Source: Couchioplanes azureus
GTDB taxonomy: Bacteria > Actinomycetota > Actinomycetes > Mycobacteriales > Micromonosporaceae
Direction of reading: 5' to 3'
Assembly (NCBI RefSeq): GCF_014648355.1
Contig: NZ_BMQY01000013.1
Coordinates: 1-64,000 of the forward strand
DNA length: 64,000 nt
This document shows, one piece after another, positions 1-64,000 of the stretch; positions within the stretch are counted from its first letter, which is position 1, and each line of letters opens with the position of its first letter. The notes under the pieces were generated by a model, which was not told the origin of the DNA, did no database searches, and saw nothing but the letters and a program-made list of their open reading frames with translations. The position numbers and the translations under genes are program-made.

Positions 1-19
1 GCCAGCCGCCAGCCCATCA

Positions 20-211
20 TCAATGAGCCGACACCACCAGCCTCACAGTCAGGCGAGGAGTCATGATGCGGCCGGTCTCGACGCTCTTGACCCAGTCGCT
101 CGACTTGCCGACCATCCCGGCGAGCACCTTACGGGGCATGCCGGCCCGCTGACGCAACACCTTGATTTTCTGACCGGTCGTCAATGTCGGCAGCTCGTCG
201 TTTTCGTGCAT
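20..211 (-). CDS. short XRE-type helix-turn-helix protein, possibly truncated
   Basis: A 63-residue protein that is almost entirely one Cro/XRE DNA-binding domain: a lead-in helix (GQKIKVLRQRAGM), then the helix-turn-helix containing LAGMVGKSSDWVKSVETGR. I start it at 211 because GGGAAGG lies about 7 nt upstream; an ATG at 247 would add 12 residues without a ribosome site. Actinobacterial relatives normally continue into a long TPR or effector domain after the phrase equivalent to GRIMTPRL. Here the frame runs on for about nine unrelated residues and stops, so it may be a truncated regulator. It is divergent from the small-gene trio beginning at 501 and could regulate it (inference). Confidence 0.6.
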   Translation of the reverse strand: MHENDELPTLTTGQKIKVLRQRAGMPRKVLAGMVGKSSDWVKSVETGRIMTPRLTVRLVVSAH

Positions 212-500
212 GGTGGGTGCCTTCCCGCCCGAGGTGTCACCGATCACGGTACGCGCCCGTCCCGCCGACGAGCAGTGCTCCGGGGAGGGAGGAATTCTCC
301 CCTTTACCGAATGCCCGGGCGCTTAGCGTCTGGTCGAGCACCAAGCCGAGGTGCTTGCGACGACCGGGTCGCCCCCTGTCTGGCGGCCGGTGTCGGCGAT
401 CAGCCCGAGCAGCCCCCCGAAGGCGCAGTCGGGCGACAGAGCGGCGGCGGCCGGCGGTTTCCCCCGTGATCCCCGGCCGCCGTCCACCGAGGGAGTGGCA

Positions 501-896
501 ATGAGTCCAGTCACGGTGCCCCGACTCGTCCCTGGTATGACACTGGCTGTCAAGCAGGCGGATTACTGCTACGGCACTGGGATGGCGCTGCTGATCGTGC
601 AGAGCATCCCCGTCGACCAGCGGCTCCTGCCGTCCATGGAATGGGTTCGGCTGGACTGTCTACGGCTGCGGCACGACGGGTCCGTCCTCGCAGCATTCGC
701 GCCCCTGATCCGCATCAGCGCGCTGACGGAGGCGATACGCCCCACGAGGTGGCTGCCATCGGAAGACGATGACAACGATCTGCCCCGGCTGAGCCCGTTG
801 CTGACCGCGCCGATTTCGCAGCACCGAGTCCCCGACGGAGCGACCTACCGGCCGGCACCACCGGTGAGCGTGCCGGCTTGCGGGAAGGAGAGCTGA
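501..896 (+). CDS. small YGTG-motif protein, copy 1 (unknown function)
   Basis: A 131-residue protein without signal peptide or membrane segment. The ATG at 501 follows GAGGGAG. I cannot name a family, but residues about 11-80 match a second protein in this window (42103-42390, minus strand): both have a DY-x-YGTG motif, a hydrophobic strand, a WV-x-L motif and an ending of the form I/V-R-x-SAL-x-x-AIR. It is the first gene of a tight trio: its TGA overlaps the next ATG. The HTH gene at 20-211 is divergent, and the second copy also lies beside a divergent HTH gene. Role unknown. Confidence 0.7.
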   Translation: MSPVTVPRLVPGMTLAVKQADYCYGTGMALLIVQSIPVDQRLLPSMEWVRLDCLRLRHDGSVLAAFAPLIRISALTEAIRPTRWLPSEDDDNDLPRLSPLLTAPISQHRVPDGATYRPAPPVSVPACGKES

Positions 897-1105
897 TGCC
901 GCCGTATGCCTTGACCGTCCTGGCCGCAATGGTCGCGCTCCTCGTCGGCGTTTGCGTAGGCTGGTGGCTGCGTCCCACAACCTCCTGGTGCAAGCACTGC
1001 GGTAACGTGGTGGCCTGTACCGCCTGCCGCCGAAAACCGTCCGGCGAAGTCGTCGACGATCCCGCGACCGCCGCACGCCGGAACTTCAGAGCGCGCCGTG
1101 GCTGA
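896..1105 (+). CDS. single-pass membrane protein with a four-cysteine knuckle
   Basis: A 69-residue protein. The ATG at 896 overlaps the preceding stop (TGATG), with AGGAG about 6 nt upstream. Residues about 5-26 form one hydrophobic membrane segment ending in GWWLRP. It is followed at once by CKHCG and CTACRR, two CxxC pairs that could bind zinc. The tail is basic. The arrangement suggests a small membrane-anchored zinc protein; its partner is unknown. It is translationally coupled to genes on both sides. Confidence 0.65.
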   Translation: MPPYALTVLAAMVALLVGVCVGWWLRPTTSWCKHCGNVVACTACRRKPSGEVVDDPATAARRNFRARRG

Positions 1106-1283
1106 CCCCGCTGAGTCCAGTCCTGTCACCGCCCAGCCGCCGACCGCACGTGGCCGCGCCCGCGTTGTGTACCCGCGCAGCACCGTCAGCGCCTCACCGA
1201 AAAGCCAACGAGATCGTCGTCTGGTACGTCCCTACGTATTGGCTCTGCCGGGGTTAGGGCCGAGTGACGGCGGGAGCCGTTAG
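1098..1283 (+). CDS. small basic protein (unknown)
   Basis: A possible 61-residue protein starting with GTG at 1098, overlapping the end of the upstream gene by 8 nt. It is rich in Pro, Ala, Ser and Arg, with a short RRLVRPYVLAL segment near the C-terminus that I have seen at the ends of small actinobacterial mobile-element proteins. No domain is recognised. Coupling to the two genes before it is the main support; it could be a chance frame. Confidence 0.45.
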   Translation: MADPAESSPVTAQPPTARGRARVVYPRSTVSASPKSQRDRRLVRPYVLALPGLGPSDGGSR

Positions 1284-1386
1284 CCGTCGCCCGCTGCCGA
1301 ATCCGTTGACTTCTGCGATTGACGCGAGCTGCCAACTAGGCCGACAGGCGACATGACGTCGCTGCCGCGGTCGGGGTGACCGTCGC

Positions 1387-1911
1387 CTACAGTGCGCCGT
1401 CAGGGTCACTGGACGGAGTCCGTGCCCGCCATGTCCCCGCGACCAATGCGAGTAGCAGCAGGAGCATCACCGCCGCCCCGGCCGGGAAGCCCCAGGCAAC
1501 ATCCAGGTCGCGGCCGGGGGCGTGGTAGATGACCAGGTCGTCGCGGACGACGTCGCCGATGTCGGCTGATCCGCCGGACTGCCACCCGGCGCTCGTGAGG
1601 CTTGCTGCGCCGATGGTCAGCCGGCGGCAGACGATGATGACCAGGCCGGCCAGGGCCAGGACGGGAAGACCCCAACGCCAGGCTCTGATCCGCCTGCGAG
1701 CGGTCGAGAGGAAGCCGATGCCGGCTGCCAGGCCGAGCACGATGCCAGCGGACCACCAGGCCGAGGCCCCCCACGCGTTGACGAGCGTGGTCTCGTAGCT
1801 GCGCACTCCGGCCCGCGACTCTGCCCAACCGCTGCGGTACCAAGGCATAAAGGACACGGCCAGCAGCGCTAGGGCGGCAACCGCCACAGCCAGGGAAGCC
1901 CAGCGACGCAT
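1387..1911 (-). CDS. integral membrane protein, about four segments (unknown)
   Basis: A 174-residue protein with an N-terminal hydrophobic segment (residues about 4-24, ending FMPWYRSGW), two central segments (about 50-70 and 80-95) and a C-terminal one (about 143-162, LLLLLALVAG). The ATG overlaps the stop of the gene at 1911-2447 as TGATG, so the two are translationally coupled. The WY motif just after the first helix recalls small actinobacterial membrane proteins seen beside secretion genes, but I cannot assign a family. Confidence 0.75.
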   Translation of the reverse strand: MRRWASLAVAVAALALLAVSFMPWYRSGWAESRAGVRSYETTLVNAWGASAWWSAGIVLGLAAGIGFLSTARRRIRAWRWGLPVLALAGLVIIVCRRLTIGAASLTSAGWQSGGSADIGDVVRDDLVIYHAPGRDLDVAWGFPAGAAVMLLLLLALVAGTWRARTPSSDPDGAL

Positions 1912-2447
1912 CAGGCGCCGTTCTCCGGCCAGAGTTCGATCGCGTACGCCTCAATTCCGCGCAGCGACTCCCAGGCCGCCTCCGTGTCCTCGGCTGAGGC
2001 GTTCAGCGTCTGGGTCCGGACCTGCGATGCCGCCTGCTGGAACTCGGCTCTTCCCCGATGCCCGACCCGTACCGCATAGCGGCCTGGCACACCGACCGGC
2101 ACGTCTGCGGGCCAGCCTGGCTGTTCGCCGCCGCTGTCCAGGACGAGGCGTCCGGATTCGAGGACGATCACCACCTGCCGCAGCCAGGTCCATCCGGCAT
2201 CGTCGGCCGGTGGAGGCGGGGCGTGGTGCACTCGAATGAGCAGTTTGGGAGTGCTGTATTGGTCCGCGCAGCGGATCATCAGCGCGCCGCCTGCCACGCC
2301 GATGACTTGTCCACCGCCGCCGCGCTGGGAGCCGCCCTGGCGGGCCGCTTCGGCGGCGAGCCGGATGTCTGCCACGGCGTCGTCACCGGCGTCACGCAGC
2401 ACCACGGTGCCGTCGAGTGACGATACGTGCGCTTCCACCGTGGTCAC
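1911..2447 (-). CDS. hypothetical soluble protein coupled to a membrane protein
   Basis: A 178-residue protein with a GTG start at 2447 preceded by GGGGAG about 5 nt away. Residues about 20-45 are Ala/Gly/Arg-rich, followed by a beta-rich body with phrases such as LLIRVHHAPPPP and VVIVLESGRLVLD. The acidic C-terminus contains AWESLRGIEAYAIELWPENG. No signal peptide. It is coupled by a 1-nt overlap to the downstream membrane protein and lies 36 nt after the secreted nuclease gene. A role with that membrane protein is inferred only from spacing. Confidence 0.7.
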   Translation of the reverse strand: MTTVEAHVSSLDGTVVLRDAGDDAVADIRLAAEAARQGGSQRGGGGQVIGVAGGALMIRCADQYSTPKLLIRVHHAPPPPADDAGWTWLRQVVIVLESGRLVLDSGGEQPGWPADVPVGVPGRYAVRVGHRGRAEFQQAASQVRTQTLNASAEDTEAAWESLRGIEAYAIELWPENGA

Positions 2448-2483
2448 CGGATCTCCCCTCCACGACTCGCCAGGGCCCTCATC

Positions 2484-3809
2484 CTATGACGACGGTGACC
2501 GGTCGATCTCGACGAAGAACGGGTCATCGCTGAGGATGCGATTGCCCTGGTAGAAGGCAACGTTCAGGTATTGCCGTCCGGAGTCCTGGTTGTCGACCTC
2601 GCCGATGAGCCGCGAGGAACCGCGCCAGGTACGCCATCCGTCCGCCGTGCCGGTGCTCACGGTGCTGCCGGTGAAGGCACCTTCCTTGGTGCTGGCGAAC
2701 GGGTACTCGTCGCAGTTCAGGTCCGGTGTCCGCCCGTCTGGGCCCCAGACGTCGTCGCAGACCTTCCCGGCTGTGGTTCGGTTCTTGCTCTGCAGGTTCG
2801 AGTCGACCAGCCGATGCAGCGGGTACTGATTGGCGCCCGCCGCAGGGTCGTACCGGCCGGGGATGGTCTTGCCGACAAATGACGGGAACGTGCGGATCGG
2901 CCGGTACAGCGCGTCCTCGATGTGCAGGATCGATTCCTTCACCCCGTCCTCGTAGTGGTCCGCCTGCGCGATCTTGACCAGGTCGAACGTGGGCGTGAAG
3001 TCGGAGAAGACGGCGCCGTGGTGCTTGCCGGCCCGCGCGCCGGCGGAGTCGAAGCGCACCTCGGCCCGGGTCATGTTGGTCTCCACGTAGGGCACGTGCT
3101 CAGGGTTGACGGGGATGACCTGGAGTCCGAGCGACGGAGTGGAGAGGGCGCGGAACTCGTCGCCGACGCCGGTCTGTTCGGCCGACGTAAACGTCGCGTG
3201 GAACCGCGGCGCCGTCTCCCAGCCACCGAGAGGCTGCGTGGTCTCCGCGTTGCCAGGGTTGCAGCTGATGTAGGTACCGCAGCCGCCCAGCGACACCCGC
3301 ATCGGAGTGATCTCACGCTCGACGCCGCCCTTGGCGTCCCAGTCGTGAAAGGTCAGCACGAAATCGGCCTGCCGGGTGCCGTTGGACGTCATGCCGAGCA
3401 GGACGTAGTCGAACTCCACGGACGCGATGATGATGGTGCAGCCGACGCACCGCAGCTCGATCTTGCGGTGGCCCATGTAGCAGCGGTTGAAACGGTCCTT
3501 CATCCAGCCTTCGACGTGTCGTGCGGCGTCGGCGTGAGCGTTCACGCATTCGTCGCGCAGCGCGTGCTCGCCCGGCAGTTCGGCCAGGGGCGCGAACCGG
3601 GTGGAGCCGGACGGTGCTGCGGTGTTCGGTTCCGGCAGGTTGGAGTTGGTCTGCGGTGCGGCGTTCTTCGGGCTGGGCCAGGCTCCCTCCGAGGAGGTCA
3701 CGACCCATGCGAAGGTGGGTTGTGGTGCGGCTAGGGCGGGGGTGGCTGCGGCCAGCATCGCGGTTATCACCGTCACGGCGGTGGCGAGGCGTTTCCAGAA
3801 GGTACGCAC
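2484..3809 (-). CDS. secreted NucA/NucB-type nuclease
   Basis: A 441-residue exported protein. I start it at the GTG at 3809 because AAGGAG lies 6 nt upstream; a start at 3833 would overlap the previous gene. The signal peptide occupies about residues 1-28 (LATAVTVITAMLAAATPALAAP). Many cysteines suggest a disulfide-stabilised extracellular protein. Near the C-terminus the phrase C-DDVWGPDGRTPDLNCDEYPFAST is split by spacing as in the NucA/NucB DNase family, where the DEYPFAS-like segment belongs to the active-site region. The N-terminal 300 residues are unassigned. The gene directly follows that of a secreted ricin-type lectin (21 nt apart), suggesting co-secreted partners. Family confidence is moderate. 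Confidence 0.7.
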   Translation of the reverse strand: MRTFWKRLATAVTVITAMLAAATPALAAPQPTFAWVVTSSEGAWPSPKNAAPQTNSNLPEPNTAAPSGSTRFAPLAELPGEHALRDECVNAHADAARHVEGWMKDRFNRCYMGHRKIELRCVGCTIIIASVEFDYVLLGMTSNGTRQADFVLTFHDWDAKGGVEREITPMRVSLGGCGTYISCNPGNAETTQPLGGWETAPRFHATFTSAEQTGVGDEFRALSTPSLGLQVIPVNPEHVPYVETNMTRAEVRFDSAGARAGKHHGAVFSDFTPTFDLVKIAQADHYEDGVKESILHIEDALYRPIRTFPSFVGKTIPGRYDPAAGANQYPLHRLVDSNLQSKNRTTAGKVCDDVWGPDGRTPDLNCDEYPFASTKEGAFTGSTVSTGTADGWRTWRGSSRLIGEVDNQDSGRQYLNVAFYQGNRILSDDPFFVEIDRSPSS

Positions 3810-3829
3810 ATGGGCTCCTTGTCGTGCCG

Positions 3830-5638
3830 TCATCGGAGCGGCTCGCAGGACGGGCCGAGGCAGGTGTGCAGCAGGGTTCCCGTCGCTACGTGGTAGGCGA
3901 GGGTGAATCCCGCGTATGAGCTGTCGTCGGAGGTGGGCTCCGGGGCACGTACCCGAGTCCCGCCGGTCACCACGATGATCTGGTCGGTGGCCTTCGCTCC
4001 GGTCTTGAGCAGGTCGGCGGCGGTGTAGTCACCGGCGGTCATCGTGCGGGTCAGCGGACGGACGGTGGCCGGCAAGGCACGGCCCTTGTCGGTGAGCAGC
4101 GTCTTGCGGGCTGCGGCAATCGCCTCGGCGGCGGTCATGCGGGCCGCGCGCAGCTTGACCGCCGGTTGTCGGTTCTCATTCCAGGCGCGACACTGTTTGC
4201 GCTGCGCGACGCACTGCGCCAGGCCGGGCACGGTGGCGAGGCAGTTGTCCGGGGAGGTCTGCAGGCAGGACGCGAGTGTGCGCTGGTCAACGCCGTTCAG
4301 AACCGTCGGCGGCACATCGGCCTGCAGGCCGGCGCTTAGGTTCGGTGCGGACGCGGGCGCAGGGGCAGCGGATGGCTGGGTGACGGTGAAGTACTCCATC
4401 TCCGCGGGCTGCCGCACGACCACCGCACCGTTGGTGCAAGCCGGAGGGGTGAACGGCAGACCCCAAGACGGGCCGTAGCACGGACGGTCTTCATACAGCG
4501 ACAGCGACGCCGCGGCCGGCCGCCGCCACACCCCGGTGACATCGAGGATCTGGGTGCGGTGCTCGATGCCCGTAGGGATCACCGCAGTGCCCTGGTCGCT
4601 GTGGCTCAGCCCGGTCTCCAGGTAGCTGATCCGGCCACTCTCGGAGCCGGCGGTCGTGCCGACGGTGTTGTAGTCGTACAGCAGGTCCACCTTGCCGTTT
4701 GCCGAGGCCAGTGCCAGGTAGGAGTGCATCTGCCCGTTGCCGAGTCCGCCGTCGGGCTGCTGCGCCAGGCTGAACTGCTGGTAGAAGCCGGGCGCGCTTT
4801 CGGACCAGTACGCTTCGCGGGCGATGACCGCCGGCGAGGACGGGTTGCCGGGGGTGTAGACGTTGCGCCAGCCGATCTCGAACCGGTCTGCCATGGTGTC
4901 GACAAGTTGGGGGTTCACGGTCCGGCCGGCCACGTACTGGGTGACCTGTGCCGCGCGGAAGTCGTTGAAGGTCACCTCGTTCTGTCGCCAGGCCCCGAAG
5001 AGCCCCTGCAGCGGCGGGTTGTAGGACGTGCAGACCGCGGTGACGTCGAAGCTCGAGCAGAACGTGGGCCCGCTGCGAGTGCGCCACAGCTGGGTGGGAC
5101 GGTCCGGGTTGAAGCAGCCCATGACCCCGGGGGTGTCGACGCCGTTGGCGCCCTGATTGAGGCAGCGGAACCCGGTGCCCTTCTTGATCTGCATCCGGTA
5201 GCCGCCCGTGGTGGGCGTCGCGTGGGGAATCACCCACTGCTGGGTGTCGTAGTCGTTGCAGGTCTGCAGGCGCAGGCTCTCGGCGTTGTCGACACCGAGA
5301 CACAGGCTCGGCGCGGCCATGTTCCGGATGCGGTACAGGTTGCGTGATCCCTGAGGCAGGTAGAGCACCAGTTCGAAGGTCCACCGCTGGCGGTTCGCCG
5401 CCGCTGGGTCCGCCGTCCAGGGCAGGGCGAACACCTGCGAGTTGACGGCGGTGGCATTGACTCCCAACACCTTCCCGCCGGGATCGAGCGAGCCGATGGC
5501 CAGCGGCTTCGAGACCGGCGCGGCAAGGGCGGGGCGCGCCGTGATGGTGGTGGTCGCGCCGACACAGATCATCGCTAGCAACAGGGCCACTGCCCGCCGG
5601 GACCAGATTGACAGCCGCAGCGATTGCGGTAACGACAT
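3830..5638 (-). CDS. secreted protein with ricin-type lectin domain
   Basis: A 602-residue exported protein. The ATG at 5638 follows GGGGAG by 6 nt. The signal peptide is about residues 1-40 (SRRAVALLLAMICVGATT to PALAAP). Residues about 45-185 form a ricin B-type beta-trefoil: three QxW repeats are visible (QRWTF, QQWVI, QLWRT) with paired cysteines, implying carbohydrate binding. The middle (about 190-400) has WRNVYTPGNPSSPAVIAREAYW and is unassigned. A Pro/Ala linker around residue 430 leads to a C-terminal alpha/beta region with a cysteine pair near the end. It is the first gene of a run with the NucA/NucB-type protein. Likely a cell-wall or glycan-targeted secreted factor (inference). 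Confidence 0.75.
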   Translation of the reverse strand: MSLPQSLRLSIWSRRAVALLLAMICVGATTTITARPALAAPVSKPLAIGSLDPGGKVLGVNATAVNSQVFALPWTADPAAANRQRWTFELVLYLPQGSRNLYRIRNMAAPSLCLGVDNAESLRLQTCNDYDTQQWVIPHATPTTGGYRMQIKKGTGFRCLNQGANGVDTPGVMGCFNPDRPTQLWRTRSGPTFCSSFDVTAVCTSYNPPLQGLFGAWRQNEVTFNDFRAAQVTQYVAGRTVNPQLVDTMADRFEIGWRNVYTPGNPSSPAVIAREAYWSESAPGFYQQFSLAQQPDGGLGNGQMHSYLALASANGKVDLLYDYNTVGTTAGSESGRISYLETGLSHSDQGTAVIPTGIEHRTQILDVTGVWRRPAAASLSLYEDRPCYGPSWGLPFTPPACTNGAVVVRQPAEMEYFTVTQPSAAPAPASAPNLSAGLQADVPPTVLNGVDQRTLASCLQTSPDNCLATVPGLAQCVAQRKQCRAWNENRQPAVKLRAARMTAAEAIAAARKTLLTDKGRALPATVRPLTRTMTAGDYTAADLLKTGAKATDQIIVVTGGTRVRAPEPTSDDSSYAGFTLAYHVATGTLLHTCLGPSCEPLR

Positions 5639-6118
5639 GCGTTCTCCCCGTGACATCTAGGTGCACGAGACTGCCAACTTACCTACGAGACGGCCGATGT
5701 CAATCGAGATGCGCGAATGGATATAGTGATCTTTCGCGAGTCAGGCAGTGGGCGGACATGGGCACACGCCTGAGCCCCTGGGCCTGACGTCACCCATACG
5801 GAAGCATGCCGATCGGCACAGCAGTGGCGATGCCATTGTTTCATATCCTCGCGACGTTCGCCGACCCTCCACCCAGGATCGACGCCCCGCATCGCCGCCG
5901 GCATGCATCCAGGGTGACCGACGCGGGGCGAGGTCATTTCCGCAGGTAGAGATGGTCTTCGGATCGTTGGCACGGGAGGGGTGGCGCTGCAGCGGTGGTC
6001 CTCGCGACACGATCGAACACATAGATGACCTTGACATGATGAGTCGGTCGTGGAAGTTTGTTAACGCGGATCCGCGGCCCGTTCGTTCGCCATCTTCAGT
6101 CGAACTAGAGGACGTATT
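5639..6118. other. non-coding interval between divergent genes
   Basis: About 480 nt between the divergent lectin gene and secreted-peptide gene. It is less GC-rich than its surroundings, as expected for two promoter regions. A TTGACA hexamer at 6031-6036 could be a -35 element for the peptide gene, but no convincing -10 lies 16-18 nt downstream. Longer reading frames here overlap the peptide gene and show arginine/proline-rich shadow composition. I see no RNA gene. Confidence 0.4.
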
Positions 6119-6454
6119 GTGAAGCCCGTGAAAGTAGCCGCGGCATTGGCCATCGGCATTCTCGCCTGGACCGTTCCCTCCTCTGTATACGCCAATGTTT
6201 CCGCGTCGACCTATGGCGGCCATACGGAGGAGTATGACGGCTGGAAGGGTATCGCTGTTTTCGACGACAACTGCGACAACAACGATGTGTACTCCGACTT
6301 CAAGCGCGACATCGGCACGCCGCAGGTCTGGCGGGTCTCCGGTGGATGCGGTGAGTTCGAGTCGACCGGGATCACCGGGAACCTGGTGCAACGCTTCAAC
6401 CACTGCACCGACGACGCGGGTCCGAACACCTGCAGCTCCACAAAGTATCGGTAA
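6119..6454 (+). CDS. small secreted cysteine-containing peptide (bacteriocin-like candidate)
   Basis: A 111-residue precursor from a GTG at 6119 preceded by AGAGGA. The signal peptide is residues about 1-25 (VAAALAIGILAWTV to VYA). The mature part (about 86 residues) is polar, with cysteines in DDNCDNND, SGGCGEF, FNHCTDD and NTCSS, so two disulfides are possible. Genes for an ABC ATPase and FtsX-like permease follow, separated by about 97 nt. Peptide plus ABC pair resembles bacteriocin export/immunity cassettes such as the lactococcin 972 type, but the mature sequence lacks that family's pattern. A signalling or toxic secreted peptide is possible; function unknown. Confidence 0.75.
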   Translation: MKPVKVAAALAIGILAWTVPSSVYANVSASTYGGHTEEYDGWKGIAVFDDNCDNNDVYSDFKRDIGTPQVWRVSGGCGEFESTGITGNLVQRFNHCTDDAGPNTCSSTKYR

Positions 6455-6551
6455 ACTACCGCAGCGTTACGACGCGTCAGAGCCAGAGTGATTGATCGAC
6501 CGCGGCGTGAACGGGTCTCGTTCACGCCGCGTGTCCTCGTGAGGGAGAGCA

Positions 6552-7232
6552 ATGGCGGACGAGGCGGCCATCGAAGCCCGCGACCTGCGCTACTCGGTCG
6601 ACAACAGAGTGATCCTGGACGACCTGCAGCTCGCCGTGCCGCGCGGCCGTTCCGTCGCCATCACCGGCCCGAGCGGCTCGGGAAAGACCACCCTGTTGAT
6701 GTGTATCGCCGGGATCATCGAGGTTGACGCCGGCACGATCCGCATCAACGGCAGCGAACTGACGACCATGAAGCCCCGGGCCCGAGCAGCAGTACGCCTG
6801 CGCGACATCGGCATCGTCTATCAGTTCGGGGAGCTGCTGCCCGAGCTGACCTTGCTGGAGAACATCGCGCTTCCCGTCCTGCTCGCGGGCGGGCGACGCC
6901 GCGAGGCCTATGACAGGGCACGAGCGCTTCTGGCAGACCTTGGCTTGGAAGCGTTGACCGAGGCAGCGACGGCGACGCTGTCCGGCGGCGAACGCCAGCG
7001 CGTCGCCGTGGCACGGGCGCTGGTCTCACAACCGGCCGTCGTCCTGGCCGACGAACCGACCGGATCACTCGACCAGGCCGGCGCCGACGCGGTCTCCGAC
7101 CTGCTGTTCGACTTGCCGAAGAAGTACGGCTGCGCGCTGGTGGTCGTCACGCACAACAGCGAGGTCGCGGCCCGCGCCGACCACATTGTGGCCCTGCGCT
7201 CGGCCAGCGGCAGCCTGGCGGTCGCCCCGTGA
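6552..7232 (+). CDS. ABC transporter ATP-binding protein (MacB/LolD type)
   Basis: A 226-residue ABC ATPase with all core motifs: Walker A GPSGSGKT (39-46), Q-loop Gln in VYQFGE (about 91), signature LSGGERQ (143-149), Walker B VVLADE (163-168) with D-loop GSLD, and the switch His in VVVTH. Length and sequence style fit the MacB/LolD group, whose ATPases pair with FtsX-like permeases to move peptides, lipoproteins or drugs, or to sense them. GAGGGAG precedes the ATG. The stop overlaps the permease start (GTGA), so the two are made together and dimerise as one transporter (family knowledge). Confidence 0.95.
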   Translation: MADEAAIEARDLRYSVDNRVILDDLQLAVPRGRSVAITGPSGSGKTTLLMCIAGIIEVDAGTIRINGSELTTMKPRARAAVRLRDIGIVYQFGELLPELTLLENIALPVLLAGGRRREAYDRARALLADLGLEALTEAATATLSGGERQRVAVARALVSQPAVVLADEPTGSLDQAGADAVSDLLFDLPKKYGCALVVVTHNSEVAARADHIVALRSASGSLAVAP

Positions 7233-9445
7233 GCTCGATGCTGGTCCTGCTCACCGTCGGGCGCGGTGCGGGCCGCCGCGCCGGTGCAGGCGGAACCGTG
7301 CACCGCTGGGCGCTGTTCGTCGCCGGCCTGTTCACGGTTCTCGCCTTCGCGCTGCTGGCCACCGTCCATGCCGTCTCCGAGGCCAGCGTGGAGCGGGTGG
7401 CTGCCCGCGAACCGGCCTTCGTCGAGGTGACCAAGGCACCGCCGGTCGCCAAGTGGATGATCCACTCCGACTTCGTGGAGAATCGCCAGTTCCTCATCCT
7501 GTATGTCTCACCCACCCGGCCGGATGCGCCGCCACCGCCGGGCCTGCCGCGCTGGCCCGAGCCCGGCGAGGTGTTCCTCTCCCCCGAACTGGCCACCGGT
7601 CCGCAAGCGACGACGTTGACCTCTCGGTACGGCACGTTCGCCGGCACCATCAGCCATGCGGGGCTGGCCAATCCGACGGAGAAACTCGCCTACTACCGTC
7701 CACGCACCGACCAGCCGTTCACCGCCCACGGGGGCCTCATCGACATCTCCCACTTCGGCGTCGACGCCGCACAGATGAGCGCAGAACGCTCCGCGGTCAC
7801 CGTGGAGGGCTTCCAGAAGTGGACCGTGCTCGACATCTACGTGGTCATCGCGTTCGTCATCCTGTTGCCCGTGGCCCTGCTGCTGCTGTTGGCGGTGCGT
7901 AGCAACGCCGACGTGCGCGACCGGCGACTCGCGATGCTCGACGCCCTGGGAGCCCCCACCTCGGCTCGTGTCTGGGTCCTTATCGGCGAAGCTCTGCTCC
8001 CCGCGATCACAGGGGTCCTGGCCGGCGCCGCGCTCGCCTTCCTCGCCACCACCGTCGATGTGCGCGTGCCCATAACCGGCTACCTCGCCGAGACCGGCGA
8101 CATGGCGGCGGCCCGGAACTGGCTCGCGCCCCTGAGCATTGCGGCGCTCGCAGCGATCCTCGCACTGGTCGTCACCATGCAACTACGCAGCCGGGCCCGC
8201 GGAGAGACCCGCCCCCGGCGGGTACGCGAGAAGTACCGCGGCTACATCCGCGCGACGTTCCCCCTGTCGCTGGCCGTCGCCACCTGGGGCGCGATGACCG
8301 CCCGCGGCGAATCAGCATCCCGGTACTCCGTCGGCCTGGTCGCCTTCCTCATCGGTACCGCCGTGGTCCTCGCCTCCCTGCCCTCTGTACTCGCCGCCGC
8401 CGCCGCGTACGGTGGCCGCGTCATCGCCCGGCTCGGAGCCACTACCAACTCCCCTGGTGCCATCGTGGGTGGCCGCTGGTTGACCATGCGACCCACCCTG
8501 GTGGCCCGGCTCTGCGCCGCGTTCGTCGTCGGCCTCGGCCTGCTCGTGCAGGTCCAGGTCCAACAGGCCTGGATCATCCAGCAAACTCGCGGACTGGCCG
8601 GACAATCCACCAGCACAGACTTGAACGTCAGCGACAAGCTGGCCGTTGTCCGGTCCACCGCTGACACAGAAGGCGCCCGCGCCTTCGCCCAGCAGGTCGG
8701 CCCGGACCGCGTCGTCCAAGCCGTCGCCGTCGGCGACCAAACCGTTCTCGTCGGCCCCTGCCCCGCCCTGGCCCACCTCGGTCGCCTGCAGAACTGCAGC
8801 ACCACACCGGTCGACATGCGCAGCGCCTACGCCCAGATCAACCCGACAGGCAGGTGGGTGCAACAAGGTACCGACATCTCCGGGCGCGACAGCCAGGTAA
8901 CCACCAGCCTGCCCGAAGGCAGCGCCGTCACCGGGTTCCTGGTCGCCACCGACGCCGGCATGAACACCGACGCGGTCGCCGCAGCGGCCTACGCCCACCT
9001 CACCAAGCCCTACGTCTCCTACCCCGGACAGGAATGGATCGCCGGCGGCCTGGCCGGCGCCGCCGTCTTCGACTGGCTACTCACCTTCGGCGCCCTCGGA
9101 CTGATCATCCTGACCCTGGCCGGCGCCCTCGCCGCCGCCGCGATGTTCCTCAGCCACGCCAAATCCCTCGGCGTCCTCGGCACCTACGACGCGACCCCTC
9201 GCCTATATGTCGGCGTGGCGATTTGGAACCTCGGCGTACCTCTCCTCGCTGCTGGGATCATCGGGTCGATCACCGCCGCGTTCCTCGGCTTCCTCACCCT
9301 GCAGATCCGTCGGGTCGGCAGCATCTCTTACGAACTGCTCGGCATCGGCTTCGCCTCGGTAGCCACCATCGCCCTGCTACTCAGCCTCGCCTGCGGCCTC
9401 GCCGCAGCCCGCTCCGTCACCCGCTGGCGGCCCCTAGCCGACTGA
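7229..9445 (+). CDS. FtsX-like ABC permease
   Basis: A 738-residue membrane protein with GTG start overlapping the ATPase stop. An N-terminal helix (about 28-48) is followed by an extracytoplasmic region of about 150 residues. Then come membrane segments near 207-230 (VVIAFVILLPVALLLLLAVR), 250-275 and 295-320. A second half repeats the pattern, with an external loop (about 450-600) containing a Cys pair and three or four C-terminal helices. This duplicated layout is typical of long FtsX-family permeases. The cognate partner is the ATPase immediately upstream. The small secreted peptide at 6119 may be its cargo or ligand (inference). Confidence 0.9.
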   Translation: MSSMLVLLTVGRGAGRRAGAGGTVHRWALFVAGLFTVLAFALLATVHAVSEASVERVAAREPAFVEVTKAPPVAKWMIHSDFVENRQFLILYVSPTRPDAPPPPGLPRWPEPGEVFLSPELATGPQATTLTSRYGTFAGTISHAGLANPTEKLAYYRPRTDQPFTAHGGLIDISHFGVDAAQMSAERSAVTVEGFQKWTVLDIYVVIAFVILLPVALLLLLAVRSNADVRDRRLAMLDALGAPTSARVWVLIGEALLPAITGVLAGAALAFLATTVDVRVPITGYLAETGDMAAARNWLAPLSIAALAAILALVVTMQLRSRARGETRPRRVREKYRGYIRATFPLSLAVATWGAMTARGESASRYSVGLVAFLIGTAVVLASLPSVLAAAAAYGGRVIARLGATTNSPGAIVGGRWLTMRPTLVARLCAAFVVGLGLLVQVQVQQAWIIQQTRGLAGQSTSTDLNVSDKLAVVRSTADTEGARAFAQQVGPDRVVQAVAVGDQTVLVGPCPALAHLGRLQNCSTTPVDMRSAYAQINPTGRWVQQGTDISGRDSQVTTSLPEGSAVTGFLVATDAGMNTDAVAAAAYAHLTKPYVSYPGQEWIAGGLAGAAVFDWLLTFGALGLIILTLAGALAAAAMFLSHAKSLGVLGTYDATPRLYVGVAIWNLGVPLLAAGIIGSITAAFLGFLTLQIRRVGSISYELLGIGFASVATIALLLSLACGLAAARSVTRWRPLAD

Positions 9446-9963
9446 CACCAGCCACCGTCACGGGGCGGGGTAAACGCAAGAACTGCAGGCCTGCGAGGTC
9501 GTCGGCATCTCGACGATGGCCGACTCAGCGACCGATTCGTCGAGGCGGCTGGTGGAACCGCTGCAGGAGACCCACGTCTCGCGACCGTGGTGGCGGCGCT
9601 TCGGTGCCCGGGTGCCGGTCGCTGCCGGCACCGCGCCGCCTTGGCGAACCGGTGCACTTCACCTTGCGCTGAGCATCCTAGGAACCTAGATGAAGGGCTC
9701 GCCGCCGCCGGCGCCTGGCGCGGTGCAGGCTGCTCTCCCTCGGCCAGCATGGTCGCAGACCCGACAGCGTTCCTCAGGTTCGCGGGCATGCTCGCTCTCA
9801 GGCACTCGTTCGCGGCGAGCCGGCAGGACCGGAGCGAGTGTCGCAAGCGTTCCAGAAAGATCGATGGTTGTTAGCCTCTTGACCGGCGGTGTGCGGGATC
9901 CGCGCATCCCAGGGCGGGGCCTGCTCCGCTGTTAGATGATCGGGGGCGGCGAAGGAGGCGACA
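9446..9963. other. intergenic interval with only one weak small frame
   Basis: About 520 nt. A 57-codon frame from an ATG at 9516 to TAG at 9687-9689 reads MADSATDSSRRLVEPLQETH onward and ends ALSILGT, but it has no ribosome site and no recognisable domain, so I leave it uncalled. No hairpin terminator is obvious after the permease. The strong AAGGAGG for the next gene is at the right edge. Confidence 0.35.
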
Positions 9964-11562
9964 GTGCGGGCTCACGTGGCGCAGGAACCGCCGGTCGCCA
10001 CCCTGATCGACCTGTCGGCGACGGCCCCGCAGGCCGCCGCGCGGCTCGACACCGCGCTGCGGAAGATCGAGACAATGGCTCCCGCCCGATACCGGGAGAT
10101 CGCCGGGCCCGTGGTACGGGCCGAGCGGCTCGCCGCCGAGCTGGACCGGCCTGACCTGGTGATCCGTGCCCGGCTGGCCCGGGCCGACCTCTTCGCACTC
10201 AACGGCGACATGGCGGCGGCGGGCCGGATCGCGCACGAGGCGCTCGCGTGGAGCACCGAGCACGGCAGCGCCTACCTGGTCGCACGCAGCCACCGGCAGC
10301 TCGCGCTCTTCTTCTACCACCTCGGCGATTCCGGCGAAGCGCTGGCGCACGCTGTGCAGTGCGTGGCGCACACCGGTGAGGACGCGCCGGCGCAGGTCCG
10401 CGCGAGGCACCTCTCGATGCTGGCCGTGATGCTCGACGTCAACGGCTCGCAAGCCGAGGCCCGCCGGCGCTTCACCGAAGCACTCGACGTCGCCGGCACC
10501 CTCGGCGACTCTGAACTGTCCCTCCAGATCCTCAACAACCTCGCCTACACCGAGTACAGCTACGGCCATCTCGACCGAGCGCAGGAGCTGATCGAGCGGA
10601 TGCGGGCGTACGGGATCCGGCTGGCCGCCACCGAGCTGGACACGATCGCCCGCGTCGAGCTCAGCCGGGGCCGGTACGCCGAGGCGGAGGCAACCCTGAG
10701 CCCCGTCCTGGAGGGCACCCGGGACGACCTGCTGGACGAAGGCAAAGCACTGGCGGAATGCCTGCTAACCGCCGCGGAGGCCCAGCGTCTGCGTGGTGCC
10801 GTGGCGCAGGCCCAGGTCACCCTCGATCGGGCGGCCCGCTTCTGTGACGAGCGTCAACTGGCGGCGACCCGAGCCCGGGTACGCGAGGAGCAGGCCCGCC
10901 TGTACGCAGCCACCGACCGGTACCGCGACGCCTACGAGGAGTACCAGCGCTTCCACTCCGAGACTCAGGCACTCCAGTCCGCCGAGCGGGAGGCCCGCGC
11001 CCGGGCGCTCCAGGTCGTCTTCGAGATCGAGGAGGCCCGCCGGGAAAGCGTGCGCTTCCGGGAACTCGCCCTACGCGACGCCCTCACCGGCCTGCACAAC
11101 CGCCGTTTCGTGGACGATCGACTCGGGGAGGTTCTGGAGGACGCCGCGGCCGGCCGGCTACCGGTGTCGGCGGCCCTGGTCGACCTTGACCACTTCAAGC
11201 GCATCAATGACACTCTCGCGCACGCAGCCGGAGACGCAGTGCTCCAGGAGGTCGCCCGCCTTCTCGCTGCCGCGGCGCCGGAGAACGGAATCGTCGCCCG
11301 GCTCGGCGGCGAGGAGTTCCTCCTCGTCCTGCCGGAAGTCGACGCCGGCGAGGCGGTGCGGCGCTGCGAGCGGCTGCGCCGCACGATCGCCGGGCACGCA
11401 TGGCGGCCGCTCACCGGCGACCTGCCGGTCACCGCCAGCATCGGCGTCACGACCGCGGCCGACGGCGGCAGCACACCGTCGGCGCTACTCGCCGCGGCGG
11501 ACCGGAACCTGTACGCGGCGAAGCGCAGCGGCCGCAACCGGGTCGTAGCCGATCCGGCCTGA
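9964..11562 (+). CDS. TPR-GGDEF diguanylate cyclase
   Basis: A 532-residue soluble protein starting at GTG 9964 behind a near-perfect AAGGAGG. Residues about 30-330 are helical repeats of TPR character (for example A-x-x-x-A-R-x-x-LA-x-x-GD and NNLAYTEYSYGHLDRA). A coiled-coil linker (about 330-368) leads to a GGDEF domain: DALTGLHNRR (372-381), VDLDHFKRINDTLAHAAGD, and the active-site loop GGEEF (448-452). GGEEF is a functional variant in the family, so c-di-GMP synthesis from two GTP is expected. The RxxD inhibitory site usually just upstream is absent. The TPR part probably senses a protein partner. It is apparently monocistronic. Confidence 0.9.
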   Translation: MRAHVAQEPPVATLIDLSATAPQAAARLDTALRKIETMAPARYREIAGPVVRAERLAAELDRPDLVIRARLARADLFALNGDMAAAGRIAHEALAWSTEHGSAYLVARSHRQLALFFYHLGDSGEALAHAVQCVAHTGEDAPAQVRARHLSMLAVMLDVNGSQAEARRRFTEALDVAGTLGDSELSLQILNNLAYTEYSYGHLDRAQELIERMRAYGIRLAATELDTIARVELSRGRYAEAEATLSPVLEGTRDDLLDEGKALAECLLTAAEAQRLRGAVAQAQVTLDRAARFCDERQLAATRARVREEQARLYAATDRYRDAYEEYQRFHSETQALQSAEREARARALQVVFEIEEARRESVRFRELALRDALTGLHNRRFVDDRLGEVLEDAAAGRLPVSAALVDLDHFKRINDTLAHAAGDAVLQEVARLLAAAAPENGIVARLGGEEFLLVLPEVDAGEAVRRCERLRRTIAGHAWRPLTGDLPVTASIGVTTAADGGSTPSALLAAADRNLYAAKRSGRNRVVADPA

Positions 11563-11591
11563 GGGATCGCCAGCGACGGTGGCAGGCGGAT

Positions 11592-11651
11592 GACACTCAT
11601 TGCCGCATTGCTTCCACCTGGCCGGGCCCGCCATTGTGGGTTCTGAGTGAA
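11592..11651. repeat. possible weak copy of the palindromic intergenic repeat
   Basis: Thirty nt after the GGDEF gene, CACTCATTGCCGC resembles the left box of the repeats at 25.7-36.7 kb, especially CACTCAACTGCCGC at 29395. CACTCA (11594-11599) is matched by TGAGTG (11644-11649), and an inner CCAC/GTGG pair lies between. The similarity is short, so this could be chance in GC-rich DNA. Confidence 0.3.
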
Positions 11652-11684
11652 TCTGCTCCGGCTTGATGGTCACTGAGCTACTCG

Positions 11685-11737
11685 GATCAGATTGGCTGAG
11701 ACGGGCGAGACTCCGGATTGTCTCAGTGGATCTGATC
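11685..11737. other. long two-part inverted repeat upstream of the NACHT gene
   Basis: GATCAGAT (11685-11692) and CTGAGAC (11696-11702) are matched in order by GTCTCAG (11720-11726) and ATCTGATC (11730-11737). This gives 8 + 7 bp of perfect stem interrupted by an unpaired TGG on each side. It lies between the GGDEF and NACHT genes, about 90 nt before the NACHT start. It has no U-rich tail on either strand, so an operator, recombination site or structured leader is as likely as a terminator. Part of the left arm recurs after the NACHT gene (15197-15222). Confidence 0.6.
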
Positions 11738-11829
11738 TTTGCTCGGTGGAGGTCACCGCCGTGCCAACATATGACGGAATCCGGTCGCGGTGACTTTCGG
11801 CCGATCGGCTCGGCGGGCAGGCTGGCGTT

Positions 11830-14800
11830 ATGAGTCGAGCGCTGTCTTACGCGGACGCGGTACGCATTTTGAGCGGGCAGAGTCAGGTGCTGGCGGTGCT
11901 GGACCGGGCTGCCGGCGGATTCCTGCTAGCGGCGACGGGTGGGGGCAGTGAGCTCGCCATCAGTCTGTTCGACGCGAAAGCCGAGCTGTTCCGGACGACT
12001 CAGGGCCTGGTCAGCGACCTGGGGGATCTGGCTGCCGGGCTGAACCGGATCGACCGGACGCAGAGGCTCGCGGCCGGGCATGCCGCGCTAGTGGTGGGCA
12101 GCTATTTCGGGGCATTGCCGAAGCGCGAGGTCACCGGGGTTGAGCTGGTGCATCTGGTCGCCGGGCATCGGCCGAAGGGGGAACGGCTGGGAGACCTGGC
12201 CCGCGCGCTGCTGCACAGCGACGTGCCGATGCCCGCGCCGCACCAGCCGTACGAGCAGCTCGTCGGTGAGCTGGAGCGGTTCTATCGGCGGTTGTCCGAC
12301 TCGGTGGAGCGTTTCCTCACCGGTCTAGCCTCGTGGGAGCGGCTAAGTGAGACGGAGCGCGCGGCCGTGACCGGTGCTCTGCACGGTGCCGTCGTCGAGC
12401 GGGCGCTGGCCGACTACGAGACCGGGTTCCGGCGGATGGCCGGAGACGTCTCGGAATTTGGGTTCTGGGTGAACTTGGTGGACCACCAGGCGACTCGTGC
12501 CCGGATGGACGAGCTCACGATCGGTGTGGCCGCGCTCCGGGAGTCGATCGGCTCACTCGGCCCGCAGCGCGCCGCGGTCGAGAAGCGGACGGCACTGTCC
12601 CGGGCATATCACGCAGCACTTCAGGAGCGGGTACTCGATGCCGAGGGCGACGACGCCGTTCCGGATATCCCGGACATCGCCTCCTCCTACATCAACCCGT
12701 CGTTCCGGGTCTCTGCCGTGGCACCCCATGATCCGCTCGCCAGCGAGGATTGGTGGGAGGAGCGGCCTGTCCAGGACGATTTGATGCGCTACCTGGTGGG
12801 GCACCTGACTTCGCCGTCAGCCACCGCCGGGCCGCTGTTGCTGCTCGGCCAGCCGGGTTCGGGCAAGTCGCTGCTTACCCGGATGCTCGCGGCAACGCTA
12901 CCGCCCGAAGACTTCGCGGTGGTCCGGGTGTCGCTGCGCGATGTGCCCGCCGACGCGAGCCTGCAGGTGCAGATCGAGCACGCGATTCTCGACGCGACGG
13001 GGGAGCGGGCGACGTGGCCGGAGGTGGTGGGCGCCATTCCAGGGGCGCTTCCCGTGGTGCTGTTGGACGGTTTCGACGAGCTGCTGCAGGCGACCGGGGT
13101 GAGCCAGTGGGACTACCTGCTGAACGTCGAACGGTTCCAGCGCCGGGAAGCCGCCGGGGGCCGGCCGGTCGCGGTCGTGGTCACGACGCGCACGGCGGTG
13201 GCGGATCGGGCCCGCGCGGTGGCGGGCACGGTGGCGCTGCGCCTGGAGCCGTTCAACGAAGATCAAATCTCGCGGTGGCTGACCGTTTGGAACAGCACGA
13301 ACGAGTCCTACTTTCGAGCCCGGGATCTGCGGCCGCTTACGCTCGCCGCCGTGATCCGCCAGCCGGAGCTGGCGTCGCAGCCGCTGCTATTGCTGATGCT
13401 CGCGATCTACGACGCCCAGGAGAACGCGCTCACCGGCGGAGTCGACACCGACCTCGACCAAGGCGATCTATACGAGCGGTTGCTGAGGCGGTTCGCTCGG
13501 CGGGAGGTGATGAAGGTGGCCGCCGGTAATTCGGAGAACGACGTTGAGGCTATGGTCGAGGAGGAACTGCTGCGGCTGTCACTCGTGGCTTTCGCCAGTC
13601 TCAACCGCGGACGGCAGTGGGTGACCGAGGCCGACCTCAACGCCGACCTCCCGGTCCTTCTCGGGTCCGGCGCTGTCGGCCTGGCGGCGAACGTGCGCCG
13701 GATGCTGACGGTCGGGGAGACCGTGCTGGGCCGCTTCTTCTTCATCCACGAGGCTCGCGCGCGGCGCGACGGTCAGGCATTGCAGACGTACGAGTTCCTG
13801 CACGCGACGTTCGGCGAATACCTCGGAGCCCGGGCGCTCGAACGGGAACTGGCCGACCTCGTTGACGACGCCCTCCGGCAAAGCCGCCGCAGCCGCGTCG
13901 CGCCGACCGAGGACGGCTTCCTGCATGCGTTGCTGTCGTTCGCGACGATCAGCCAGAGGCAGACCACACTGGATTTCCTCAGCGGCAGGCTCGTCGGCTG
14001 GGACGAATCTCGGCGGGACATGCTCCGCGACATGCTGCTGCACCTGTTCCGGCATGCTCTTAAGCCGCGGGAACGTGACCGCTTCGCCGACTACTCGCCG
14101 GCCCCGCTGTCCGCCCCGGCCCGCTACGCGGTCTACTCGGCCAATCTCGTCCTGCTCCTCGTAGCGATCGGCTCACCGTTCACCACCGACGACCTCTTTC
14201 CGGAGGCCGACGAACGGATCGACGAGTGGCGGCAGGTAACGCTGCTCTGGAGGTCGCAATTGCGGGCCGACGCATGGAGCCGGCTGGTAGGCACCATCCG
14301 CGTGCATCGGTCGTGGGCCGGAGAGCAACGCGTGCTCGTGTTCTCACGGGACCGAGGGTGGCCCGACACGCCTGTCCCACGGTCGGATCTGTACTGGACT
14401 CGGGACGTGCTTACGGCGGACAAGAAGTTTCCGGAGTTCGTCCGCGGACAGTTCTGTTGGAACAACGAGAACGACCGGCTCAGACAGTGGCAGGCCAACT
14501 TCCACTGCGATCCGCTCGACGACCTGGCCAAGCATGCGCTCGAGCCGTTAGCGGCAGCGGTCGAGGATGCAGTCGTGATGGTGCACGGCTATTGGGAGGA
14601 TCAAGCAATCTCGGCGGCGCAGTCACTGATCAGGCTCTGGCTGCTGGTCTCCACCGAATCCCGGGTCGAGGAAGTGATCGACGCATTCGGCGTGGCCATC
14701 GAGATTGCTCGGCGCGGCTTCCCGCCAACCGGCGTCGAGTCGCGACGAAACTTCCGGATCATTCTGCTTCGCACCCTACGTAATCACCGTGATCGGCTCG

Positions 14801-14931
14801 ACCCCGGACAGTACGCGGCGCTGCGACGCCACTTCAAAGACGGAACGGAGGACAGGCGCTACACGCCGGACGAACCGGAAGACCTGGCGACCCTGGCAGT
14901 GGAGATCCTCGGACCCGCTGACGACCGGTGA
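11830..14931 (+). CDS. NACHT-domain STAND NTPase (bacterial NLR-like, putative phage defence)
   Basis: A 1033-residue protein. Residues 1-270 form an all-helical N-terminal domain starting RALSYADAVRILSG and including SLFDAKAELFRTTQGL and DRTQRLAAGHAALVV. This matches my memory of actinobacterial proteins with a dedicated NACHT N-terminal helical domain. The NTPase core has Walker A GQPGSGKS (340-347) and Walker B VVLLDGFDEL (409-418), with the NACHT-type small-x-DE arrangement, then a sensor-like VVVTTRTA. A winged-helix/helical part follows (YEFLHATFGEYLGARAL is typical of NACHT proteins), then a C-terminal sensor region of about 350 residues with no recognised repeat. Bacterial NACHT proteins can act as phage sensors; here that is inferred. 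It is monocistronic, with a long inverted repeat upstream. Confidence 0.85.
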   Translation: MSRALSYADAVRILSGQSQVLAVLDRAAGGFLLAATGGGSELAISLFDAKAELFRTTQGLVSDLGDLAAGLNRIDRTQRLAAGHAALVVGSYFGALPKREVTGVELVHLVAGHRPKGERLGDLARALLHSDVPMPAPHQPYEQLVGELERFYRRLSDSVERFLTGLASWERLSETERAAVTGALHGAVVERALADYETGFRRMAGDVSEFGFWVNLVDHQATRARMDELTIGVAALRESIGSLGPQRAAVEKRTALSRAYHAALQERVLDAEGDDAVPDIPDIASSYINPSFRVSAVAPHDPLASEDWWEERPVQDDLMRYLVGHLTSPSATAGPLLLLGQPGSGKSLLTRMLAATLPPEDFAVVRVSLRDVPADASLQVQIEHAILDATGERATWPEVVGAIPGALPVVLLDGFDELLQATGVSQWDYLLNVERFQRREAAGGRPVAVVVTTRTAVADRARAVAGTVALRLEPFNEDQISRWLTVWNSTNESYFRARDLRPLTLAAVIRQPELASQPLLLLMLAIYDAQENALTGGVDTDLDQGDLYERLLRRFARREVMKVAAGNSENDVEAMVEEELLRLSLVAFASLNRGRQWVTEADLNADLPVLLGSGAVGLAANVRRMLTVGETVLGRFFFIHEARARRDGQALQTYEFLHATFGEYLGARALERELADLVDDALRQSRRSRVAPTEDGFLHALLSFATISQRQTTLDFLSGRLVGWDESRRDMLRDMLLHLFRHALKPRERDRFADYSPAPLSAPARYAVYSANLVLLLVAIGSPFTTDDLFPEADERIDEWRQVTLLWRSQLRADAWSRLVGTIRVHRSWAGEQRVLVFSRDRGWPDTPVPRSDLYWTRDVLTADKKFPEFVRGQFCWNNENDRLRQWQANFHCDPLDDLAKHALEPLAAAVEDAVVMVHGYWEDQAISAAQSLIRLWLLVSTESRVEEVIDAFGVAIEIARRGFPPTGVESRRNFRIILLRTLRNHRDRLDPGQYAALRRHFKDGTEDRRYTPDEPEDLATLAVEILGPADDR

Positions 14932-15612
14932 ACTGCCCGAGAAGCAGACAGCTCACCAATCGCCGGTGTAGACGGACGCGGCAGGGATCCGTTCAGCCAC
15001 CTATTTCAGCCGGTCAGAGCTTTCCGCTCCACCGCGGATGGCAGGTTGAGGATGGGGATCTCGTCGGCCAGAAGGAGTTCGGTGCCGAGCTGGCGCGGCA
15101 CTGCGCGCCACCATTAACTCGCCCAACCCGCGGCCCCCGCGCCTCCCCCAAAATCGCCCAGTGATATCGACGAGTCGAAGCCGCCGGAGGTGGGTGGGAT
15201 CAGAGAGCCTGAGACGGATCAGGTGCGAATCAGATCGGATGAGGCACGCGTCGGGACGCATGCTCGCGGGCGGCATGCAGTGGTCACCACGCTGGACGAG
15301 GCGGTGCCCGCACAGGACTTGGTGAATGCCTTCGTCACGTCTCTGTTGGCCACGCTTGCACGGGTTGACCGGGCGGCGATGCTGGCCAGGCACGGTGGCC
15401 GGCCCAGAGTCGGGCGCAAGGCGGTTCGAGAACATCTTGGCCTTCGGCCAGAGATCTTCTCGCCCTGATGCCTTGCGCCCGGCTTTCCGGGCCGGCCCGG
15501 GTACGTGCGGGCCAGCACGCGCTCGCCCGCCGGCCGCCGCCCAGCGGCCCACGGGCAGCGTCCCCGTTGGCCGCCGCAGATGTGGCGGCCCGCCTGTCGA
15601 AGGACGTACATC
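14932..15612. other. intergenic interval, one doubtful frame
   Basis: About 680 nt without a convincing gene. A plus frame ending at 15468 has a plausible C-terminal stretch (QDLVNAFVTSLLATLARVDR and GRPRVGRKAVREHLG) but no good start or ribosome site. It could be a remnant of a DNA-binding or helicase-tail gene. A 26-nt imperfect copy of the sequence before the NACHT gene lies at 15197-15222. The right edge carries GAAGGA for the DUF932 gene. Confidence 0.35.
15197..15222 (+). repeat. imperfect direct repeat flanking the NACHT gene (right copy)
   Basis: GGATCAGA, four variable bases, then CTGAGACGG and a final AG. The same order occurs at 11684-11709 upstream of the NACHT gene, with about 20 of 26 positions identical. 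The two copies bracket a 3.5 kb segment holding only the NACHT gene. They could mark the ends of an inserted unit or shared regulatory sites. Confidence 0.45.
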
Positions 15613-16773
15613 ATGGCCCAGCCGACTCTTGCCGTCGCACCGAACCGCCACATCGATCTGAACACCATGGCTCGACTGCTCAACGATCAGAAGGCCCGGG
15701 CAGTAGACATCATCGCCGGTGCCGCCGCAATTCAGTGCGTCGACGGCCGCCTCGTCGTCCAGGGCACCCTGCCGCAGCTGGGCAGTGAGGGGGTCACGTT
15801 GACCGCCGGCACATACACCCTCACCGACATCTCCCTCGGCGGTGTCGGTGACAAGCTCGGCGTCCCCGTGGCCTACCTGCGGCGCATGGCAAGCGACAAC
15901 GTGGCGCTGCTGGACGCGAACGTCAACGGGTGGCTAACCCACGACGAGCGCCGGTTCCTGGTGCGATGCCTGCACCACGACACCGCCGCCGCCGCCCCCG
16001 GTGACGGTGTCGCCCGGGCGTTTCTATCCGACCGGTTCCTGCGCATCGACAACCTCGACGTGCTGATGGCGGCCCTCGACGGCATCCGCCAGGCGGGCGT
16101 GGCCGTCGAGGTGGCATCCTGCGACCTGACCGAACGGCGCATGTACGTGCGGTTCGTCTCCCCCGAGGTCCAGGTGATGGCGCCGGACCTGCTGCGCAAC
16201 TACCGCTCGCCGTTCGACGGGCGCCGCGGTAGCGACCTGCCGGTCATCTCCGGCGGGTTCATGCTGACCAACTCCGAAACCGGCTTCGGCAGGTACACCG
16301 TCGCGCCGTGGTTACGTGTCGAGGTGTGCCGCAACGGCCAGACCGTCGACCGGGGCGTGCTGAGCCGTACCCACATCGGCAGCCGCATCACCGATACCGA
16401 CGGCATCATCAACCCGTCGTCGCAGACCATGCGCACGCTCCTGGAGTTGATCACCGCGCAGACCACCGACGCCGTGCGGGCCTACCTGGACGTCGACTTC
16501 GTCACCCGCGCGGTCCAGGAGCTGGAGAAGGCCGCCTCCACACCGGTCGCCAAGCCGGACGACACGATCAAGATGGTGTCGCAGAAGCTGCGTTACACCG
16601 AGGAACAACAGCAAGGCATCCTGGCACACTTCATCTCCAGCGGCGACGTGAGCGCCGGCGGGGTCATGCAGGCCGTCACCTCCTACGGGCGCAGCGTCGC
16701 GGACGCCGACGCGGCGTACCGGATGGAGACCACCGCGACGCAGGCGCTGCACCTGGCCGCCGCTGCCGCCTGA
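15613..16773 (+). CDS. DUF932 plasmid/phage-type protein
   Basis: A 386-residue protein; ATG at 15613 behind GAAGGA. It has the layout of the DUF932 family found on plasmids and phages: an N-terminal helical segment, the central ISLGGVGDKLGVPVAYLRRM region, FLSDRFLRIDNLDVL, then FVSPEVQVMAPDLLRN and a conserved C-terminal part with PWLRVEVCRNGQ and TRTHIGS-like residues (here SRTHIGSRI). The biochemical role of the family is unknown. It starts the plus-strand maintenance block shared with ParB, DUF4192 and the ComM-like ATPase, all spaced by 150-300 nt. Confidence 0.85.
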   Translation: MAQPTLAVAPNRHIDLNTMARLLNDQKARAVDIIAGAAAIQCVDGRLVVQGTLPQLGSEGVTLTAGTYTLTDISLGGVGDKLGVPVAYLRRMASDNVALLDANVNGWLTHDERRFLVRCLHHDTAAAAPGDGVARAFLSDRFLRIDNLDVLMAALDGIRQAGVAVEVASCDLTERRMYVRFVSPEVQVMAPDLLRNYRSPFDGRRGSDLPVISGGFMLTNSETGFGRYTVAPWLRVEVCRNGQTVDRGVLSRTHIGSRITDTDGIINPSSQTMRTLLELITAQTTDAVRAYLDVDFVTRAVQELEKAASTPVAKPDDTIKMVSQKLRYTEEQQQGILAHFISSGDVSAGGVMQAVTSYGRSVADADAAYRMETTATQALHLAAAAA

Positions 16774-16940
16774 ACCCGGCCGCCGTTACCCACCGGGTGA
16801 TCGTCACCGGCAGCCGCTGACAGTTCAGCGGAACCGGTGCGACATCCGGGCCGCCCGCTCCCCCACCGCCCTCACCGTCTTCGCGGCCGATCCCGCCCCC
16901 GCAGGCCGTGAGGGCGGCTCCGACCTGGAGACAGTCTCCT

Positions 16941-17597
16941 ATGTCCTGGATTCATGTTGTCGCACCGTGTGTGGCCGCGGCCGTCCTCGGCGCCGCCGCG
17001 GGCCGGTCCAGCGCGGCCGCCACCATGCGCCGGCTCCGCGCGCAGAACAGTGTCCTCGCCTATGAGGCCAGCCACGACCGGCTCACCGGCCTGCTCAACC
17101 GGGCCGGCCTCGAGGACGCCTACACCACCGCGGGGCGTCGCCACCGGTACCTCATCGTGGTGGATCTCAACCGGTTCAAGGCCGTCAACGACTGGTACGG
17201 CCACCCCGCGGGCGATCGGCTCCTAGCTGCGCTGGGTACCCGACTGGCCGAGTTGGCGACTCGCCACGGTGGATGGGCGGGGCGTCTCGGCGGGGACGAG
17301 TGCGCGCTGGTCGTGCCCGACACCACCCGGACCGTGGTCGAGACCGTCGCCTTCGAGGTCGCCTCCACCATCAGCGTTGCCCACACCCCCGGCGCTCACC
17401 TACAGGTCGGCGGGAGCGCTGGGGTCGCTTCCGCGCCGCCCGGCAGGTCCTGGGCATGTGCCCTGTCCGACGCGGACATCGCCCTGTACCACGCCAAGAC
17501 TGACGGTGGCGGTGCCGCGTTCTTCGTGCCCGGCATGTTTTATCCCGATCGGCGCGGATCGCGCCGGCGAGGCCGCGACGCGCGGCGGCCCAGCTAG
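16941..17597 (+). CDS. membrane-anchored GGDEF protein with altered active site (GGDEC)
   Basis: A 218-residue protein. The ATG at 16941 follows GGAGACAG. Residues about 5-22 form a short hydrophobic anchor. The GGDEF domain begins with DRLTGLLNR (46-54) and continues with VVDLNRFKAVNDWYGHPAGD. The catalytic loop reads GGDEC (117-121) instead of GGDEF. The Phe-to-Cys change and a shorter C-terminal half suggest weak or no diguanylate cyclase activity; it might bind GTP or act as a regulator. No I-site is visible. GGDEF-like proteins inside plasmid maintenance blocks are uncommon. The basic tail (RRGSRRRGRDARR) could be a nucleic-acid or membrane contact. Confidence 0.8.
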   Translation: MSWIHVVAPCVAAAVLGAAAGRSSAAATMRRLRAQNSVLAYEASHDRLTGLLNRAGLEDAYTTAGRRHRYLIVVDLNRFKAVNDWYGHPAGDRLLAALGTRLAELATRHGGWAGRLGGDECALVVPDTTRTVVETVAFEVASTISVAHTPGAHLQVGGSAGVASAPPGRSWACALSDADIALYHAKTDGGGAAFFVPGMFYPDRRGSRRRGRDARRPS

Positions 17598-17832
17598 CCG
17601 GCAGCCGCCGCCTTGCGGTGAGTCAGCCCCATTCGGCTTCGCTTTCGCGCCGCTCCAGGCCGGCACAGCGACAGCTCCGTAACGCCACCCAGCGTGGCGG
17701 CGGACTGACCGCGCCAACGCAACATCCAACCCGTCATACCGCAGCGCAAGACAGTCGTGCCGGCACGTCACCCATCCCACTCCCGAGCGCCGCCGCGCGG
17801 TGGCTCCGTTCGACGAAGCAGGAAGGATTGCC

Positions 17833-19374
17833 ATGCCCGAACCAGGACACCCACCACCGACACCTGATACCCGCGAGGGGCACCCGGGCAGCCGGGTCAC
17901 GGCCAGCTCGATGGTGCTGAGCAGCGGCAGCATCCGTCTCGTCTCCGTCGAGGCCACCCCCTGCGCGTCCAGATTCATGGTCACCGGCGCTGACGGTCAG
18001 GACCAGCCGCACACCCGCGACCGCGTGCGCGCTGCCCTCATCAACGCCGGCCTGGCATCAACGCGTGCCGGCGCGCAGGTCTGGATCTCACCGCTCGCAC
18101 GGCACACCGGGCCTTCCACCACGGATCTCGCCGCGGCGGCCGCCGTGCTCGCCACCATCGGCCATGTTCCACCGACGGTGCTGCATGACGTGGTCATCCT
18201 CGGTGAACTCGGCCTCGACGGCACCGTGCGTGCCGTCAGGGACGTGGTCGCGCTCGTGACCGCGGCCGCGGACATCGGCATCGCGACGGTGGTCGTGCCG
18301 GGCGCCAACGCCGACGAAGCCGCCCGGGTCCCCGGCGTACGCATCGTCGCCGTCGGCTCATTGACGCGGTTCGTGGCCTGGGCTTCCACCGTCAAGCACA
18401 CCGCGCGAATCAGCGACGGGCACCCGCCGGTGTCCCGCACGGATCAGCCCGATCTCGTTGCTGTGCCGGCGACGACGAGCGCAGCGCGCTTCGCCGTGGA
18501 GGTCGCTGCCGCCGGGGGCCACCATCTGAGTCTGACCGGCGCCGGCAGCGGTACAGGGCTGCTCGCCCGTAGCCTGACGACCCTGCTACCGGATCTCGAG
18601 GACGACGACGCCCTCCAGGTCACCGCGCTGCATTCCGCCGCTGGCCGGCCGCTGCCGCCTGGCGGCCTCATCCGGCGTCCACCGCTGCAGGCACCTGACC
18701 GCAGTATCAGCGTCAGCGTTCTCGTGGGCGCTGCCACCACGCCGGGCGTGGTGAGCTTGGCCCACCGGGGAGTGCTCCTGCTCGACGACGCACCGGCCTT
18801 GGACCCTCGTGTCCTGTACGCGCTGCGCCAGCCGCTCGACTCTGGAGAAGTGCTCCTGGCCTCGGCCCGCGGCGTCGTCCGCAACCCCGCACGATTCCAG
18901 CTGATCCTGACGTCGCAGCGTTGTTCCTGCGGCGATGCGGGGACCGCGGGCACGCCGTGCTGCAGCGAGGCGGACCGGCGCCGCTACCAGAACCGGCTGC
19001 TGGTCCTGGATTCCCGCCTCGACATCCGGGTCCCCCTCGCCGACGACAGCCCGACCAACGCCGCGGTAGCCGAATCGTCCGTCGAAGTGGCAGCCCGTGT
19101 CGCCATGGCCCGCGCCGTAGCGGCCGCCCGCTGGGCCGAGGGCCACCGCACCAACGCCGAGATCCCTGCCGATCAGCTATTCACCGGCCGCTACCGGCTC
19201 GATCGGCGAAGCATCGCCGCCGCGCGGTCGCTGCTCGACCGCGGGGCGGTCAGCAACCGAGGGTACGGACGCATCCTGCGCCTGGCGTGGACGATCAGCG
19301 ACCTGCGCGGCACCGACCGACCTGGGGCCGACGCCGTCACCGCAGCGTGCGACCTCTACATCGCCAAGCGCTGA
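17833..19374 (+). CDS. Mg-chelatase/ComM-like AAA+ protein with degenerate Walker A
   Basis: A 513-residue protein; ATG 17833 with AGGAAGGA 5 nt upstream. The order of parts matches the YifB/ComM Mg-chelatase-like family: an N-terminal Lon-like fold with VVILGELGLDGTVRAVRDV, the AAA+ core, a cysteine cluster (SQRCSCGD, PCCSEADRRRYQNRL) and a C-terminal helical domain (NAEIPADQLFTGRYRLD). The P-loop reads GAGSGTG (236-242) and lacks the Lys of GxxGxGK. The Walker B region reads GVLLLDDAP (313-321) rather than the usual LDE. ATP hydrolysis is therefore doubtful. ComM is a branch-migration helicase in transformation; this plasmid version may be a structural or DNA-binding derivative (inference). 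Confidence 0.8.
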   Translation: MPEPGHPPPTPDTREGHPGSRVTASSMVLSSGSIRLVSVEATPCASRFMVTGADGQDQPHTRDRVRAALINAGLASTRAGAQVWISPLARHTGPSTTDLAAAAAVLATIGHVPPTVLHDVVILGELGLDGTVRAVRDVVALVTAAADIGIATVVVPGANADEAARVPGVRIVAVGSLTRFVAWASTVKHTARISDGHPPVSRTDQPDLVAVPATTSAARFAVEVAAAGGHHLSLTGAGSGTGLLARSLTTLLPDLEDDDALQVTALHSAAGRPLPPGGLIRRPPLQAPDRSISVSVLVGAATTPGVVSLAHRGVLLLDDAPALDPRVLYALRQPLDSGEVLLASARGVVRNPARFQLILTSQRCSCGDAGTAGTPCCSEADRRRYQNRLLVLDSRLDIRVPLADDSPTNAAVAESSVEVAARVAMARAVAAARWAEGHRTNAEIPADQLFTGRYRLDRRSIAAARSLLDRGAVSNRGYGRILRLAWTISDLRGTDRPGADAVTAACDLYIAKR

Positions 19375-19636
19375 CCCTGGGCTTGTCGGCGGCTGGCGCG
19401 TCGAGCACCCGGCAAGGCCGGACGGGGCGCCGTCACGCCGCGACCGCTGTGCGGTCAGTGCAGTCCTGCGGGTCGGCGATAGCCGCGAAGCAGAGCGCCG
19501 GCCTGCTCGGGCGCCAGCCTCGCCCAGGCGGCCTTCTTGTGCCGCCCTCCTCGATGACACACCGCCACCCATTCCCGCTGAACTCGCCCTCCTCGACGCA
19601 GTCCCGAATCCACCCACCACGATCGGGCGCCAACAC

Positions 19637-20290
19637 ATGGATCGCAGCCGAATGACCGTCGGCCGCGCACCCGCCTCTCTGGGTCACGCCCGTAACGGCG
19701 ACTGGATCACCATCAGACACGCGTCTATCACCGTCCATCACGGCCAGCCGGTCATCGCCGAGACCGAGCTCATGGGTCAACTCACGGATCTCCGCAAGGC
19801 CGCGGTCACGCCCCAGCCCTACATCGAAGGCACCCTGACCGAGCATGCCGGCACCCGGCACAAGATCAAGTTTGCTGTGGACCTGCCCATTGATTTCGCC
19901 GCGGTCCTGGGTGTCCATCCGGGTACAGACGACGCGCAGCCCCTCCCGGAGTCCTTCGTGCCGGACGTGACCTACGAGCAGGACCTGACCATCGCGGACC
20001 GGATACACCGGTGGTCCTACTTCCTCGGCCCCGACGGCTATGTCTGGTGGTCCTGCAAAGCCACCGGCGCGACATACAACCTGGAGAGCTGGAACCGTAG
20101 CCACTACGGCATGAACTGGCGCACCGAAGACCCGCAATTCGGGCCCGATGACATCGACGCGGACCAGCCAGACGACATCGAGCCCCACCTGGCGGAGTTG
20201 GCCAGCCAGAACAGTACCGCGATCGCCGACCTGCACACCGCCACCAATCTGGCCGAGGCCATCCGGGCCGCGCGGCGCACGGCACCGTAG
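19637..20290 (+). CDS. hypothetical protein of the maintenance block
   Basis: A protein of 217 residues from ATG 19637, or 212 from ATG 19652; neither has a clear ribosome site. It is acidic, without signal peptide or membrane segment. Phrases such as NGDWITIRHASITVHHG, YIEGTLTEHAGTRHKIKF and YFLGPDGYVWWSCKATGATYNLESW suggest a beta-rich fold. I recognise no family. Its position between the ComM-like and DUF4192 genes, same strand, suggests it belongs to the same plasmid-type block. Confidence 0.65.
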   Translation: MDRSRMTVGRAPASLGHARNGDWITIRHASITVHHGQPVIAETELMGQLTDLRKAAVTPQPYIEGTLTEHAGTRHKIKFAVDLPIDFAAVLGVHPGTDDAQPLPESFVPDVTYEQDLTIADRIHRWSYFLGPDGYVWWSCKATGATYNLESWNRSHYGMNWRTEDPQFGPDDIDADQPDDIEPHLAELASQNSTAIADLHTATNLAEAIRAARRTAP

Positions 20291-20556
20291 CCAAGCAGCA
20301 GATGCGACGCCATCCTGCCCAGTTGCTCCGCGGCCGCCGCGGCCTGTAAGCGGCTGTACCCGGCCGCGCCCCGGGCCGGCCAAGGCGCCGCTCCGCGGCG
20401 CCGACACCCTGCACACCGAGGCTGCAGGGACGCACCGGCGTGAGCTCCTGGACCTACCTCGGGCGGCACCCGTGTCTCGCCTTTCGCCGGCTCGCTTGCC
20501 GGCTGGCGTATGAGGCCTCTTCCAGTCCGACTCCCTGCCTGCCGAAGGGAATGATC

Positions 20557-21510
20557 ATGATGGCCGACGAACAGCCGACCTCCGTCCTCCGCACGCCCGA
20601 AGATCTCCTCGCCGCCGTGCCGTTCCTCCTCGGCTATCACCCCGCGGACGCAATAATCGCCCTCTACGCCAAGGACGGAGACCGCATCCCGGCCGTCTCC
20701 TCCATCAGTGTCGACGCGCCCACGGACGTCATCGTGCATCACCTGCGCGACGCCCTCATGCGCAACGGCTTCCGCCGCATGTACCTCGTCGGCTACGCAC
20801 CGGTGTCGGCGCGAGACAAGCTGAATGCCATCGCCCACACGCTGGACGCCACCACAGTGGTCGACTGCCGGCTGCTGGTGACCGACGGCCGCTACTACTG
20901 CCTTTTCGACAGTTGCCCCTGCACCCCAGCCGAGGGCACAGCATTCGACTCGACCACCAGCACCATCACCACCAACCTGATCGTGCGTGGCCACGTGGCC
21001 CTGCCATCGAAGAAGCATCTCACCGACCTGGTCAAGTCCGACACACAGACGCAAACTCGCATCAGCACCATCCTGGCCGAGCTGCCACCCGAGGCGCCGG
21101 ATCCCGTGGCCGTGGTCTCGCGCTGCATGACGACGGCCGCGTCCGGCATACGTCTCACCGACGAACAGGCCGCACAGTTAGCCGTGGCGCTACGTACCCG
21201 ATCCGGTCGCACCGCGGCGTGGCTCGCCACCGACGACCACATGTGGCAACGCGACCTGTGGCTGGACATGACCCGCCGCATCCCCGACCCGTACGTGACG
21301 ACGCCGGCGAACCTGGCCGCCTGGGCGGCCTGGCGCCACGGTGACGCCACGCTCGCCTGGGCAGCGGTCACCCGCGCCGCGAGAGTCACGCCAAACAACG
21401 AGCTGTCACTGCTGATCGCCACCCTGCTCAGCTCGCAGATCAACCCCGCCCGGCTGCCATGGCCACTGCCCGAAGGCTTCGACCCCACCGGCCTCAACCC
21501 GCGCCGATAA
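20557..21510 (+). CDS. DUF4192 family protein
   Basis: A 317-residue protein. Three ATGs are possible (20551, 20557, 20560); GAAGGGA ends 6 nt before 20557, which decides the start. The N-terminal signature TPEDLLAAVPFLLGYHPADAII is typical of DUF4192, an actinobacterial family common on chromosomes and plasmids with unknown function. The rest follows the family: a mid-region with VDCRLLVTDGRYYCLFDSCPC and a C-terminal helical part with LAAWAAWRHGDATLAWAAVTRA and NNELSLLIATLL. It precedes the ParB gene by about 280 nt on the same strand. Confidence 0.85.
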   Translation: MMADEQPTSVLRTPEDLLAAVPFLLGYHPADAIIALYAKDGDRIPAVSSISVDAPTDVIVHHLRDALMRNGFRRMYLVGYAPVSARDKLNAIAHTLDATTVVDCRLLVTDGRYYCLFDSCPCTPAEGTAFDSTTSTITTNLIVRGHVALPSKKHLTDLVKSDTQTQTRISTILAELPPEAPDPVAVVSRCMTTAASGIRLTDEQAAQLAVALRTRSGRTAAWLATDDHMWQRDLWLDMTRRIPDPYVTTPANLAAWAAWRHGDATLAWAAVTRAARVTPNNELSLLIATLLSSQINPARLPWPLPEGFDPTGLNPRR

Positions 21511-21794
21511 CACTCGATCCGAACCGGCGGACGCCGCAGCCGTCAGCAAGCCCCCAGGCTGCGCACCCGCGGACAGCGTCTATGCCGGGCGGGCTGGCCG
21601 ACGATCCTGGCCGCCCGCGACTTGCCCCGCAAGACCACCCGCGCAGCTGAACGGGGCGTCGTACCCGACGTCGGTGGGTCTTGCGGGTCTGCGCCGATCG
21701 GCCGGCCCGCTCGGATCGGGCCAGCCCTCCCCGGCGGCACCGCCCCGCCCGAGCGGCCCGCGCATTCGTTCTCTCTTCTCCCTCGGAGGTACCC

Positions 21795-23543
21795 GTGACG
21801 ACCATCGCCGTCAATCCTGACAACAGCGCATCTGCCCAGGATGACCCTGCGGCTGCCGCCGACAGCAGCCCGGCGTATCCGGCGCTCACCGGTGACGTCA
21901 TCACCGGCCCGATGCAGCTCAACACCGGTGAAGAGCAATCAGGACTGCCATTTCGCGCGGGCCTGTTGAAGGCCAACCTATTGCGCGACTGGCCCCAGCA
22001 CCCCCGCAAAGAACTCGGCGATCTGAGCAACCTCACCCGGTCGATCAGGCTCCAAGGCGTCAAAGACCCACTGGTCGTCGTCTCTCGGCTGCTGCGAGTC
22101 TCCGCCACCAGCAACGAACTGCCCTCGGCAGACCAAACCGGGCACCAGCAGGCTACCCCGCTCGAGGTATTCGAAGTGATCGCCGGCAAGCGGCGCCACC
22201 ACGCTGCCATCGCCGCCGGGCGGCTGTTCGTACCGTGCTGGATCGCCGCCGACGAAGGTGAGGCGTCCGAAATCGTCGCCGTGCTGGAGAGCAACTCCCA
22301 CCGTAAGGACTTGGAGCGCATCGAGGAGGCCGACGCGTATCAGATGCTGCTGGACCTGGACTGGAGCGAGCAGCAAATCGCCCAGGTCCGCGACGTTCCC
22401 GTCGAGCAGGTCCGCACCGCGCTCAAGGCCCGGCACCTGCCGGCCCGCGCGCAGCAGGCCCTCAACAGCGGCACCCTCACCCTCGAGCAGGCCCAAGCCC
22501 TCGAGCAGTTCCAGCACTCGCCCGACGATCTGGAAAAGCTGCTGGCCCAACTACACGACGAGTGGCGATTCAAGCAGGCCCTGGCCCGGGTACGGGACAA
22601 GCACAGCTACGCCAGGGCCAAAGAGCTGGCGCGAGCGAAGCTGGTCATCGATGGCGTCGACGTGACCAGCAAGCCACGCGGGTTCGGCTACGAAGGCAGC
22701 GCCGTCGACGCGGCACAGCTCGTCGACGGCCACGGCAACCCGGTCGACATCGACACGGTCAAGACCTTGCAGGGCTTCCACGCCTTCGTCGAGAAAGACG
22801 GGGCCCAGGCCCGCACCGTCGTGTACTGCGACAACCCAGCCCAGCACGGCTACACCCACCGCAAGCCCGCCGCGCATCACGGCATGTCGGACGAAGAGAT
22901 CGCCGCCGCCGAAGAACGCCAACGCCAGCAGGACGAACACCTCGAACAGCTGCGCCTGGCCACCGGCGTGCGCCGCGAGTTCATCCAGGCCGCCTACGGC
23001 AGCGCGAAAACCGCCCGCAAGCTGTACAACGACGCGCTCCGCGCCGTCGTCACCGGCAAGAACCCGGCCCGCTCCACCGGCCTCGACGAGCTGTACCACA
23101 CACTCGGCGGAGTCGACCCCGACGTGCTCGCCGCCGCCGGCGAGGACCGGCTGCGCCGCTGCCTGATCGCGAAGTACGTGTGCTACCAGGAGCACAACCT
23201 CAGCCAAGGCCTCGAGCGGCACCTGAGCTGGATCGACAAGGACGCTGCACTAGCCTGGCTCGACCGGCTGAACGGCGACGGCTACCCACTGACCGACGCC
23301 GAGACCAAGCTCTACCAGTCGCTGTCCCCCGCTCCCCCTCAGGACCTGGACGACGGGAAGGAGCCCCTCACCGCGATGGACAGCGGAGACGCCGGTGCGG
23401 ACCACGGCGCGGACATCGACACTGCAACACGGCAGGCAGCCGACGAGACCGAGCCGGACCGGGCAACCACGACCGCAGCTGACCTCACCATCCGGGCGTC
23501 GCATGCTGCCGATGACAGCCCCGGGCTGACACCCGCTGCCTGA
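21795..23543 (+). CDS. parB: ParB/RepB/Spo0J-family partition protein
   Basis: A 582-residue protein from GTG 21795 with GGAGG 5 nt upstream. Residues about 60-190 hold the ParB N-terminal domain: a LTRSIRLQGVKDPLVV strand-helix and the GxRR box AGKRRHHAA (130-138), which in the family binds CTP. An HTH follows (about 185-215, LDWSEQQIAQVRDVPVEQVR) that would bind centromere-like sites. The C-terminal half is long and variable with coiled-coil character (EERQRQQDEHLEQLRLATG). No ParA gene is next to it in this window. It is longer than chromosomal ParB, as is common for plasmid-type relatives. It probably works in segregation or gene regulation (inference). Confidence 0.85.
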   Translation: MTTIAVNPDNSASAQDDPAAAADSSPAYPALTGDVITGPMQLNTGEEQSGLPFRAGLLKANLLRDWPQHPRKELGDLSNLTRSIRLQGVKDPLVVVSRLLRVSATSNELPSADQTGHQQATPLEVFEVIAGKRRHHAAIAAGRLFVPCWIAADEGEASEIVAVLESNSHRKDLERIEEADAYQMLLDLDWSEQQIAQVRDVPVEQVRTALKARHLPARAQQALNSGTLTLEQAQALEQFQHSPDDLEKLLAQLHDEWRFKQALARVRDKHSYARAKELARAKLVIDGVDVTSKPRGFGYEGSAVDAAQLVDGHGNPVDIDTVKTLQGFHAFVEKDGAQARTVVYCDNPAQHGYTHRKPAAHHGMSDEEIAAAEERQRQQDEHLEQLRLATGVRREFIQAAYGSAKTARKLYNDALRAVVTGKNPARSTGLDELYHTLGGVDPDVLAAAGEDRLRRCLIAKYVCYQEHNLSQGLERHLSWIDKDAALAWLDRLNGDGYPLTDAETKLYQSLSPAPPQDLDDGKEPLTAMDSGDAGADHGADIDTATRQAADETEPDRATTTAADLTIRASHAADDSPGLTPAA

Positions 23544-23898
23544 CATGCAGCGCCAGGCAGGGCGCAGCCCGCGCACCCCACGCCGAGCCAGGCCCTGCCT
23601 TGATCAAGACAGACGCCAAGACCGAATCGACCGTGCTCCGCCAGGCCGTGCAATCAATCACGCGGTGCCACATGGACAGTTAGCAAGAGGTGCAGCGCGC
23701 ACTAGCACCGTTCAACCCGCACCGAGCAAGATCAGATGCACTGATCCGACGGCGAAGCACTGGGTCCGCGCCATCGCGCGTCCAATCGGCACTCCCGCTC
23801 GCGCCCTCGCCAAAGGACTCATACCCTTGAAGCCCGCTTCGGCGCCTGATGACGTTGCCGTCCTCCTTCGCCGTAACCAGCGGCACCGCATGCACTTC
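23544..23898. other. intergenic interval after parB
   Basis: About 355 nt with no frame I support and no strong terminator. The short motif GCACTGATC at 23737 recalls the left box of the palindromic repeats further right, but without the following conserved bases I do not call it a copy. Confidence 0.35.
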
Positions 23899-24313
23899 TC
23901 AGGTCCAGGCGGACAGCCAGGCGCGCAGCGGCTCGGGAGATGCTAGTTCAAGGTCGCCGTGGGGCTCCCAGCGAACCCACCCGGGGAGCAACAGACCTAA
24001 AATCACCAACGACTCGCCCTGGTCCCCGGCGAACTCGCACCACAAGCGCGGCCATCCCATCCAGTCCATGATTGAGGTGTCCGGACGCAGCCGCAGGGCG
24101 GCCGCCAGCGAAGTGAGAGCCTCCTTGTCAGTCAGGTCTGCGAGCGATGCCGGCGCAGCGCGGTCACGACGCTTCCGCGCCTGCTGGAGCGGGGTTTCCG
24201 CTCCGACACCGTACGCGTCGGGCCTTGCTCAGCACGCCCGGCAACGCTTGCACCAACTCCTGCACCAAGCCGAGAAATCGAGGTTGGCCGGATCTCCTGG
24301 CATGGGCCGCATG
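23899..24313 (-). pseudogene. degraded small gene with two compensating frame changes
   Basis: Read on the minus strand, an intact-looking C-terminal part covers TDKEALTSLAAALRLRPD, DWMGWPRLWCEFAGDQ, LVILGLLLPGWVRWEPHG and ends PLRAWLSAWT with TGA at 23899. Going upstream this frame meets a TGA near 24235. A sensible continuation (FLGLVQELVQALPGVLSKA) is found in another frame, and the first residues (MRPMPGDPANLDF) return to the original frame. One base lost and one gained would restore a protein of about 137 residues. The product is unrecognised. It is either a decayed gene or contains sequence errors. It lies convergent with parB. Confidence 0.5.
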
Positions 24314-24449
24314 CTCTCATGCCGATGTTAGTGCGTCTCTCGGCGTAGGCAAGAGTGCGCAGAACGCCAACTGACGGTAACGCGTAAGAGTCGGCGCCCT
24401 TATGGCGAAATGCAACTACAGGAACGTATCGTTCGGGCTGACGATAACG

Positions 24450-24518
24450 TATAATGAAAGGGCTTCCCGCGCCGGTGGCAGTAACTTGATTACGGCGAGC
24501 AACTCTAAACGCTAGAGT
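24450..24518 (+). promoter_or_regulatory. promoter-like box and palindrome before the Fic gene
   Basis: A perfect TATAAT lies at 24450-24455, without a strong -35. Downstream, ACTCTA (24502-24507) and TAGAGT (24513-24518) form a perfect palindrome with a 5-nt spacer, touching the ribosome site GTGGAG of the Fic gene. It could be an operator or a hairpin controlling translation. Confidence 0.45.
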
Positions 24519-24526
24519 GGAGTCTC

Positions 24527-25612
24527 ATGACAACAGAGGCCGAGTTGAGGGATTGGCGGCAAGGGCAGATTGCCGCCGAACGCATGTGCGCGGCAATCCT
24601 GGCCATCGATAACTACGTTGATATCGATCCGCAGGCGCCTCTCGGTGGCCCCGACGGCAGGAAAGACATACTGGCGGTGAAGTCCGGGAAGCGGGTCGTC
24701 GTGGGCGTCTACTTTCCGCCCACGCATCCCGCGTTCGGCCAGATCAAGACGAAGTACACCGATGATCGTGTGGGAGTCCAAAAGTATGCGGCTGATCACT
24801 TCGTATTCATGGTAAATCAGCCGCTTACCGTAGCTGAGCGGGCAGTATTGCTTGCTGCAGGGAGTCAAGCCGATCAGATCTATCATCTTGAACGTCTGAG
24901 GGCCCACCTCGATTCGCCAGCGGGCTACGGTGTGCGTCTTGAGTTCCTTCGCCGCGGCATGACGATAGAGGAACAGGTTGCATTCTTCAGCACCCTGCGC
25001 GTAGGTGACTTGTCGGATACTCCGATGATGCAGCGCCTCGACGAGATTGCTGAACGCACACGATACATGATGTCGGCGATTGAAATGGCGACACAACCGT
25101 CATCTATCATCTCGCCGCTGGCTAGAACTGAACGCATTTCCGTAGCTCAGCTTGACGTGTCGATGCTGAAGCTTTTGCATCGAGCGGTCACGGCGGAGTC
25201 TGACATGCCTAGAGCTACCAGAGGGGAGCTCCGAACTGTACGGGTCTGGATCGGGGATGCTAGTGACCCAACTTTCATTCCACCCCCACCTGACGAAGTG
25301 CCCATTCTTCTCAATCAGCACTTGGCCTGGTGGCGACATGCATGTTTGGAAATGCGAACGGACGCTACGAGTGATGAATCGGTCGAGGTCCTCTCGCGAC
25401 TGCACTACGGCATCGTGCAGATCCACCCATTTCTTGATGGCAACGGGCGGGTCGCTCGTCACGTTACAGATGAAGCGGCAAGAGAGCTGTTGGGCGTCGG
25501 TGTGGACGTTGCACTCGTCCGAAATCAAAAGGCCTACTTCGCTGCGTTGAAGTCGGCGTCTACCGGCGACTTTTCGGAAATAATACAGCTTATGCGGGCC
25601 GCTCTTGAATGA
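24527..25612 (+). CDS. Fic-domain protein fused to a defence-associated N-terminal domain
   Basis: A 361-residue protein, ATG 24527. Residues 1-160 form an unnamed domain with PQAPLGGPDGRKDI (35-48), YFPPTHPAF and FFVNQ-like residues (here FVFMVNQPLTVAER), then YHLERLRAHLDSPAGYG. I know this arrangement from the N-termini of several actinobacterial defence-like proteins. Residues about 195-355 are a Fic domain: RTVRVWIGDASDPTFIPPPP, then the complete catalytic motif HPFLDGNGR (300-308) with Arg311. Fic enzymes usually transfer AMP to target proteins. I see no (S/T)xxxE(G/N) inhibitory helix, so control may come from the N-terminal domain. Base composition is visibly less GC-rich than neighbours, suggesting transfer. 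Confidence 0.85.
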   Translation: MTTEAELRDWRQGQIAAERMCAAILAIDNYVDIDPQAPLGGPDGRKDILAVKSGKRVVVGVYFPPTHPAFGQIKTKYTDDRVGVQKYAADHFVFMVNQPLTVAERAVLLAAGSQADQIYHLERLRAHLDSPAGYGVRLEFLRRGMTIEEQVAFFSTLRVGDLSDTPMMQRLDEIAERTRYMMSAIEMATQPSSIISPLARTERISVAQLDVSMLKLLHRAVTAESDMPRATRGELRTVRVWIGDASDPTFIPPPPDEVPILLNQHLAWWRHACLEMRTDATSDESVEVLSRLHYGIVQIHPFLDGNGRVARHVTDEAARELLGVGVDVALVRNQKAYFAALKSASTGDFSEIIQLMRAALE

Positions 25613-25691
25613 CGGCCTATTGGACTATAGATCATTTGAGTCCTCCCGTATTTCGTTTATTGGAGGTCGGAAGCGACGCCGCGACACTCAT

Positions 25692-25736
25692 AGCACTAAC
25701 ATGCCGCTGATCGAGGGCTGCTCTGATGTTGGCACT
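25692..25736 (+). repeat. palindromic intergenic repeat, copy 1
   Basis: Left box AGCACTAACATGCCGC (25692-25707) and right box GATGTTGGCACT (25725-25736), largely reverse complementary (AACAT/ATGTT perfect). It lies 80 nt after the Fic stop. The left box matches copies 2 and 4 at GCACT-nn-CATGCCGC. Confidence 0.6.
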
Positions 25737-25971
25737 GCGCCGAACTTGTGCGACCGACCGTTGAAGTCGATCAACTAGGCTTTGTCACCCGTTCGGGCAC
25801 CGATCGGATTCGCCCTGCGCGGGTGAACGCTTTCGCGGACGCTGAGCCCTCGGATCCTGCCTACCTCCGGTCTCCCAGCTCCCACTGACGCCAAAATTGC
25901 GCGGCTTGCCCTCTTGCGGTGTTGTAGTTTTTGAGCTTCCAGCCGATGGCAACGTGGAGAGCGGAGGGTGC

Positions 25972-28116
25972 GTGCCTGTCAACCGCCGCGAGGCGCCGAC
26001 TAGCCGTCGTTCGGTGGGGTCCGCGCCAGGCCGGGAGTTTTTTCTCGGCGCATCCCCGATACCTGCCGACAACATGCCCCGGCCTGGGATGCGTCGGCTC
26101 AACCTGCCGACGGGCGCGGCGCTCGCCGACGTGCAGCGAAGGCTGATGACCCATGCCGCCGGCGCAGCGAAGCGAATTCCCGCCTTGCTACACAAGATCT
26201 CAGCGACCGCCACTGCCGCGGACCCGCTCACGCTATACGCCCAGCTTCACGTGTTAGCTGCCATGCACCGAGCGAGCCTTCCCGGGCCCGTCGCGTTCGG
26301 CATCGACGCGCTCGTGGAGTTCTACGGCGGCTTGGTTACCGCGATGCCGACGGACGACGTGGTCGACCGGCTGGGCGTCGAGGTCCATCCGTCGACTCTT
26401 TTCGAACTGGAGCGGCTGCTCCGCGCGTACGGCAACGCCGAAAATCTCGCCCACCAAGCTCGGGTGGTCCGTGAAGGCGGACTGGACTCGTTAACTCGGG
26501 CTCGGCATTTGCTCGAGTTTGAACGCCGGTTCGACCGAATGATGGGTTATCCGGCGCAGCTGCGGCCAATCTTCAGCGCCATTGTCGATCCGCTCGACGA
26601 AAAGACCATCAAGGTTCTAGGCTATGCGCTCAGTGACGCATTATCTGCTGCTGATGCATACAGCGAGGTGGTAGCCGAGCGGACGGCCGAGATCGTTGAA
26701 CGGTTCAACTCGGCCAGCGAACTGGCTACCATCCCGCAAGATCATCAAGCCCGGGTCCAGGCGTTGGCGATGCGGATGGGGGGCATGGCGTCCTCTTGTG
26801 CTGCTCAGATCGAGGACGACCTCCCCGCGCTGCTTGCCGAACGCGCCCGCATCCCCCAAGAGCGACTGACTGCGGTTCTGGAGGCGCTGGCAACCCCTCT
26901 GGGCAGTCAGCCCGAATTTAGTGCGCTCATGGACACGAACCGGTTGCGCCGATATCCAATCGTTCGCTTGCCGGACGGGCGGTATCTCTGGCCGAGGCCC
27001 GTCGATTTCATCCAAGAAGCGCTCGACTGGGCAGGAGAAGTCTGCCAGGCAGACCCGAACCTGCGCAAGTTTTTTGACAAACGCAGACAGGATGCATGCG
27101 AAGAGCTGACGCACCAAGCACTGTCCGACGTGTTCGGTACCAGCGATGTGCACAAGGGGTACACCTACCCGGCAGAGGGCCGACCCGACATCGATGTGCT
27201 GGTGGCGACCCCGGGCGCCACTATAGTCGCCGAGGTCAAGGGCGGGCGCTTCACCGAGCCGGCTCGCAGGGCGGCTCCCGACAGGATTCGAAAGAAGACC
27301 GGCGAATTCGTCGATAAAGCGCTCTCCCAGAACGCGCGCACTATTGCTCACCTGGAATCGGGGGCGGCCGGTCTGCAGGATCCGAAGCGGCGCCCCGTAA
27401 CAATCCCCAACGCCCCTAATGCGGTATCGATCATCGTCACGCTTGACCGAGTGGATCCATTTGCCACGCATCTGCCTGATGGGGGTAAACGATCGGGTGC
27501 CCCCGCTGCCGGAACCTGGCTCGTGACACTCGCCGATCTTCTGATGGTGACGGACATCTTGCGTCATCCGGCTGAATTTTATGCCTACGCCCACACCCGC
27601 GCGGCCATCAATCAGGCTGGCGGCCCGCTCATCTTCGTCGAGACGGATGCGGTCGGGGCATGGTGCGAGGGACGCATTGAGCCGGTTCACGTTGAACGTG
27701 GTCAAATCAACTTGCTCGGGACGACGTCGGAAATCATGAATGACTACTACACCCACATGCCCGATGACGGAGATCAGCCCGTTCGTCCTTCCACCGGTGT
27801 GCCGCGCGAAGTCCTGGCGGCGCTTGACGAAGTGCTCCGGGACCGGCCAGAGCATTGGAGGAACCTCTCAGTTTCCGTACTCGCGGCTCGTCCGGAAAAT
27901 TGGCAGAGTCTTCGAAAAGCGCTTCGGCAGCAAGCAGTTGGAGGCGCGGCAATCGCCACTACGCGACGCGCTCGAAAGCGCGCACGTCGAGCGTGCGGCG
28001 GAATCAAGGTTGGCCGGAATCTGACGGTGTTCCTGGCTACTGACCTACTTCCGCAGCAAGTGCTAAACGAAACCATCCTGGTAGTCCGCCCGAATATTGA
28101 CACCCCAGCGGTTTGA
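25972..28116 (+). CDS. large PD-(D/E)XK-type nuclease-like protein, putative defence gene
   Basis: A 714-residue protein. I prefer the GTG at 25972 because GGAGGG lies just upstream; an in-frame TTG at 25897 would add 25 unlikely residues. Residues 30-370 are mostly helical and unassigned. Around 375-500 is a restriction-endonuclease-like core: RPDIDVLV (Pro405, Asp406, Asp408) followed after 12 residues by AEVKGG (Glu421, Lys423), preceded by LTHQALSDVFG. These fit the D...ExK catalytic pattern. The C-terminal 200 residues include WLVTLADLLMVTDILRHPAEF, typical of long single-chain nuclease-like proteins. Three rare TTA codons (26254, 26491, 26641) suggest acquisition or bldA control. It lies between two palindromic repeats. 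Confidence 0.75.
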   Translation: MPVNRREAPTSRRSVGSAPGREFFLGASPIPADNMPRPGMRRLNLPTGAALADVQRRLMTHAAGAAKRIPALLHKISATATAADPLTLYAQLHVLAAMHRASLPGPVAFGIDALVEFYGGLVTAMPTDDVVDRLGVEVHPSTLFELERLLRAYGNAENLAHQARVVREGGLDSLTRARHLLEFERRFDRMMGYPAQLRPIFSAIVDPLDEKTIKVLGYALSDALSAADAYSEVVAERTAEIVERFNSASELATIPQDHQARVQALAMRMGGMASSCAAQIEDDLPALLAERARIPQERLTAVLEALATPLGSQPEFSALMDTNRLRRYPIVRLPDGRYLWPRPVDFIQEALDWAGEVCQADPNLRKFFDKRRQDACEELTHQALSDVFGTSDVHKGYTYPAEGRPDIDVLVATPGATIVAEVKGGRFTEPARRAAPDRIRKKTGEFVDKALSQNARTIAHLESGAAGLQDPKRRPVTIPNAPNAVSIIVTLDRVDPFATHLPDGGKRSGAPAAGTWLVTLADLLMVTDILRHPAEFYAYAHTRAAINQAGGPLIFVETDAVGAWCEGRIEPVHVERGQINLLGTTSEIMNDYYTHMPDDGDQPVRPSTGVPREVLAALDEVLRDRPEHWRNLSVSVLAARPENWQSLRKALRQQAVGGAAIATTRRARKRARRACGGIKVGRNLTVFLATDLLPQQVLNETILVVRPNIDTPAV

Positions 28117-28137
28117 ACCGTTGATGCCGGTCAGTTG

Positions 28138-28181
28138 GGCGCACTGTCATGCCGCGATCCGCGGGCCACGCAGCGTTACGG
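28138..28181 (+). repeat. palindromic intergenic repeat, copy 2
   Basis: Left box GGCGCACTGTCATGCCGC (28138-28155) and right box GCGGGCCACGCAGCGT (28161-28176), 22 nt after the nuclease stop. The left box plus following bases matches copy 6 at about 23 of 28 positions. The right box matches copy 4 and, in part, copy 5 (ACGCAGCGT). It lies between the 3' ends of convergent genes. Confidence 0.75.
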
Positions 28182-28237
28182 CCGCCGGGCGCCGACCGGT
28201 GCCCGCTCGTGCCGATGAGCAGACCTGCCGATCGGAC

Positions 28238-28633
28238 TCACTCTTGGGGGCCGTCTCCCGTTCGGGCCACGCCCTCGCGACTGAGATACCGAACCGGCTT
28301 GCCGAGCGACTCCGCGTAGGCAATCTCCCGTCGGGTTGACTCACCTACGTAGCCGCCGGGATCCACGATGTACACCTCGTCGGCCATGCGGATCTTTTGG
28401 AAGTGCACGCGGCCAAGCCGCCCTTTCAGGTCCGAGCTGTCGGCTGTCCAGTCGTAGTCCGGAAGGTCGGGGAGGGTGAACATTCCGAGGCTTATCACGA
28501 CGCAACCTTCCATCGTGAGCCGCTGGTTGACCTCCGCGAACTCAGCCTCAAACTTGGTCGAGCCGCAGAGCGTGATGACCTTCGCCTCGCCCTGGGCCGG
28601 CTGCGGCGCCTGCTGGTCCTGCATGAGGTTCAT
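28238..28633 (-). CDS. nucleoside 2-deoxyribosyltransferase-like protein
   Basis: A 131-residue protein from ATG 28633 (or ATG 28624); neither has a strong ribosome site. KVITLCGSTKFEAEF begins the Rossmann-like fold. VHFQKIRMADEVYIVDPGGYVGESTRREIAYAESLG is split over the second half, ending with KPVRYLSR. Motifs ADEVYIVD and GESTRREI are characteristic of the nucleoside 2-deoxyribosyltransferase / DUF4406-like group, which binds nucleotides or related glycosides. Some relatives serve in phage defence or nucleotide scavenging. It converges on the nuclease gene across repeat copy 2 and diverges from the DUF4279 gene. Confidence 0.75.
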   Translation of the reverse strand: MNLMQDQQAPQPAQGEAKVITLCGSTKFEAEFAEVNQRLTMEGCVVISLGMFTLPDLPDYDWTADSSDLKGRLGRVHFQKIRMADEVYIVDPGGYVGESTRREIAYAESLGKPVRYLSREGVARTGDGPQE

Positions 28634-28851
28634 GATCGCTGAACGGCAGGACGAGTCTCTCGCCGCCCCTGGACGTCCGCTCTTGCCGCTGTCCGTGCGC
28701 GCTGGCTGCTGCATCAGGGATCACGCTGCGTTCCCTCTCTGTGGCCGCCGGCGCAAGCTCGGCGAGTTGTGCGCGTCATCAGCGACCATCGCCAGGGTCG
28801 GGCAAAACCGGCGCGACGTGGCGGCAGGCCCTGCACTACGGTCGGTGCCCG

Positions 28852-29370
28852 ATGCCAGAAGAAGAGCATGTCACCCATACTTACGCCACCTGCGTGCAGC
28901 GGGCGTATCTGTACTTGGTCCGAGACGTCGACGTTGGCGAGCCGCCGTACGAGCTCGACGAGCTACGGCAGATGGCGTTCGACCCCGACGACGTCACCCG
29001 CCTGGTGGGGCTGGAGCCCACCAGGGCCTGGCAGCGTGGTGACCCGCATCCCTACGCGCCACTACCGCGTCGATTCAGCCGCTGGGCCTTTGAGTTGGCC
29101 GAAGTACGGACGTACGTGACCGAGGAAGTTGTCAGCCAACTGCTGGACGCGATCGAGCCTTATGCCGCTGGCATCGCTGACGCGTGTAGCACCCTAGGAA
29201 TGCGGGCCGGCGTCGCGGTGGTCATTACGATGAGCGGGGGCCGCGACACCGTTGCCGGTGGCCTCCACGTTTCCACCGCCTCCATCACGTACATAGCGAG
29301 GACTCTCCAACGGTTGGCCGGCCTTGGCTTGTCTGTAGATCACGACCAGTACGTTCTCCTGCCTGACTAG
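28852..29370 (+). CDS. DUF4279 family protein (immunity-like)
   Basis: A 172-residue protein, start ATG 28852. The N-terminal strand YLYLVRD is followed by the DUF4279 signature DDVTRLVGLEPTRAWQRGD and RRFSRWAFEL, then an alpha/beta C-terminal half (AGVAVVITMSGG, GGLHVSTASITYIARTL, GLSVDHDQYV). DUF4279 proteins are small cytosolic proteins of unknown function, often near polymorphic-toxin immunity genes. Here it forms a divergent pair with the deoxyribosyltransferase-like gene and is followed after about 20 nt by repeat copy 3. Confidence 0.75.
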   Translation: MPEEEHVTHTYATCVQRAYLYLVRDVDVGEPPYELDELRQMAFDPDDVTRLVGLEPTRAWQRGDPHPYAPLPRRFSRWAFELAEVRTYVTEEVVSQLLDAIEPYAAGIADACSTLGMRAGVAVVITMSGGRDTVAGGLHVSTASITYIARTLQRLAGLGLSVDHDQYVLLPD

Positions 29371-29390
29371 CGTGCCCGGCAACAGCGCGC

Positions 29391-29446
29391 GGCGCACTCA
29401 ACTGCCGCCTCCCGCGCGCTCCAAAGCGTTCGGTTGACACTCGTGT
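29391..29446 (+). repeat. palindromic intergenic repeat, copy 3
   Basis: Left box GGCGCACTCAACTGCCGCC (29391-29409). The right part GGTTGACACTCGTG (29432-29445) is the near reverse complement of CACTCAAC. An inner CGCT/AGCG pair with a CCAA loop lies between. It separates the convergent DUF4279 and DUF2716 genes. Confidence 0.65.
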
Positions 29447-29474
29447 GGCGGGAGCTAGGGCGGTTGCCTTCCTA

Positions 29475-30455
29475 TTACCGGTTGCTGCGTTTGATGGGAA
29501 GCCAGCTCGTGAGTGTCGGTACCAGGGCGGACACCAGGGGCTCGCCGAAGACGCAGAGTGTCTGCTCCCAGGGGTGTCCGAAGGTGCCAGTGTTCATGTC
29601 CTCGGTGAGGAAGATGTAGTAGTCGCCGTTCGGGAAGACCGTCGTGGGCCATTGCTGATGTGGTTGGCAGGCGAACCGGTGGGGCCAAAACCGGTAGGAC
29701 TGGTGCTGCCAATCAAGTACGACGAGGCCGGTGTCGGCGTCCAGTACACGTGTCAGCGCGGCCAGGGTGAGGCTGTCGACGGCGGCCGCGCCGGAAGCGA
29801 ACTGTGCATGACCGCCGGCGAAGATGGGTTCGAGGTCGATGGTGACCGACGGTCCTGGTTCTTCGATTGCGGGCCAGGACCGCATGCCGGGCCGGAACGC
29901 GAAGCGCTGGTTGAAGGACGCCCAGTACGGGTCATCGGCATCCATGGGAATCGGTACCCATGCAGGCGGAGCTGGGGGCGGGATTTCGCCCAGGTGGTCG
30001 GTGGTCCCATGGACGATGCCGGCCAGGCGTTCCTGGAGGCCGCGCAGCACGGTGATGGTGTCATGGTCGGTGAAGCCGGTATCAGCCGCCCAGTCGCGTG
30101 CCCAACCCAGGGTCTCGCTCGCGAACGCCAGCTCCGTGGCAAGGAGAAGGCGGCGGCAGTCGCGACGCGACATGGAACGCGCCGTGTCGAGGATGCCCCC
30201 GAGCCGGCCAACGTCCGAGCGCAGCTCACGGCGATCGGTGTAGCCCAGGAGGTGAACGACCGTGTCCCGGTCGCCTTCCGGGCGCTCCCACTCCATGATG
30301 CCGAGCCGAAGAAGCTCTCGTTCGACCGGCGTGAGCTGGGTCAGATCAACCTGCATTTCCAAGTCCACCGGCTGATCATGCAGGAACCAGCACCCAACCG
30401 CGTGCTCATTTGCCACACCGTGCGGTGGCAGCCTCGGACGATTCCGCATGGTCAC
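29475..30455 (-). CDS. DUF2716 family protein (immunity-like)
   Basis: A 326-residue protein with a GTG at 30455 or ATG at 30449. Residues about 25-165 are a helical N-terminal region (LTPVERELLRLGIMEWERP, LLLATELAFASETLGW). Residues about 175-326 match the DUF2716 pattern: DPYWASFNQRFAF, a central TRVLDADTGLVVLDWQHQ, then FPNGDYYIFLTEDMNTGTFGHPWEQTLCVFGE split across the end. DUF2716 members occur in immunity-gene clusters of actinobacteria and Bacillus; no biochemical function is known. The N-terminal extension is longer than usual for the family. It is divergent from the gene at 30533. Confidence 0.8.
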   Translation of the reverse strand: MTMRNRPRLPPHGVANEHAVGCWFLHDQPVDLEMQVDLTQLTPVERELLRLGIMEWERPEGDRDTVVHLLGYTDRRELRSDVGRLGGILDTARSMSRRDCRRLLLATELAFASETLGWARDWAADTGFTDHDTITVLRGLQERLAGIVHGTTDHLGEIPPPAPPAWVPIPMDADDPYWASFNQRFAFRPGMRSWPAIEEPGPSVTIDLEPIFAGGHAQFASGAAAVDSLTLAALTRVLDADTGLVVLDWQHQSYRFWPHRFACQPHQQWPTTVFPNGDYYIFLTEDMNTGTFGHPWEQTLCVFGEPLVSALVPTLTSWLPIKRSNR

Positions 30456-30532
30456 CGATGCCGTACGGTCCCGACGAGTGGATCTCCCGCCATGGCTGTG
30501 CCCGTCGATGGCTGCTCGGGCACGATGTTTTC

Positions 30533-30952
30533 ATGCCGCCGGAAGCTACCGCCTACGTCCCCAACGAGCTGTTGAGCCGTCTCGTCGGCTACCGCCTTTA
30601 CTCGGTGGAGTTCGTCATGGACTACGTCCAACTACGCTTCGACGGGCCAACGGAAGACATGCCTGTTCTCAACTGCGAGGTATTGCCCGTCGTGGAGACA
30701 CCGACAGGCTCGATAGGTCCCGGGCAACTGGGCTGGGCCGACGCGCTGCGCGCACTCATCCCGGGTCAGGTAGTCGCGACAGCAGAGGAAACGGGCCGCG
30801 GCCTTCGGATTGAGTTCGACCAAGGGACGGTCTGCTTGCATCCCTCCATCGACGACGTGCCCGGCCCAGAGATCGCCATGCTGACCGGATTCAAGGACAG
30901 GCGTTGGATGTGCTGGCGCCCCGGAGAAGAGTCGTTCGAAGACCTTGTCTGA
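30533..30952 (+). CDS. hypothetical protein (immunity-like)
   Basis: A 139-residue cytosolic protein. I start it at ATG 30533, although the frame is open back to 30410. Phrases include NELLSRLVGYRLYSVEFVMDYVQLRF, LNCEVLPVVETPTG and RIEFDQGTVCLHPS, giving an alpha+beta fold of the kind seen in small immunity proteins. No family recognised. Its stop codon (30950-30952) overlaps repeat copy 4. Confidence 0.65.
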   Translation: MPPEATAYVPNELLSRLVGYRLYSVEFVMDYVQLRFDGPTEDMPVLNCEVLPVVETPTGSIGPGQLGWADALRALIPGQVVATAEETGRGLRIEFDQGTVCLHPSIDDVPGPEIAMLTGFKDRRWMCWRPGEESFEDLV

Positions 30953-31012
30953 CGCACTGTCATGCCGCTTGGGGCGTGCTGGCGTTCAGCAAGGGCGGCA
31001 ACGCAGCGTGAA
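30951..31012 (+). repeat. palindromic intergenic repeat, copy 4
   Basis: Left box GACGCACTGTCATGCCGC (30951-30968), overlapping the upstream stop codon, and right box GCGGCAACGCAGCGTG (30995-31010), its imperfect reverse complement. An inner TGCTG (30977-30981) / CAGCA (30987-30991) pair gives a two-stem fold like that of integron attC sites. The recombinase gene starts 5 nt after the right box. Confidence 0.8.
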
Positions 31013-31014
31013 GC

Positions 31015-31932
31015 ATGGCCGCTTCTTCGCTCTCGAAGTCGGAAACCCTGTTCTCTGATCATGTGGTTGTGCAGGCGGCGGTCGCCGCCTATCTCGGCCG
31101 ATACCGAGGCCAGACCCGCCTGCACGCCGAGTCGGATCTGCGGGTCTTCCTGCACTGGTGTGCCCGTCAGGACCTTGACGTCTTGGCGGCGGTGCGGGCG
31201 GACATCGAACGGTACGTGCGGTGGCTGCAGGACGAGGGCTGCTATCAACCTTCGACGGTCTCGCGCCGGTTGTCGGTCGTGGTGGTGTTTTATCGCGTCT
31301 GCGTGATCGACCAGATCCTGCCGCACCCGCCAGCCGACTACGTACGCCGTCCTCGGGTGCCGGCGGAGTCGCCCACGCTGGGCCTCGGGCATCTGCAGTT
31401 CGAGGCGCTGATCACTACCGCCCGACTGTCGACCAACATCAACGACTTCGCGCTGGTGGCGCTACTCGGGCTTCTCGGGCTACGAATCTTCGAGGCTTGC
31501 GGGCTGAATATCAGCGACCTCGGCGAAGAACAAGGCCACCGCGTCCTACGGGTGCGCGGCAAGGGCGGCACGGTCGTGCTCGTCCCGCTGCCACCCGCGG
31601 TCGCCCGTGCCGTCGAGCGCGCGGTCGATGAGCGCGAGAGCGGGCCGCTCCTGCGCAATACCCTCGGTCGGCGCCTGGACCGGCACGCCGCGACCCGCCG
31701 CCTCAAGCGACTGGCTGCCGGTGCGGGAATCAGGATGCCGCGGATGCACCCGCACATGCTGCGGCACACCTTCGTCACCACCATGCTCGATGCCGGCGTC
31801 AGTCTGCGCGATGTCCAGATCGCCGCCCGCCACGCCGACCCACGCACCACCATGCGCTACGACCGCGCCCGCCGGAACCTCGACCGGCACCCCAACTACA
31901 TCCTCGCCGCCTACATGGCCTCCGGAACATGA
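31015..31932 (+). CDS. tyrosine recombinase (XerC/integrase family)
   Basis: A 305-residue site-specific recombinase. The N-terminal SAM-like DNA-binding domain covers about 20-105 (VAAYLGRYRGQTRLHAESDLR). The catalytic domain has all expected residues: Arg157 in GLLGLRIFEA, Lys183 in RGKGG, His247 and Arg250 in HMLRHTF, His273 in ARHADP and nucleophile Tyr282 in MRYDRARR. It should cut and rejoin DNA at short palindromic core sites. It lacks the IntI-specific insert. The ATG at 31015 has only a weak ribosome site and sits at the end of repeat copy 4. It is the obvious candidate to move the repeat-bounded genes, but this is untested. Confidence 0.9.
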   Translation: MAASSLSKSETLFSDHVVVQAAVAAYLGRYRGQTRLHAESDLRVFLHWCARQDLDVLAAVRADIERYVRWLQDEGCYQPSTVSRRLSVVVVFYRVCVIDQILPHPPADYVRRPRVPAESPTLGLGHLQFEALITTARLSTNINDFALVALLGLLGLRIFEACGLNISDLGEEQGHRVLRVRGKGGTVVLVPLPPAVARAVERAVDERESGPLLRNTLGRRLDRHAATRRLKRLAAGAGIRMPRMHPHMLRHTFVTTMLDAGVSLRDVQIAARHADPRTTMRYDRARRNLDRHPNYILAAYMASGT

Positions 31933-32184
31933 GCCCGACGCGCGACTTTGCCGATGTGCGGCTATCCGGTGATGCGAAGCGAGCATGGCGGTGGCGGAGC
32001 TGCGACTCGACCAACCCTGGTCCGTCGGGACTTGGTGCCTGCTCGCGCGCACGAATCCGCATGAGCCCAGCAGCGCCCGCTATCAGTCGACACAACGGCG
32101 GGCGGCGCTCAGGCCAGCCCGAAACCGTCGATCACGTCGACCCTTACACGTGAGCAACCACAAGAACGCGCCGCCAGAAACTGG

Positions 32185-33432
32185 TCAGGTGGACCGAGCC
32201 GCGTCCCCGGGCTGCGTTGTGGACCGGCCACCGTAGGTGACTCGTCGCACCAGCCGCTCGAAGGGACCCCTGTGCCCCGACCAGCGCATCCAGTCAGCGA
32301 GCAGCACCGTGCCTGCCCAGGTCGCCGTCGCAACCACGGCAGTACCAGCCACGGACAGAACGTCGGAGAGGTCCAGAAGTGCGGGCGTGAAGATCATTGC
32401 CCACACCAGCGACTGCATCAGGTAACACGTCATCGAGCGCTGACCGGTGGCGGCGATCGCCGCGGCTACCCGATTCACCGGACGCCGCAGCCGGACGGCG
32501 AGCAACGTCAACAGCGCGGCGTACCCCACACCGCCCAGCACCCCGGTAGCGGCGTGCAATGCACCAATCCAGGAGAAAGCTCCCAGCTCCGGCGGCGTGA
32601 CGATGCCGGCCAGTACCAGCGAGACAGGCTGAGCACCCAGCACCGCTCCGACGAGCCCTGCCACCGCCGCCACCTGCAGACTTCGCCGGTGATCGCCAGG
32701 ACGTTCCAGCAGCCGGCGGCGACCGGCCCAGAGTCCCACCGCGAACGGGCAGAGGAACATCAGCGGGCCGAACAACGGCGTAATAAGTACGGAACCGACC
32801 CGGTCTGTGATCATGTCAGCCAGATTCGTCGGCAGCTTCGTCGCGTCCGGACCTTCACCAGTCATGAACATCGAGGCGCCGCCGAGCAGCGCGTACAGAG
32901 CGAAGGAGCCGAACGCGACCAGCAGCAGCGACCTGTCCTTCCAGCGGATCATCCAAACGCCCACGATCAGCAATACGCCGTACGCGGCCAGGATGTCGCC
33001 CTCGAAGAAGAGCAGCGCGTCGACCGTTCCCACTCCGATGAGAACCGTGCAGCGCCGCCAAAGGAGCCGGGTTACCCACCGCGGACCGGCCGACTCATGG
33101 CGGCGGGCGAGCTGCGCGACGCCGTATCCGAAAAGCAGCCCGAACATCGGGAAGGCCCGGCCGTCAACGAAGGTCGTCAGGGTCCAGATGACAGCCCGGT
33201 CCACCGGCGAGCCGTCCTGGGGGTACCCGCCCAGCACCGTCGCCCCGCGCAGGAACAAGTGCGTATTGGCTAACGCAATGAACAGCAGCATCGCGCCCCG
33301 CGCCAGATCCAGCCCCAAAACCCGGTCTCTCGACGCAACAGGACCTTCCGTCACGCTAACTTCCGGGTCCATGCTCGCCTTCAGCATGCCAGCCGTCCCA
33401 CCATCCGGCGCTCTCCCGCTCGTCATTTCCAC
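32185..33432 (-). CDS. DUF418 family membrane protein
   Basis: A 415-residue integral membrane protein with 8-10 hydrophobic segments. It opens with RVLGLDLARGAMLLFIALAN, followed by FVDGRAFPMFGLLFGYGVAQL, both characteristic of DUF418 proteins, and contains the C-terminal family region with TGQRSMTCYLMQSLVW. The family includes acyltransferase-like membrane proteins of unknown substrate. The first ~35 residues look non-conserved, so an internal start is possible. It is oriented opposite to the recombinase. Its relation to the repeats is unclear; it may be an ordinary passenger gene. Confidence 0.85.
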   Translation of the reverse strand: MEMTSGRAPDGGTAGMLKASMDPEVSVTEGPVASRDRVLGLDLARGAMLLFIALANTHLFLRGATVLGGYPQDGSPVDRAVIWTLTTFVDGRAFPMFGLLFGYGVAQLARRHESAGPRWVTRLLWRRCTVLIGVGTVDALLFFEGDILAAYGVLLIVGVWMIRWKDRSLLLVAFGSFALYALLGGASMFMTGEGPDATKLPTNLADMITDRVGSVLITPLFGPLMFLCPFAVGLWAGRRRLLERPGDHRRSLQVAAVAGLVGAVLGAQPVSLVLAGIVTPPELGAFSWIGALHAATGVLGGVGYAALLTLLAVRLRRPVNRVAAAIAATGQRSMTCYLMQSLVWAMIFTPALLDLSDVLSVAGTAVVATATWAGTVLLADWMRWSGHRGPFERLVRRVTYGGRSTTQPGDAARST

Positions 33433-33820
33433 AGCTCATCAGCGGCGTGCCGCGCCTGGCACCTGGGAGTAGGCCCGTGATCCACTTGGTCGACGGCCAC
33501 GCGCCGGTCACCGTCCACCGTCACTGACCGTTCAGCATATCGAGTGATCGCAATCTAGACCGTACCGGTAGAACGACCTCCGCACGGATGCAACGCATAG
33601 ATCATCTCGATGGTGCCGACCACCCCTCTGAGAGCCTGGGCATGCGGACCCGCCCGGCGAGCACCCCGCCTACCGCGCTACTCGCCCAAGTATCCGGATC
33701 CGCCGCTGATCATGCGCGCCGGCTCCGCCGTAGCGTCACGCTCCGTGTCGGCGTCTCGGCGTGCCAGCACACACCCATGCCGGTGAAGGCTGTGCTGGTG
33801 TCTCGTCCTACCCTCGCCAG
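33433..33820. other. intergenic interval without a supported gene
   Basis: About 390 nt upstream of the DUF418 gene. The only frames are short and rich in Arg, Pro and Ser, as expected of non-coding GC-rich DNA. I see no tRNA, hairpin terminator or repeat copy. Confidence 0.4.
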
Positions 33821-34278
33821 GTGGCAGAGGAAGACGTTGCAGAGAGTGTCATTGATCGCCTGATCCTGGCTCTGGCGGCGCAACTCGCTCTGTCAAAGGA
33901 GCCGGTCCTGGCCGTCGGCGCGGCCGGGGCGCTCGCCGATCCGAGCAGAGCCGAGGCCGAGCGCTCTTTGGCCAGGCAGGCCATCTCGTCCACTACGACG
34001 CGGACACCGAGCCGGTGGAAATTCTCATCCAGGCGGTCACGGCCGTCCTCCGTGCCGGGGCCCCCGAAGACGCCCCGTTCAAGCCGGGCGACGAGGTCAG
34101 ACTCGTCGGCGCACTGCCGGAGACCCTCGCGGGATATGACGAGACGTGGCTCCGCACAACCAACTTCACCGTCCGATACGTCAGCCCAGGACCGATGATC
34201 GCCGTGCAGTCCCATCTGGTCGAAGACTTCATCATCGCGACAGTCCCGGCGGCCGCCGTCGAACGCGTTCAGAGGTAA
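33821..34278 (+). pseudogene. probable frameshifted small gene
   Basis: Two plus-strand frames join into one sensible protein. From GTG 33821 the first frame reads AEEDVAESVIDRLILALAAQ onward to about 33965. The second frame takes over with LFGQAGHLVHYDADTEPVEI and VTAVLRAGAPEDAPFKPGDE and ends at 34278 with VPAAAVERVQR. A one-base change near 33958-33970 would fuse them into about 152 residues. There is no ribosome site before 33821. The product is unrecognised. A separate small gene starting with GTG at 34015 is the alternative. Confidence 0.4.
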
Positions 34279-34438
34279 TCAACGCCGCATCCGCTCATGC
34301 CGCTATCTGCGCTCGGGCCGACCGCCGCCGTCGCGACCGGTGGTCGGCCGTCGCGGATCGGCGTCCTGTCGCGCCACAAGCAGTTCATCGCCGGTCCGGG
34401 CCGAGAGCTCGTTGTCCTGGTTCTGTCAGGATCTGCTC

Positions 34439-34732
34439 ATGGATGGGACCTGGAGCTTCACAATCGAGGATGCGTTCCACATCGCCGGGCGAGGCACTGC
34501 AGTCATAGGCCGAGCTGAAGGGACAATCCCGGCGGTCGGTTCAGTCGCCTTGTGTGCTCGAGGAGCGCACCGCGTCGTTGAGCGGGCAAGCGTGCAATTA
34601 CTCGACCGCCTGCGCGATGGTCAACGTGAGGGTGTGCCCGCGCTCCTTCTCGATGGGGTGGGCATGGACCAGCTTACTGCAGGGACGATCGTCCACTCTG
34701 TCGATCGTCCATGCCCGCCAACGACGCACTGA
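34439..34732 (+). CDS. small protein resembling elongation-factor domain II
   Basis: A 97-residue protein, ATG 34439. Its first half, FTIEDAFHIAGRGTAVIGRA, follows the pattern of EF-Tu/SelB domain II (D-x-F-x-I-x-GRGT-x-x-x-GR), a beta-barrel that contacts tRNA or ribosome. The remainder (VGSVALCARGAHRVVERASV, GVGMDQLTAGTIVHSV) continues the barrel. No GTPase domain is present. Such isolated barrels appear as short orphan genes in actinobacteria near toxin/immunity loci; it might shield or mimic a translation factor (speculative). The stop lies inside the left box of repeat copy 5. Confidence 0.65.
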   Translation: MDGTWSFTIEDAFHIAGRGTAVIGRAEGTIPAVGSVALCARGAHRVVERASVQLLDRLRDGQREGVPALLLDGVGMDQLTAGTIVHSVDRPCPPTTH

Positions 34733-34811
34733 TCTGCCGCCGTCCGCCCGCGGCGACCGCCGCGAAGCTGTCACGCAGCGTGACGCACGCTCGTGTCGAT
34801 GACAGTGCACG
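34723..34811 (+). repeat. palindromic intergenic repeat, copy 5
   Basis: Left box GACGCACTGATCTGCCGC (34723-34740) and an inverted copy GATGACAGTGCACG (34798-34811). Inside lie CGCGGC/GCCGCG (34749-34764) and GTCACG/CGTGAC (34770-34784), plus the ACGCAGCGT word shared with copies 2 and 4. It lies between convergent genes. Confidence 0.75.
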
Positions 34812-34839
34812 AGCCGCAGTCTCGGGTTATCGACTGCGG

Positions 34840-35259
34840 TCAGTCATCTACTTCAGGGCCAGGCATGCTGGCCGGTAACTGCGGGCGGCCGCATTTCTCG
34901 ATGTCGCGGCTCCATTGACGTGCGGTCGAATCCGCCGCTGCCCTACCCTGCACCCGTAAGCACCGCGGTTGGTGGTCGTCGACGTCGTCCAGCAGGTAGG
35001 CCACTACCGGCCACCTGCCGGAGACCATGCGCGCCGGCCACACCACCACCGTCGCTAGCAAGGCGCCGACCCAGCTGAGCAGCCACCACGCCAACACGGG
35101 AACCCCTATGAGGAGGAACAGCGGTCCCTGCGCATTTTCGAGCAGCTCAAGAACCGAGGACCCGGGGCGCCACGCCAGACGCCGACGCCCGACCCGCCAC
35201 CGCACCCACTGTCCGGACTCCAACCGGCACTGAACCAGCACACCCAAATGATGAATCAC
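34840..35259 (-). CDS. small membrane protein (unknown)
   Basis: A protein of about 139 residues. The frame is open far upstream, and I choose the GTG at 35259 as a plausible start without a clear ribosome site. Residues 1-55 are basic (LESGQWVRWRVGRRRLAWRP). Residues about 58-95 form two adjacent membrane segments (GPLFLLIGVPVLAWWLL, VGALLATVVVWPARM). The C-terminal 45 residues are soluble. No family recognised. It ends 28 nt from repeat copy 5 and is divergent from the gene at 35563. Confidence 0.55.
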   Translation of the reverse strand: MIHHLGVLVQCRLESGQWVRWRVGRRRLAWRPGSSVLELLENAQGPLFLLIGVPVLAWWLLSWVGALLATVVVWPARMVSGRWPVVAYLLDDVDDHQPRCLRVQGRAAADSTARQWSRDIEKCGRPQLPASMPGPEVDD

Positions 35260-35562
35260 TCGCCCCGACGCCGACCCCAATATGACTCTTCGGGCAGCTA
35301 TAGCCAGCGATTTTGACGGAAGCAGACAGGCATGCTCGGCAGATGCCGACCCGACGACACGTGCATTGTTCTGCCGCGAGTCGCGCGCTGGCCGCTCGGG
35401 CAACGGTGCGGGTTCGGTCCCAGTTCCGTGGATCTGCCGGCATTCCAGGATCTCGAACGCCCAGTGGGTGATCCGCCGATTCCTACGACATCGCGCATCG
35501 CCGTCAGCCGGTGCACGATCATGGCATAGGGCGCCGCCAGGCGCGGGGAGGTGCAAAGTTCC

Positions 35563-36639
35563 ATGGTGACTGTGTTGCTCGACAAGCCGCGTGTCTTCCT
35601 GTCGTATGGGTCGGCGTCGCTGGCGTGCGGAGACGACATTGGCGAGCTCGACGACCTTGACGCGCCGTGGGCCGACGAGAGCAACGGGCTGTGTGGCGCC
35701 TGCGTGCCGGGCTACCTGCAGCTGCAGGTCGGCACGCACACCGGGTGGGTTCCATTCCGGCTCGAGCTACACGACACAGAGCCGCCGCTCGACCCGACGT
35801 GGGAAGAGGTCGTGGAGGTCTCCTTCACGGCACTGTCGCAGCAAGCGTCGCTGACAGGACTCATGAGCGACTCGCATGAGTTCACCATGCCCCCTGGCGA
35901 CTACCGGGTCCGCTACTGCGTTCGCGGCTTCGAGGAAGCCGACCAGGTCGAGCAGACACCGGACTCGTACCTGCTGCAGTTCTGGCCCGGCGCGCCGGCA
36001 CCGGGCCGCATCGTCAAGCAGACCGGTGAACGGGCGGCCTACTGGCACCGGGCGCGGCGCACCCTCACCGCGCAGGAACAGCAGGACTACCAGCAGGCCG
36101 CAGCCGACCAACTCGAACAACAGGCACGCGAGCGGTGGGGTGACCGCGTACCGAACGCTCGGCTACGACGCACCTTAGAGTTAGGCGTCGGTCTCTCTTC
36201 CGACGCTCTTTCTCGGATCGACATCGACCTCGAGTTCGCACTGGCTGACGCCGACGACCGGACTCACCGCCAGGTAGCGGCGTGGGCGGCGTTGCAGTGC
36301 CTGGAGCAGGCCGGACTGATCGGGCTGCCACAACTCGCCCCGGCCGTCGCCGCGCTGCGCCGAGGCGACCCGGCCCCGCCGCCATTCAACGACTCCGGCC
36401 ATTGCTGGGGCGTGCTCAGACGGGCGCAGCCACCCCGCACCAGTCTGCCGGTACCACCCGATGGCGAATACGAGCAGTCGCCGCAGGACTGGGCCATCAC
36501 CACCCTGTTCCACTCAGCCGACGACGACTCCCTGGTGGCCGTGCTAGAGATCGTGGTCTGCCTGGCCGTCGTGCACGGCCGCGACGGCTACCGCCAGGCC
36601 CTCGCCGACCTGCGAACACAGTTCCCGCAGTTGCGATGA
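35563..36639 (+). CDS. hypothetical cytosolic protein (immunity-like)
   Basis: A 358-residue protein. ATG 35563 lies 11 nt after GGAGG; a GTG at 35551 is too close to it. Residues 1-130 are beta-rich (PRVFLSYGSASLACGDD, GYLQLQVGTHTGWVPFRLEL, MPPGDYRVRYCVRGFEEAD), resembling small domains of actinobacterial immunity clusters. Residues about 165-210 are a coiled coil (LTAQEQQDYQQAAADQLEQQ). The C-terminal 150 residues are helical. No enzymatic motif is seen. It forms a divergent pair with the small membrane protein and is followed by repeat copy 6. Confidence 0.65.
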   Translation: MVTVLLDKPRVFLSYGSASLACGDDIGELDDLDAPWADESNGLCGACVPGYLQLQVGTHTGWVPFRLELHDTEPPLDPTWEEVVEVSFTALSQQASLTGLMSDSHEFTMPPGDYRVRYCVRGFEEADQVEQTPDSYLLQFWPGAPAPGRIVKQTGERAAYWHRARRTLTAQEQQDYQQAAADQLEQQARERWGDRVPNARLRRTLELGVGLSSDALSRIDIDLEFALADADDRTHRQVAAWAALQCLEQAGLIGLPQLAPAVAALRRGDPAPPPFNDSGHCWGVLRRAQPPRTSLPVPPDGEYEQSPQDWAITTLFHSADDDSLVAVLEIVVCLAVVHGRDGYRQALADLRTQFPQLR

Positions 36640-36662
36640 ATGTAGCCGGTAGGTCGGTCGAC

Positions 36663-36740
36663 GGCGCACTGATCTGCCGCGATCCGCAGGTCCAGCGGGG
36701 CGGATGGGCCGCCGCTGAGGGCGCTGCGACAGTGCTCGCC
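36663..36740 (+). repeat. palindromic intergenic repeat, copy 6
   Basis: Left box GGCGCACTGATCTGCCGC (36663-36680) and inverted right box GCGACAGTGCTCGCC (36726-36740), whose reverse complement contains GCACTGTCGC. An inner ATCCGC (36682-36687) / GCGGAT (36700-36705) pair is perfect. It begins 24 nt after the upstream stop. Confidence 0.75.
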
Positions 36741-37361
36741 AAGCTCAAGGCTGCAGGCGTTCACCAGCAGTGTTGCGCCGACCACATGATCCGCCCTGCC
36801 CTCCGGGGTGCCATTCAGCCCGTTGTGATCACGCGTCACCGCGAGGCGGCACGACAAGCACCGCGGGCATCGCACACGTGGACCGGTACGCACGCTCGCA
36901 CTGACCGGAGAGCTCCAGCACACCCACCAGGCGCCTTGCCGGCTGCTGCACAACGGCCACCGCATTGGCGCGGCGGACGCACCAACCCCGTTTGATCGGG
37001 CGGCGTTTCCGGCTCGGGTAGCTCGCCGTCCGCGGCGGCATCGACCAGGCCGCGGTGTGGTCCGACTTGCCGATGCAGCAGCCAGCGTGGGCCTCGAGTT
37101 GGTCGAAGCACAGGCGTGGCCAGGTCCGTATGGACTGCCGGACTTGAGCGACACCGCCGCTGAAATTCCACCCGCTCGGGTCTCGACCATGCTGGGTGTC
37201 CTGGCGTCTTCGATGGCCGGTACACCAGCAGGTCGCCCCATGACCAAATCAGCGAGTTCGGGATCCCGTCTCAGATCCGTGGAAGGATCCGAGGCCAGCC
37301 TTGCCTCCAAGCTGACTTTTGGGCCAGCGATCGGGGTCCTCTTCGCCGCGTGGTCGTGGTC
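36741..37361. other. intergenic interval without a supported gene
   Basis: About 620 nt between repeat copy 6 and the immunity gene. Frames on both strands are long but patchy, rich in Arg, Ser and Cys, without ribosome sites or a recognisable domain. It could be decayed coding sequence. I see no insertion-sequence ends. Confidence 0.4.
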
Positions 37362-37841
37362 TCAGTCGTCGGCCGGCGGACGGCGAGCGGCTCCCGGAGG
37401 CGCTTGAAGGACCTCTTTAATTCTCTGCATGATGTCGTGCGGTTCCTCGGTGTGAGGCTTGCCGGACATCGCTTCCAGGGTGGCTTCTGTCGCGGCGAGC
37501 AAGGTTGTCCGCCATGGCTCGATTTCGATGTCGCCCGCCGCTAGCGTCTTCGGTACTCCACCCTTGTCGGTGTTCGCCTCGACGGCGACCAGCCCGCCGG
37601 CGATCCGGCGGTAGTACAGGTAGAACGGCCCATCGAAGAAGTACGAGAACGCATCCGGGGCACCGTGTGCGATTTCCTCGTACGCCGTGGTGGCAGAGCT
37701 GAGCACCGCGATCGAGAAATCATTCCACCGGTTCTCGGGGAACGCGACACCGTCCAGCGTCAGCCACACATCGGCCGTGACGATCCCGTCAGCACTCGAG
37801 GGTGTCGTCAGGTCGCCCACGCGCCATGTCAATGTACTCAT
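37362..37841 (-). CDS. probable immunity protein for the adjacent Hint toxin
   Basis: A 159-residue cytosolic protein, ATG 37841 with GAGGACTG just upstream. It begins 33 nt after the toxin stop on the same strand, the usual place for an immunity gene. The sequence is acidic and beta-rich in the first half (STLTWRVGDLTTPSSADG, GIVTADVWLTLDGVAFPENR), with FSYFFDGPFYLYYRRIAGG in the middle and a helical tail (ATLEAMSGKPH, MQRIKEVLQAPP). I cannot assign it to a numbered immunity family. Its role is inferred from context. Confidence 0.7.
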   Translation of the reverse strand: MSTLTWRVGDLTTPSSADGIVTADVWLTLDGVAFPENRWNDFSIAVLSSATTAYEEIAHGAPDAFSYFFDGPFYLYYRRIAGGLVAVEANTDKGGVPKTLAAGDIEIEPWRTTLLAATEATLEAMSGKPHTEEPHDIMQRIKEVLQAPPGAARRPPADD

Positions 37842-37874
37842 TCAGTCCTCACAGTCGACGCCCTGCGGGGTCAA

Positions 37875-40340
37875 TTACTGGGGGTAGATGGATCGAATGA
37901 TGCCGGTGTCCCGGTTGATAATGAACTCGTACAATTTGCCGTCCACCCGCGCCTGAGCCTGGATCATGCGGTTGTTGCTGTCGTACCCGACCTTCCTGGG
38001 GCTGTTGCGGAACGCTGCGGCCGCCACGCGCTCGACTTCCGCTTCCGTCGTGCCGGCTGGCCACAGGTCACTACGAGAACGGACTCTAGCGCCGCCGACG
38101 AAGTGGCCGCTCTTGACATGTTCCATGTCCACGCCACCGTACGTCCTGGGCAGGTTGACGGAACCCAACGACCTGCCGTCACGCGCCATCGGGCAGTTGT
38201 GGACCAGCACCGCCTCATCCCCGGCGGCGACGTAGTAGGTGTGCAGGTCCGCGACCGTCAGGTTGTCCATGATCTGGTCGCCGGCGAAGGACCGCACAGC
38301 CGCAACGGTGACTTCACCGTTGTCGGGAGTGCTCAGCCGTGTGCCGACGGTGAGATCTTCCGCGTCGACCCATTCCTGTAGGCGCGCGACCCAGAACGGG
38401 TGCTCATCGGTCGTGTGCACAACATGCTGGTTTCCGTCCGCTCCGGTCACGGTCACGTCGGTCAGGGCAGTGTCGCGGTGGGCGTGAACAGCCGTCACTG
38501 CCTTCGGCGTCGCCATGCCCGAGACCGGGTGCCCAGCCAAGACTGAGTCTCCCGGCCGCACGTCGGCGATCGCCCGACGGCTCCCATCACCCATCAGTAC
38601 CGGGGTGTCAGGCCGGAAGCTGTTGAGGCACGCTTCCCCGACTGCGCCCCGTTCCCGGGCGCCGATGTAGTGCAGGCCGTCGCCGGTTTCGGCGTAGATG
38701 CGGCCGTCGCTGCTGTAGACGAGGCGGCCGCCGCCATCCTTGAGAACGGCCTCGGTCCAGGTCACACCGGCGGAGTTGGGCACACCGGCCGGCGGGCTCG
38801 TCAACGTGCGCGTGACCCAGGTCGCGGGCAAGGCCTTGCCGTATCGCAGGGCCTTGACCCCATCCTGCGCCTTGCGCAGCGACTGAGTCGCCTTGTTGAG
38901 CTTGCCAGTGACCCCGGCAACGTCGCCGACCTTGCGCAGTCCCTTGAGGTAGTGCAGCAGGAAGGCCGCGCTCAGGGCCCGCTCCGGACCGCTGAGCTCC
39001 TGGCCGGTCGCGATGTCGCGACCGTGAATCGCGTCCAACACACCCTTGCCGTCACCGATGCCCGGCGTGAGATCGAGCAGCAGCGACATCATGGCATCGC
39101 GGTGCTCAGACTCCTGCAGCCGCGCGAGGTGCTGTTCGGGGGTCAGCGTCTCACCGAACGGGTTCTCGAAGCGATCCATCGCACCCTTGAGCGAGATGCC
39201 ACTGCCCAGCAGAGCCTTGACGTCCGGCATGGCAGCAACCGCGCCGTTCATCTGCGCCAGGCCCTTGTTCATCTGGACGAGGGCGCGGTTCATCTCGTCC
39301 ATGCCTTGAATGGCCTGGGCGATACCGCGGTTGGCTTCATCCATCCCACGGTTGGCCTCATCGATGCCCTGCTTGAGGCCGACAAGACTCCTGTTGACGT
39401 CCTTCAGCGCCGAATCCATCTTCTTCAACGCTTTGTTGGCACCCGCCACCGACTTGTTGGCCTCGTCCAAGGTCTTGTTGAACTCCCGCAGGAGGTTGGC
39501 GGAGTCCACGAACGCCTGCAAGACATCTTCCACGGCCTTCGTCGCAGCGGTGAGCTTGGCGACGGTGCTCTTGAAGCCGGCGGACAGCTCGGCGCCGGTC
39601 GGCAGGAGGTTGGCGAGGGCATCCCGCACATCGGCGAAGCTGCTCCGGACGTACCGAATGGTGTCCGCGGCGCTCAGCTGCCGCTCGCGGCGATCTGCAA
39701 GGTCCTTGCTCCAGGCGGCACCGACGACGGTCAAGTCTTCGCTGTATGCGGTGGCGTCCCGCAGTGCCTCCAGCAGGCCCGGAACCACCTTTTTCGGGTC
39801 GGTGACCTTGCGCTGCTCGGCCAGCAGCGACTGCAGCCGGGCTACCCGGTTCGGCGCCTCGCTCAAGCCGCCCCGGACATCGGAGAGAATGGCCTCGACA
39901 TCCGCGGTCAACTGCGGCAGACCACTGCGAAACACGTTCACGACCCAGACGAGCAGCGTGGCCTGCAGCACCGTGCTGCCGACCCGCAGCCCGGTGTCGG
40001 CCAGGCACTGCTTGATCCGCTGGTACCGGGCGCTCAACGTCGGCGCCTCCACCTTGTCGACGCAGTTGAGGGCGGCCGCCAAACTGAACCCCGCGTCGGT
40101 GGCGCACTTGTGGAACTGGCTCAACCGGGCCAGCTTCTGCAGAAGACCATCCGTGTTCGGATCGACGCCCGGATTCAACACCGCATCGGCACACTTCTGC
40201 AGGGCACCCAACCGCGGACCGCTCGCGCCCGCAGACGCCGCCGACGCGGCCTTGGCCCTCGGTGTCACAGCAAGCGCCGGACCCGAGTAGCCCACCAACA
40301 GCGCGACGACCAACACGGACGCCAGCAGAGTTCTCTTCAC
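37875..40340 (-). CDS. secreted polymorphic toxin with heptad array, Hint domain and nuclease-like C-terminus
   Basis: An 821-residue protein (GTG 40340). A signal peptide covers about residues 1-24. The long helical region contains a heptad array at about 283-375, with units such as DEANRGM, DEANRGI, DEMNRAL, VQMNKGL. Residues 571-716 are a Hint (pretoxin intein-like) domain: it starts CLNSFRPDTPVLMGDGSRR, has TDEHPFWV, and ends LHTYYVAAGDEAVLVHNC. The last 105 residues are the toxin: VDMEHVKSGHFVGG, DLWPAGTTEAEVERVAAAAF and YEFIINRDTGIIRSIYP. The HVxSGH motif recalls EndoU-like RNases, but I am not sure of the family. Hint cleavage would release the toxin. Confidence 0.85.
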   Translation of the reverse strand: MKRTLLASVLVVALLVGYSGPALAVTPRAKAASAASAGASGPRLGALQKCADAVLNPGVDPNTDGLLQKLARLSQFHKCATDAGFSLAAALNCVDKVEAPTLSARYQRIKQCLADTGLRVGSTVLQATLLVWVVNVFRSGLPQLTADVEAILSDVRGGLSEAPNRVARLQSLLAEQRKVTDPKKVVPGLLEALRDATAYSEDLTVVGAAWSKDLADRRERQLSAADTIRYVRSSFADVRDALANLLPTGAELSAGFKSTVAKLTAATKAVEDVLQAFVDSANLLREFNKTLDEANKSVAGANKALKKMDSALKDVNRSLVGLKQGIDEANRGMDEANRGIAQAIQGMDEMNRALVQMNKGLAQMNGAVAAMPDVKALLGSGISLKGAMDRFENPFGETLTPEQHLARLQESEHRDAMMSLLLDLTPGIGDGKGVLDAIHGRDIATGQELSGPERALSAAFLLHYLKGLRKVGDVAGVTGKLNKATQSLRKAQDGVKALRYGKALPATWVTRTLTSPPAGVPNSAGVTWTEAVLKDGGGRLVYSSDGRIYAETGDGLHYIGARERGAVGEACLNSFRPDTPVLMGDGSRRAIADVRPGDSVLAGHPVSGMATPKAVTAVHAHRDTALTDVTVTGADGNQHVVHTTDEHPFWVARLQEWVDAEDLTVGTRLSTPDNGEVTVAAVRSFAGDQIMDNLTVADLHTYYVAAGDEAVLVHNCPMARDGRSLGSVNLPRTYGGVDMEHVKSGHFVGGARVRSRSDLWPAGTTEAEVERVAAAAFRNSPRKVGYDSNNRMIQAQARVDGKLYEFIINRDTGIIRSIYPQ

Positions 40341-41070
40341 GCCTTACAACCCCCGTCGACCTGCGCCCCCTCGCGGGCGCCCGACGACCCTACTGACCAG
40401 TAATGGCCGGGCGCAGTGTGACCTCGCGGGCCGTGTTCGGCAACACACAAGTCGCTGCTGGTTGGAACCGCGTCGATGCGGTGCTTTGGCCCCTGAGCCC
40501 GCCTGCACGGGATCCGAGCCGCTCGAGCCGCACCCGAAGCGCGGACACGCGGCGCGCAAAGACCGCCTGCCAAAAGTCATCCGCACGGGCAACCTTGCTT
40601 CGCCGCTGCACCGAGCTCGGCTGACCGCTGAACCGAACGCCGGTACGGCCGGCCCGTGCATGGGTCGCGGGCGAAGGAGCAGCCCTGGGTGCCATCAATT
40701 TCGTGACGCGGCGCGAGCCGCGGCGTATGCCAGAGCTCTCATCGTGCGTGCGTCCGGCGCGATCCACCGGCAACGCAGCTCACCGGTCAACGCTGCGCAG
40801 ACCGTGTGATCCGTGCAGCGTGCGGAGCTGCCCACGCTGAGGGACTGAAGGTCAGCCCACCCGACCCGACGGCGCTAAGCCCCGATGCCGAACATCTTGG
40901 CGACCATGTCTCGCTGCGCTCAACGCCAAGATCTTCCGCCCTGGGACTTGCACCCCCGGGCCCAGGGCGGGCTTTGACCGGCCCCATCAGCGCGGCACCC
41001 CGAACACCCGGATCGCACGAGCCGGCACCGGGACCACACCGCACCAGCATCGCCTGAGGGGAGACCCACC
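40341..41070. other. non-coding interval with hairpins upstream of ssb
   Basis: About 730 nt between the divergent toxin and ssb genes. CAGCGTG (40816-40822) pairs with CACGCTG (40833-40839). CCGCCCTGGG (40936-40945) pairs with CCCAGGGCGG (40961-40970), followed by GCTTTG. The second is strong enough to be a terminator or leader attenuator for the SSB gene. No supported protein. Confidence 0.45.
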
Positions 41071-41484
41071 GTGGAGTTCGAATTCCGCTTCGAAGGCAAC
41101 CTGGCCGAGGACGCCGAACTGCGCATCACCGATACCGGCCGCAGCGTATGCCGGCTGCGGGTCGCGCACACCCGCCGCCGCCGCGACAACGACGGGCAAT
41201 GGCAGAACCAGCCGGCCATGTGGGTCGACGTCACCGCCTGGGAAAAACTCGCCGAACGCTGCGCCGAGCTGCGCAAAGGCGACACCGTCCTGGTCACCGC
41301 CCGCGACGACGTGCGCATCTGGGCCTTCCAGCGCCAGGAGGACAACTCCCCCGACGGGCGGCTGCAGGTCACTGCCGCCAACGTCGCGCTGAGCCTGCGG
41401 TTCAGAAGTGCCCAATCCGTTGTGCCGGAGTCCGCCGGCTTCGCCGACGAGCCGACGAGCCACGAACTCGAGCCCTCTCTCTAG
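41071..41484 (+). CDS. ssb: single-stranded DNA-binding protein, copy 1
   Basis: A 137-residue SSB with GTG start and GGGGAG 7 nt upstream. The OB-fold is recognised from FRFEGNLAEDAELRITDTGR, VCRLRVAHTRRRRD, AMWVDVTAWEKLAERCAELR and KGDTVLVTA, with the late strand DGRLQVTAANVALSLRF. The C-terminus is short and ends in SHELEPSL rather than the acidic DDDIPF tip, so contacts with host replication proteins may be reduced. Plasmid-borne SSBs protect single strands during conjugation. A strong hairpin follows, and a second SSB gene lies 75 nt downstream. Confidence 0.9.
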   Translation: MEFEFRFEGNLAEDAELRITDTGRSVCRLRVAHTRRRRDNDGQWQNQPAMWVDVTAWEKLAERCAELRKGDTVLVTARDDVRIWAFQRQEDNSPDGRLQVTAANVALSLRFRSAQSVVPESAGFADEPTSHELEPSL

Positions 41485-41491
41485 CCAGCAC

Positions 41492-41520
41492 GGGTGGGAC
41501 CGGTTCACGCGGTCCCACCC
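41492..41520 (+). terminator. hairpin after ssb copy 1
   Basis: GGGTGGGACC (41492-41501) and GGTCCCACCC (41511-41520) form a perfect 10-bp stem with a 9-nt loop. No T-run follows, as is common for actinobacterial terminators. Confidence 0.7.
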
Positions 41521-41558
41521 TCAGCCATCACCCACACCGAGACACCGAGGAATCCGTC

Positions 41559-42002
41559 ATGCAGTTCGTCGCCATCATCGAAGGCACCCTCACCACCAGC
41601 CCCGTCACGGACAAAACCCGCGACGGCCGCGAATTCGTCCAACTCAGCATCGTGCACCGCGTCACCTACCGCGACACCAGCGGAAAACAGGTCAACGCCC
41701 AACCCATGAGCTTCGACATCCTCTGCTGGGGAGACCTCGCCAGCCGAGCACGCAACCTCCACCGCGGCGACACCATCATCGCCGACCTGACCCGGCTGCT
41801 GCCCTACGACAACAACGGCATCCTCGGCATGAAGGCCTACGCCCGCAACGTCTCCGTCAGCATGCGCTACGCCGAAGCGCACGCCGGCCCACAAGTCCGT
41901 CAGCGCCGCGGTGACCTGGTCACCACCGCGCACGGCGAGACAGTCACCGCCGACGCGTACCCCGAGATCGTGACGGACCGCGAACTCATCCAGCACCGCT
42001 GA
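41559..42002 (+). CDS. single-stranded DNA-binding protein-like, copy 2
   Basis: A 147-residue OB-fold protein; ATG 41559 with GAGGAA upstream. The pattern FVAIIEGTLTTSPVTDKTRDG, FVQLSIVHRVTYRD, FDILCWGDLASRARNLHRGD and TRLLPYDNNGILGMKAYARN follows SSB spacing, though it is divergent from copy 1. Residues 110-147 form a short tail without the acidic tip. It probably binds single-stranded DNA of the element during transfer or replication. Followed by a 12-bp hairpin. Confidence 0.8.
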   Translation: MQFVAIIEGTLTTSPVTDKTRDGREFVQLSIVHRVTYRDTSGKQVNAQPMSFDILCWGDLASRARNLHRGDTIIADLTRLLPYDNNGILGMKAYARNVSVSMRYAEAHAGPQVRQRRGDLVTTAHGETVTADAYPEIVTDRELIQHR

Positions 42003-42011
42003 AACCACTGC

Positions 42012-42040
42012 GGGCCGTCGCGACCATCTCGCGACGGCCC
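42012..42040 (+). terminator. hairpin after ssb copy 2
   Basis: GGGCCGTCGCGA (42012-42023) and TCGCGACGGCCC (42029-42040): a perfect 12-bp stem with a 5-nt loop. It lies between the SSB gene and the convergent small-gene trio, so may act in both directions. Confidence 0.75.
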
Positions 42041-42102
42041 AACCGATGTCCAAGCGGCGGCGGTATGTAGACAGGCCCACCTGCACCATCGCGGCCGCGA
42101 TC

Positions 42103-42390
42103 TCAACAAGCGTCCGGCTTCGAAGGCCGCCGGATCGCGTCGCGCAACGCCGACACCCGCACCGACACGTACCGGAAACCCAGGGATCGGTCCCAAAAGA
42201 CCTCGTCCGCCTGCAAGGCCACCCACTGATCGTCGTCGTCGCCGTTCACAGCTTCGACGACGCGGACCAGGATCTCGATGTCACCCGTGCCGTACCGGTA
42301 GTCGTTGTCGGACAGGTGTAGGCGCAGGCCGACAGACAGCACGACGCCACCGACGGCCGGCACGCCGTCACCCCCGGGTCGGGCGGTCAT
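42103..42390 (-). CDS. small YGTG-motif protein, copy 2 (unknown function)
   Basis: A 95-residue protein from ATG 42390, overlapping the previous gene by 23 nt. It matches the protein at 501-896: LRLHLSDNDYRYGTGDIEIL aligns with the DY-x-YGTG region there, WVALQ with WVRLD, and VRVSALRDAIR with IRISALTEAIR. No catalytic motif is seen. It is the last gene of a trio divergent from an HTH-TPR regulator, the same relative placement as copy 1. Confidence 0.65.
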   Translation of the reverse strand: MTARPGGDGVPAVGGVVLSVGLRLHLSDNDYRYGTGDIEILVRVVEAVNGDDDDQWVALQADEVFWDRSLGFRYVSVRVSALRDAIRRPSKPDAC

Positions 42391-42619
42391 CAACGTCCGC
42401 AGGGCCCGAAGCACTGTGGCCACGGCCCCGCGCCATCTGGGCGGGGGTCTGACGATCGATCCAACCGCGCTGGGGCAGCACCTCGGTGTGCCCGAAGGCC
42501 CACGCCGGCTGCTGCGCCGAAACCTGCGCGATGCGCCGCTCCTGGCACGGCCACCGCAACCCGCACACACACCGCCGGCGCAGCCATCGGCGCAGCGGCC
42601 GATGCACCACGACATCCAT
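42368..42619 (-). CDS. small cysteine protein (C-x-CG-x-x-WPC motif)
   Basis: An 83-residue basic protein from ATG 42619, just after the preceding stop. It contains RRRCVCGLRWPCQERRIAQ, where three cysteines could hold zinc or a cluster, then WAFGHTEVLPQRGWIDRQTP. I have seen this motif in unnamed actinobacterial small proteins but know no function. A longer start at 42697 overlaps the upstream gene and is less likely. It is the middle gene of the trio. Confidence 0.6.
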   Translation of the reverse strand: MDVVVHRPLRRWLRRRCVCGLRWPCQERRIAQVSAQQPAWAFGHTEVLPQRGWIDRQTPAQMARGRGHSASGPADVDDRPTRG

Positions 42620-42623
42620 CGGC

Positions 42624-42914
42624 TCACGACGCCCGGCGGACACAGCCCATACGCCTTTCGGGGTCGTCGACAAGATCCGGTTCCCCACGGTGATCAACGC
42701 GCGCGGCGGGCACCGTATCGACCACCGTCGCGGGGCCGTCCCCCGGCCGATACCGAACCGTCACCGCCTGCCGTGAGGCCCGCACCACCAGGCCGGGACG
42801 CCGCCCGCCACCACGTTCGATCCATACCGTGGCGTCGATGCCGTACGGGCGGTCAAGGTGCACGCTCAGAGGCAGGGCTGTCTGTATAGGCAACGCGGCG
42901 GCTCTACTCGGCAT
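42624..42914 (-). CDS. hypothetical small protein, first gene of the trio
   Basis: A 96-residue protein, ATG 42914 with GAAGGG 7 nt upstream. The body is beta-rich (LSVHLDRPYGIDATVWIERG, LVVRASRQAVTVRYRPGD, ATVVDTVPAARVDHRGEP). No family recognised. Divergent from the HTH-TPR regulator at 43176; the 261-nt gap probably holds both promoters. Confidence 0.55.
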   Translation of the reverse strand: MPSRAAALPIQTALPLSVHLDRPYGIDATVWIERGGGRRPGLVVRASRQAVTVRYRPGDGPATVVDTVPAARVDHRGEPDLVDDPERRMGCVRRAS

Positions 42915-43175
42915 CGCGGACCCTTCCTTCTCAACTGTCGCTCTCCCGACTCGACGGCAACCAGTGGCTCCTCGCTGGCCTGTACCGCTCCAGGTCGCCA
43001 CAACGGCCGCTCAACGCCTCGACGTCGGCTACCGGACGAGATCGACTCTTCGCCCGCACGGCTGCCGCGACCATGACGCCGGCATGCCGCTTAAATGCCC
43101 TTGCGCTGTCGCCGTCCCCGCCGTGGTTGGTCCGGGCCTACGGTGACAGGACCGCCTGTCCTTGAAGGAGCTGAG

Positions 43176-44552
43176 ATGGTCGAACCAGACCCGGCTACCG
43201 TCCTCGAGCTAGAGCTACGCCGGCGGCACTGGAGCCGCGAGCACGCTCTGGCCGAGATGGCGCGCACCGCCCGCGAGATGGGGGTCCGCGGATACACGCT
43301 GAGCCTGCGCCAGCTCGACCGGTGGCTGTCAGCCCAGGTGCACATACCTCGCGGTCCGGCGTGCCAGGTCGCGGAGCGGCTCTTCGGCCTGTCCATCGAG
43401 ACCCTGCTCGGTCCCGTCGCCTCTCTCGCGCCCGCCACCGCGGTCGACGAACCGCCGACCGAGGCCACGGCGACGCTGACCCTGCGCGCAGCCGCGCAGG
43501 CTCGCCGTCATGCCCGGGCCGCTGCCGCCAGCGTGGTGGACGCAGTCAGCGTCGAGGCCCTGCACCTCGAGGTGCGCCGACTGGCACGTGGATACGCCAG
43601 CACCGCCCCACAGACCCTGCTCGCCGATCTCGTCGACACCCGCGACGGCGCCTACCAGCTCCTGAGATTGACTCGCCGGCCCAGCGACCTCGCCGAGCTG
43701 TACCTGATCGCCGGGCAGGTGTGTGGCCTGGCCGCGACGACGTCCTGGGACCTCGGCGACACGGCCGCCGCCGACGACCTCGCCGCCGCCGCATGGACGT
43801 ACGCGCAACTGTGCAACCACGCCACCCTGCGCGCGTGGGTCCGCAGCGTCCAGGCCACCATCGCGTTCTGGTCGCACCGCCCCGCCGAAGGCCTGCGCGT
43901 CGCCGAGGATGGGCTGCGCTACGCCGCCGGCGCATCAGAAGTCCGGCTGCACGCGATCACCGCCCGAGCGTGGACAATGCTGCCCCGAGGCAGCGACCGC
44001 GCCCTCGCTGCTCTACGCCGTGCCTTCGACGCTCGAGAACACTCCCGGGATACCGATGAACTGGCCGACAGCACCGGCGGAGAATTCGCCTTCCCTCCAG
44101 CCCGGCTGGCACTGTGCGCCGGGGCGGTCCACCTCGGCCTCGGCAACGGCGCTCAAGCAGCCCGCCACTCAGCCGAAGCGCTGCACCTGTACCGGCAGAC
44201 ACCGGCACCCCAACGCCGCTGGGCCGTGCATCACGGCGCACTCATCGATCTGGCCACCGCCCGAGCCCAGCAAGGCGACCTCGACGGCGCCTGCGACGCA
44301 CTCGAGCCGGCACTCCAGCTCGAGCCGGCCCGGCGCACCGCCCGCCTGACCGGCCGGCTGCAGACCTTCGGCCGAGTCGTCGCCGACTCCCCACACCGCC
44401 ATGCGCGCCTGAGCCAGCAACTAACCGGCGCCGTCAAAGACTGGATCGCCAGCGCGCTGATCAACGCGCCGATAGCCGCGCTCGCCACCGCTCCAACAAC
44501 TCCCGCTCCCGCGCCAGGCCCAAGCCGTGCATCGACTCTCGATCCGTGGTGA
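43176..44552 (+). CDS. HTH-TPR transcriptional regulator-like protein
   Basis: A 458-residue protein; ATG 43176 with AAGGAG 6 nt upstream. Residues about 10-70 are an HTH-like region (SREHALAEMARTAREMGVRG, LSLRQLDRWLSAQVHIPRGP, VAERLFGLSIETLLG), typical of actinobacterial regulators followed by TPR. Residues 100-420 are helical repeats (LAELYLIAGQVCGLAATTSW, EVRLHAITARAWTMLPRGSD, RWAVHHGALIDLATARAQQG). The last 30 residues are Ala/Pro-rich. It probably controls the divergent trio. Its 3' end overlaps the convergent epimerase gene by 92 nt. Confidence 0.75.
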   Translation: MVEPDPATVLELELRRRHWSREHALAEMARTAREMGVRGYTLSLRQLDRWLSAQVHIPRGPACQVAERLFGLSIETLLGPVASLAPATAVDEPPTEATATLTLRAAAQARRHARAAAASVVDAVSVEALHLEVRRLARGYASTAPQTLLADLVDTRDGAYQLLRLTRRPSDLAELYLIAGQVCGLAATTSWDLGDTAAADDLAAAAWTYAQLCNHATLRAWVRSVQATIAFWSHRPAEGLRVAEDGLRYAAGASEVRLHAITARAWTMLPRGSDRALAALRRAFDAREHSRDTDELADSTGGEFAFPPARLALCAGAVHLGLGNGAQAARHSAEALHLYRQTPAPQRRWAVHHGALIDLATARAQQGDLDGACDALEPALQLEPARRTARLTGRLQTFGRVVADSPHRHARLSQQLTGAVKDWIASALINAPIAALATAPTTPAPAPGPSRASTLDPW

Positions 44553-45483
44553 CCGGCTGCCCACCCGCCGACAGCCACGCCCACGTGTCGGCCACCGTCT
44601 CCACCAGCGGCCGGCAGGTCAGCCCAGCACCCTCAGCCCGGGTCGTGTCGATAGCCCAGGTACCCGGCGCGGTACGCCACATCGGCAGCTCCACCCACTG
44701 CTGCACACCTTGATCAGCGAGCCATTCACCGTCCACCCACCGCACCGTCGCGGTCGCGCCGGTCGCCGCCAGGCACGCCTCAACCAGATGACCCCAGGTA
44801 TCGCGGCCAACAGGTCCGGCCACGTTGTACGTCCCGGACGCCTGCTGCTCGACCAGACGCAGAATGAACGCAGCCAGGTCCCGCACATCGACCGGCCTCA
44901 GGACATCACCCGAGGCTCCCGGGGCAAGCAGCTCGCCGCCAGCAGCTGCACGGCGCAACCACCAAGTCAAACGACCGCCGTACTCACCAGGCCCCAGGAT
45001 GACCCCCGGACGAAGCACGACCAGGCGCTGCTCGTCGACAGCCCGGGCTGCGGCCGCCTCAGCGCCTGCCTTCAACTGGCCGTACACGCCGGTCCCCCAC
45101 GACCAGTCCTCCGGATCAGCATCCGGGTCCCCAGCTTTAACCGGCGATCCTTCGTGCACCGCCCGCTCGGGCCAGTCACGGTAGGCGCTGACCGTGGAGA
45201 CCAGTACGTACCGGCCGACAACCCCACGCAGCACCCGAGCGGCAGCGCCGACCTGCCGCGGCACGACCCCATGCACATCGACCACCACATCCCACGGACC
45301 ATGACCGGCCAACCGGCGCAGATCCGCCGCGTCGGTACGGTCACCCCGCACCACCGTCACCGGGCCGGGCGGAGGGGCTGAACGGCCCCGGTTGAACACC
45401 GTGACCTCATGGCCGGCATCGTGGCCGGCCATGACCAGGGCCCGGCCGACGAACCATCCACCACCCAGCACAAGCATCCGCAC
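44461..45483 (-). CDS. NAD-dependent epimerase/dehydratase (extended SDR)
   Basis: A 340-residue Rossmann-fold protein. The N-terminus MRMLVLGGGWFVGRALVMAG contains the GxGxxG-like dinucleotide site, here GGGWFVG. The pattern continues with FNRGRSAPPPGPVTVVRGDR, DVVVDVHGVVPRQ, YVLVSTVSAY, an active-site YGQLKAGAE (Tyr-x-x-x-Lys) and LRPGVILGPGEYGGRL. This is typical of actinobacterial SDR reductases acting on nucleotide sugars or small metabolites; the substrate is unknown. It overlaps the 3' end of the regulator gene on the opposite strand, allowing antisense interference. Confidence 0.9.
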   Translation of the reverse strand: MRMLVLGGGWFVGRALVMAGHDAGHEVTVFNRGRSAPPPGPVTVVRGDRTDAADLRRLAGHGPWDVVVDVHGVVPRQVGAAARVLRGVVGRYVLVSTVSAYRDWPERAVHEGSPVKAGDPDADPEDWSWGTGVYGQLKAGAEAAAARAVDEQRLVVLRPGVILGPGEYGGRLTWWLRRAAAGGELLAPGASGDVLRPVDVRDLAAFILRLVEQQASGTYNVAGPVGRDTWGHLVEACLAATGATATVRWVDGEWLADQGVQQWVELPMWRTAPGTWAIDTTRAEGAGLTCRPLVETVADTWAWLSAGGQPVTTDRESMHGLGLARERELLERWRARLSAR

Positions 45484-45772
45484 GCACTGATCCTGACAAG
45501 TCCCGAGCCAACGCCGCTAGCTGGCAGCGGCCGAGAGCATCGGCGGACACCGCGCAACATGCCAGGGTCCGTCTGTGCTGGCCGGTACTGCGTCGCGACC
45601 CGGTGGAAGAATCCCTTGGGATCCGCTGGATGTGATCGCGCTGTCGTCGACTGATCAGCGCGAGTACCGCAATGTCCTGGGCTACAGCCATCGTTGAGCA
45701 GCGTCGGTGCGGACGGTCCGGCAGGCGCCTCCGCGCGGTGGGCCGCCCTGGATGATCGCGCTTGCTGACCCG

Positions 45773-46002
45773 CCGGCCCTGGAGGGCCGGTAAATCGGAA
45801 GCGGCCTCCGGCCGCGCTGCCAGAGCACATCTTCGGCCACTGGCTCCGCCACCAGTGTAGGTTGCGCCCGCCGTCCACCAAATCCGCCGCGGGCTCCCAA
45901 AACATCATGCACACCCCGCATGATCTTTCGCTCGAAACCCCCGCACCGAATTTGGCTCCCGTCGGCCGCAACCAGGCGAGCAAGCTCGCCGCCTGCGGCC
46001 GA
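45773..46002. ncRNA. structured non-coding element (candidate ncRNA or replication/transfer site)
   Basis: Six hairpins lie in 230 nt without a convincing gene: CCGGCCCT/AGGGCCGG (45773-45790), GCGGCC/GGCCGC (45801-45815), CACTGG/CCAGTG (45838-45857), ATCATGC/GCATGAT (45904-45924), TTTCG/CGAAA (45926-45937), and a nested one where TCGGCCGCA (45962-45970) pairs with TGCGGCCGA (45994-46002) around GGCGAGC/GCTCGCC (45975-45990). Such density suggests a folded RNA or a structured origin. If transcribed leftwards, the 45773 hairpin could end it. Strand and role are unknown. Confidence 0.5.
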
Positions 46003-46098
46003 AAAATGCCGAGAGGCAAACCCCCCGCCAGCCGCCGCGCGAACACTCGCTCGACGCGGCCCGCGAATGCAGGAAGAAAACCAGAATTCCCCCAACGT

Positions 46099-46130
46099 TT
46101 ATCGATATGGATCGATAATAGCGATACAAT
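46099..46130 (+). promoter_or_regulatory. palindromic operator and -10 box
   Basis: TTATCGAT (46099-46106) and ATCGATAA (46111-46118) form a perfect 8-bp palindrome with spacer ATGG. A TACAAT (46125-46130) follows, suiting a -10 element for the gene at 46199. A repressor bound here would block the promoter. The AT-rich island contrasts with its surroundings and may also drive leftward transcription. Confidence 0.55.
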
Positions 46131-46198
46131 GGTAAATAGCCAGGGAGGGCAAACCCTGGCGACGCTGATCAACACCACAAAAGAAGAGAGGAACCGCC

Positions 46199-46546
46199 GT
46201 GAGCCGCTACGACCTCACACCCCACAACGCGCACACCGTCTCGTGTGTCGTCATCGGATGGGACCGCCCCCTAGGCTCCTTCTTCACACACGTCTACATG
46301 ACCGACGACGACAACCCGTTCGACGAGCCCACAATCGGAATCGGCGACGACTTCCACGAAGTCACCGAACCCACCGCCGCCATCGAACTGGCCAGCATGT
46401 ACGCCGAGGTCCCAGAAGACATGAGTGACATCCTCACCGCCGACGCCGCTCACGAGGGCTACTGCGCAACCCCCGCCGTCCTGGGCATCCTGCACGCCGC
46501 CGCACAACCGACACCGAACACCGACGCCTGGCCCTGCCCCTTCTAG
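46199..46546 (+). CDS. small acidic protein (unknown)
   Basis: A 115-residue protein; GTG 46199 with AGAGGAA 7 nt upstream. It is acidic with many Asp and Thr residues (HVYMTDDDNPFDEPTIGIGD, EVTEPTAAIELASMYAEVPE) and a C-terminal CATPAVLGILHAAAQP. No signal peptide. It may be a small regulatory or anti-restriction-like plasmid protein (acidic DNA mimics occur on such elements), but I have no motif to prove this. It is probably controlled by the palindromic operator upstream and ended by a 10-bp hairpin. Confidence 0.65.
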   Translation: MSRYDLTPHNAHTVSCVVIGWDRPLGSFFTHVYMTDDDNPFDEPTIGIGDDFHEVTEPTAAIELASMYAEVPEDMSDILTADAAHEGYCATPAVLGILHAAAQPTPNTDAWPCPF

Positions 46547-46559
46547 AAGGGCACCCACA

Positions 46560-46586
46560 GCCCGGGGACCACCACCGTCCCCGGGC
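46560..46586 (+). terminator. hairpin after the small acidic protein gene
   Basis: GCCCGGGGAC (46560-46569) and GTCCCCGGGC (46577-46586): perfect 10-bp stem, 7-nt loop, followed by ATACTT. It lies 14 nt after the stop codon. From here to 46925 I see no gene. Confidence 0.75.
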
Positions 46587-46925
46587 ATACTTCTGCACTC
46601 AACCCGCACGCCCGCAATCGGCGGCATTCCGCGCACACTCCCAGGTCGACGCATCCAGCACCGAAACTCGATCTGCCGCGCCGATCACCCACGGCCAGAC
46701 GACCAGGATGCAGACAGGCTAGAGGCCGACGGCCCCTCTCGGGGACACCTCCACGGGAGATGTACGGGCAAGTCCGTCGGCCAACGCTGACCAAACACAC
46801 CGACGCATAGGCGTCAGCAGAGAGGCCGACCCCAGACTAACCCGCCCCACGAGCGGCCTCAACACCACGATCTACACCCACCGCCGTAGGTCCTGTGCTC
46901 GCTGTCCCAGCCGCCATCCAGCCCT

Positions 46926-47402
46926 TCACCGGACTCCCCCGGTCCCCTCATCGGCCGCCGTAGGCGGCGCGACCGAGCCACCCGCCGCGTCAAGAGATGA
47001 CCGCAGTCCAACCGCGACCGCAGGGCGCGCAGACCGAGCGCTCCCACGGGGACGCCCTCGGCGCCGTGTCACCGGCACGCCATCGGTCAACTCGCCCAAC
47101 CGCGCGGTGACCTCATCCACCGGCGCCCGCTGCTGCCCCAGCCGCACCCGCGTCGGTGTTTCCTGCGTCAGGGCCGCCGCGACATCCGAGGCCATCAGCG
47201 AGGCGAGCACCGCCAACGCGACATCCGCACCTCGCTCCGCTTCCGCCACCATCCCATCCCAGCGCGCCATTTCCCCTGCACGCCGTTCCTGTACCCGGCG
47301 GACCGCCGCGCCCGCGTCCGTCGCCGCTTTCAGCGCGGCGTGCTCTGCCGCATGCCGCCGCCGCAACGCCTCGATTGCACTGTTAGTCATCTTGCTGGCC
47401 AT
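46926..47402 (-). CDS. coiled-coil, AT-hook-like protein beside the relaxase
   Basis: A 158-residue protein from ATG 47402 (an ATG at 47453 is also possible; neither has a clear ribosome site). Residues about 5-70 are a coiled coil (MTNSAIEALRRRHAAEHAAL, VRRVQERRAGEMARWDGMV). Around residues 110-125 lies RRRGRPRGSARSARP, which includes an AT-hook-like RGRP core able to enter the minor groove. It is divergent from the MobF relaxase gene, 211 nt away. A relaxosome accessory or repressor of transfer genes would fit (inference). Confidence 0.65.
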   Translation of the reverse strand: MASKMTNSAIEALRRRHAAEHAALKAATDAGAAVRRVQERRAGEMARWDGMVAEAERGADVALAVLASLMASDVAAALTQETPTRVRLGQQRAPVDEVTARLGELTDGVPVTRRRGRPRGSARSARPAVAVGLRSSLDAAGGSVAPPTAADEGTGGVR

Positions 47403-47613
47403 GACATCGACGGTACCGATTTGCTGCCCTTGTTCTCTACGTCTGACGTTCATTGAATGTTAGTTCTAATAGGTCCTGAGATCATTCAACGATGCGCACA
47501 CCATCGCTCATCTGCACAGATTTCAAGCAATCCTCCAACCCGTTCTGAGAGTAGGCACACCCCCTGGCATTCCAATGTCGATAAGGGGCGGATCGCGTCG
47601 TACGCTCGGTGTC

Positions 47614-50600
47614 ATGCTCTCGGTCACCCGCATCGCACCGGGCGCCGGGATCGCGTATCTCACGCGGCAGGTCGCGACCGGCCGCCACGATTTCCGGCCT
47701 ACACGAAGCGACTCGGTGGTCGCCTACCACGCCGACCCGGCCGCCCACGGGGAGGCGCCGGGCTGGTGGGCCGGGAACAGCCGAGCGATGTTCGGGGTGT
47801 CCGGTGAGGTCACCACCACGCAGATGCAGCTACTCATCGGCGAAGGCAAACACCCCATCAGCGCACAGCAACTCGGCCGTCTCTGGCGGCAATACGCGCC
47901 GATGGACGACGCCGCCCGGCAGGCCGCCGTCGAGAAAGCGTGGCGAGCGCTGCCGGCCGACGCCACCTACGAACAGATCGCCCAGGTCTGGCTGAACATC
48001 TGGACCGCCCCGGAACGCCGCCCGGTCGCCGGATTCGACGTCACCGTCTCCCCGGTCAAGTCCGTCAGCCTGCTATGGGCCTTCGGCGACGACACCGTCA
48101 AACACCACGTCATGGCCGCCCACCACGAAGGCATCCGCGCCACCCTGGAACACCTGCGCGCACATGGCGCCTTCACCCGGCTCGGCACCAACGGCATCGT
48201 GCAGGTCGACACCGACGGCCTCACTGCAATGGTCTTCGACCACCGCATGAGCCGTGACAAAGACCCCCAACTGCACTCACACATCATCGTCTCGTCCAAG
48301 GTCCGCGTCACCCAAGAGGACCGCGAGCACTGGCTCGCCCTGGACAGCCGCGCCTTCTACCAAGCCACCATCGGCGCCCGAGTCGCCTACGAACGCGCCG
48401 TCGAAAGCGAGCTCGGGCGGCGCCTCGGCGTCAGCTTCGCCGAACGCGACACCTCCCCCATCCGCGAAGTGGTTGGAATCAGCCCACGGGCCCTACTGCA
48501 CTACTCCAAGCGGCGCACCGCGATCGAAGCCGAGATGAACACACGCGCCACGACGCCTGGCATCGGCCGCGAACGCCTGACGGCCGGGCGGTGGCGGCGC
48601 CGCGCACAGGATGCCACCCTGCGTACCCGACTCGCCAAGGACGGCGCTGAGTCCACCAATCAGGCGGTCGCCCGCTGGCGCCGCGAGGACCGCACCGCCG
48701 GGCTCGACACCACCCAGGAGGTCCGCGGCATCGTCGCCGGCCATGTGCGCGACGACGTCGACCGCGACGCGGTGCGGATAATCCGCGGTGCGCAGCTGCG
48801 CCGGGACGGACGTGCCGTACGTACCGAGGACTTGCACCTGGCTGCGGTCGACGCCGGTATCACCGACGACGTCCGACAGCGGCTGGTCGTCGACGCCGCG
48901 ATCCGCCGGCTCCCCCATCTGGCGGTCGAACGCGCCATGGCAGATGTCACCGCTGAGCGGTCCGTGTTTCACATCGATCACCTCGAGCTGGCGCTCGGCC
49001 GGGTCCTGCAGGTCTGCCCTACCGACAGTCGTCGAGCTGACTGGCGTCATGTCCAGCAGCTCGCCGCCCAGGCGGTGCGCACGCACGCCGCCGGACTCCG
49101 TGTGCTCACCCCGCCCGCGCTCCTCAACTGGGGAAACACGCTGGTACGGGGCAGCGACCGGCAGAACATCTACAGCCGCCACCGCGACCTCAAACTCTCC
49201 ACCGAACCGGTCTTGGCCGCCGAGAAAGAACTGCTCGCCTACGCCACGCGTCGCGGCGCCATTCCGGCACCCGCCAAGGTGCTGGACCAGGTCGCCGATC
49301 GGCTTGAGCTGTCCGATGAGAAACGCGCTGCTCTGCGCTTCGCGGTCGGCGACGGTCGCCGGGTCACCGGCATCGTTGGCCCCGCCGGCACTGGCAAGAC
49401 CTACCTGCAGCGCGCCGTCGGCGCCGCCGCGCACCAGGCTGGCATTCCCGTGCTGGGGCTGACCGTCGGGCAGAACGCCGCGTTCCTGCTCGCCGCGGCC
49501 ACCCGCGACGGCGACTACCCGGGTATCCGCACCGAGAACATCGCAATGTGGCTGCACGCCCAACACTCGCCGCCGGACGGCACCGCCGCCGCCGACTGGG
49601 CCTTCCACCCTGGGCAGTGGGTGATCCTCGACGAGGCCTCCCAGGTCTCCACCGTCGACCTGGTCCGCCTCACCCAGCTCCTCGAACCTGTCGCCGGGAA
49701 ACTCATCCTGGTCGGCGACCCGGAGCAAATCTCCGCCATCGGCCCCGGCGGCATGTTCCGCTACCTCGCCTCCCTCGGCACCACCACCGAACTGCGCGAG
49801 GTGCACCGCTTCACCGACGCGTGGGAAGGACCCGCCTCCCTAAGGCTGCGTGAGGGCGACACCACCGTGCTGGCCGAATACGACCGCCGCGGCCGGATCA
49901 TCAGCGGCGACCGGACCGCCCTCACCCGCCGCATCCTCGACGGCTGGACCGCCGACATCTTGCAGGGCCGAACCAGCCTCATCCTGGTCCAGACCGAAGC
50001 TGACGCCGCTGACATCGCCGCTCAAGCCCGCCGCCTGCTCATCCGCGCCGGCCTCGTGGATGCCGGGCCTTCCGTTACCCTCGCCAACGGCACCCACGCC
50101 GGGGTGGGCGACCTGGTCATCACCCGGCGCAACAACCGCGACCTCATCGCCGGGAGCGCGTTCGTCGCCAACCGCGACCAATGGCGCATCCTCGAACTGA
50201 GCCCCGACGGTAGCCTGCGCGTCGAGAACGCCACCACCCGCGACCGCACCACCCTGCCCGCCGAGTACGTCGCCGAACATGTGCAGCTCGCCTACGCCGC
50301 CACCGTCGACTCCGCCCAAGGCCGCACCGTCGACATCGCCCGCGCCCTGGTCGACGACACCACCAGCCGCGCACGCCTCTACGTCATGGCCACCCGCGGC
50401 CGCCTGCTCAACCAACTCGCCGTCATCATCAGCGACGAACCCCCCGAAAGCCACCCCGCCCAGCCACCTACCGCCGGCATCACCGTCCTCGCCGACCTCC
50501 TCCGCGCCGACGCCACCGACCGCTCCGCCACCGAAACCGAACAAACCCTGTGGGCCGACGTCGACGCCCTGCACCACTGGGGACCCGTCTACGACGACCT

Positions 50601-51897
50601 CGCCGCGCGCGCCATGACACCGCACTACGTCGGGGCCGTCGCCAGCGTGACAGGCGCCCGCGTCGCGGCGCACCTCGCCGCGGACCCCGCCATACCGGCG
50701 CTCGCCGCACGCCTGCAAGGTCTCACCGCGGCCGGCTATGACGCCACTGAAGTCCTGCGCGCGGTCGCCTCCGAACGAGAGCTGCACAGCGCGAAAGACA
50801 CCGCCGCCGTCCTCGCCTGGCGCATCGACCGAACCTACCGAGACCTGCATCCCGACCCGGCCGTGGCCACCAGCCGCACCCACGCCGCCTCCTACACCAC
50901 CCGCGCCCCACACGTCGACGGCGACATCGGTGACGCGCTACGCAAGGTCGCCGCCATCTGCGACACCCGCATCGACGCGCTCGCCCACCTTGCCGCCGAG
51001 CACCAGCCCGTCTGGACCCGCACCCTCGGGACCATTCCCGACGACGAACCCGGACGCCGGCAATGGCTCACCCGCGCCGCCGTCGTCGCCGCCTACCGCG
51101 ACCGCTACCGCATCACCGGCGACGAACCCATCGGCCCGGAACCCTCCCACCGCGACCCCACCCGCTGGGCAGCGTGGCACCGCGCCCAGACCGTCCTCGG
51201 CGTCGCCACCCTCGCCGGGCAGATCAGCGCCACCCCAGACCATGAGCTGCGCGAACTCATCGCACTGCAACGCGCCGCCGACAGGACCGCCCCCGACTAC
51301 GTCGCCGGCAAACTCCGCGTCGCGCACACCCAGCTCATCGCCGCCGAGCAGCACCTCCGGGACGTACGCCTGGTGCTGGCTACCGCCGAAAGCCGCGCCA
51401 CCACGGCCGCCCGGCACGCCGCCAAGCGGGCACCGCGTTGGTGGCAGGCCGGTCCGCTGCGCGCCCGCGCTGCCACTGGACACCGCACCGCAAGTACCGC
51501 CGCGCTTCGCGCCAGCGCCACCGTTGACCAGCTCCAAGAGCAGGCCTCCAGCGCCCATGACCGTGTCACCGCTGCCCGTCGGCATGTCCACCAACTTGAA
51601 CAACAACACCACCGGTGGAGCACTTGGTACACCGCAGTTCTGCCGACTCGATACGCAGGCCTCGCCGCTGCCGCCGAAACCGTCCGCCGCGCACAACGGC
51701 TCCACACTGGCATCGGAGACCTGGCCCAGGCCCTACGGGCCACGACAGCACGCGTCCGCGCCATCGACGCCACCCGCCCCCGACCGCGCCACGACACCAT
51801 CTCCATGCAGCTCAGCGAGCTCGCCGATGCCGCCCAGGAACGCATCCTCGACACCGAGCAGGAGGCAGATGCTGATGCTGGACCCGCCCTCGACTGA
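47614..51897 (+). CDS. traA: MobF-family conjugative relaxase-helicase
   Basis: A 1427-residue protein from ATG 47614 (an ATG at 47575 in frame is also possible). The relaxase domain has the catalytic Tyr15 in GIAYLTRQV and a metal site of His210 (FDHRMSRDKD) with His221 and His223 in QLHSHIIVSS. The helicase half has Walker A VGPAGTGKTYL (from about 588) and Walker B VILDEASQV (from 670), followed by GDPEQISAIGPGGMF, as in RecD-like/TraI helicases. The C-terminal 400 residues are coiled and Arg-rich. It should nick the transfer origin, stay linked to the DNA end and unwind it. The intergenic stretch 47403-47613 is the likely nick region. Confidence 0.95.
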   Translation: MLSVTRIAPGAGIAYLTRQVATGRHDFRPTRSDSVVAYHADPAAHGEAPGWWAGNSRAMFGVSGEVTTTQMQLLIGEGKHPISAQQLGRLWRQYAPMDDAARQAAVEKAWRALPADATYEQIAQVWLNIWTAPERRPVAGFDVTVSPVKSVSLLWAFGDDTVKHHVMAAHHEGIRATLEHLRAHGAFTRLGTNGIVQVDTDGLTAMVFDHRMSRDKDPQLHSHIIVSSKVRVTQEDREHWLALDSRAFYQATIGARVAYERAVESELGRRLGVSFAERDTSPIREVVGISPRALLHYSKRRTAIEAEMNTRATTPGIGRERLTAGRWRRRAQDATLRTRLAKDGAESTNQAVARWRREDRTAGLDTTQEVRGIVAGHVRDDVDRDAVRIIRGAQLRRDGRAVRTEDLHLAAVDAGITDDVRQRLVVDAAIRRLPHLAVERAMADVTAERSVFHIDHLELALGRVLQVCPTDSRRADWRHVQQLAAQAVRTHAAGLRVLTPPALLNWGNTLVRGSDRQNIYSRHRDLKLSTEPVLAAEKELLAYATRRGAIPAPAKVLDQVADRLELSDEKRAALRFAVGDGRRVTGIVGPAGTGKTYLQRAVGAAAHQAGIPVLGLTVGQNAAFLLAAATRDGDYPGIRTENIAMWLHAQHSPPDGTAAADWAFHPGQWVILDEASQVSTVDLVRLTQLLEPVAGKLILVGDPEQISAIGPGGMFRYLASLGTTTELREVHRFTDAWEGPASLRLREGDTTVLAEYDRRGRIISGDRTALTRRILDGWTADILQGRTSLILVQTEADAADIAAQARRLLIRAGLVDAGPSVTLANGTHAGVGDLVITRRNNRDLIAGSAFVANRDQWRILELSPDGSLRVENATTRDRTTLPAEYVAEHVQLAYAATVDSAQGRTVDIARALVDDTTSRARLYVMATRGRLLNQLAVIISDEPPESHPAQPPTAGITVLADLLRADATDRSATETEQTLWADVDALHHWGPVYDDLAARAMTPHYVGAVASVTGARVAAHLAADPAIPALAARLQGLTAAGYDATEVLRAVASERELHSAKDTAAVLAWRIDRTYRDLHPDPAVATSRTHAASYTTRAPHVDGDIGDALRKVAAICDTRIDALAHLAAEHQPVWTRTLGTIPDDEPGRRQWLTRAAVVAAYRDRYRITGDEPIGPEPSHRDPTRWAAWHRAQTVLGVATLAGQISATPDHELRELIALQRAADRTAPDYVAGKLRVAHTQLIAAEQHLRDVRLVLATAESRATTAARHAAKRAPRWWQAGPLRARAATGHRTASTAALRASATVDQLQEQASSAHDRVTAARRHVHQLEQQHHRWSTWYTAVLPTRYAGLAAAAETVRRAQRLHTGIGDLAQALRATTARVRAIDATRPRPRHDTISMQLSELADAAQERILDTEQEADADAGPALD

Positions 51898-52347
51898 CTC
51901 CAACGTCTCAACCTCGAGGACGTCACAGGTACCGCAATCGGCCGAGGTAGGCCGATCGGGGCACACGCGCAGGCTCTCCGACACGGCTCACCATCGATGC
52001 TTCCTCTCAAGTTTGTCAGCGGCTTGAACGAGTCGGCGCTTCCCGTCCGTAATAGTCGGAGCGAATGCACGCCCGGCCACGTCAGCGGAAGCGGCATGAA
52101 CTGTGAATGCAATCCGCCGCAAGGACGCTTTCTTGGTGGGCCATTTGATGCGTAGGCCCCGGTCATCAAGGTTTTGCTTCCCACCTGTTAGTGCCGATCC
52201 TGCTTTCCCAGGACTTCACTGACGTCACAAGAAGGCACGAATCCCTCATCCGCCGAGCGCCGGACGTTTGTCAAGGCCGCTCCGGGACGGGTCCCTCTGT
52301 CCTAGGTTCTCTCGGTCTTCGCTGTGGGTCCTGGGAAGGGACGGATC
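51898..52347. other. intergenic interval before the RHS gene
   Basis: About 450 nt, less GC-rich than the neighbouring coding sequence. No supported frame or hairpin. The right end carries GGGAAGGGA, 6 nt before the TTG start of the RHS gene. Probably holds that gene's promoter. Confidence 0.4.
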
Positions 52348-55300
52348 TTGTCTGTGTTCGGAAAGCGTGCGGATGCCGCACCGGCGCTAGGGCGTGAATC
52401 GCTGGCGCCGTGGTCGAGGCGGTTGGCGTTGGCCTTGCCGGTAACGCTGGTCGCGTCGATGGCCAGCGCGCCGGCTCAGCAGGCCGTCGCAGTGGAGAAG
52501 GCGGCCGCGCCCGCGGTGCAGTGCCCGCCTTCACGCCCGGACGAGTCCGCCGCTCTGATCACGGCGCGGATGTGCAACGGCCGAGTGCAGATCGACGAGG
52601 CGACCTCGGAGACGGTGGAGGCGTTCGCCCTGCCGTCCGGGCAGGTGGAGCAGTTCGTCAGTGCCGCGCCGGTTCGCGTCAAGCAGCCGGACGGCAAGTG
52701 GGCACCCGTGGACCTGACTCTCGTCAAGAACGCCGACGGCACCATTTCGCCCAAGGCGCAGACCTCGGAACTGGTGCTGGCAGGCGCCGAGACCACCGAC
52801 GAGGCGCATCCACTTGCGGAAGTCGGCACCGGTGCCCACCGGGTTGCGATGTCCTGGTCGGGCAAGCTGCCCGAGCCCACGCTCGACGGTGACCGGGCCA
52901 CCTACCCTGAAGCGCTGCCCGGCGTGGACCTCGTCGTCCAGGCCACCCGCACCGGGGCAGAGACGTTCTTCGTGGTCAAGTCCCGGGCCGCCGCTGCCAG
53001 GGTGGCGAAGCTGACGCTGCCGGTGACGGGTGCCGCCGTGGCGTCATATCGTCAGGACGCCGCCGGAAACGTGGTCCTGCTCGACAACAACGACAAGCCG
53101 CTGGCCACCGTCCCCGCGCCGGAAATGTGGGACGCGCGCACGGAGCCCACCACCGGCAAACCAGCCAAGATTCGCAAGATCGCCACGAAGATGGCCAAGC
53201 GCGCTGCCAAGGTCGCCAAGCCGAAGAAGGCCACGGACGGCGCCGGCGCGCAGATCACCCTCACCCCGGATCAAGGCTTCCTGAACGACCCGGCCACGCA
53301 GTACCCGGTAACGATCGACCCGATCCTCGACCCCGTGTCCACCACCTTCGACACTTACGTCAAGCAAAACGACACCGTCGACCGCGGCGGCGCGAACGAC
53401 CTGCAGTTCGGCAACCTCAGCGGCAACGTGACCCGTTCCTTCGTGCACTGGGACACGACCCTGCTGCGGGGCAAGCTCATCACCCAGGCGCGGGCCTACT
53501 TCTGGAACTGGTGGTCGCCGTCGTGCACCCCGGCCAGCTGGGAGATCTGGTCGACCGACCCCGCCAACTCCGACACCCGCTGGACCAACCAGCCGGCGTG
53601 GAAGACCAAGGAAGCCACCTCCACCCTCACCAAGGGCTTCAACACCACCTGCAACGACGCCTGGGTCGACATCGACGCCAAGACGTTCTTCCAGCGCGCC
53701 GCGGACTCGGGCGGATCGCGCGGGTACATGGGCATCCGCGCCACCAACGAAACCGACGGCAACGCGTTCAAGCAATTCCGCTCGCGTAACGCCGCCGACA
53801 ACGCGCAGGTCCCGTACGCGGTCGTTTCCTACAACACCATCGCGACCGTCGGCATCCGCTCGACCACCCCAGCCTCGGCGTGTGCCACCGGCACCGGCCG
53901 GCCCTACATCAACTCACTGACGCCTACATTGAAGGCCGTCGTCTCGGACGCCGAGTCCAGCCCGGTAAAGGCCAACTTCGAGTGGTACGCCGCCGGCGGC
54001 GCAAAGATCGGTGGCGCTACCACCGCCACAGCTGCCTCCGGCTCCACCCTGTCAACCACGGTGCCCGCAGGCGCCTTCACGAACAACGCTTCGTACTCCT
54101 GGCGGGTGCAGGGCACCGACGGTATCGGCAACAGCGCCTGGTCGACGTCCTGCGAATTCACCATCGACACCACCGTCCCGACCGCGGCACCGACCGTCTC
54201 CTCCGCAACCTACCCGGCCGGCGGCTCCGGCGGCGGACCCGGCGTGGCAGGTAGTGTCACGTTCGCGGCCAACGGGACCACCGACGCCGCCGCATACGTG
54301 TACGGGTTGGACACCAACCCGCCGACTACGGTGGCCAACGCCAGCAGCATCGGCGGCAATGCCACCGTCTCCATCACCCCTTCCACCGCCGGTGCGCACA
54401 CGCTGTATGTGCGCACCCGGGACCGGGCCGGGAATCTGTCCCCGATCAAGTCCCACGCCTTCACGGTCACCAACGTCATTGGCGCCATGGCCTCCCCGGC
54501 CACGGGTGACCTGTCCGCCGGCAAGGTGGTGGTGTCCAGCACCGGGGCCGCCACGTCCACGAGCGTGACCTACCAGTGGCGCCGGGCAGAAACCGACGCC
54601 TGGAAGAGCGTCCCGGCTGCGGATGTCAGCAAGACCACCGGCGGCGGGGTCACCTGGCCACTGGCCACCACCGGCAGCGGCAAGTTCCCCGACCTGAACT
54701 GGAACGTCGAAAACACGGTCAACGCCGCCGAAGCCGGCACCGACGCCCTCGACGGCCCGCTGCAAGTGCGTGCCTCCTACACCGGCGGCACCGCCGGCAC
54801 CAGCGACACCGTCCGCTTCGAACTCGACCGCAACCGCGCAGACGCGCCGACCTCCGACATGGGTCCCGGAGCGGTCAACCTGCTCACCGGAAACCTCGCC
54901 GTCAGCGACACCGATGTTGAGGCCAACGGCGGGCTTACTGTCGGCCGGACCTTCAACACCCGTCAGGCCGCAACCATTGACCCGTTGTTCGGACCGGGCT
55001 GGGTGTCCACCACCGGCGTGCCCACGGGCAACACCTACCGCACACTGACTGCTACGGGGGGCCTGGTCCAGGTTGGCACCCCGAACGGCGACACTCTGGA
55101 CTTCACCAAGACGGCCGGCACGACCACCTACGCCGCTTTCGCGCCCCCGGTCGGAGACGAGGACCTGAAGCTGGAGTATTTCAGCAGCGGCCCTGAGCGC
55201 TACGTGCTCGCCGACGCCGATGGCAATACGACCACCTTCACCCGCAACACCACCACCGACCCCTCCTTCACGCCGAGCGCTTTCGTCGATCTCGGCACCG

Positions 55301-58300
55301 GCGACACCACCGCACTGACATGGGCAAAAGCCACCATCAACGGGGTCGACATCATGCGGCCTACGCAGGCGGTGGCCCCCGCCCCTGCAGGGGTCGATTG
55401 CAAGACCAGTCCGCTCACCACCCGGGGCTGCACGACCCTCGCCTACTCCTACGCCACTGCCACCACCGCCACCACGATGGCGTCCGGCGATTACACCGGC
55501 CGCCTCAAGCAGCTGTCCTTCACCGCGTGGGATCCGGCCAAGTCGGCGATGAGCACGGTCGCGCTTGCCCGCTACAGCTACGACAGCAACGGCCGGCTTG
55601 CAGCGGCCTGGGACCCGCGATTGGACTACACCGACACCGCCGGCGCGCACCAGCTCGCAATCACCTACACCTACGACGCCGATGGCATCCTGTCCACAAT
55701 TGCTCCGCCAGCAGAGCAGCCGTGGCAGTTGTCCTACACGACGGTGCCCGGCGACGCCGGCAAGGGACGCCTCGCCAAAGTCACGCGTTCCGCGCTGACC
55801 GCTGGCACCGCGGTGTCCACCGTGGTTTATCGGGTGCCGCTGACCGGCGCCGGCGCGCCGGCTGACCTGTCTGCCGCACAGACCTCCCGCTGGGGGCAGA
55901 ACGTCGCTCCGGTGGACGCCACAGCGGTGTTCCCGCCCACCCAGGTCCCGGACGGCAACCAGGCCACCGGCTCCATGCCGACCAATTGGCGGCAAGCAAC
56001 AGTGACGTACTTGGACGGCAATGCCCGCCGGGTTAATGCCATGCAGCCCGGTCAGCACCTGACCACCACGTGGTACGACACCTACGGCAATGTGGTCCGC
56101 GCGCTGACCGCTAGCAACCGGGTACAGGCTCTCAACATCTCGACCAGCGATGTCGCCGAGACCGAGGCCACCTACGCGTCGCGTCTGTCCACCATCTCCA
56201 CCTACAGCAGCGACGGACAGCGGTTGATTGACGTGCTCGGGCCAGAACACGACGTGGTTCTGTACAACTGGAGCACCGTCCGTGGTCGCGCCCACACCGT
56301 CTACCGCTACGACGAGAACGCAACGGATCCTGACACGAAGTACAACCTGGTTACCACGCAGGTCCAGTCGGTGCAGTACTTCGACAACCTCGGCAAGGTC
56401 GTCGATACCGACAGCCGCACCACCACGACCCAGTACGACTGGGATGTGCTCCAGCCCACGGTCATCACCGTCGACCCGCAGGGGCTCGCGTTGAAGACCA
56501 CTTTGGCTTACGACCCGGTCACGGGGCTGCAAACAGCCTCCACGAGACCGGCTGGCGATGGCACCACCGCGGCAACGCGCACAACCATCTACTACCGGTC
56601 AGGCACCGGCTCTGGTGACCCCGCCTGTGACAACCACGCCGAATGGGCCGGTCGCGCTTGCCGGATCGCACCCGCGGCGCAACCGGGAAGCGACCCCGAA
56701 TTGCCCGCCACCTATACCGAGTACGGCCTGTATGGCCAGCCAACCGTGGTAAAGGAGATCAGCAGCGCCGGTACGCTGCGGACCACCACTATCGCCTACG
56801 ACGCGGCCGGGCGTTCGAGCACCGTCGCGGTAGCCGCCGGTGCGAGCCTCGGCACGCCGATCAACACCCGGCGCACCGTCTACGACCCCGCAACGGGTCA
56901 AACCGTGCGTACGGAGCTGGTGAACGCCGCTGGGACCGTCGTTTCCCGGATCACCCGGGACTACGACAGCCTCGGCCGGTTGACGTCGTACATCGATGCC
57001 ACGGGCAACACCTCCACGACGAGCTACGACCTTAACTCCCGGCCCCAGAGCAGCAGTGACGGCAAAGCCGGCACGACGTTCGGCTACGACGACACCGGTG
57101 AAGGGCGAGGTCTCAACAGCCAGGTCACCGACGCTCAGGGGGGTACCTTCACCGGCAGTTTCGACGCCGAAGGCCGGCTCAAGACCGAGCAGCGGCCAGA
57201 CGGGTTGACGGTCAACCGGTTCTACAACGAAACCGGCGCGCCGATTGGTATCGAATATCTGCAAGGCGGCACGATCATTTACGCCGACTGGACGGGTTAT
57301 CAGGCTCAAGGCCAGCGCAGGTATCACTCCGACACCTTCGCCTCTGGGGGATACGAGTACGACGCCGCTGGCCGGCTCGCGTCCGCAAGCCAGAACATCG
57401 GTGCAGGCTGCGTCATGCGCGGGTACAGCTTCGACAAGAACAGCAACCGCGAAAGCGTGACCTCCTTCGACCCCAGTAGCGACGGCGGCTGCCAGGGCAG
57501 CACGATCGCGACCCAGCGAACGTGGCAGTACGACGCCGCTGACCGCGTCGTCAATTCCGGATACAGCTACGACGACCTTGGCCGGACCCTCACCGTGCCG
57601 AGCGCAGACACCGCCAACGGTGCCGGCGACACCAGCATCGGCTACTTCACCAACGACATGGTCCGCACCATCACCCAGGGAACTCGGACCACCACCTACA
57701 GCCTCGAAGTGATCGGCGACCGCATCGGGTCCTGGACCGACACCGTCAACAACAGCAGCATTAACCACGTCAACCATTTCGCCGACGACAACGACAGCCC
57801 GGTCTGGACGGAAGAAGGCGGCACCACGTACAGCCGGTTCATCGCTGGCTTGGGCGGTATGACGGCGGTGTACAACAGCGCAACAGCATCCACTGACTAC
57901 TACATCACCAACCTGCACGGCGACATCGTCGCCACCATCCAGCCGGGCAGCCCAGGCGTCACCAGCACGACGATCACTGATGAGTTCGGGAACCCACTCG
58001 ACTCTTCCCTGGCAGGCAGCACACGTTACGGCTGGCTGGGCAGCGCCCAGCGAGCCACCGATTCCACCAACGGACTCATGCTCATGGGAGCCCGCCTCTA
58101 CAACTCCACCACCGGCCGCTTCCTCAGCGTCGACCCGGTATACGGCGGCTCCGCGAACGACTATGACTACGGCAATGCCGACCCGGTCAACAACACCGAC
58201 CTGGACGGACGCTGCGTCTGCTGGGAACCGATCGCCAGAGCGATCGAGCGAGGAATCAACGGCATCATCAATCTTGCATTCGCGATCCAGAATCATTTCA

Positions 58301-58665
58301 TCTTCACAATCGCCCGACTGGTCGGCAAGATGCCGAAGCCGTGCTTCCCGTCCACCCGTAGGGGTAGCTGCGGTTACATAGGCCCCACCTGGGGTTACCA
58401 AATCAACTACGGTGGCCGTCCAGGGATTCTCGCGAAAACCGTGTACAAATACGGAATTACCGCCGTCTACCCACCCAGGGATCGCGCCAACGAAAGCAGA
58501 CGACAATGCCAGAATGATCCCAGGACGTACGGGAAATGCCAGGTCGTCTCGATCCTTCGATTCCCGAACCGGTACGCTGCCAGATACTGGGAGTGGAACA
58601 TGTGTCTGACTTACGTTCTGCGGTACGGCCAAAGGCCCGTCGGCATGAAGAAGACGTGCAGGTAG
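52348..58665 (+). CDS. giant secreted RHS/YD-repeat toxin
   Basis: A 2105-residue protein. The TTG at 52348 is chosen because GGGAAGGGA ends 6 nt upstream. A signal peptide covers about residues 25-55. Residues about 331-496 match the DNRLRE domain (DTYVKQNDTVDRGG, FVHWDTTLLRGKLI). Ig-like sections follow (about 500-720). YD/RHS repeats fill about 840-1900 (RTFNTRQAATIDPLFGPGW, TYDADGILSTI, YDAAGRLASAS). The RHS core ends near 1917-1950 with TGRFLSVDPV and NNTDLDGR. The last 155 residues are the variable toxin: YKYGITAVYPPRDR, FPNRYAARYWEWNM and CLTYVLRYGQRP. A GIY-YIG-like nuclease is possible, but the family is uncertain. Three small genes follow. Confidence 0.9.
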   Translation: MSVFGKRADAAPALGRESLAPWSRRLALALPVTLVASMASAPAQQAVAVEKAAAPAVQCPPSRPDESAALITARMCNGRVQIDEATSETVEAFALPSGQVEQFVSAAPVRVKQPDGKWAPVDLTLVKNADGTISPKAQTSELVLAGAETTDEAHPLAEVGTGAHRVAMSWSGKLPEPTLDGDRATYPEALPGVDLVVQATRTGAETFFVVKSRAAAARVAKLTLPVTGAAVASYRQDAAGNVVLLDNNDKPLATVPAPEMWDARTEPTTGKPAKIRKIATKMAKRAAKVAKPKKATDGAGAQITLTPDQGFLNDPATQYPVTIDPILDPVSTTFDTYVKQNDTVDRGGANDLQFGNLSGNVTRSFVHWDTTLLRGKLITQARAYFWNWWSPSCTPASWEIWSTDPANSDTRWTNQPAWKTKEATSTLTKGFNTTCNDAWVDIDAKTFFQRAADSGGSRGYMGIRATNETDGNAFKQFRSRNAADNAQVPYAVVSYNTIATVGIRSTTPASACATGTGRPYINSLTPTLKAVVSDAESSPVKANFEWYAAGGAKIGGATTATAASGSTLSTTVPAGAFTNNASYSWRVQGTDGIGNSAWSTSCEFTIDTTVPTAAPTVSSATYPAGGSGGGPGVAGSVTFAANGTTDAAAYVYGLDTNPPTTVANASSIGGNATVSITPSTAGAHTLYVRTRDRAGNLSPIKSHAFTVTNVIGAMASPATGDLSAGKVVVSSTGAATSTSVTYQWRRAETDAWKSVPAADVSKTTGGGVTWPLATTGSGKFPDLNWNVENTVNAAEAGTDALDGPLQVRASYTGGTAGTSDTVRFELDRNRADAPTSDMGPGAVNLLTGNLAVSDTDVEANGGLTVGRTFNTRQAATIDPLFGPGWVSTTGVPTGNTYRTLTATGGLVQVGTPNGDTLDFTKTAGTTTYAAFAPPVGDEDLKLEYFSSGPERYVLADADGNTTTFTRNTTTDPSFTPSAFVDLGTGDTTALTWAKATINGVDIMRPTQAVAPAPAGVDCKTSPLTTRGCTTLAYSYATATTATTMASGDYTGRLKQLSFTAWDPAKSAMSTVALARYSYDSNGRLAAAWDPRLDYTDTAGAHQLAITYTYDADGILSTIAPPAEQPWQLSYTTVPGDAGKGRLAKVTRSALTAGTAVSTVVYRVPLTGAGAPADLSAAQTSRWGQNVAPVDATAVFPPTQVPDGNQATGSMPTNWRQATVTYLDGNARRVNAMQPGQHLTTTWYDTYGNVVRALTASNRVQALNISTSDVAETEATYASRLSTISTYSSDGQRLIDVLGPEHDVVLYNWSTVRGRAHTVYRYDENATDPDTKYNLVTTQVQSVQYFDNLGKVVDTDSRTTTTQYDWDVLQPTVITVDPQGLALKTTLAYDPVTGLQTASTRPAGDGTTAATRTTIYYRSGTGSGDPACDNHAEWAGRACRIAPAAQPGSDPELPATYTEYGLYGQPTVVKEISSAGTLRTTTIAYDAAGRSSTVAVAAGASLGTPINTRRTVYDPATGQTVRTELVNAAGTVVSRITRDYDSLGRLTSYIDATGNTSTTSYDLNSRPQSSSDGKAGTTFGYDDTGEGRGLNSQVTDAQGGTFTGSFDAEGRLKTEQRPDGLTVNRFYNETGAPIGIEYLQGGTIIYADWTGYQAQGQRRYHSDTFASGGYEYDAAGRLASASQNIGAGCVMRGYSFDKNSNRESVTSFDPSSDGGCQGSTIATQRTWQYDAADRVVNSGYSYDDLGRTLTVPSADTANGAGDTSIGYFTNDMVRTITQGTRTTTYSLEVIGDRIGSWTDTVNNSSINHVNHFADDNDSPVWTEEGGTTYSRFIAGLGGMTAVYNSATASTDYYITNLHGDIVATIQPGSPGVTSTTITDEFGNPLDSSLAGSTRYGWLGSAQRATDSTNGLMLMGARLYNSTTGRFLSVDPVYGGSANDYDYGNADPVNNTDLDGRCVCWEPIARAIERGINGIINLAFAIQNHFIFTIARLVGKMPKPCFPSTRRGSCGYIGPTWGYQINYGGRPGILAKTVYKYGITAVYPPRDRANESRRQCQNDPRTYGKCQVVSILRFPNRYAARYWEWNMCLTYVLRYGQRPVGMKKTCR

Positions 58666-58675
58666 GAGTGGCGTC

Positions 58676-59350
58676 GTGAGTTCTTGGATCTTCCTGTCGG
58701 CATCGCACAGGATGCCGACAGGGGTCGATCCCTTGGCTTACTGGCGGGCCACGGTTGTTGTCGCAGAGAGTGTCGAGGACAGGCTCAACCGCTGCTTCGC
58801 CGGCGCGGCATGGCTCAAGCAGCGGTTCCCGGCCCGCAGTGCCGTCATGGTGCACCTGCTACCGCATGACGACACGTCGGTGAGCGTGGAGTATCTCAGG
58901 AAGAAGAACTGCGGAGGCCCGAAGGAGATCCGCTGCGGACTCCGTATCCCATCTTCCTGGTTCTCCGACCCGCACGTGGGAGACGGGCTGACCGGGCTAC
59001 GCCTCTTCCAGGCTGTACAGCAGGCACTGCACGCGATCGGCGAGGAATACGGCATCGGCACACCCGCGGCCGTCGGCCCGAGCGCCGGTCGCAGTCGGCC
59101 CGAGCTGGAGGATCCGTTCCGTCCACGACCGTCCGGACCCTCTCGCTACGCCGCGGCCGCGGTCCACCTGCAACGCCTCGCACACAGCACCGATCCCGAT
59201 CAACTGTTGCTCGTCGCGAAGGAGCCCCTATCCGGGATCGTGACCAGGCAGCACCAGACAGTGCTCGATGCCCTCGGCGCGGTTGGCGCACGGCACACCG
59301 TCGCTACGCCTGATGGAGAGGTGACGGCATGGACCATCCGCATCCGGTGA
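58676..59350 (+). CDS. probable immunity protein 1 of the RHS toxin
   Basis: A 224-residue protein from GTG 58676 with AGGAG 7 nt upstream, starting 10 nt after the toxin stop. This place is standard for an immunity gene. Regions include ATVVVAESVEDRLNRCFAGA, AVMVHLLPHDDTSVSVEYLR and GLTGLRLFQAVQQALHAIGE; the C-terminal 70 residues form another helical unit ending TAWTIRIR. No named family recognised. It overlaps the next gene by 22 nt. Confidence 0.65.
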   Translation: MSSWIFLSASHRMPTGVDPLAYWRATVVVAESVEDRLNRCFAGAAWLKQRFPARSAVMVHLLPHDDTSVSVEYLRKKNCGGPKEIRCGLRIPSSWFSDPHVGDGLTGLRLFQAVQQALHAIGEEYGIGTPAAVGPSAGRSRPELEDPFRPRPSGPSRYAAAAVHLQRLAHSTDPDQLLLVAKEPLSGIVTRQHQTVLDALGAVGARHTVATPDGEVTAWTIRIR

Positions 59351-59955
59351 CCTGGACACTTCAGATTCCTAGCCTTCCGGCGAGAAAGTCCAAGACGCTG
59401 CACTCCGCCGTCAATACCACTCAACATTGCCTCACCCTCTGGGACGACTTCCTCACCCGGGCGACGCCACACGCCGTCGGCATCACGATCACCGTCACGG
59501 ACGACACCGACACCACGCCTGCCGTGACGGCCCGCCTCGACGCCGCTCGCGGGCATCTGGAACTCGTTGTAACGCTCAGCGCGCTCGAGGAGAACGCAAA
59601 TCAGATCGCTACCCGACTACTCGACGCGGTCGTACCCGCGCTCGTCACCATCGCCGAGCACCACCCCCAACCCGAACCGATCATCGTCTGGCAACACGAG
59701 GATGTGAACGACCCGCCGCCAGGCGACGAACATGACCTGGCTACTGCGCTGGAACTCCTCGACGAGGAGAATCAGCTACTGCTCATCAGCCGCCTTGACG
59801 GCACACCAACCGAAGAGCTCGATCCACACCGCCGAGTCGACGACTACATCGACGAACGACTGGAATGTCGCGGCATCGCCGGACGCGCAGATGGCGGCGT
59901 CGCCGGCTCGACCGGATATTGGCTCTTGGAAATCTTCCCCGGATCGGCCGGCTGA
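59329..59955 (+). CDS. hypothetical protein in the RHS immunity run
   Basis: A 208-residue acidic protein, ATG 59329, overlapping the previous gene by 22 nt; GGAGAGG lies upstream. Sequence blocks: SKTLHSAVNTTQHCLTLWDD, GITITVTDDTDTTPAVTARL, ATRLLDAVVPALVTIAEHHP, then an acidic C-terminal half (EELDPHRRVDDYIDERLECR) ending YWLLEIFPGSAG. No domain recognised. Translational coupling suggests a common immunity or accessory role. Confidence 0.6.
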   Translation: MDHPHPVTWTLQIPSLPARKSKTLHSAVNTTQHCLTLWDDFLTRATPHAVGITITVTDDTDTTPAVTARLDAARGHLELVVTLSALEENANQIATRLLDAVVPALVTIAEHHPQPEPIIVWQHEDVNDPPPGDEHDLATALELLDEENQLLLISRLDGTPTEELDPHRRVDDYIDERLECRGIAGRADGGVAGSTGYWLLEIFPGSAG

Positions 59956-59959
59956 CAGA

Positions 59960-60583
59960 GTGCCCGAGAAGGTTAAATCGCTGAGAGGTCGTCCGGGCAG
60001 CAGGTCTTGGGCACGCATGGCTGGTGTGATCGTGTCCCTAGTCGCAGGGACCTGCTTTGCCGGAGGGTGCATTCCGGGCGCCTTCGACGACGGATGTGGC
60101 ACCGGGGCGAAACCTGCGCTCGCCGCTTCCGATGAAGAAGGCCGGCCGAGCCGCATCGCCATCAATCACGACGACTTCGACGCGCGATACGTTGGGCGCC
60201 TCACGGACGGCCGCCAGTTCTTCTTGACCACACCCTTCTTGCCCGGCAAGGACGGCTCTGACATCAACCAAGACTTCATGGCCGTGTACCTGTTCGACCG
60301 GGACGGGCGCTTCCTGGAAGCCAAGATCGACGAACTGAATGTTCCCGACAGTCTGGACGGTGCCGAGGTGGAGCAGGTCTACCAAGCCCGGCTTAAGGAA
60401 CTCGGCGAGGTCACCTTCGGCCGGATCGAGGTGGAACCGTTCGCCGTCACCCGCTTCGGCGCCGAATTCGGACTCATCGCTCAGGCACCCGAAGACCTGG
60501 ACGACATCTGGTGGGTGACCGCGGAGCCCGGCAACTACATGGCCTTCGCGGCGCCGTGGGACTGCGGCATCTACGACACCTAA
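59960..60583 (+). CDS. membrane-anchored immunity-like protein
   Basis: A 207-residue protein, GTG 59960, only 4 nt after the previous stop. Residues about 17-36 are a hydrophobic anchor (MAGVIVSLVAGTCFAGGC); a lipobox is not convincing. The rest follows a family I have met in actinobacterial immunity clusters: ARYVGRLTDGRQFFLTTPFL, AVYLFDRDGRFLEAKIDELN, FGRIEVEPFAVTRFGAEFGL, and the ending NYMAFAAPWDCGIYDT. Function unknown. It is the last gene before a hairpin terminator. Confidence 0.7.
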   Translation: MPEKVKSLRGRPGSRSWARMAGVIVSLVAGTCFAGGCIPGAFDDGCGTGAKPALAASDEEGRPSRIAINHDDFDARYVGRLTDGRQFFLTTPFLPGKDGSDINQDFMAVYLFDRDGRFLEAKIDELNVPDSLDGAEVEQVYQARLKELGEVTFGRIEVEPFAVTRFGAEFGLIAQAPEDLDDIWWVTAEPGNYMAFAAPWDCGIYDT

Positions 60584-60591
60584 GCCACTGG

Positions 60592-60608
60592 CGTCAGGGC
60601 GCCTGACG
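60592..60608 (+). terminator. hairpin terminator of the RHS/immunity operon
   Basis: CGTCAGG (60592-60598) and CCTGACG (60602-60608), a perfect 7-bp stem with a 3-nt loop, placed 9 nt after the last stop codon. No T-run follows. Confidence 0.6.
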
Positions 60609-60801
60609 ACGATGAGCAGGACCGAACCACGCCATCGCCGCCGATAGCAGCGTGCCGATGGCGCTGCAAGCACTCGTGTCGCGGGGAAACGGGCGAACCT
60701 CCCACGCGTGAGCGATGCCTCATCCATTGAGGCCATGCACCGTCGGGCCGCCATGCCAAGTTCGCCAGCGTCGATTCGAATGATGCGGCCCCAACCGATC
60801 A

Positions 60802-61713
60802 TCATTTGTCCGCTGCGATGCGTTCGGCGCGGCAAAGGCCACACGTGACGGCCCGGTGGCCACGATGGTCGCGGCACATCTCTTCCGCGGGGCGCGGCAG
60901 TGTTGGTCGCGCCTCCATCACGGTCTGCACGGCCGTGCCCCGGAAGCCGGGGCGGAGCTCGAGGGTGACTTGTTCTCGGCGCATCCAATTACGCCAGGCG
61001 GCCGTCCAGTCGGTCTTCAGGCCCCGAGGGCTGGGTTGGGCTTTCCAGTAGTCGATGAAGGCCTCGGTGGCGACGTGTCCGACGTTGGGAGTGTTCGCAC
61101 ACGCCCAGGAACGCATCTCCTCGGTGGGCCGGAAGTCGTCGGGTATCCGGGACCCTTCGCTGGCGTCCTGGGATCGAGAGCGGAGGGAACCCGTCGAAAC
61201 GCGGTAGGCAGCGCGCGTGGGACGGTCTCTGGAGATGGAACTCTCCGGAGGAGAGTTCTTAATAGATGCGTGTCCGCCTGGCGGCCTGCTGCTGTCCGCC
61301 AGGCGGACTGCCCGTGTACCGCTTGGCGGACAGCTCGCAGTGTCCGCCAGGCGGACCTGTCCGCTGGGCGGACTACCGGGCGCCTTGGCACGGCGGCGTG
61401 AAGCGCGCTCGGGCTTGGCCACACTTGGGACACCGATGAGCAAGGTGTAGTGCGTGCGGCTGCTGTTACCGCCCTTGGTGGGCCGGTCGCGTTTGACCCA
61501 GCCGGCGGTTTGCAGCACGTCCAGCCACTCAGCGACCGTGGACTTCGACAAGCCCGTCATAGTGCTCAGCGTGGACAACGCCGGGGTATGAGCGGTCGGG
61601 ATGGCGCCAGTTTCCCAGTCGGCTTTGACGGCCAAGGACAGCAGCAGGTGACGTGCCGGAGCGGGCAGGTCAGAGTTGAGCACCGCATGCTGCAGGGCCA
61701 GCACGAACCGCAC
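60802..61713 (-). CDS. winged-helix replication-type protein with zinc-like tail
   Basis: A 303-residue protein; GTG 61713 with AGGGGGAC about 8 nt upstream. Residues about 5-95 are a winged helix (RHLLLSLAVKADWETGAIPT, LSTLSTMTGLSKSTVAEWLD, LQTAGWVKRDRP) of the kind in DnaD-like or plasmid/phage replication proteins. Residues about 105-165 form a linker encoded by repeated palindromes (two VRLAD phrases). Residues 195-250 (DDFRPTEEMRSWACANTPNV, FIDYWKAQPSPRG) are a DnaT/replication-protein type C-terminal motif. The tail MCRDHRGHRAVTCGLCRAER may bind zinc. It may load a helicase or open the origin of the element (inference). Confidence 0.7.
   Translation of the reverse strand: MRFVLALQHAVLNSDLPAPARHLLLSLAVKADWETGAIPTAHTPALSTLSTMTGLSKSTVAEWLDVLQTAGWVKRDRPTKGGNSSRTHYTLLIGVPSVAKPERASRRRAKAPGSPPSGQVRLADTASCPPSGTRAVRLADSSRPPGGHASIKNSPPESSISRDRPTRAAYRVSTGSLRSRSQDASEGSRIPDDFRPTEEMRSWACANTPNVGHVATEAFIDYWKAQPSPRGLKTDWTAAWRNWMRREQVTLELRPGFRGTAVQTVMEARPTLPRPAEEMCRDHRGHRAVTCGLCRAERIAADK
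61271..61373. repeat. five palindromic repeats inside the replication gene
   Basis: Copies of TGTCCGCCAGGCGGAC, or variants, at 61271, 61293, 61317, 61341 and 61358. Each is itself palindromic, spaced 22, 24, 24 and 17 nt apart, close to two helical turns. They code for the protein's linker. They resemble iterons bound by a dimeric initiator. Confidence 0.65.
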
Positions 61714-61926
61714 GCTGAAGTCCCCCTTCGTTAGCAGCGGGGATTAGTCGTCGACTGACAGACCGGTGTCGCCCCTCTGCGGGATGAATCCTTGTCGCCC
61801 ATGACGAGAGCACTGCCCCCTGGAAGGGGCTGGCGAGACGCCAGGTCTGGGACTTGTGGTCAAAGCCGTCCCTACGGCGTATCGGCCGAGAGGTTTCAGA
61901 ACCGCGAAGATGCCCACAACGGCGTG

Positions 61927-62634
61927 CTACCAGCGGTAGTCCGCGCCGCCGGGGACCATGTTGATGACCATGCCGGTGTGGGTGTAGAAGTTCATGGCGC
62001 TGAACGCGGTGAAGCCGAGGCCGGCGACGGTCCAGCACCAGTAGAGAGTCAGCCAGGTCCGGCGTCTTCGGGGGTCGAGGGCGAAGGGAAAGAGTAGGCA
62101 GCCAAGGGCCGCCGGGCCGTAGAGGACGGCGATGAAGAAGGTGTTCTCAACGACCGGATAGTCATGCAGGAGCCCGGTGATGGGTTCGGTGGCCGGCGCG
62201 GCGCCGATCACGTTGAAGCGGGCGATGGCCAGGGTGCACCAGACCAGCACGGTACCGAGGATGAAGATGACCCAGCTGATCGACGCCAGCAATCCTGGTA
62301 GGCGCGGCTGATCGACGGTGAGGGTGTTGCGATGGCCGAGGTACCAGGCGGCGGCGAGCAGGATGACGCCGAGCATCAGTGACGGTTCGCCGAAGATGGT
62401 GTCGATGTAGGGCTTGGCCGGGGCGAGGGGATGGCTGATCGTCATGACGAAGCCCAGGCCGGTCAGCAGGGCGCCGAGGACGCCGAATGTTGCGGCCCAG
62501 CCGCTGGGTTCTCCTGGTTCGTGGACGAGTTGCAGTGGTAGGTGTTCGCCGCGGAGGGTGGCCCAGTAGCGCGGGACCAGTAGCAGGGCGGCGCCGGCAC
62601 ACACGCCGATGAGTGTGTTGAACATGATGAGCAT
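61927..62634 (-). CDS. DUF981-family membrane protein
   Basis: A 235-residue membrane protein with about seven hydrophobic segments. ATG 62634 follows GGAGA by 7 nt; a longer frame to 62724 is unlikely because it overlaps the MarR gene. It opens with MFNTLIGVCAGAALLLVPRY, the DUF981 pattern, and ends FYTHTGMVINMVPGGADYRW. DUF981 proteins are of unknown function and often linked to small regulators. It lies 37 nt after the MarR gene and is presumably controlled by it. Confidence 0.8.
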   Translation of the reverse strand: MLIMFNTLIGVCAGAALLLVPRYWATLRGEHLPLQLVHEPGEPSGWAATFGVLGALLTGLGFVMTISHPLAPAKPYIDTIFGEPSLMLGVILLAAAWYLGHRNTLTVDQPRLPGLLASISWVIFILGTVLVWCTLAIARFNVIGAAPATEPITGLLHDYPVVENTFFIAVLYGPAALGCLLFPFALDPRRRRTWLTLYWCWTVAGLGFTAFSAMNFYTHTGMVINMVPGGADYRW

Positions 62635-62671
62635 GCGGGTTCTCCAGGCGTGGAGTTGAGCGGAAGCGGCG

Positions 62672-63172
62672 CTAGGTCCCGTGTGCTTCGGCCGTAGCGC
62701 GCAGCACGGCGAGCGCGCGAGCACCGAGGCCGGGGACTTGTCCTACGAGCAGCCGTTGCTGTTCCTCGGTGATGCGGGGTCGTACTTCGTGCAGGACCTG
62801 CCAGCCGACGCTGGTGGGGCGCAGCAGAACGTGGCGGTGGTCGCCGGGGTCGACGCTGCGGCGAATCAGGCCGCGGGCGCTGAGCGTGCGCACGGCGACG
62901 GTGACGGTGGATTTGGAGATGCCGTTGGTCGCTGCGACGGTGCGGGTGGCGATGGTGCGGTGCGCCACGACCAGGTGCAGCACGTCGTAGGTGGTCCAGA
63001 TCAGGTCGGCGGGGCGCAGGACGGTGTGCTCGAGGTGTTGCCGGACCAGGTTCGCGGTGCGGCACAGTGCGGAGACGATGTCGCCGTCGTCGACCTTGCC
63101 CGGCCGTCTCGCCCGGGAGTTCGCGGGTTCGGCGAAGTGTGGGGCACCGTCGTCGACGGGTGTTGAGCTCAT
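62672..63172 (-). CDS. MarR-family transcriptional regulator
   Basis: A 166-residue protein from ATG 63172 (GAGG 7 nt upstream). The winged helix is visible: DLIWTTYDVLHLVVAHRTIA, RTVAATNGISKSTVTVAVRT, LSARGLIRRSVDPGDHRHVL, with the usual wing of D-x-x-DHR-x-x-L. The C-terminal dimer helices follow (EEQQRLLVGQVPGLGARALA). MarR proteins repress nearby genes until a small molecule releases them. Its likely target is the downstream DUF981 gene, with which it forms an operon. Confidence 0.85.
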   Translation of the reverse strand: MSSTPVDDGAPHFAEPANSRARRPGKVDDGDIVSALCRTANLVRQHLEHTVLRPADLIWTTYDVLHLVVAHRTIATRTVAATNGISKSTVTVAVRTLSARGLIRRSVDPGDHRHVLLRPTSVGWQVLHEVRPRITEEQQRLLVGQVPGLGARALAVLRATAEAHGT

Positions 63173-63348
63173 GAGCGGCCTCGCAGAAGTCGGGACAGCC
63201 ATCGCGGCCAGGCGATCGGTTTGCGGTGGATGCCGCGGTGTCGTCGGGGACGAGGCGGTGTGCTCCCCTCCTCGGAGGATGTGGGCGCGGGGTCAGGTGG
63301 TTGATCGGCAGAGTGCGACACGGTGGAGCCCTCCGGTCGTGTAGGGGT

Positions 63349-63558
63349 TCAGCGGGCGTACGAGGCGGCGCCGCGTGTATGGGTGGTTCCGTCTTCGTCG
63401 TCAGCGGCGGCGATGTCGCGCAGGTGTCGGCGCTCGCGGCGATGCCCGTGCGCCGGAAAGCGACGGAACGCTGGCAGGAGCACCGGGGCGTAGGGCCTGC
63501 CGACCGTCGAGTGATGAGGCCGGCTGCGGTGCGACCAGGGCAACGTGGTCGGGAACAT
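63349..63558 (-). CDS. possible small basic peptide gene
   Basis: A possible 69-residue frame from ATG 63558, 22 nt after the M23 peptidase stop on the same strand, reading MFPTTLPWSHRSRPHHSTV at the start and rich in His and Arg. No domain recognised; the ribosome site is weak. It could be chance. Confidence 0.3.
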   Translation of the reverse strand: MFPTTLPWSHRSRPHHSTVGRPYAPVLLPAFRRFPAHGHRRERRHLRDIAAADDEDGTTHTRGAASYAR

Positions 63559-63580
63559 GAGGTGTCCGTTCTTCAGGGCG

Positions 63581-64000
63581 TCAGCGGCCGAGCGGCGCGC
63601 CGACCTGCCGCATGAACGCCACGGGGTCGTGGGCGTTGCTGCTGTCCAGGGCGCAGTGGCCGGCGTCGCAGGTGACGTCGCGATGAATCTCGAAGTGCAG
63701 GTGCGGACCGGAGGAGTTTCCGGAGGAACCGACCAGGCCGAGGGCGTCGCCGGCGTTGACGCGCTGGCCGCGGGAGACGTCAGGTCTGCGGACCATATGG
63801 CAGTACCGTGTCGCGATCCGATTGGCGTGCAGCACTTCGACGAACCAGCCACAACCGAGGATCTGTGGGCTGCCGTCGACGTCGCAGCTGCCGGTGTCGT
63901 TGTCACAGCCCGTCCACACAACTGTGCCGGCGGAGGCGGCGCGGATGACGGTGTGGCGCTTCGCGCTCAGGTCGACACCGTCATGTGTAGGCCGCTCGGC
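63581..64000 (-). CDS. M23 (LytM-type) metallopeptidase, 3' part
   Basis: The C-terminal 139 residues of a zinc endopeptidase, running off the right edge of the window. RPTHDGVDLSAKRHTVIRAA contains the H-x-x-x-D zinc ligands. The core goes on with VEVLHANRIATRYCHMVRRP, the GQRVNAGDALGLVGSSGNSS strand turn and HLHFEIHRD (second zinc and catalytic His). Cysteines in DNDTGSCDVDGSPQILGCGW and CDAGHCALDSS suggest disulfides, as in a secreted enzyme. It would cut peptidoglycan cross-bridges. On conjugative elements such enzymes often open the wall for transfer, though a housekeeping role is possible. Confidence 0.9.
   Translation of the reverse strand, partial: AERPTHDGVDLSAKRHTVIRAASAGTVVWTGCDNDTGSCDVDGSPQILGCGWFVEVLHANRIATRYCHMVRRPDVSRGQRVNAGDALGLVGSSGNSSGPHLHFEIHRDVTCDAGHCALDSSNAHDPVAFMRQVGAPLGR

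Follow-up and report, generated by a model that had tools for sequence, protein, structure and literature searches.

A putative gene-cassette array with dif-like core sites and a linked Xer-like tyrosine recombinase in Couchioplanes azureus and other Actinobacteria

A 64,000-nt stretch of the Couchioplanes azureus genome (contig NZ_BMQY01000013.1, positions 1 to 64,000; hereafter the window) contains a series of short repeats with a tyrosine recombinase gene among them. This raises the question of whether the recombinase acts on the repeats, and whether the two together move gene cassettes. Integrons are the textbook route by which bacteria collect and reorder single genes. No complete integron has been found in Actinobacteria (PMC9024848).

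Core sites and the recombinase gene in the window

A sequence-only reading had described the repeat as a palindrome with a left and a right box. Exact copies of both boxes lie upstream of the recombinase gene (left box GCACTGTCATGCCGC at 30954–30968; right box in Table 1), but the conserved unit is not the whole 60-bp palindrome, and the repeat was redefined as a 26-bp dif-like core, CGYMCKSWYM-TGCCGM-KRWSMGKRCG. The core consists of a 10-bp arm, a 6-bp centre (TGCCGC or TGCCGA) and an inverted 10-bp arm, and the dyad symmetry of the arms is maximal at a 6-bp spacer. The left arm was followed by TGCCGC in 277 cases, TGCCGA in 70, TGCCGT in 4 and TGCCGG in 3. The window holds 12 cores, every one on the + strand, between 24310 and 36690 (Table 1). 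In many cores one arm is weak, including the right arm of the core at 30953. The right box is kept only among Micromonosporaceae homologues of the recombinase. Double sites, in which a TGCCGC core is followed by a TGCCGA core, often 16–24 or 55–82 nt away and with no gene between them, were also found (28140–28225 in the window). Several loci (L186 in genome G177, L187 in genome G194, L119, L135 and L144) carry tandem gene-less units of 29–34 bp, each a core with a short spacer; these reach about 25 cores in 19 kb and resemble empty cassettes.

Table 1. Core sites, boxes and genes of the array, in window coordinates
Position	Strand	Feature	Basis
24310–24335	+	Core, TGCCGA	Core pattern
24527–25612	+	Fic/DOC-family gene between cores	Pfam
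25692–25717	+	Core, TGCCGC (weaker)	Core pattern
25897–28116	+	739-aa ORF between cores; Pfam match absent	
28140–28165	+	Core, TGCCGC	Core pattern
28200–28225	+	Core, TGCCGA; double site with 28140	Core pattern
28238–28714	-	158-aa ORF, overlaps with the core at 28674; in L174, its homologous DNA is rejoined to a different site	
28674–28699	+	Core, TGCCGC	Core pattern
28741–29370	+	DUF4279 gene; other neighbours in other genomes	Pfam
29393–29418	+	Core, TGCCGC; unusual left arm CGCACTCAAC, of which 8 nt, CACTCAAC, are common to L161	
29475–30455	-	DUF2716 gene; occurs separately in other genomes	Pfam
30448–30952	+	Gene C, ending at the core beside the recombinase; present in three other genomes	
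30953–30978	+	Core, TGCCGC (centre 30963–30968); 5′ border of recombinase unit	
30997–31011	+	Right box GGCAACGCAGCGTGA, exact; lineage-specific conserved element just 5′ of the recombinase ATG	
31015–31932	+	Xer-like tyrosine recombinase, 305 aa	Pfam Phage_integrase; catalytic residues; XerD/XerC-like profile match
31939–31964	+	Core, TGCCGA (centre 31949–31954); 3′ border of recombinase unit	
32185–33432	-	Gene for a DUF418 membrane protein, after the recombinase unit and before the next cores	
34288–34313	+	Core, TGCCGC	Core pattern
34725–34750	+	Core, TGCCGC	Core pattern
35362–35387	+	Core, TGCCGC (weaker)	Core pattern
36665–36690	+	Core, TGCCGC	Core pattern

The recombinase generated a hit on Phage_integrase in Pfam (E=3e-27, 95.9 bits) and carries a SAM-like N-domain at its N-terminus. 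The complete catalytic set named in the sequence-only reading (R157, K183, H247, R250, H273 and Y282) is present; each residue is kept in 90% or more of 46 homologues, and K183, H247 and H273 are invariant. The sequence-only reading had called the gene the only recombinase of the array; no other complete member of its family lies in the window, and the nearest copies elsewhere in the genome are fragments. It had also been placed at the edge of a repeat, 5 nt after the right box; the box does adjoin the ATG, but the gap is 3 nt. The protein scored 116–122 bits against Xer models, under their cut-offs of 279–335, and 52 bits against the integron integrase model TIGR02249 in NCBIfam (cut-off 265), where only its C-terminal part was aligned. 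Membership in IntI was rejected on this score, in agreement with the earlier view of the enzyme. E. coli XerD was its best solved relative, the match to IntI4 covered about 60 residues, and a weak match to phage-type Gp33 (5vfz) was obtained. With a core-binding domain, a catalytic domain carrying RKHRH-Y and no sign of an arm-binding domain, it has the features of a simple tyrosine recombinase. An AlphaFold model of low quality (pLDDT 66) adds nothing to the case.

The host genome has a separate Xer-like gene, 44% identical to the linked recombinase, next to a WhiG-family sigma gene; its place suggests to us that this is the host XerC. A conserved single-copy gene of this kind, about 40–46% identical to the linked recombinase, is found across the family. 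Given this separate gene and the Xer scores below cut-off, the linked recombinase is not an ortholog of the conserved chromosomal Xer gene. Broken recombinase copies lie elsewhere in the C. azureus genome (contig C3, 506451–507330; C7, 200897–201409; C13, 122041–122666; C12, 109163; loci L039–L042), at least two of them with a TGCCGC core directly upstream, and the block left of the C13 core is joined to a different right half on C5 (L041 compared with L045). A prophage origin was considered and dropped, as the patterns used to search viral contigs gave no confirmed relative; among the phage relatives listed, the best reach about 48% identity across 93% of the recombinase. Spread by plasmids was likewise rejected, plasmid-borne relatives being at most 41% identical. 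Scanning the window for Rfam families and tRNA genes gave no hits.

Linkage of the core to the recombinase in other genomes

Whether homologues of the recombinase occur together with the repeat elsewhere was examined by a contig scan, which yielded 79 actinobacterial loci whose recombinases share at least 64% identity with it; the genera include Micromonospora, Actinoplanes, Nocardioides, Nocardia, Kribbella and Tessaracoccus. They do: about 50 nt 5′ of the start codon, most relatives have a core (a box that ends with TGCCGC), and the sequence left of this core is unrelated between loci. At some loci, chiefly outside Micromonosporaceae, the upstream box was not recognisable. On the other side, TGCCGA follows the recombinase stop codon by 10–33 nt in 44 of 74 homologues, compared with 3.3% of random 60-mers. 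The recombinase gene is thus enclosed by a pair of cores, TGCCGC 5′ and TGCCGA 3′ (31949 in the window), and homology between recombinase loci ends near TGCCGC on one side and near TGCCGA on the other. In homologue flanks of up to 10 kb, 215 left-box motifs lay on the recombinase strand and 22 on the opposite strand (reversed control, 23 and 29). Twelve further loci were taken from whole genomes, in part from alternative assemblies of strains that the set already contained; they gave 90 motifs on the recombinase strand and none on the opposite strand. The linkage between recombinase and repeat is therefore beyond chance.

The pattern does not hold everywhere: L179, one of these twelve loci, has a complete recombinase with no further core within 10 kb at the threshold used, and genome G025 has a complete recombinase and no site matching the core pattern. 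At L105 (QEUR01000004.1, labelled as an Acidobacteria MAG), the recombinase and the block following it share about 93% DNA identity with the Ornithinimicrobium locus L114, which reflects either wrong binning or distant transfer.

Arrays also exist apart from the recombinase. Locus L189 (genome G106) has 20 co-oriented cores and no recombinase copy nearby, and L185 (genome G301) is likewise a co-oriented core array in a genome without the linked recombinase; the best matches in the genomes of these orphan arrays were weak, 32–35% identical tyrosine recombinases. Some genomes have recombinase remnants in place of the complete gene. Such arrays may resemble integron arrays after loss of the integrase, or another enzyme may serve them. 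The sequence-only reading had named repeats found widely without the recombinase as evidence against a link, and this was borne out in part, in that such arrays exist, although Micromonosporaceae genomes with the recombinase or its remnants contain about twice as many sites as those without (mean 8.5 and 4.1; background 1.6; p=2.6e-5).

The cores could instead be substrates of the host chromosomal XerC/XerD, as in the pdif modules of Acinetobacter plasmids, the linked recombinase being a passenger. The dif-like geometry of the core, the orphan arrays with their weak recombinase matches and the conserved Xer-like gene of the family are consistent with this. However, sites stand at background in the other families of the order taken together (0.97 per genome compared with 1.08 in the control), even though XerC/XerD are housekeeping genes. 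The number of sites follows the linked recombinase, and most homologues have a core close on both sides of the recombinase gene and cores co-oriented with it. We consider host Xer action unlikely. The simplest reading of these sequences is that the linked recombinase would be the enzyme acting on the cores, given its place inside a core pair, the co-orientation and the co-occurrence.

Genes between cores and exchange at the core

Intervals of 250–4000 nt between cores (n=195) had a median of 1076 nt, in keeping with an array of cassettes bounded by recombination sites. The 93 cassette ORFs tested included methyltransferases, glyoxalases, hydrolases, SMI1/KNR4, immunity proteins, DinB-like proteins and several DUFs, with no dominant family; defence-related matches, such as GajA-like ATPases, were scattered. 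Gene orientation was mixed (104 and 82 of the 186 best ORFs).

The DUF4279 gene, the DUF2716 gene and gene C were each met singly in other genomes with different neighbours, and junctions at a core were seen in L160, L161, L164 and L174. In L160, gene C is followed by a degenerate centre and then by sequence resembling the right half of the 28140 core of the window, and the copy in L164 continues beyond the core into a different right half. The DUF4279 gene of L161 retains the unusual left arm of its core, and the right half is new. In six further pairs of loci, the right half is common and the sequence to its left differs, with the break within 10 nt of the left border of TGCCGC; homology begins exactly at this border in 4 of the 6. 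Agreement over 8 nt of the left arm was 7.17 of 8 in 23 pairs with the same left and different right blocks (partly non-independent, several coming from short tandem units), compared with 4.25 in pairs sharing only the right block and 3.81 in random pairs. Left arms thus appear mostly to move with the left cassette, which places the exchange in or at TGCCGC. Close copies of gene C, however, differ in the 8-nt left arm, which simple half-site exchange does not explain and which counts against the reading preferred below. Taken together, the recurrence of window genes with other neighbours and the breaks in homology at the left border of TGCCGC indicate past site-specific reshuffling, and sequence comparison strongly supports recombination at the core sites.

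The unit of about 1 kb running from TGCCGC through the recombinase to TGCCGA could also be an IS-like mobile element, with the gene-less units as non-autonomous derivatives and the genes in between as ordinary island genes. The limits of recombinase homology near TGCCGC and TGCCGA fit such an element, as do the recombinase fragments scattered over the host genome and the existence of gene-less units of 29–34 and 55–82 bp. Random insertions should, however, be less uniformly co-oriented, the up to 20 co-oriented cores of L189 have no recombinase copy nearby, and the genes between cores occur elsewhere singly, joined by cores to different neighbours. This explanation seems to us quite unlikely.

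Folding tests and comparison with known systems

The sequence-only reading had offered the folded, single-stranded palindrome as a possible substrate, and this found no support. The repeat copy of the window folded no better than its shuffles (z=-0.37), and cores with 30–90 nt showed no folding excess over dinucleotide shuffles or random windows (z about 0). Double sites had a small excess (mean z -0.88 for compact and -0.38 for long sites; random, 0.0), and their arms were barely more complementary than random arms (5.1 compared with 4.8 of 10). The outer arms of a cassette gave no clear signal of attC-like complementarity (5.29 vs 5.06 vs 4.84 random). As cores fold no better than shuffles, an attC-like single-strand mechanism is not supported; by the z-scores, a folded site was rejected for single cores and is a weak candidate for double sites. 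An integron-type system on folded attC-like sites is thus highly improbable: double sites do contain four boxes, the outer arms being complementary in their consensus, and show, when compact, the slight folding excess, but most cores are single and show none, the arm complementarity is near random, and the enzyme is not an IntI.

These comparisons give good support to a cassette array that has been reshuffled at dif-like cores, and the array is probably a mobile one, served by a dedicated Xer-like recombinase acting on double-stranded cores. The recombinase would recombine two such cores, presumably cutting at the borders of the 6-bp centre and swapping the halves, so that segments of one or a few genes would be excised, inserted and reordered. 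TGCCGC and TGCCGA centres may form separate compatibility classes, and cassettes may pass through circles. A cassette system unrelated to class integrons, as first suggested from the window, remains the best reading in view of the non-IntI enzyme, the co-occurrence and the reshuffled, core-bounded cassettes. On balance, we slightly favour a counterpart of the integron that arose independently and is common in Actinobacteria, where integrons scarcely occur, with a dedicated Xer-derived recombinase, double-stranded dif-like cores and two compatibility classes of centre. A literature search, with subscription papers and preprints outside its scope, returned no description of such a system.

As in integrons, a tyrosine recombinase gene lies beside a recombination site, most cassettes hold one gene, their functions are mixed and largely unknown, and orphan arrays lack the integrase (cf. 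CALIN). Unlike in integrons, the enzyme is Xer-like and far under the IntI cut-off, the site is a dif-like 10-6-10 core in place of a fold-back attC, cassette genes occur on either strand, and the recombinase gene sits inside the array between two cores. Integron-like in its working, the system failed two tested integron features and is therefore not classed as an integron. In pdif systems, modules are separated by dif-like sites. The array shares with Xer/dif and pdif an Xer-like enzyme, a 6-bp centre flanked by two inverted arms and site-separated modules, but differs in its separate linked recombinase alongside the host Xer-like gene, its conserved TGCCGC/TGCCGA centre and its long runs of co-oriented cores in the chromosome. 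Simple tyrosine recombinases such as IntBrujita and RitA/B/C likewise combine a catalytic and a core-binding domain (305 aa here), but they integrate single phages or transposons (PMC8138268), whereas gene-cassette arrays are found here and no phage context was seen. The integrase of Arthrobacter phage Karkharias (L175) is about 48% identical to the recombinase, and no TGCCGC core lies beside its gene.

In many soil actinobacteria, exchangeable genes stand in series, split by a short site and accompanied by a recombinase; such series look like integrons but have another enzyme and another signal. The core pattern gives a direct means of finding such arrays. If the proposed reading is true, Actinobacteria would possess a second, unrelated cassette machine, which would account for the movement of part of their accessory gene pool, including methyltransferase, immunity-protein, SMI1/KNR4, glyoxalase and defence-like ATPase genes. 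It would also mean that gene-capture platforms evolved convergently from Xer recombinases, and would provide a new recombination tool.
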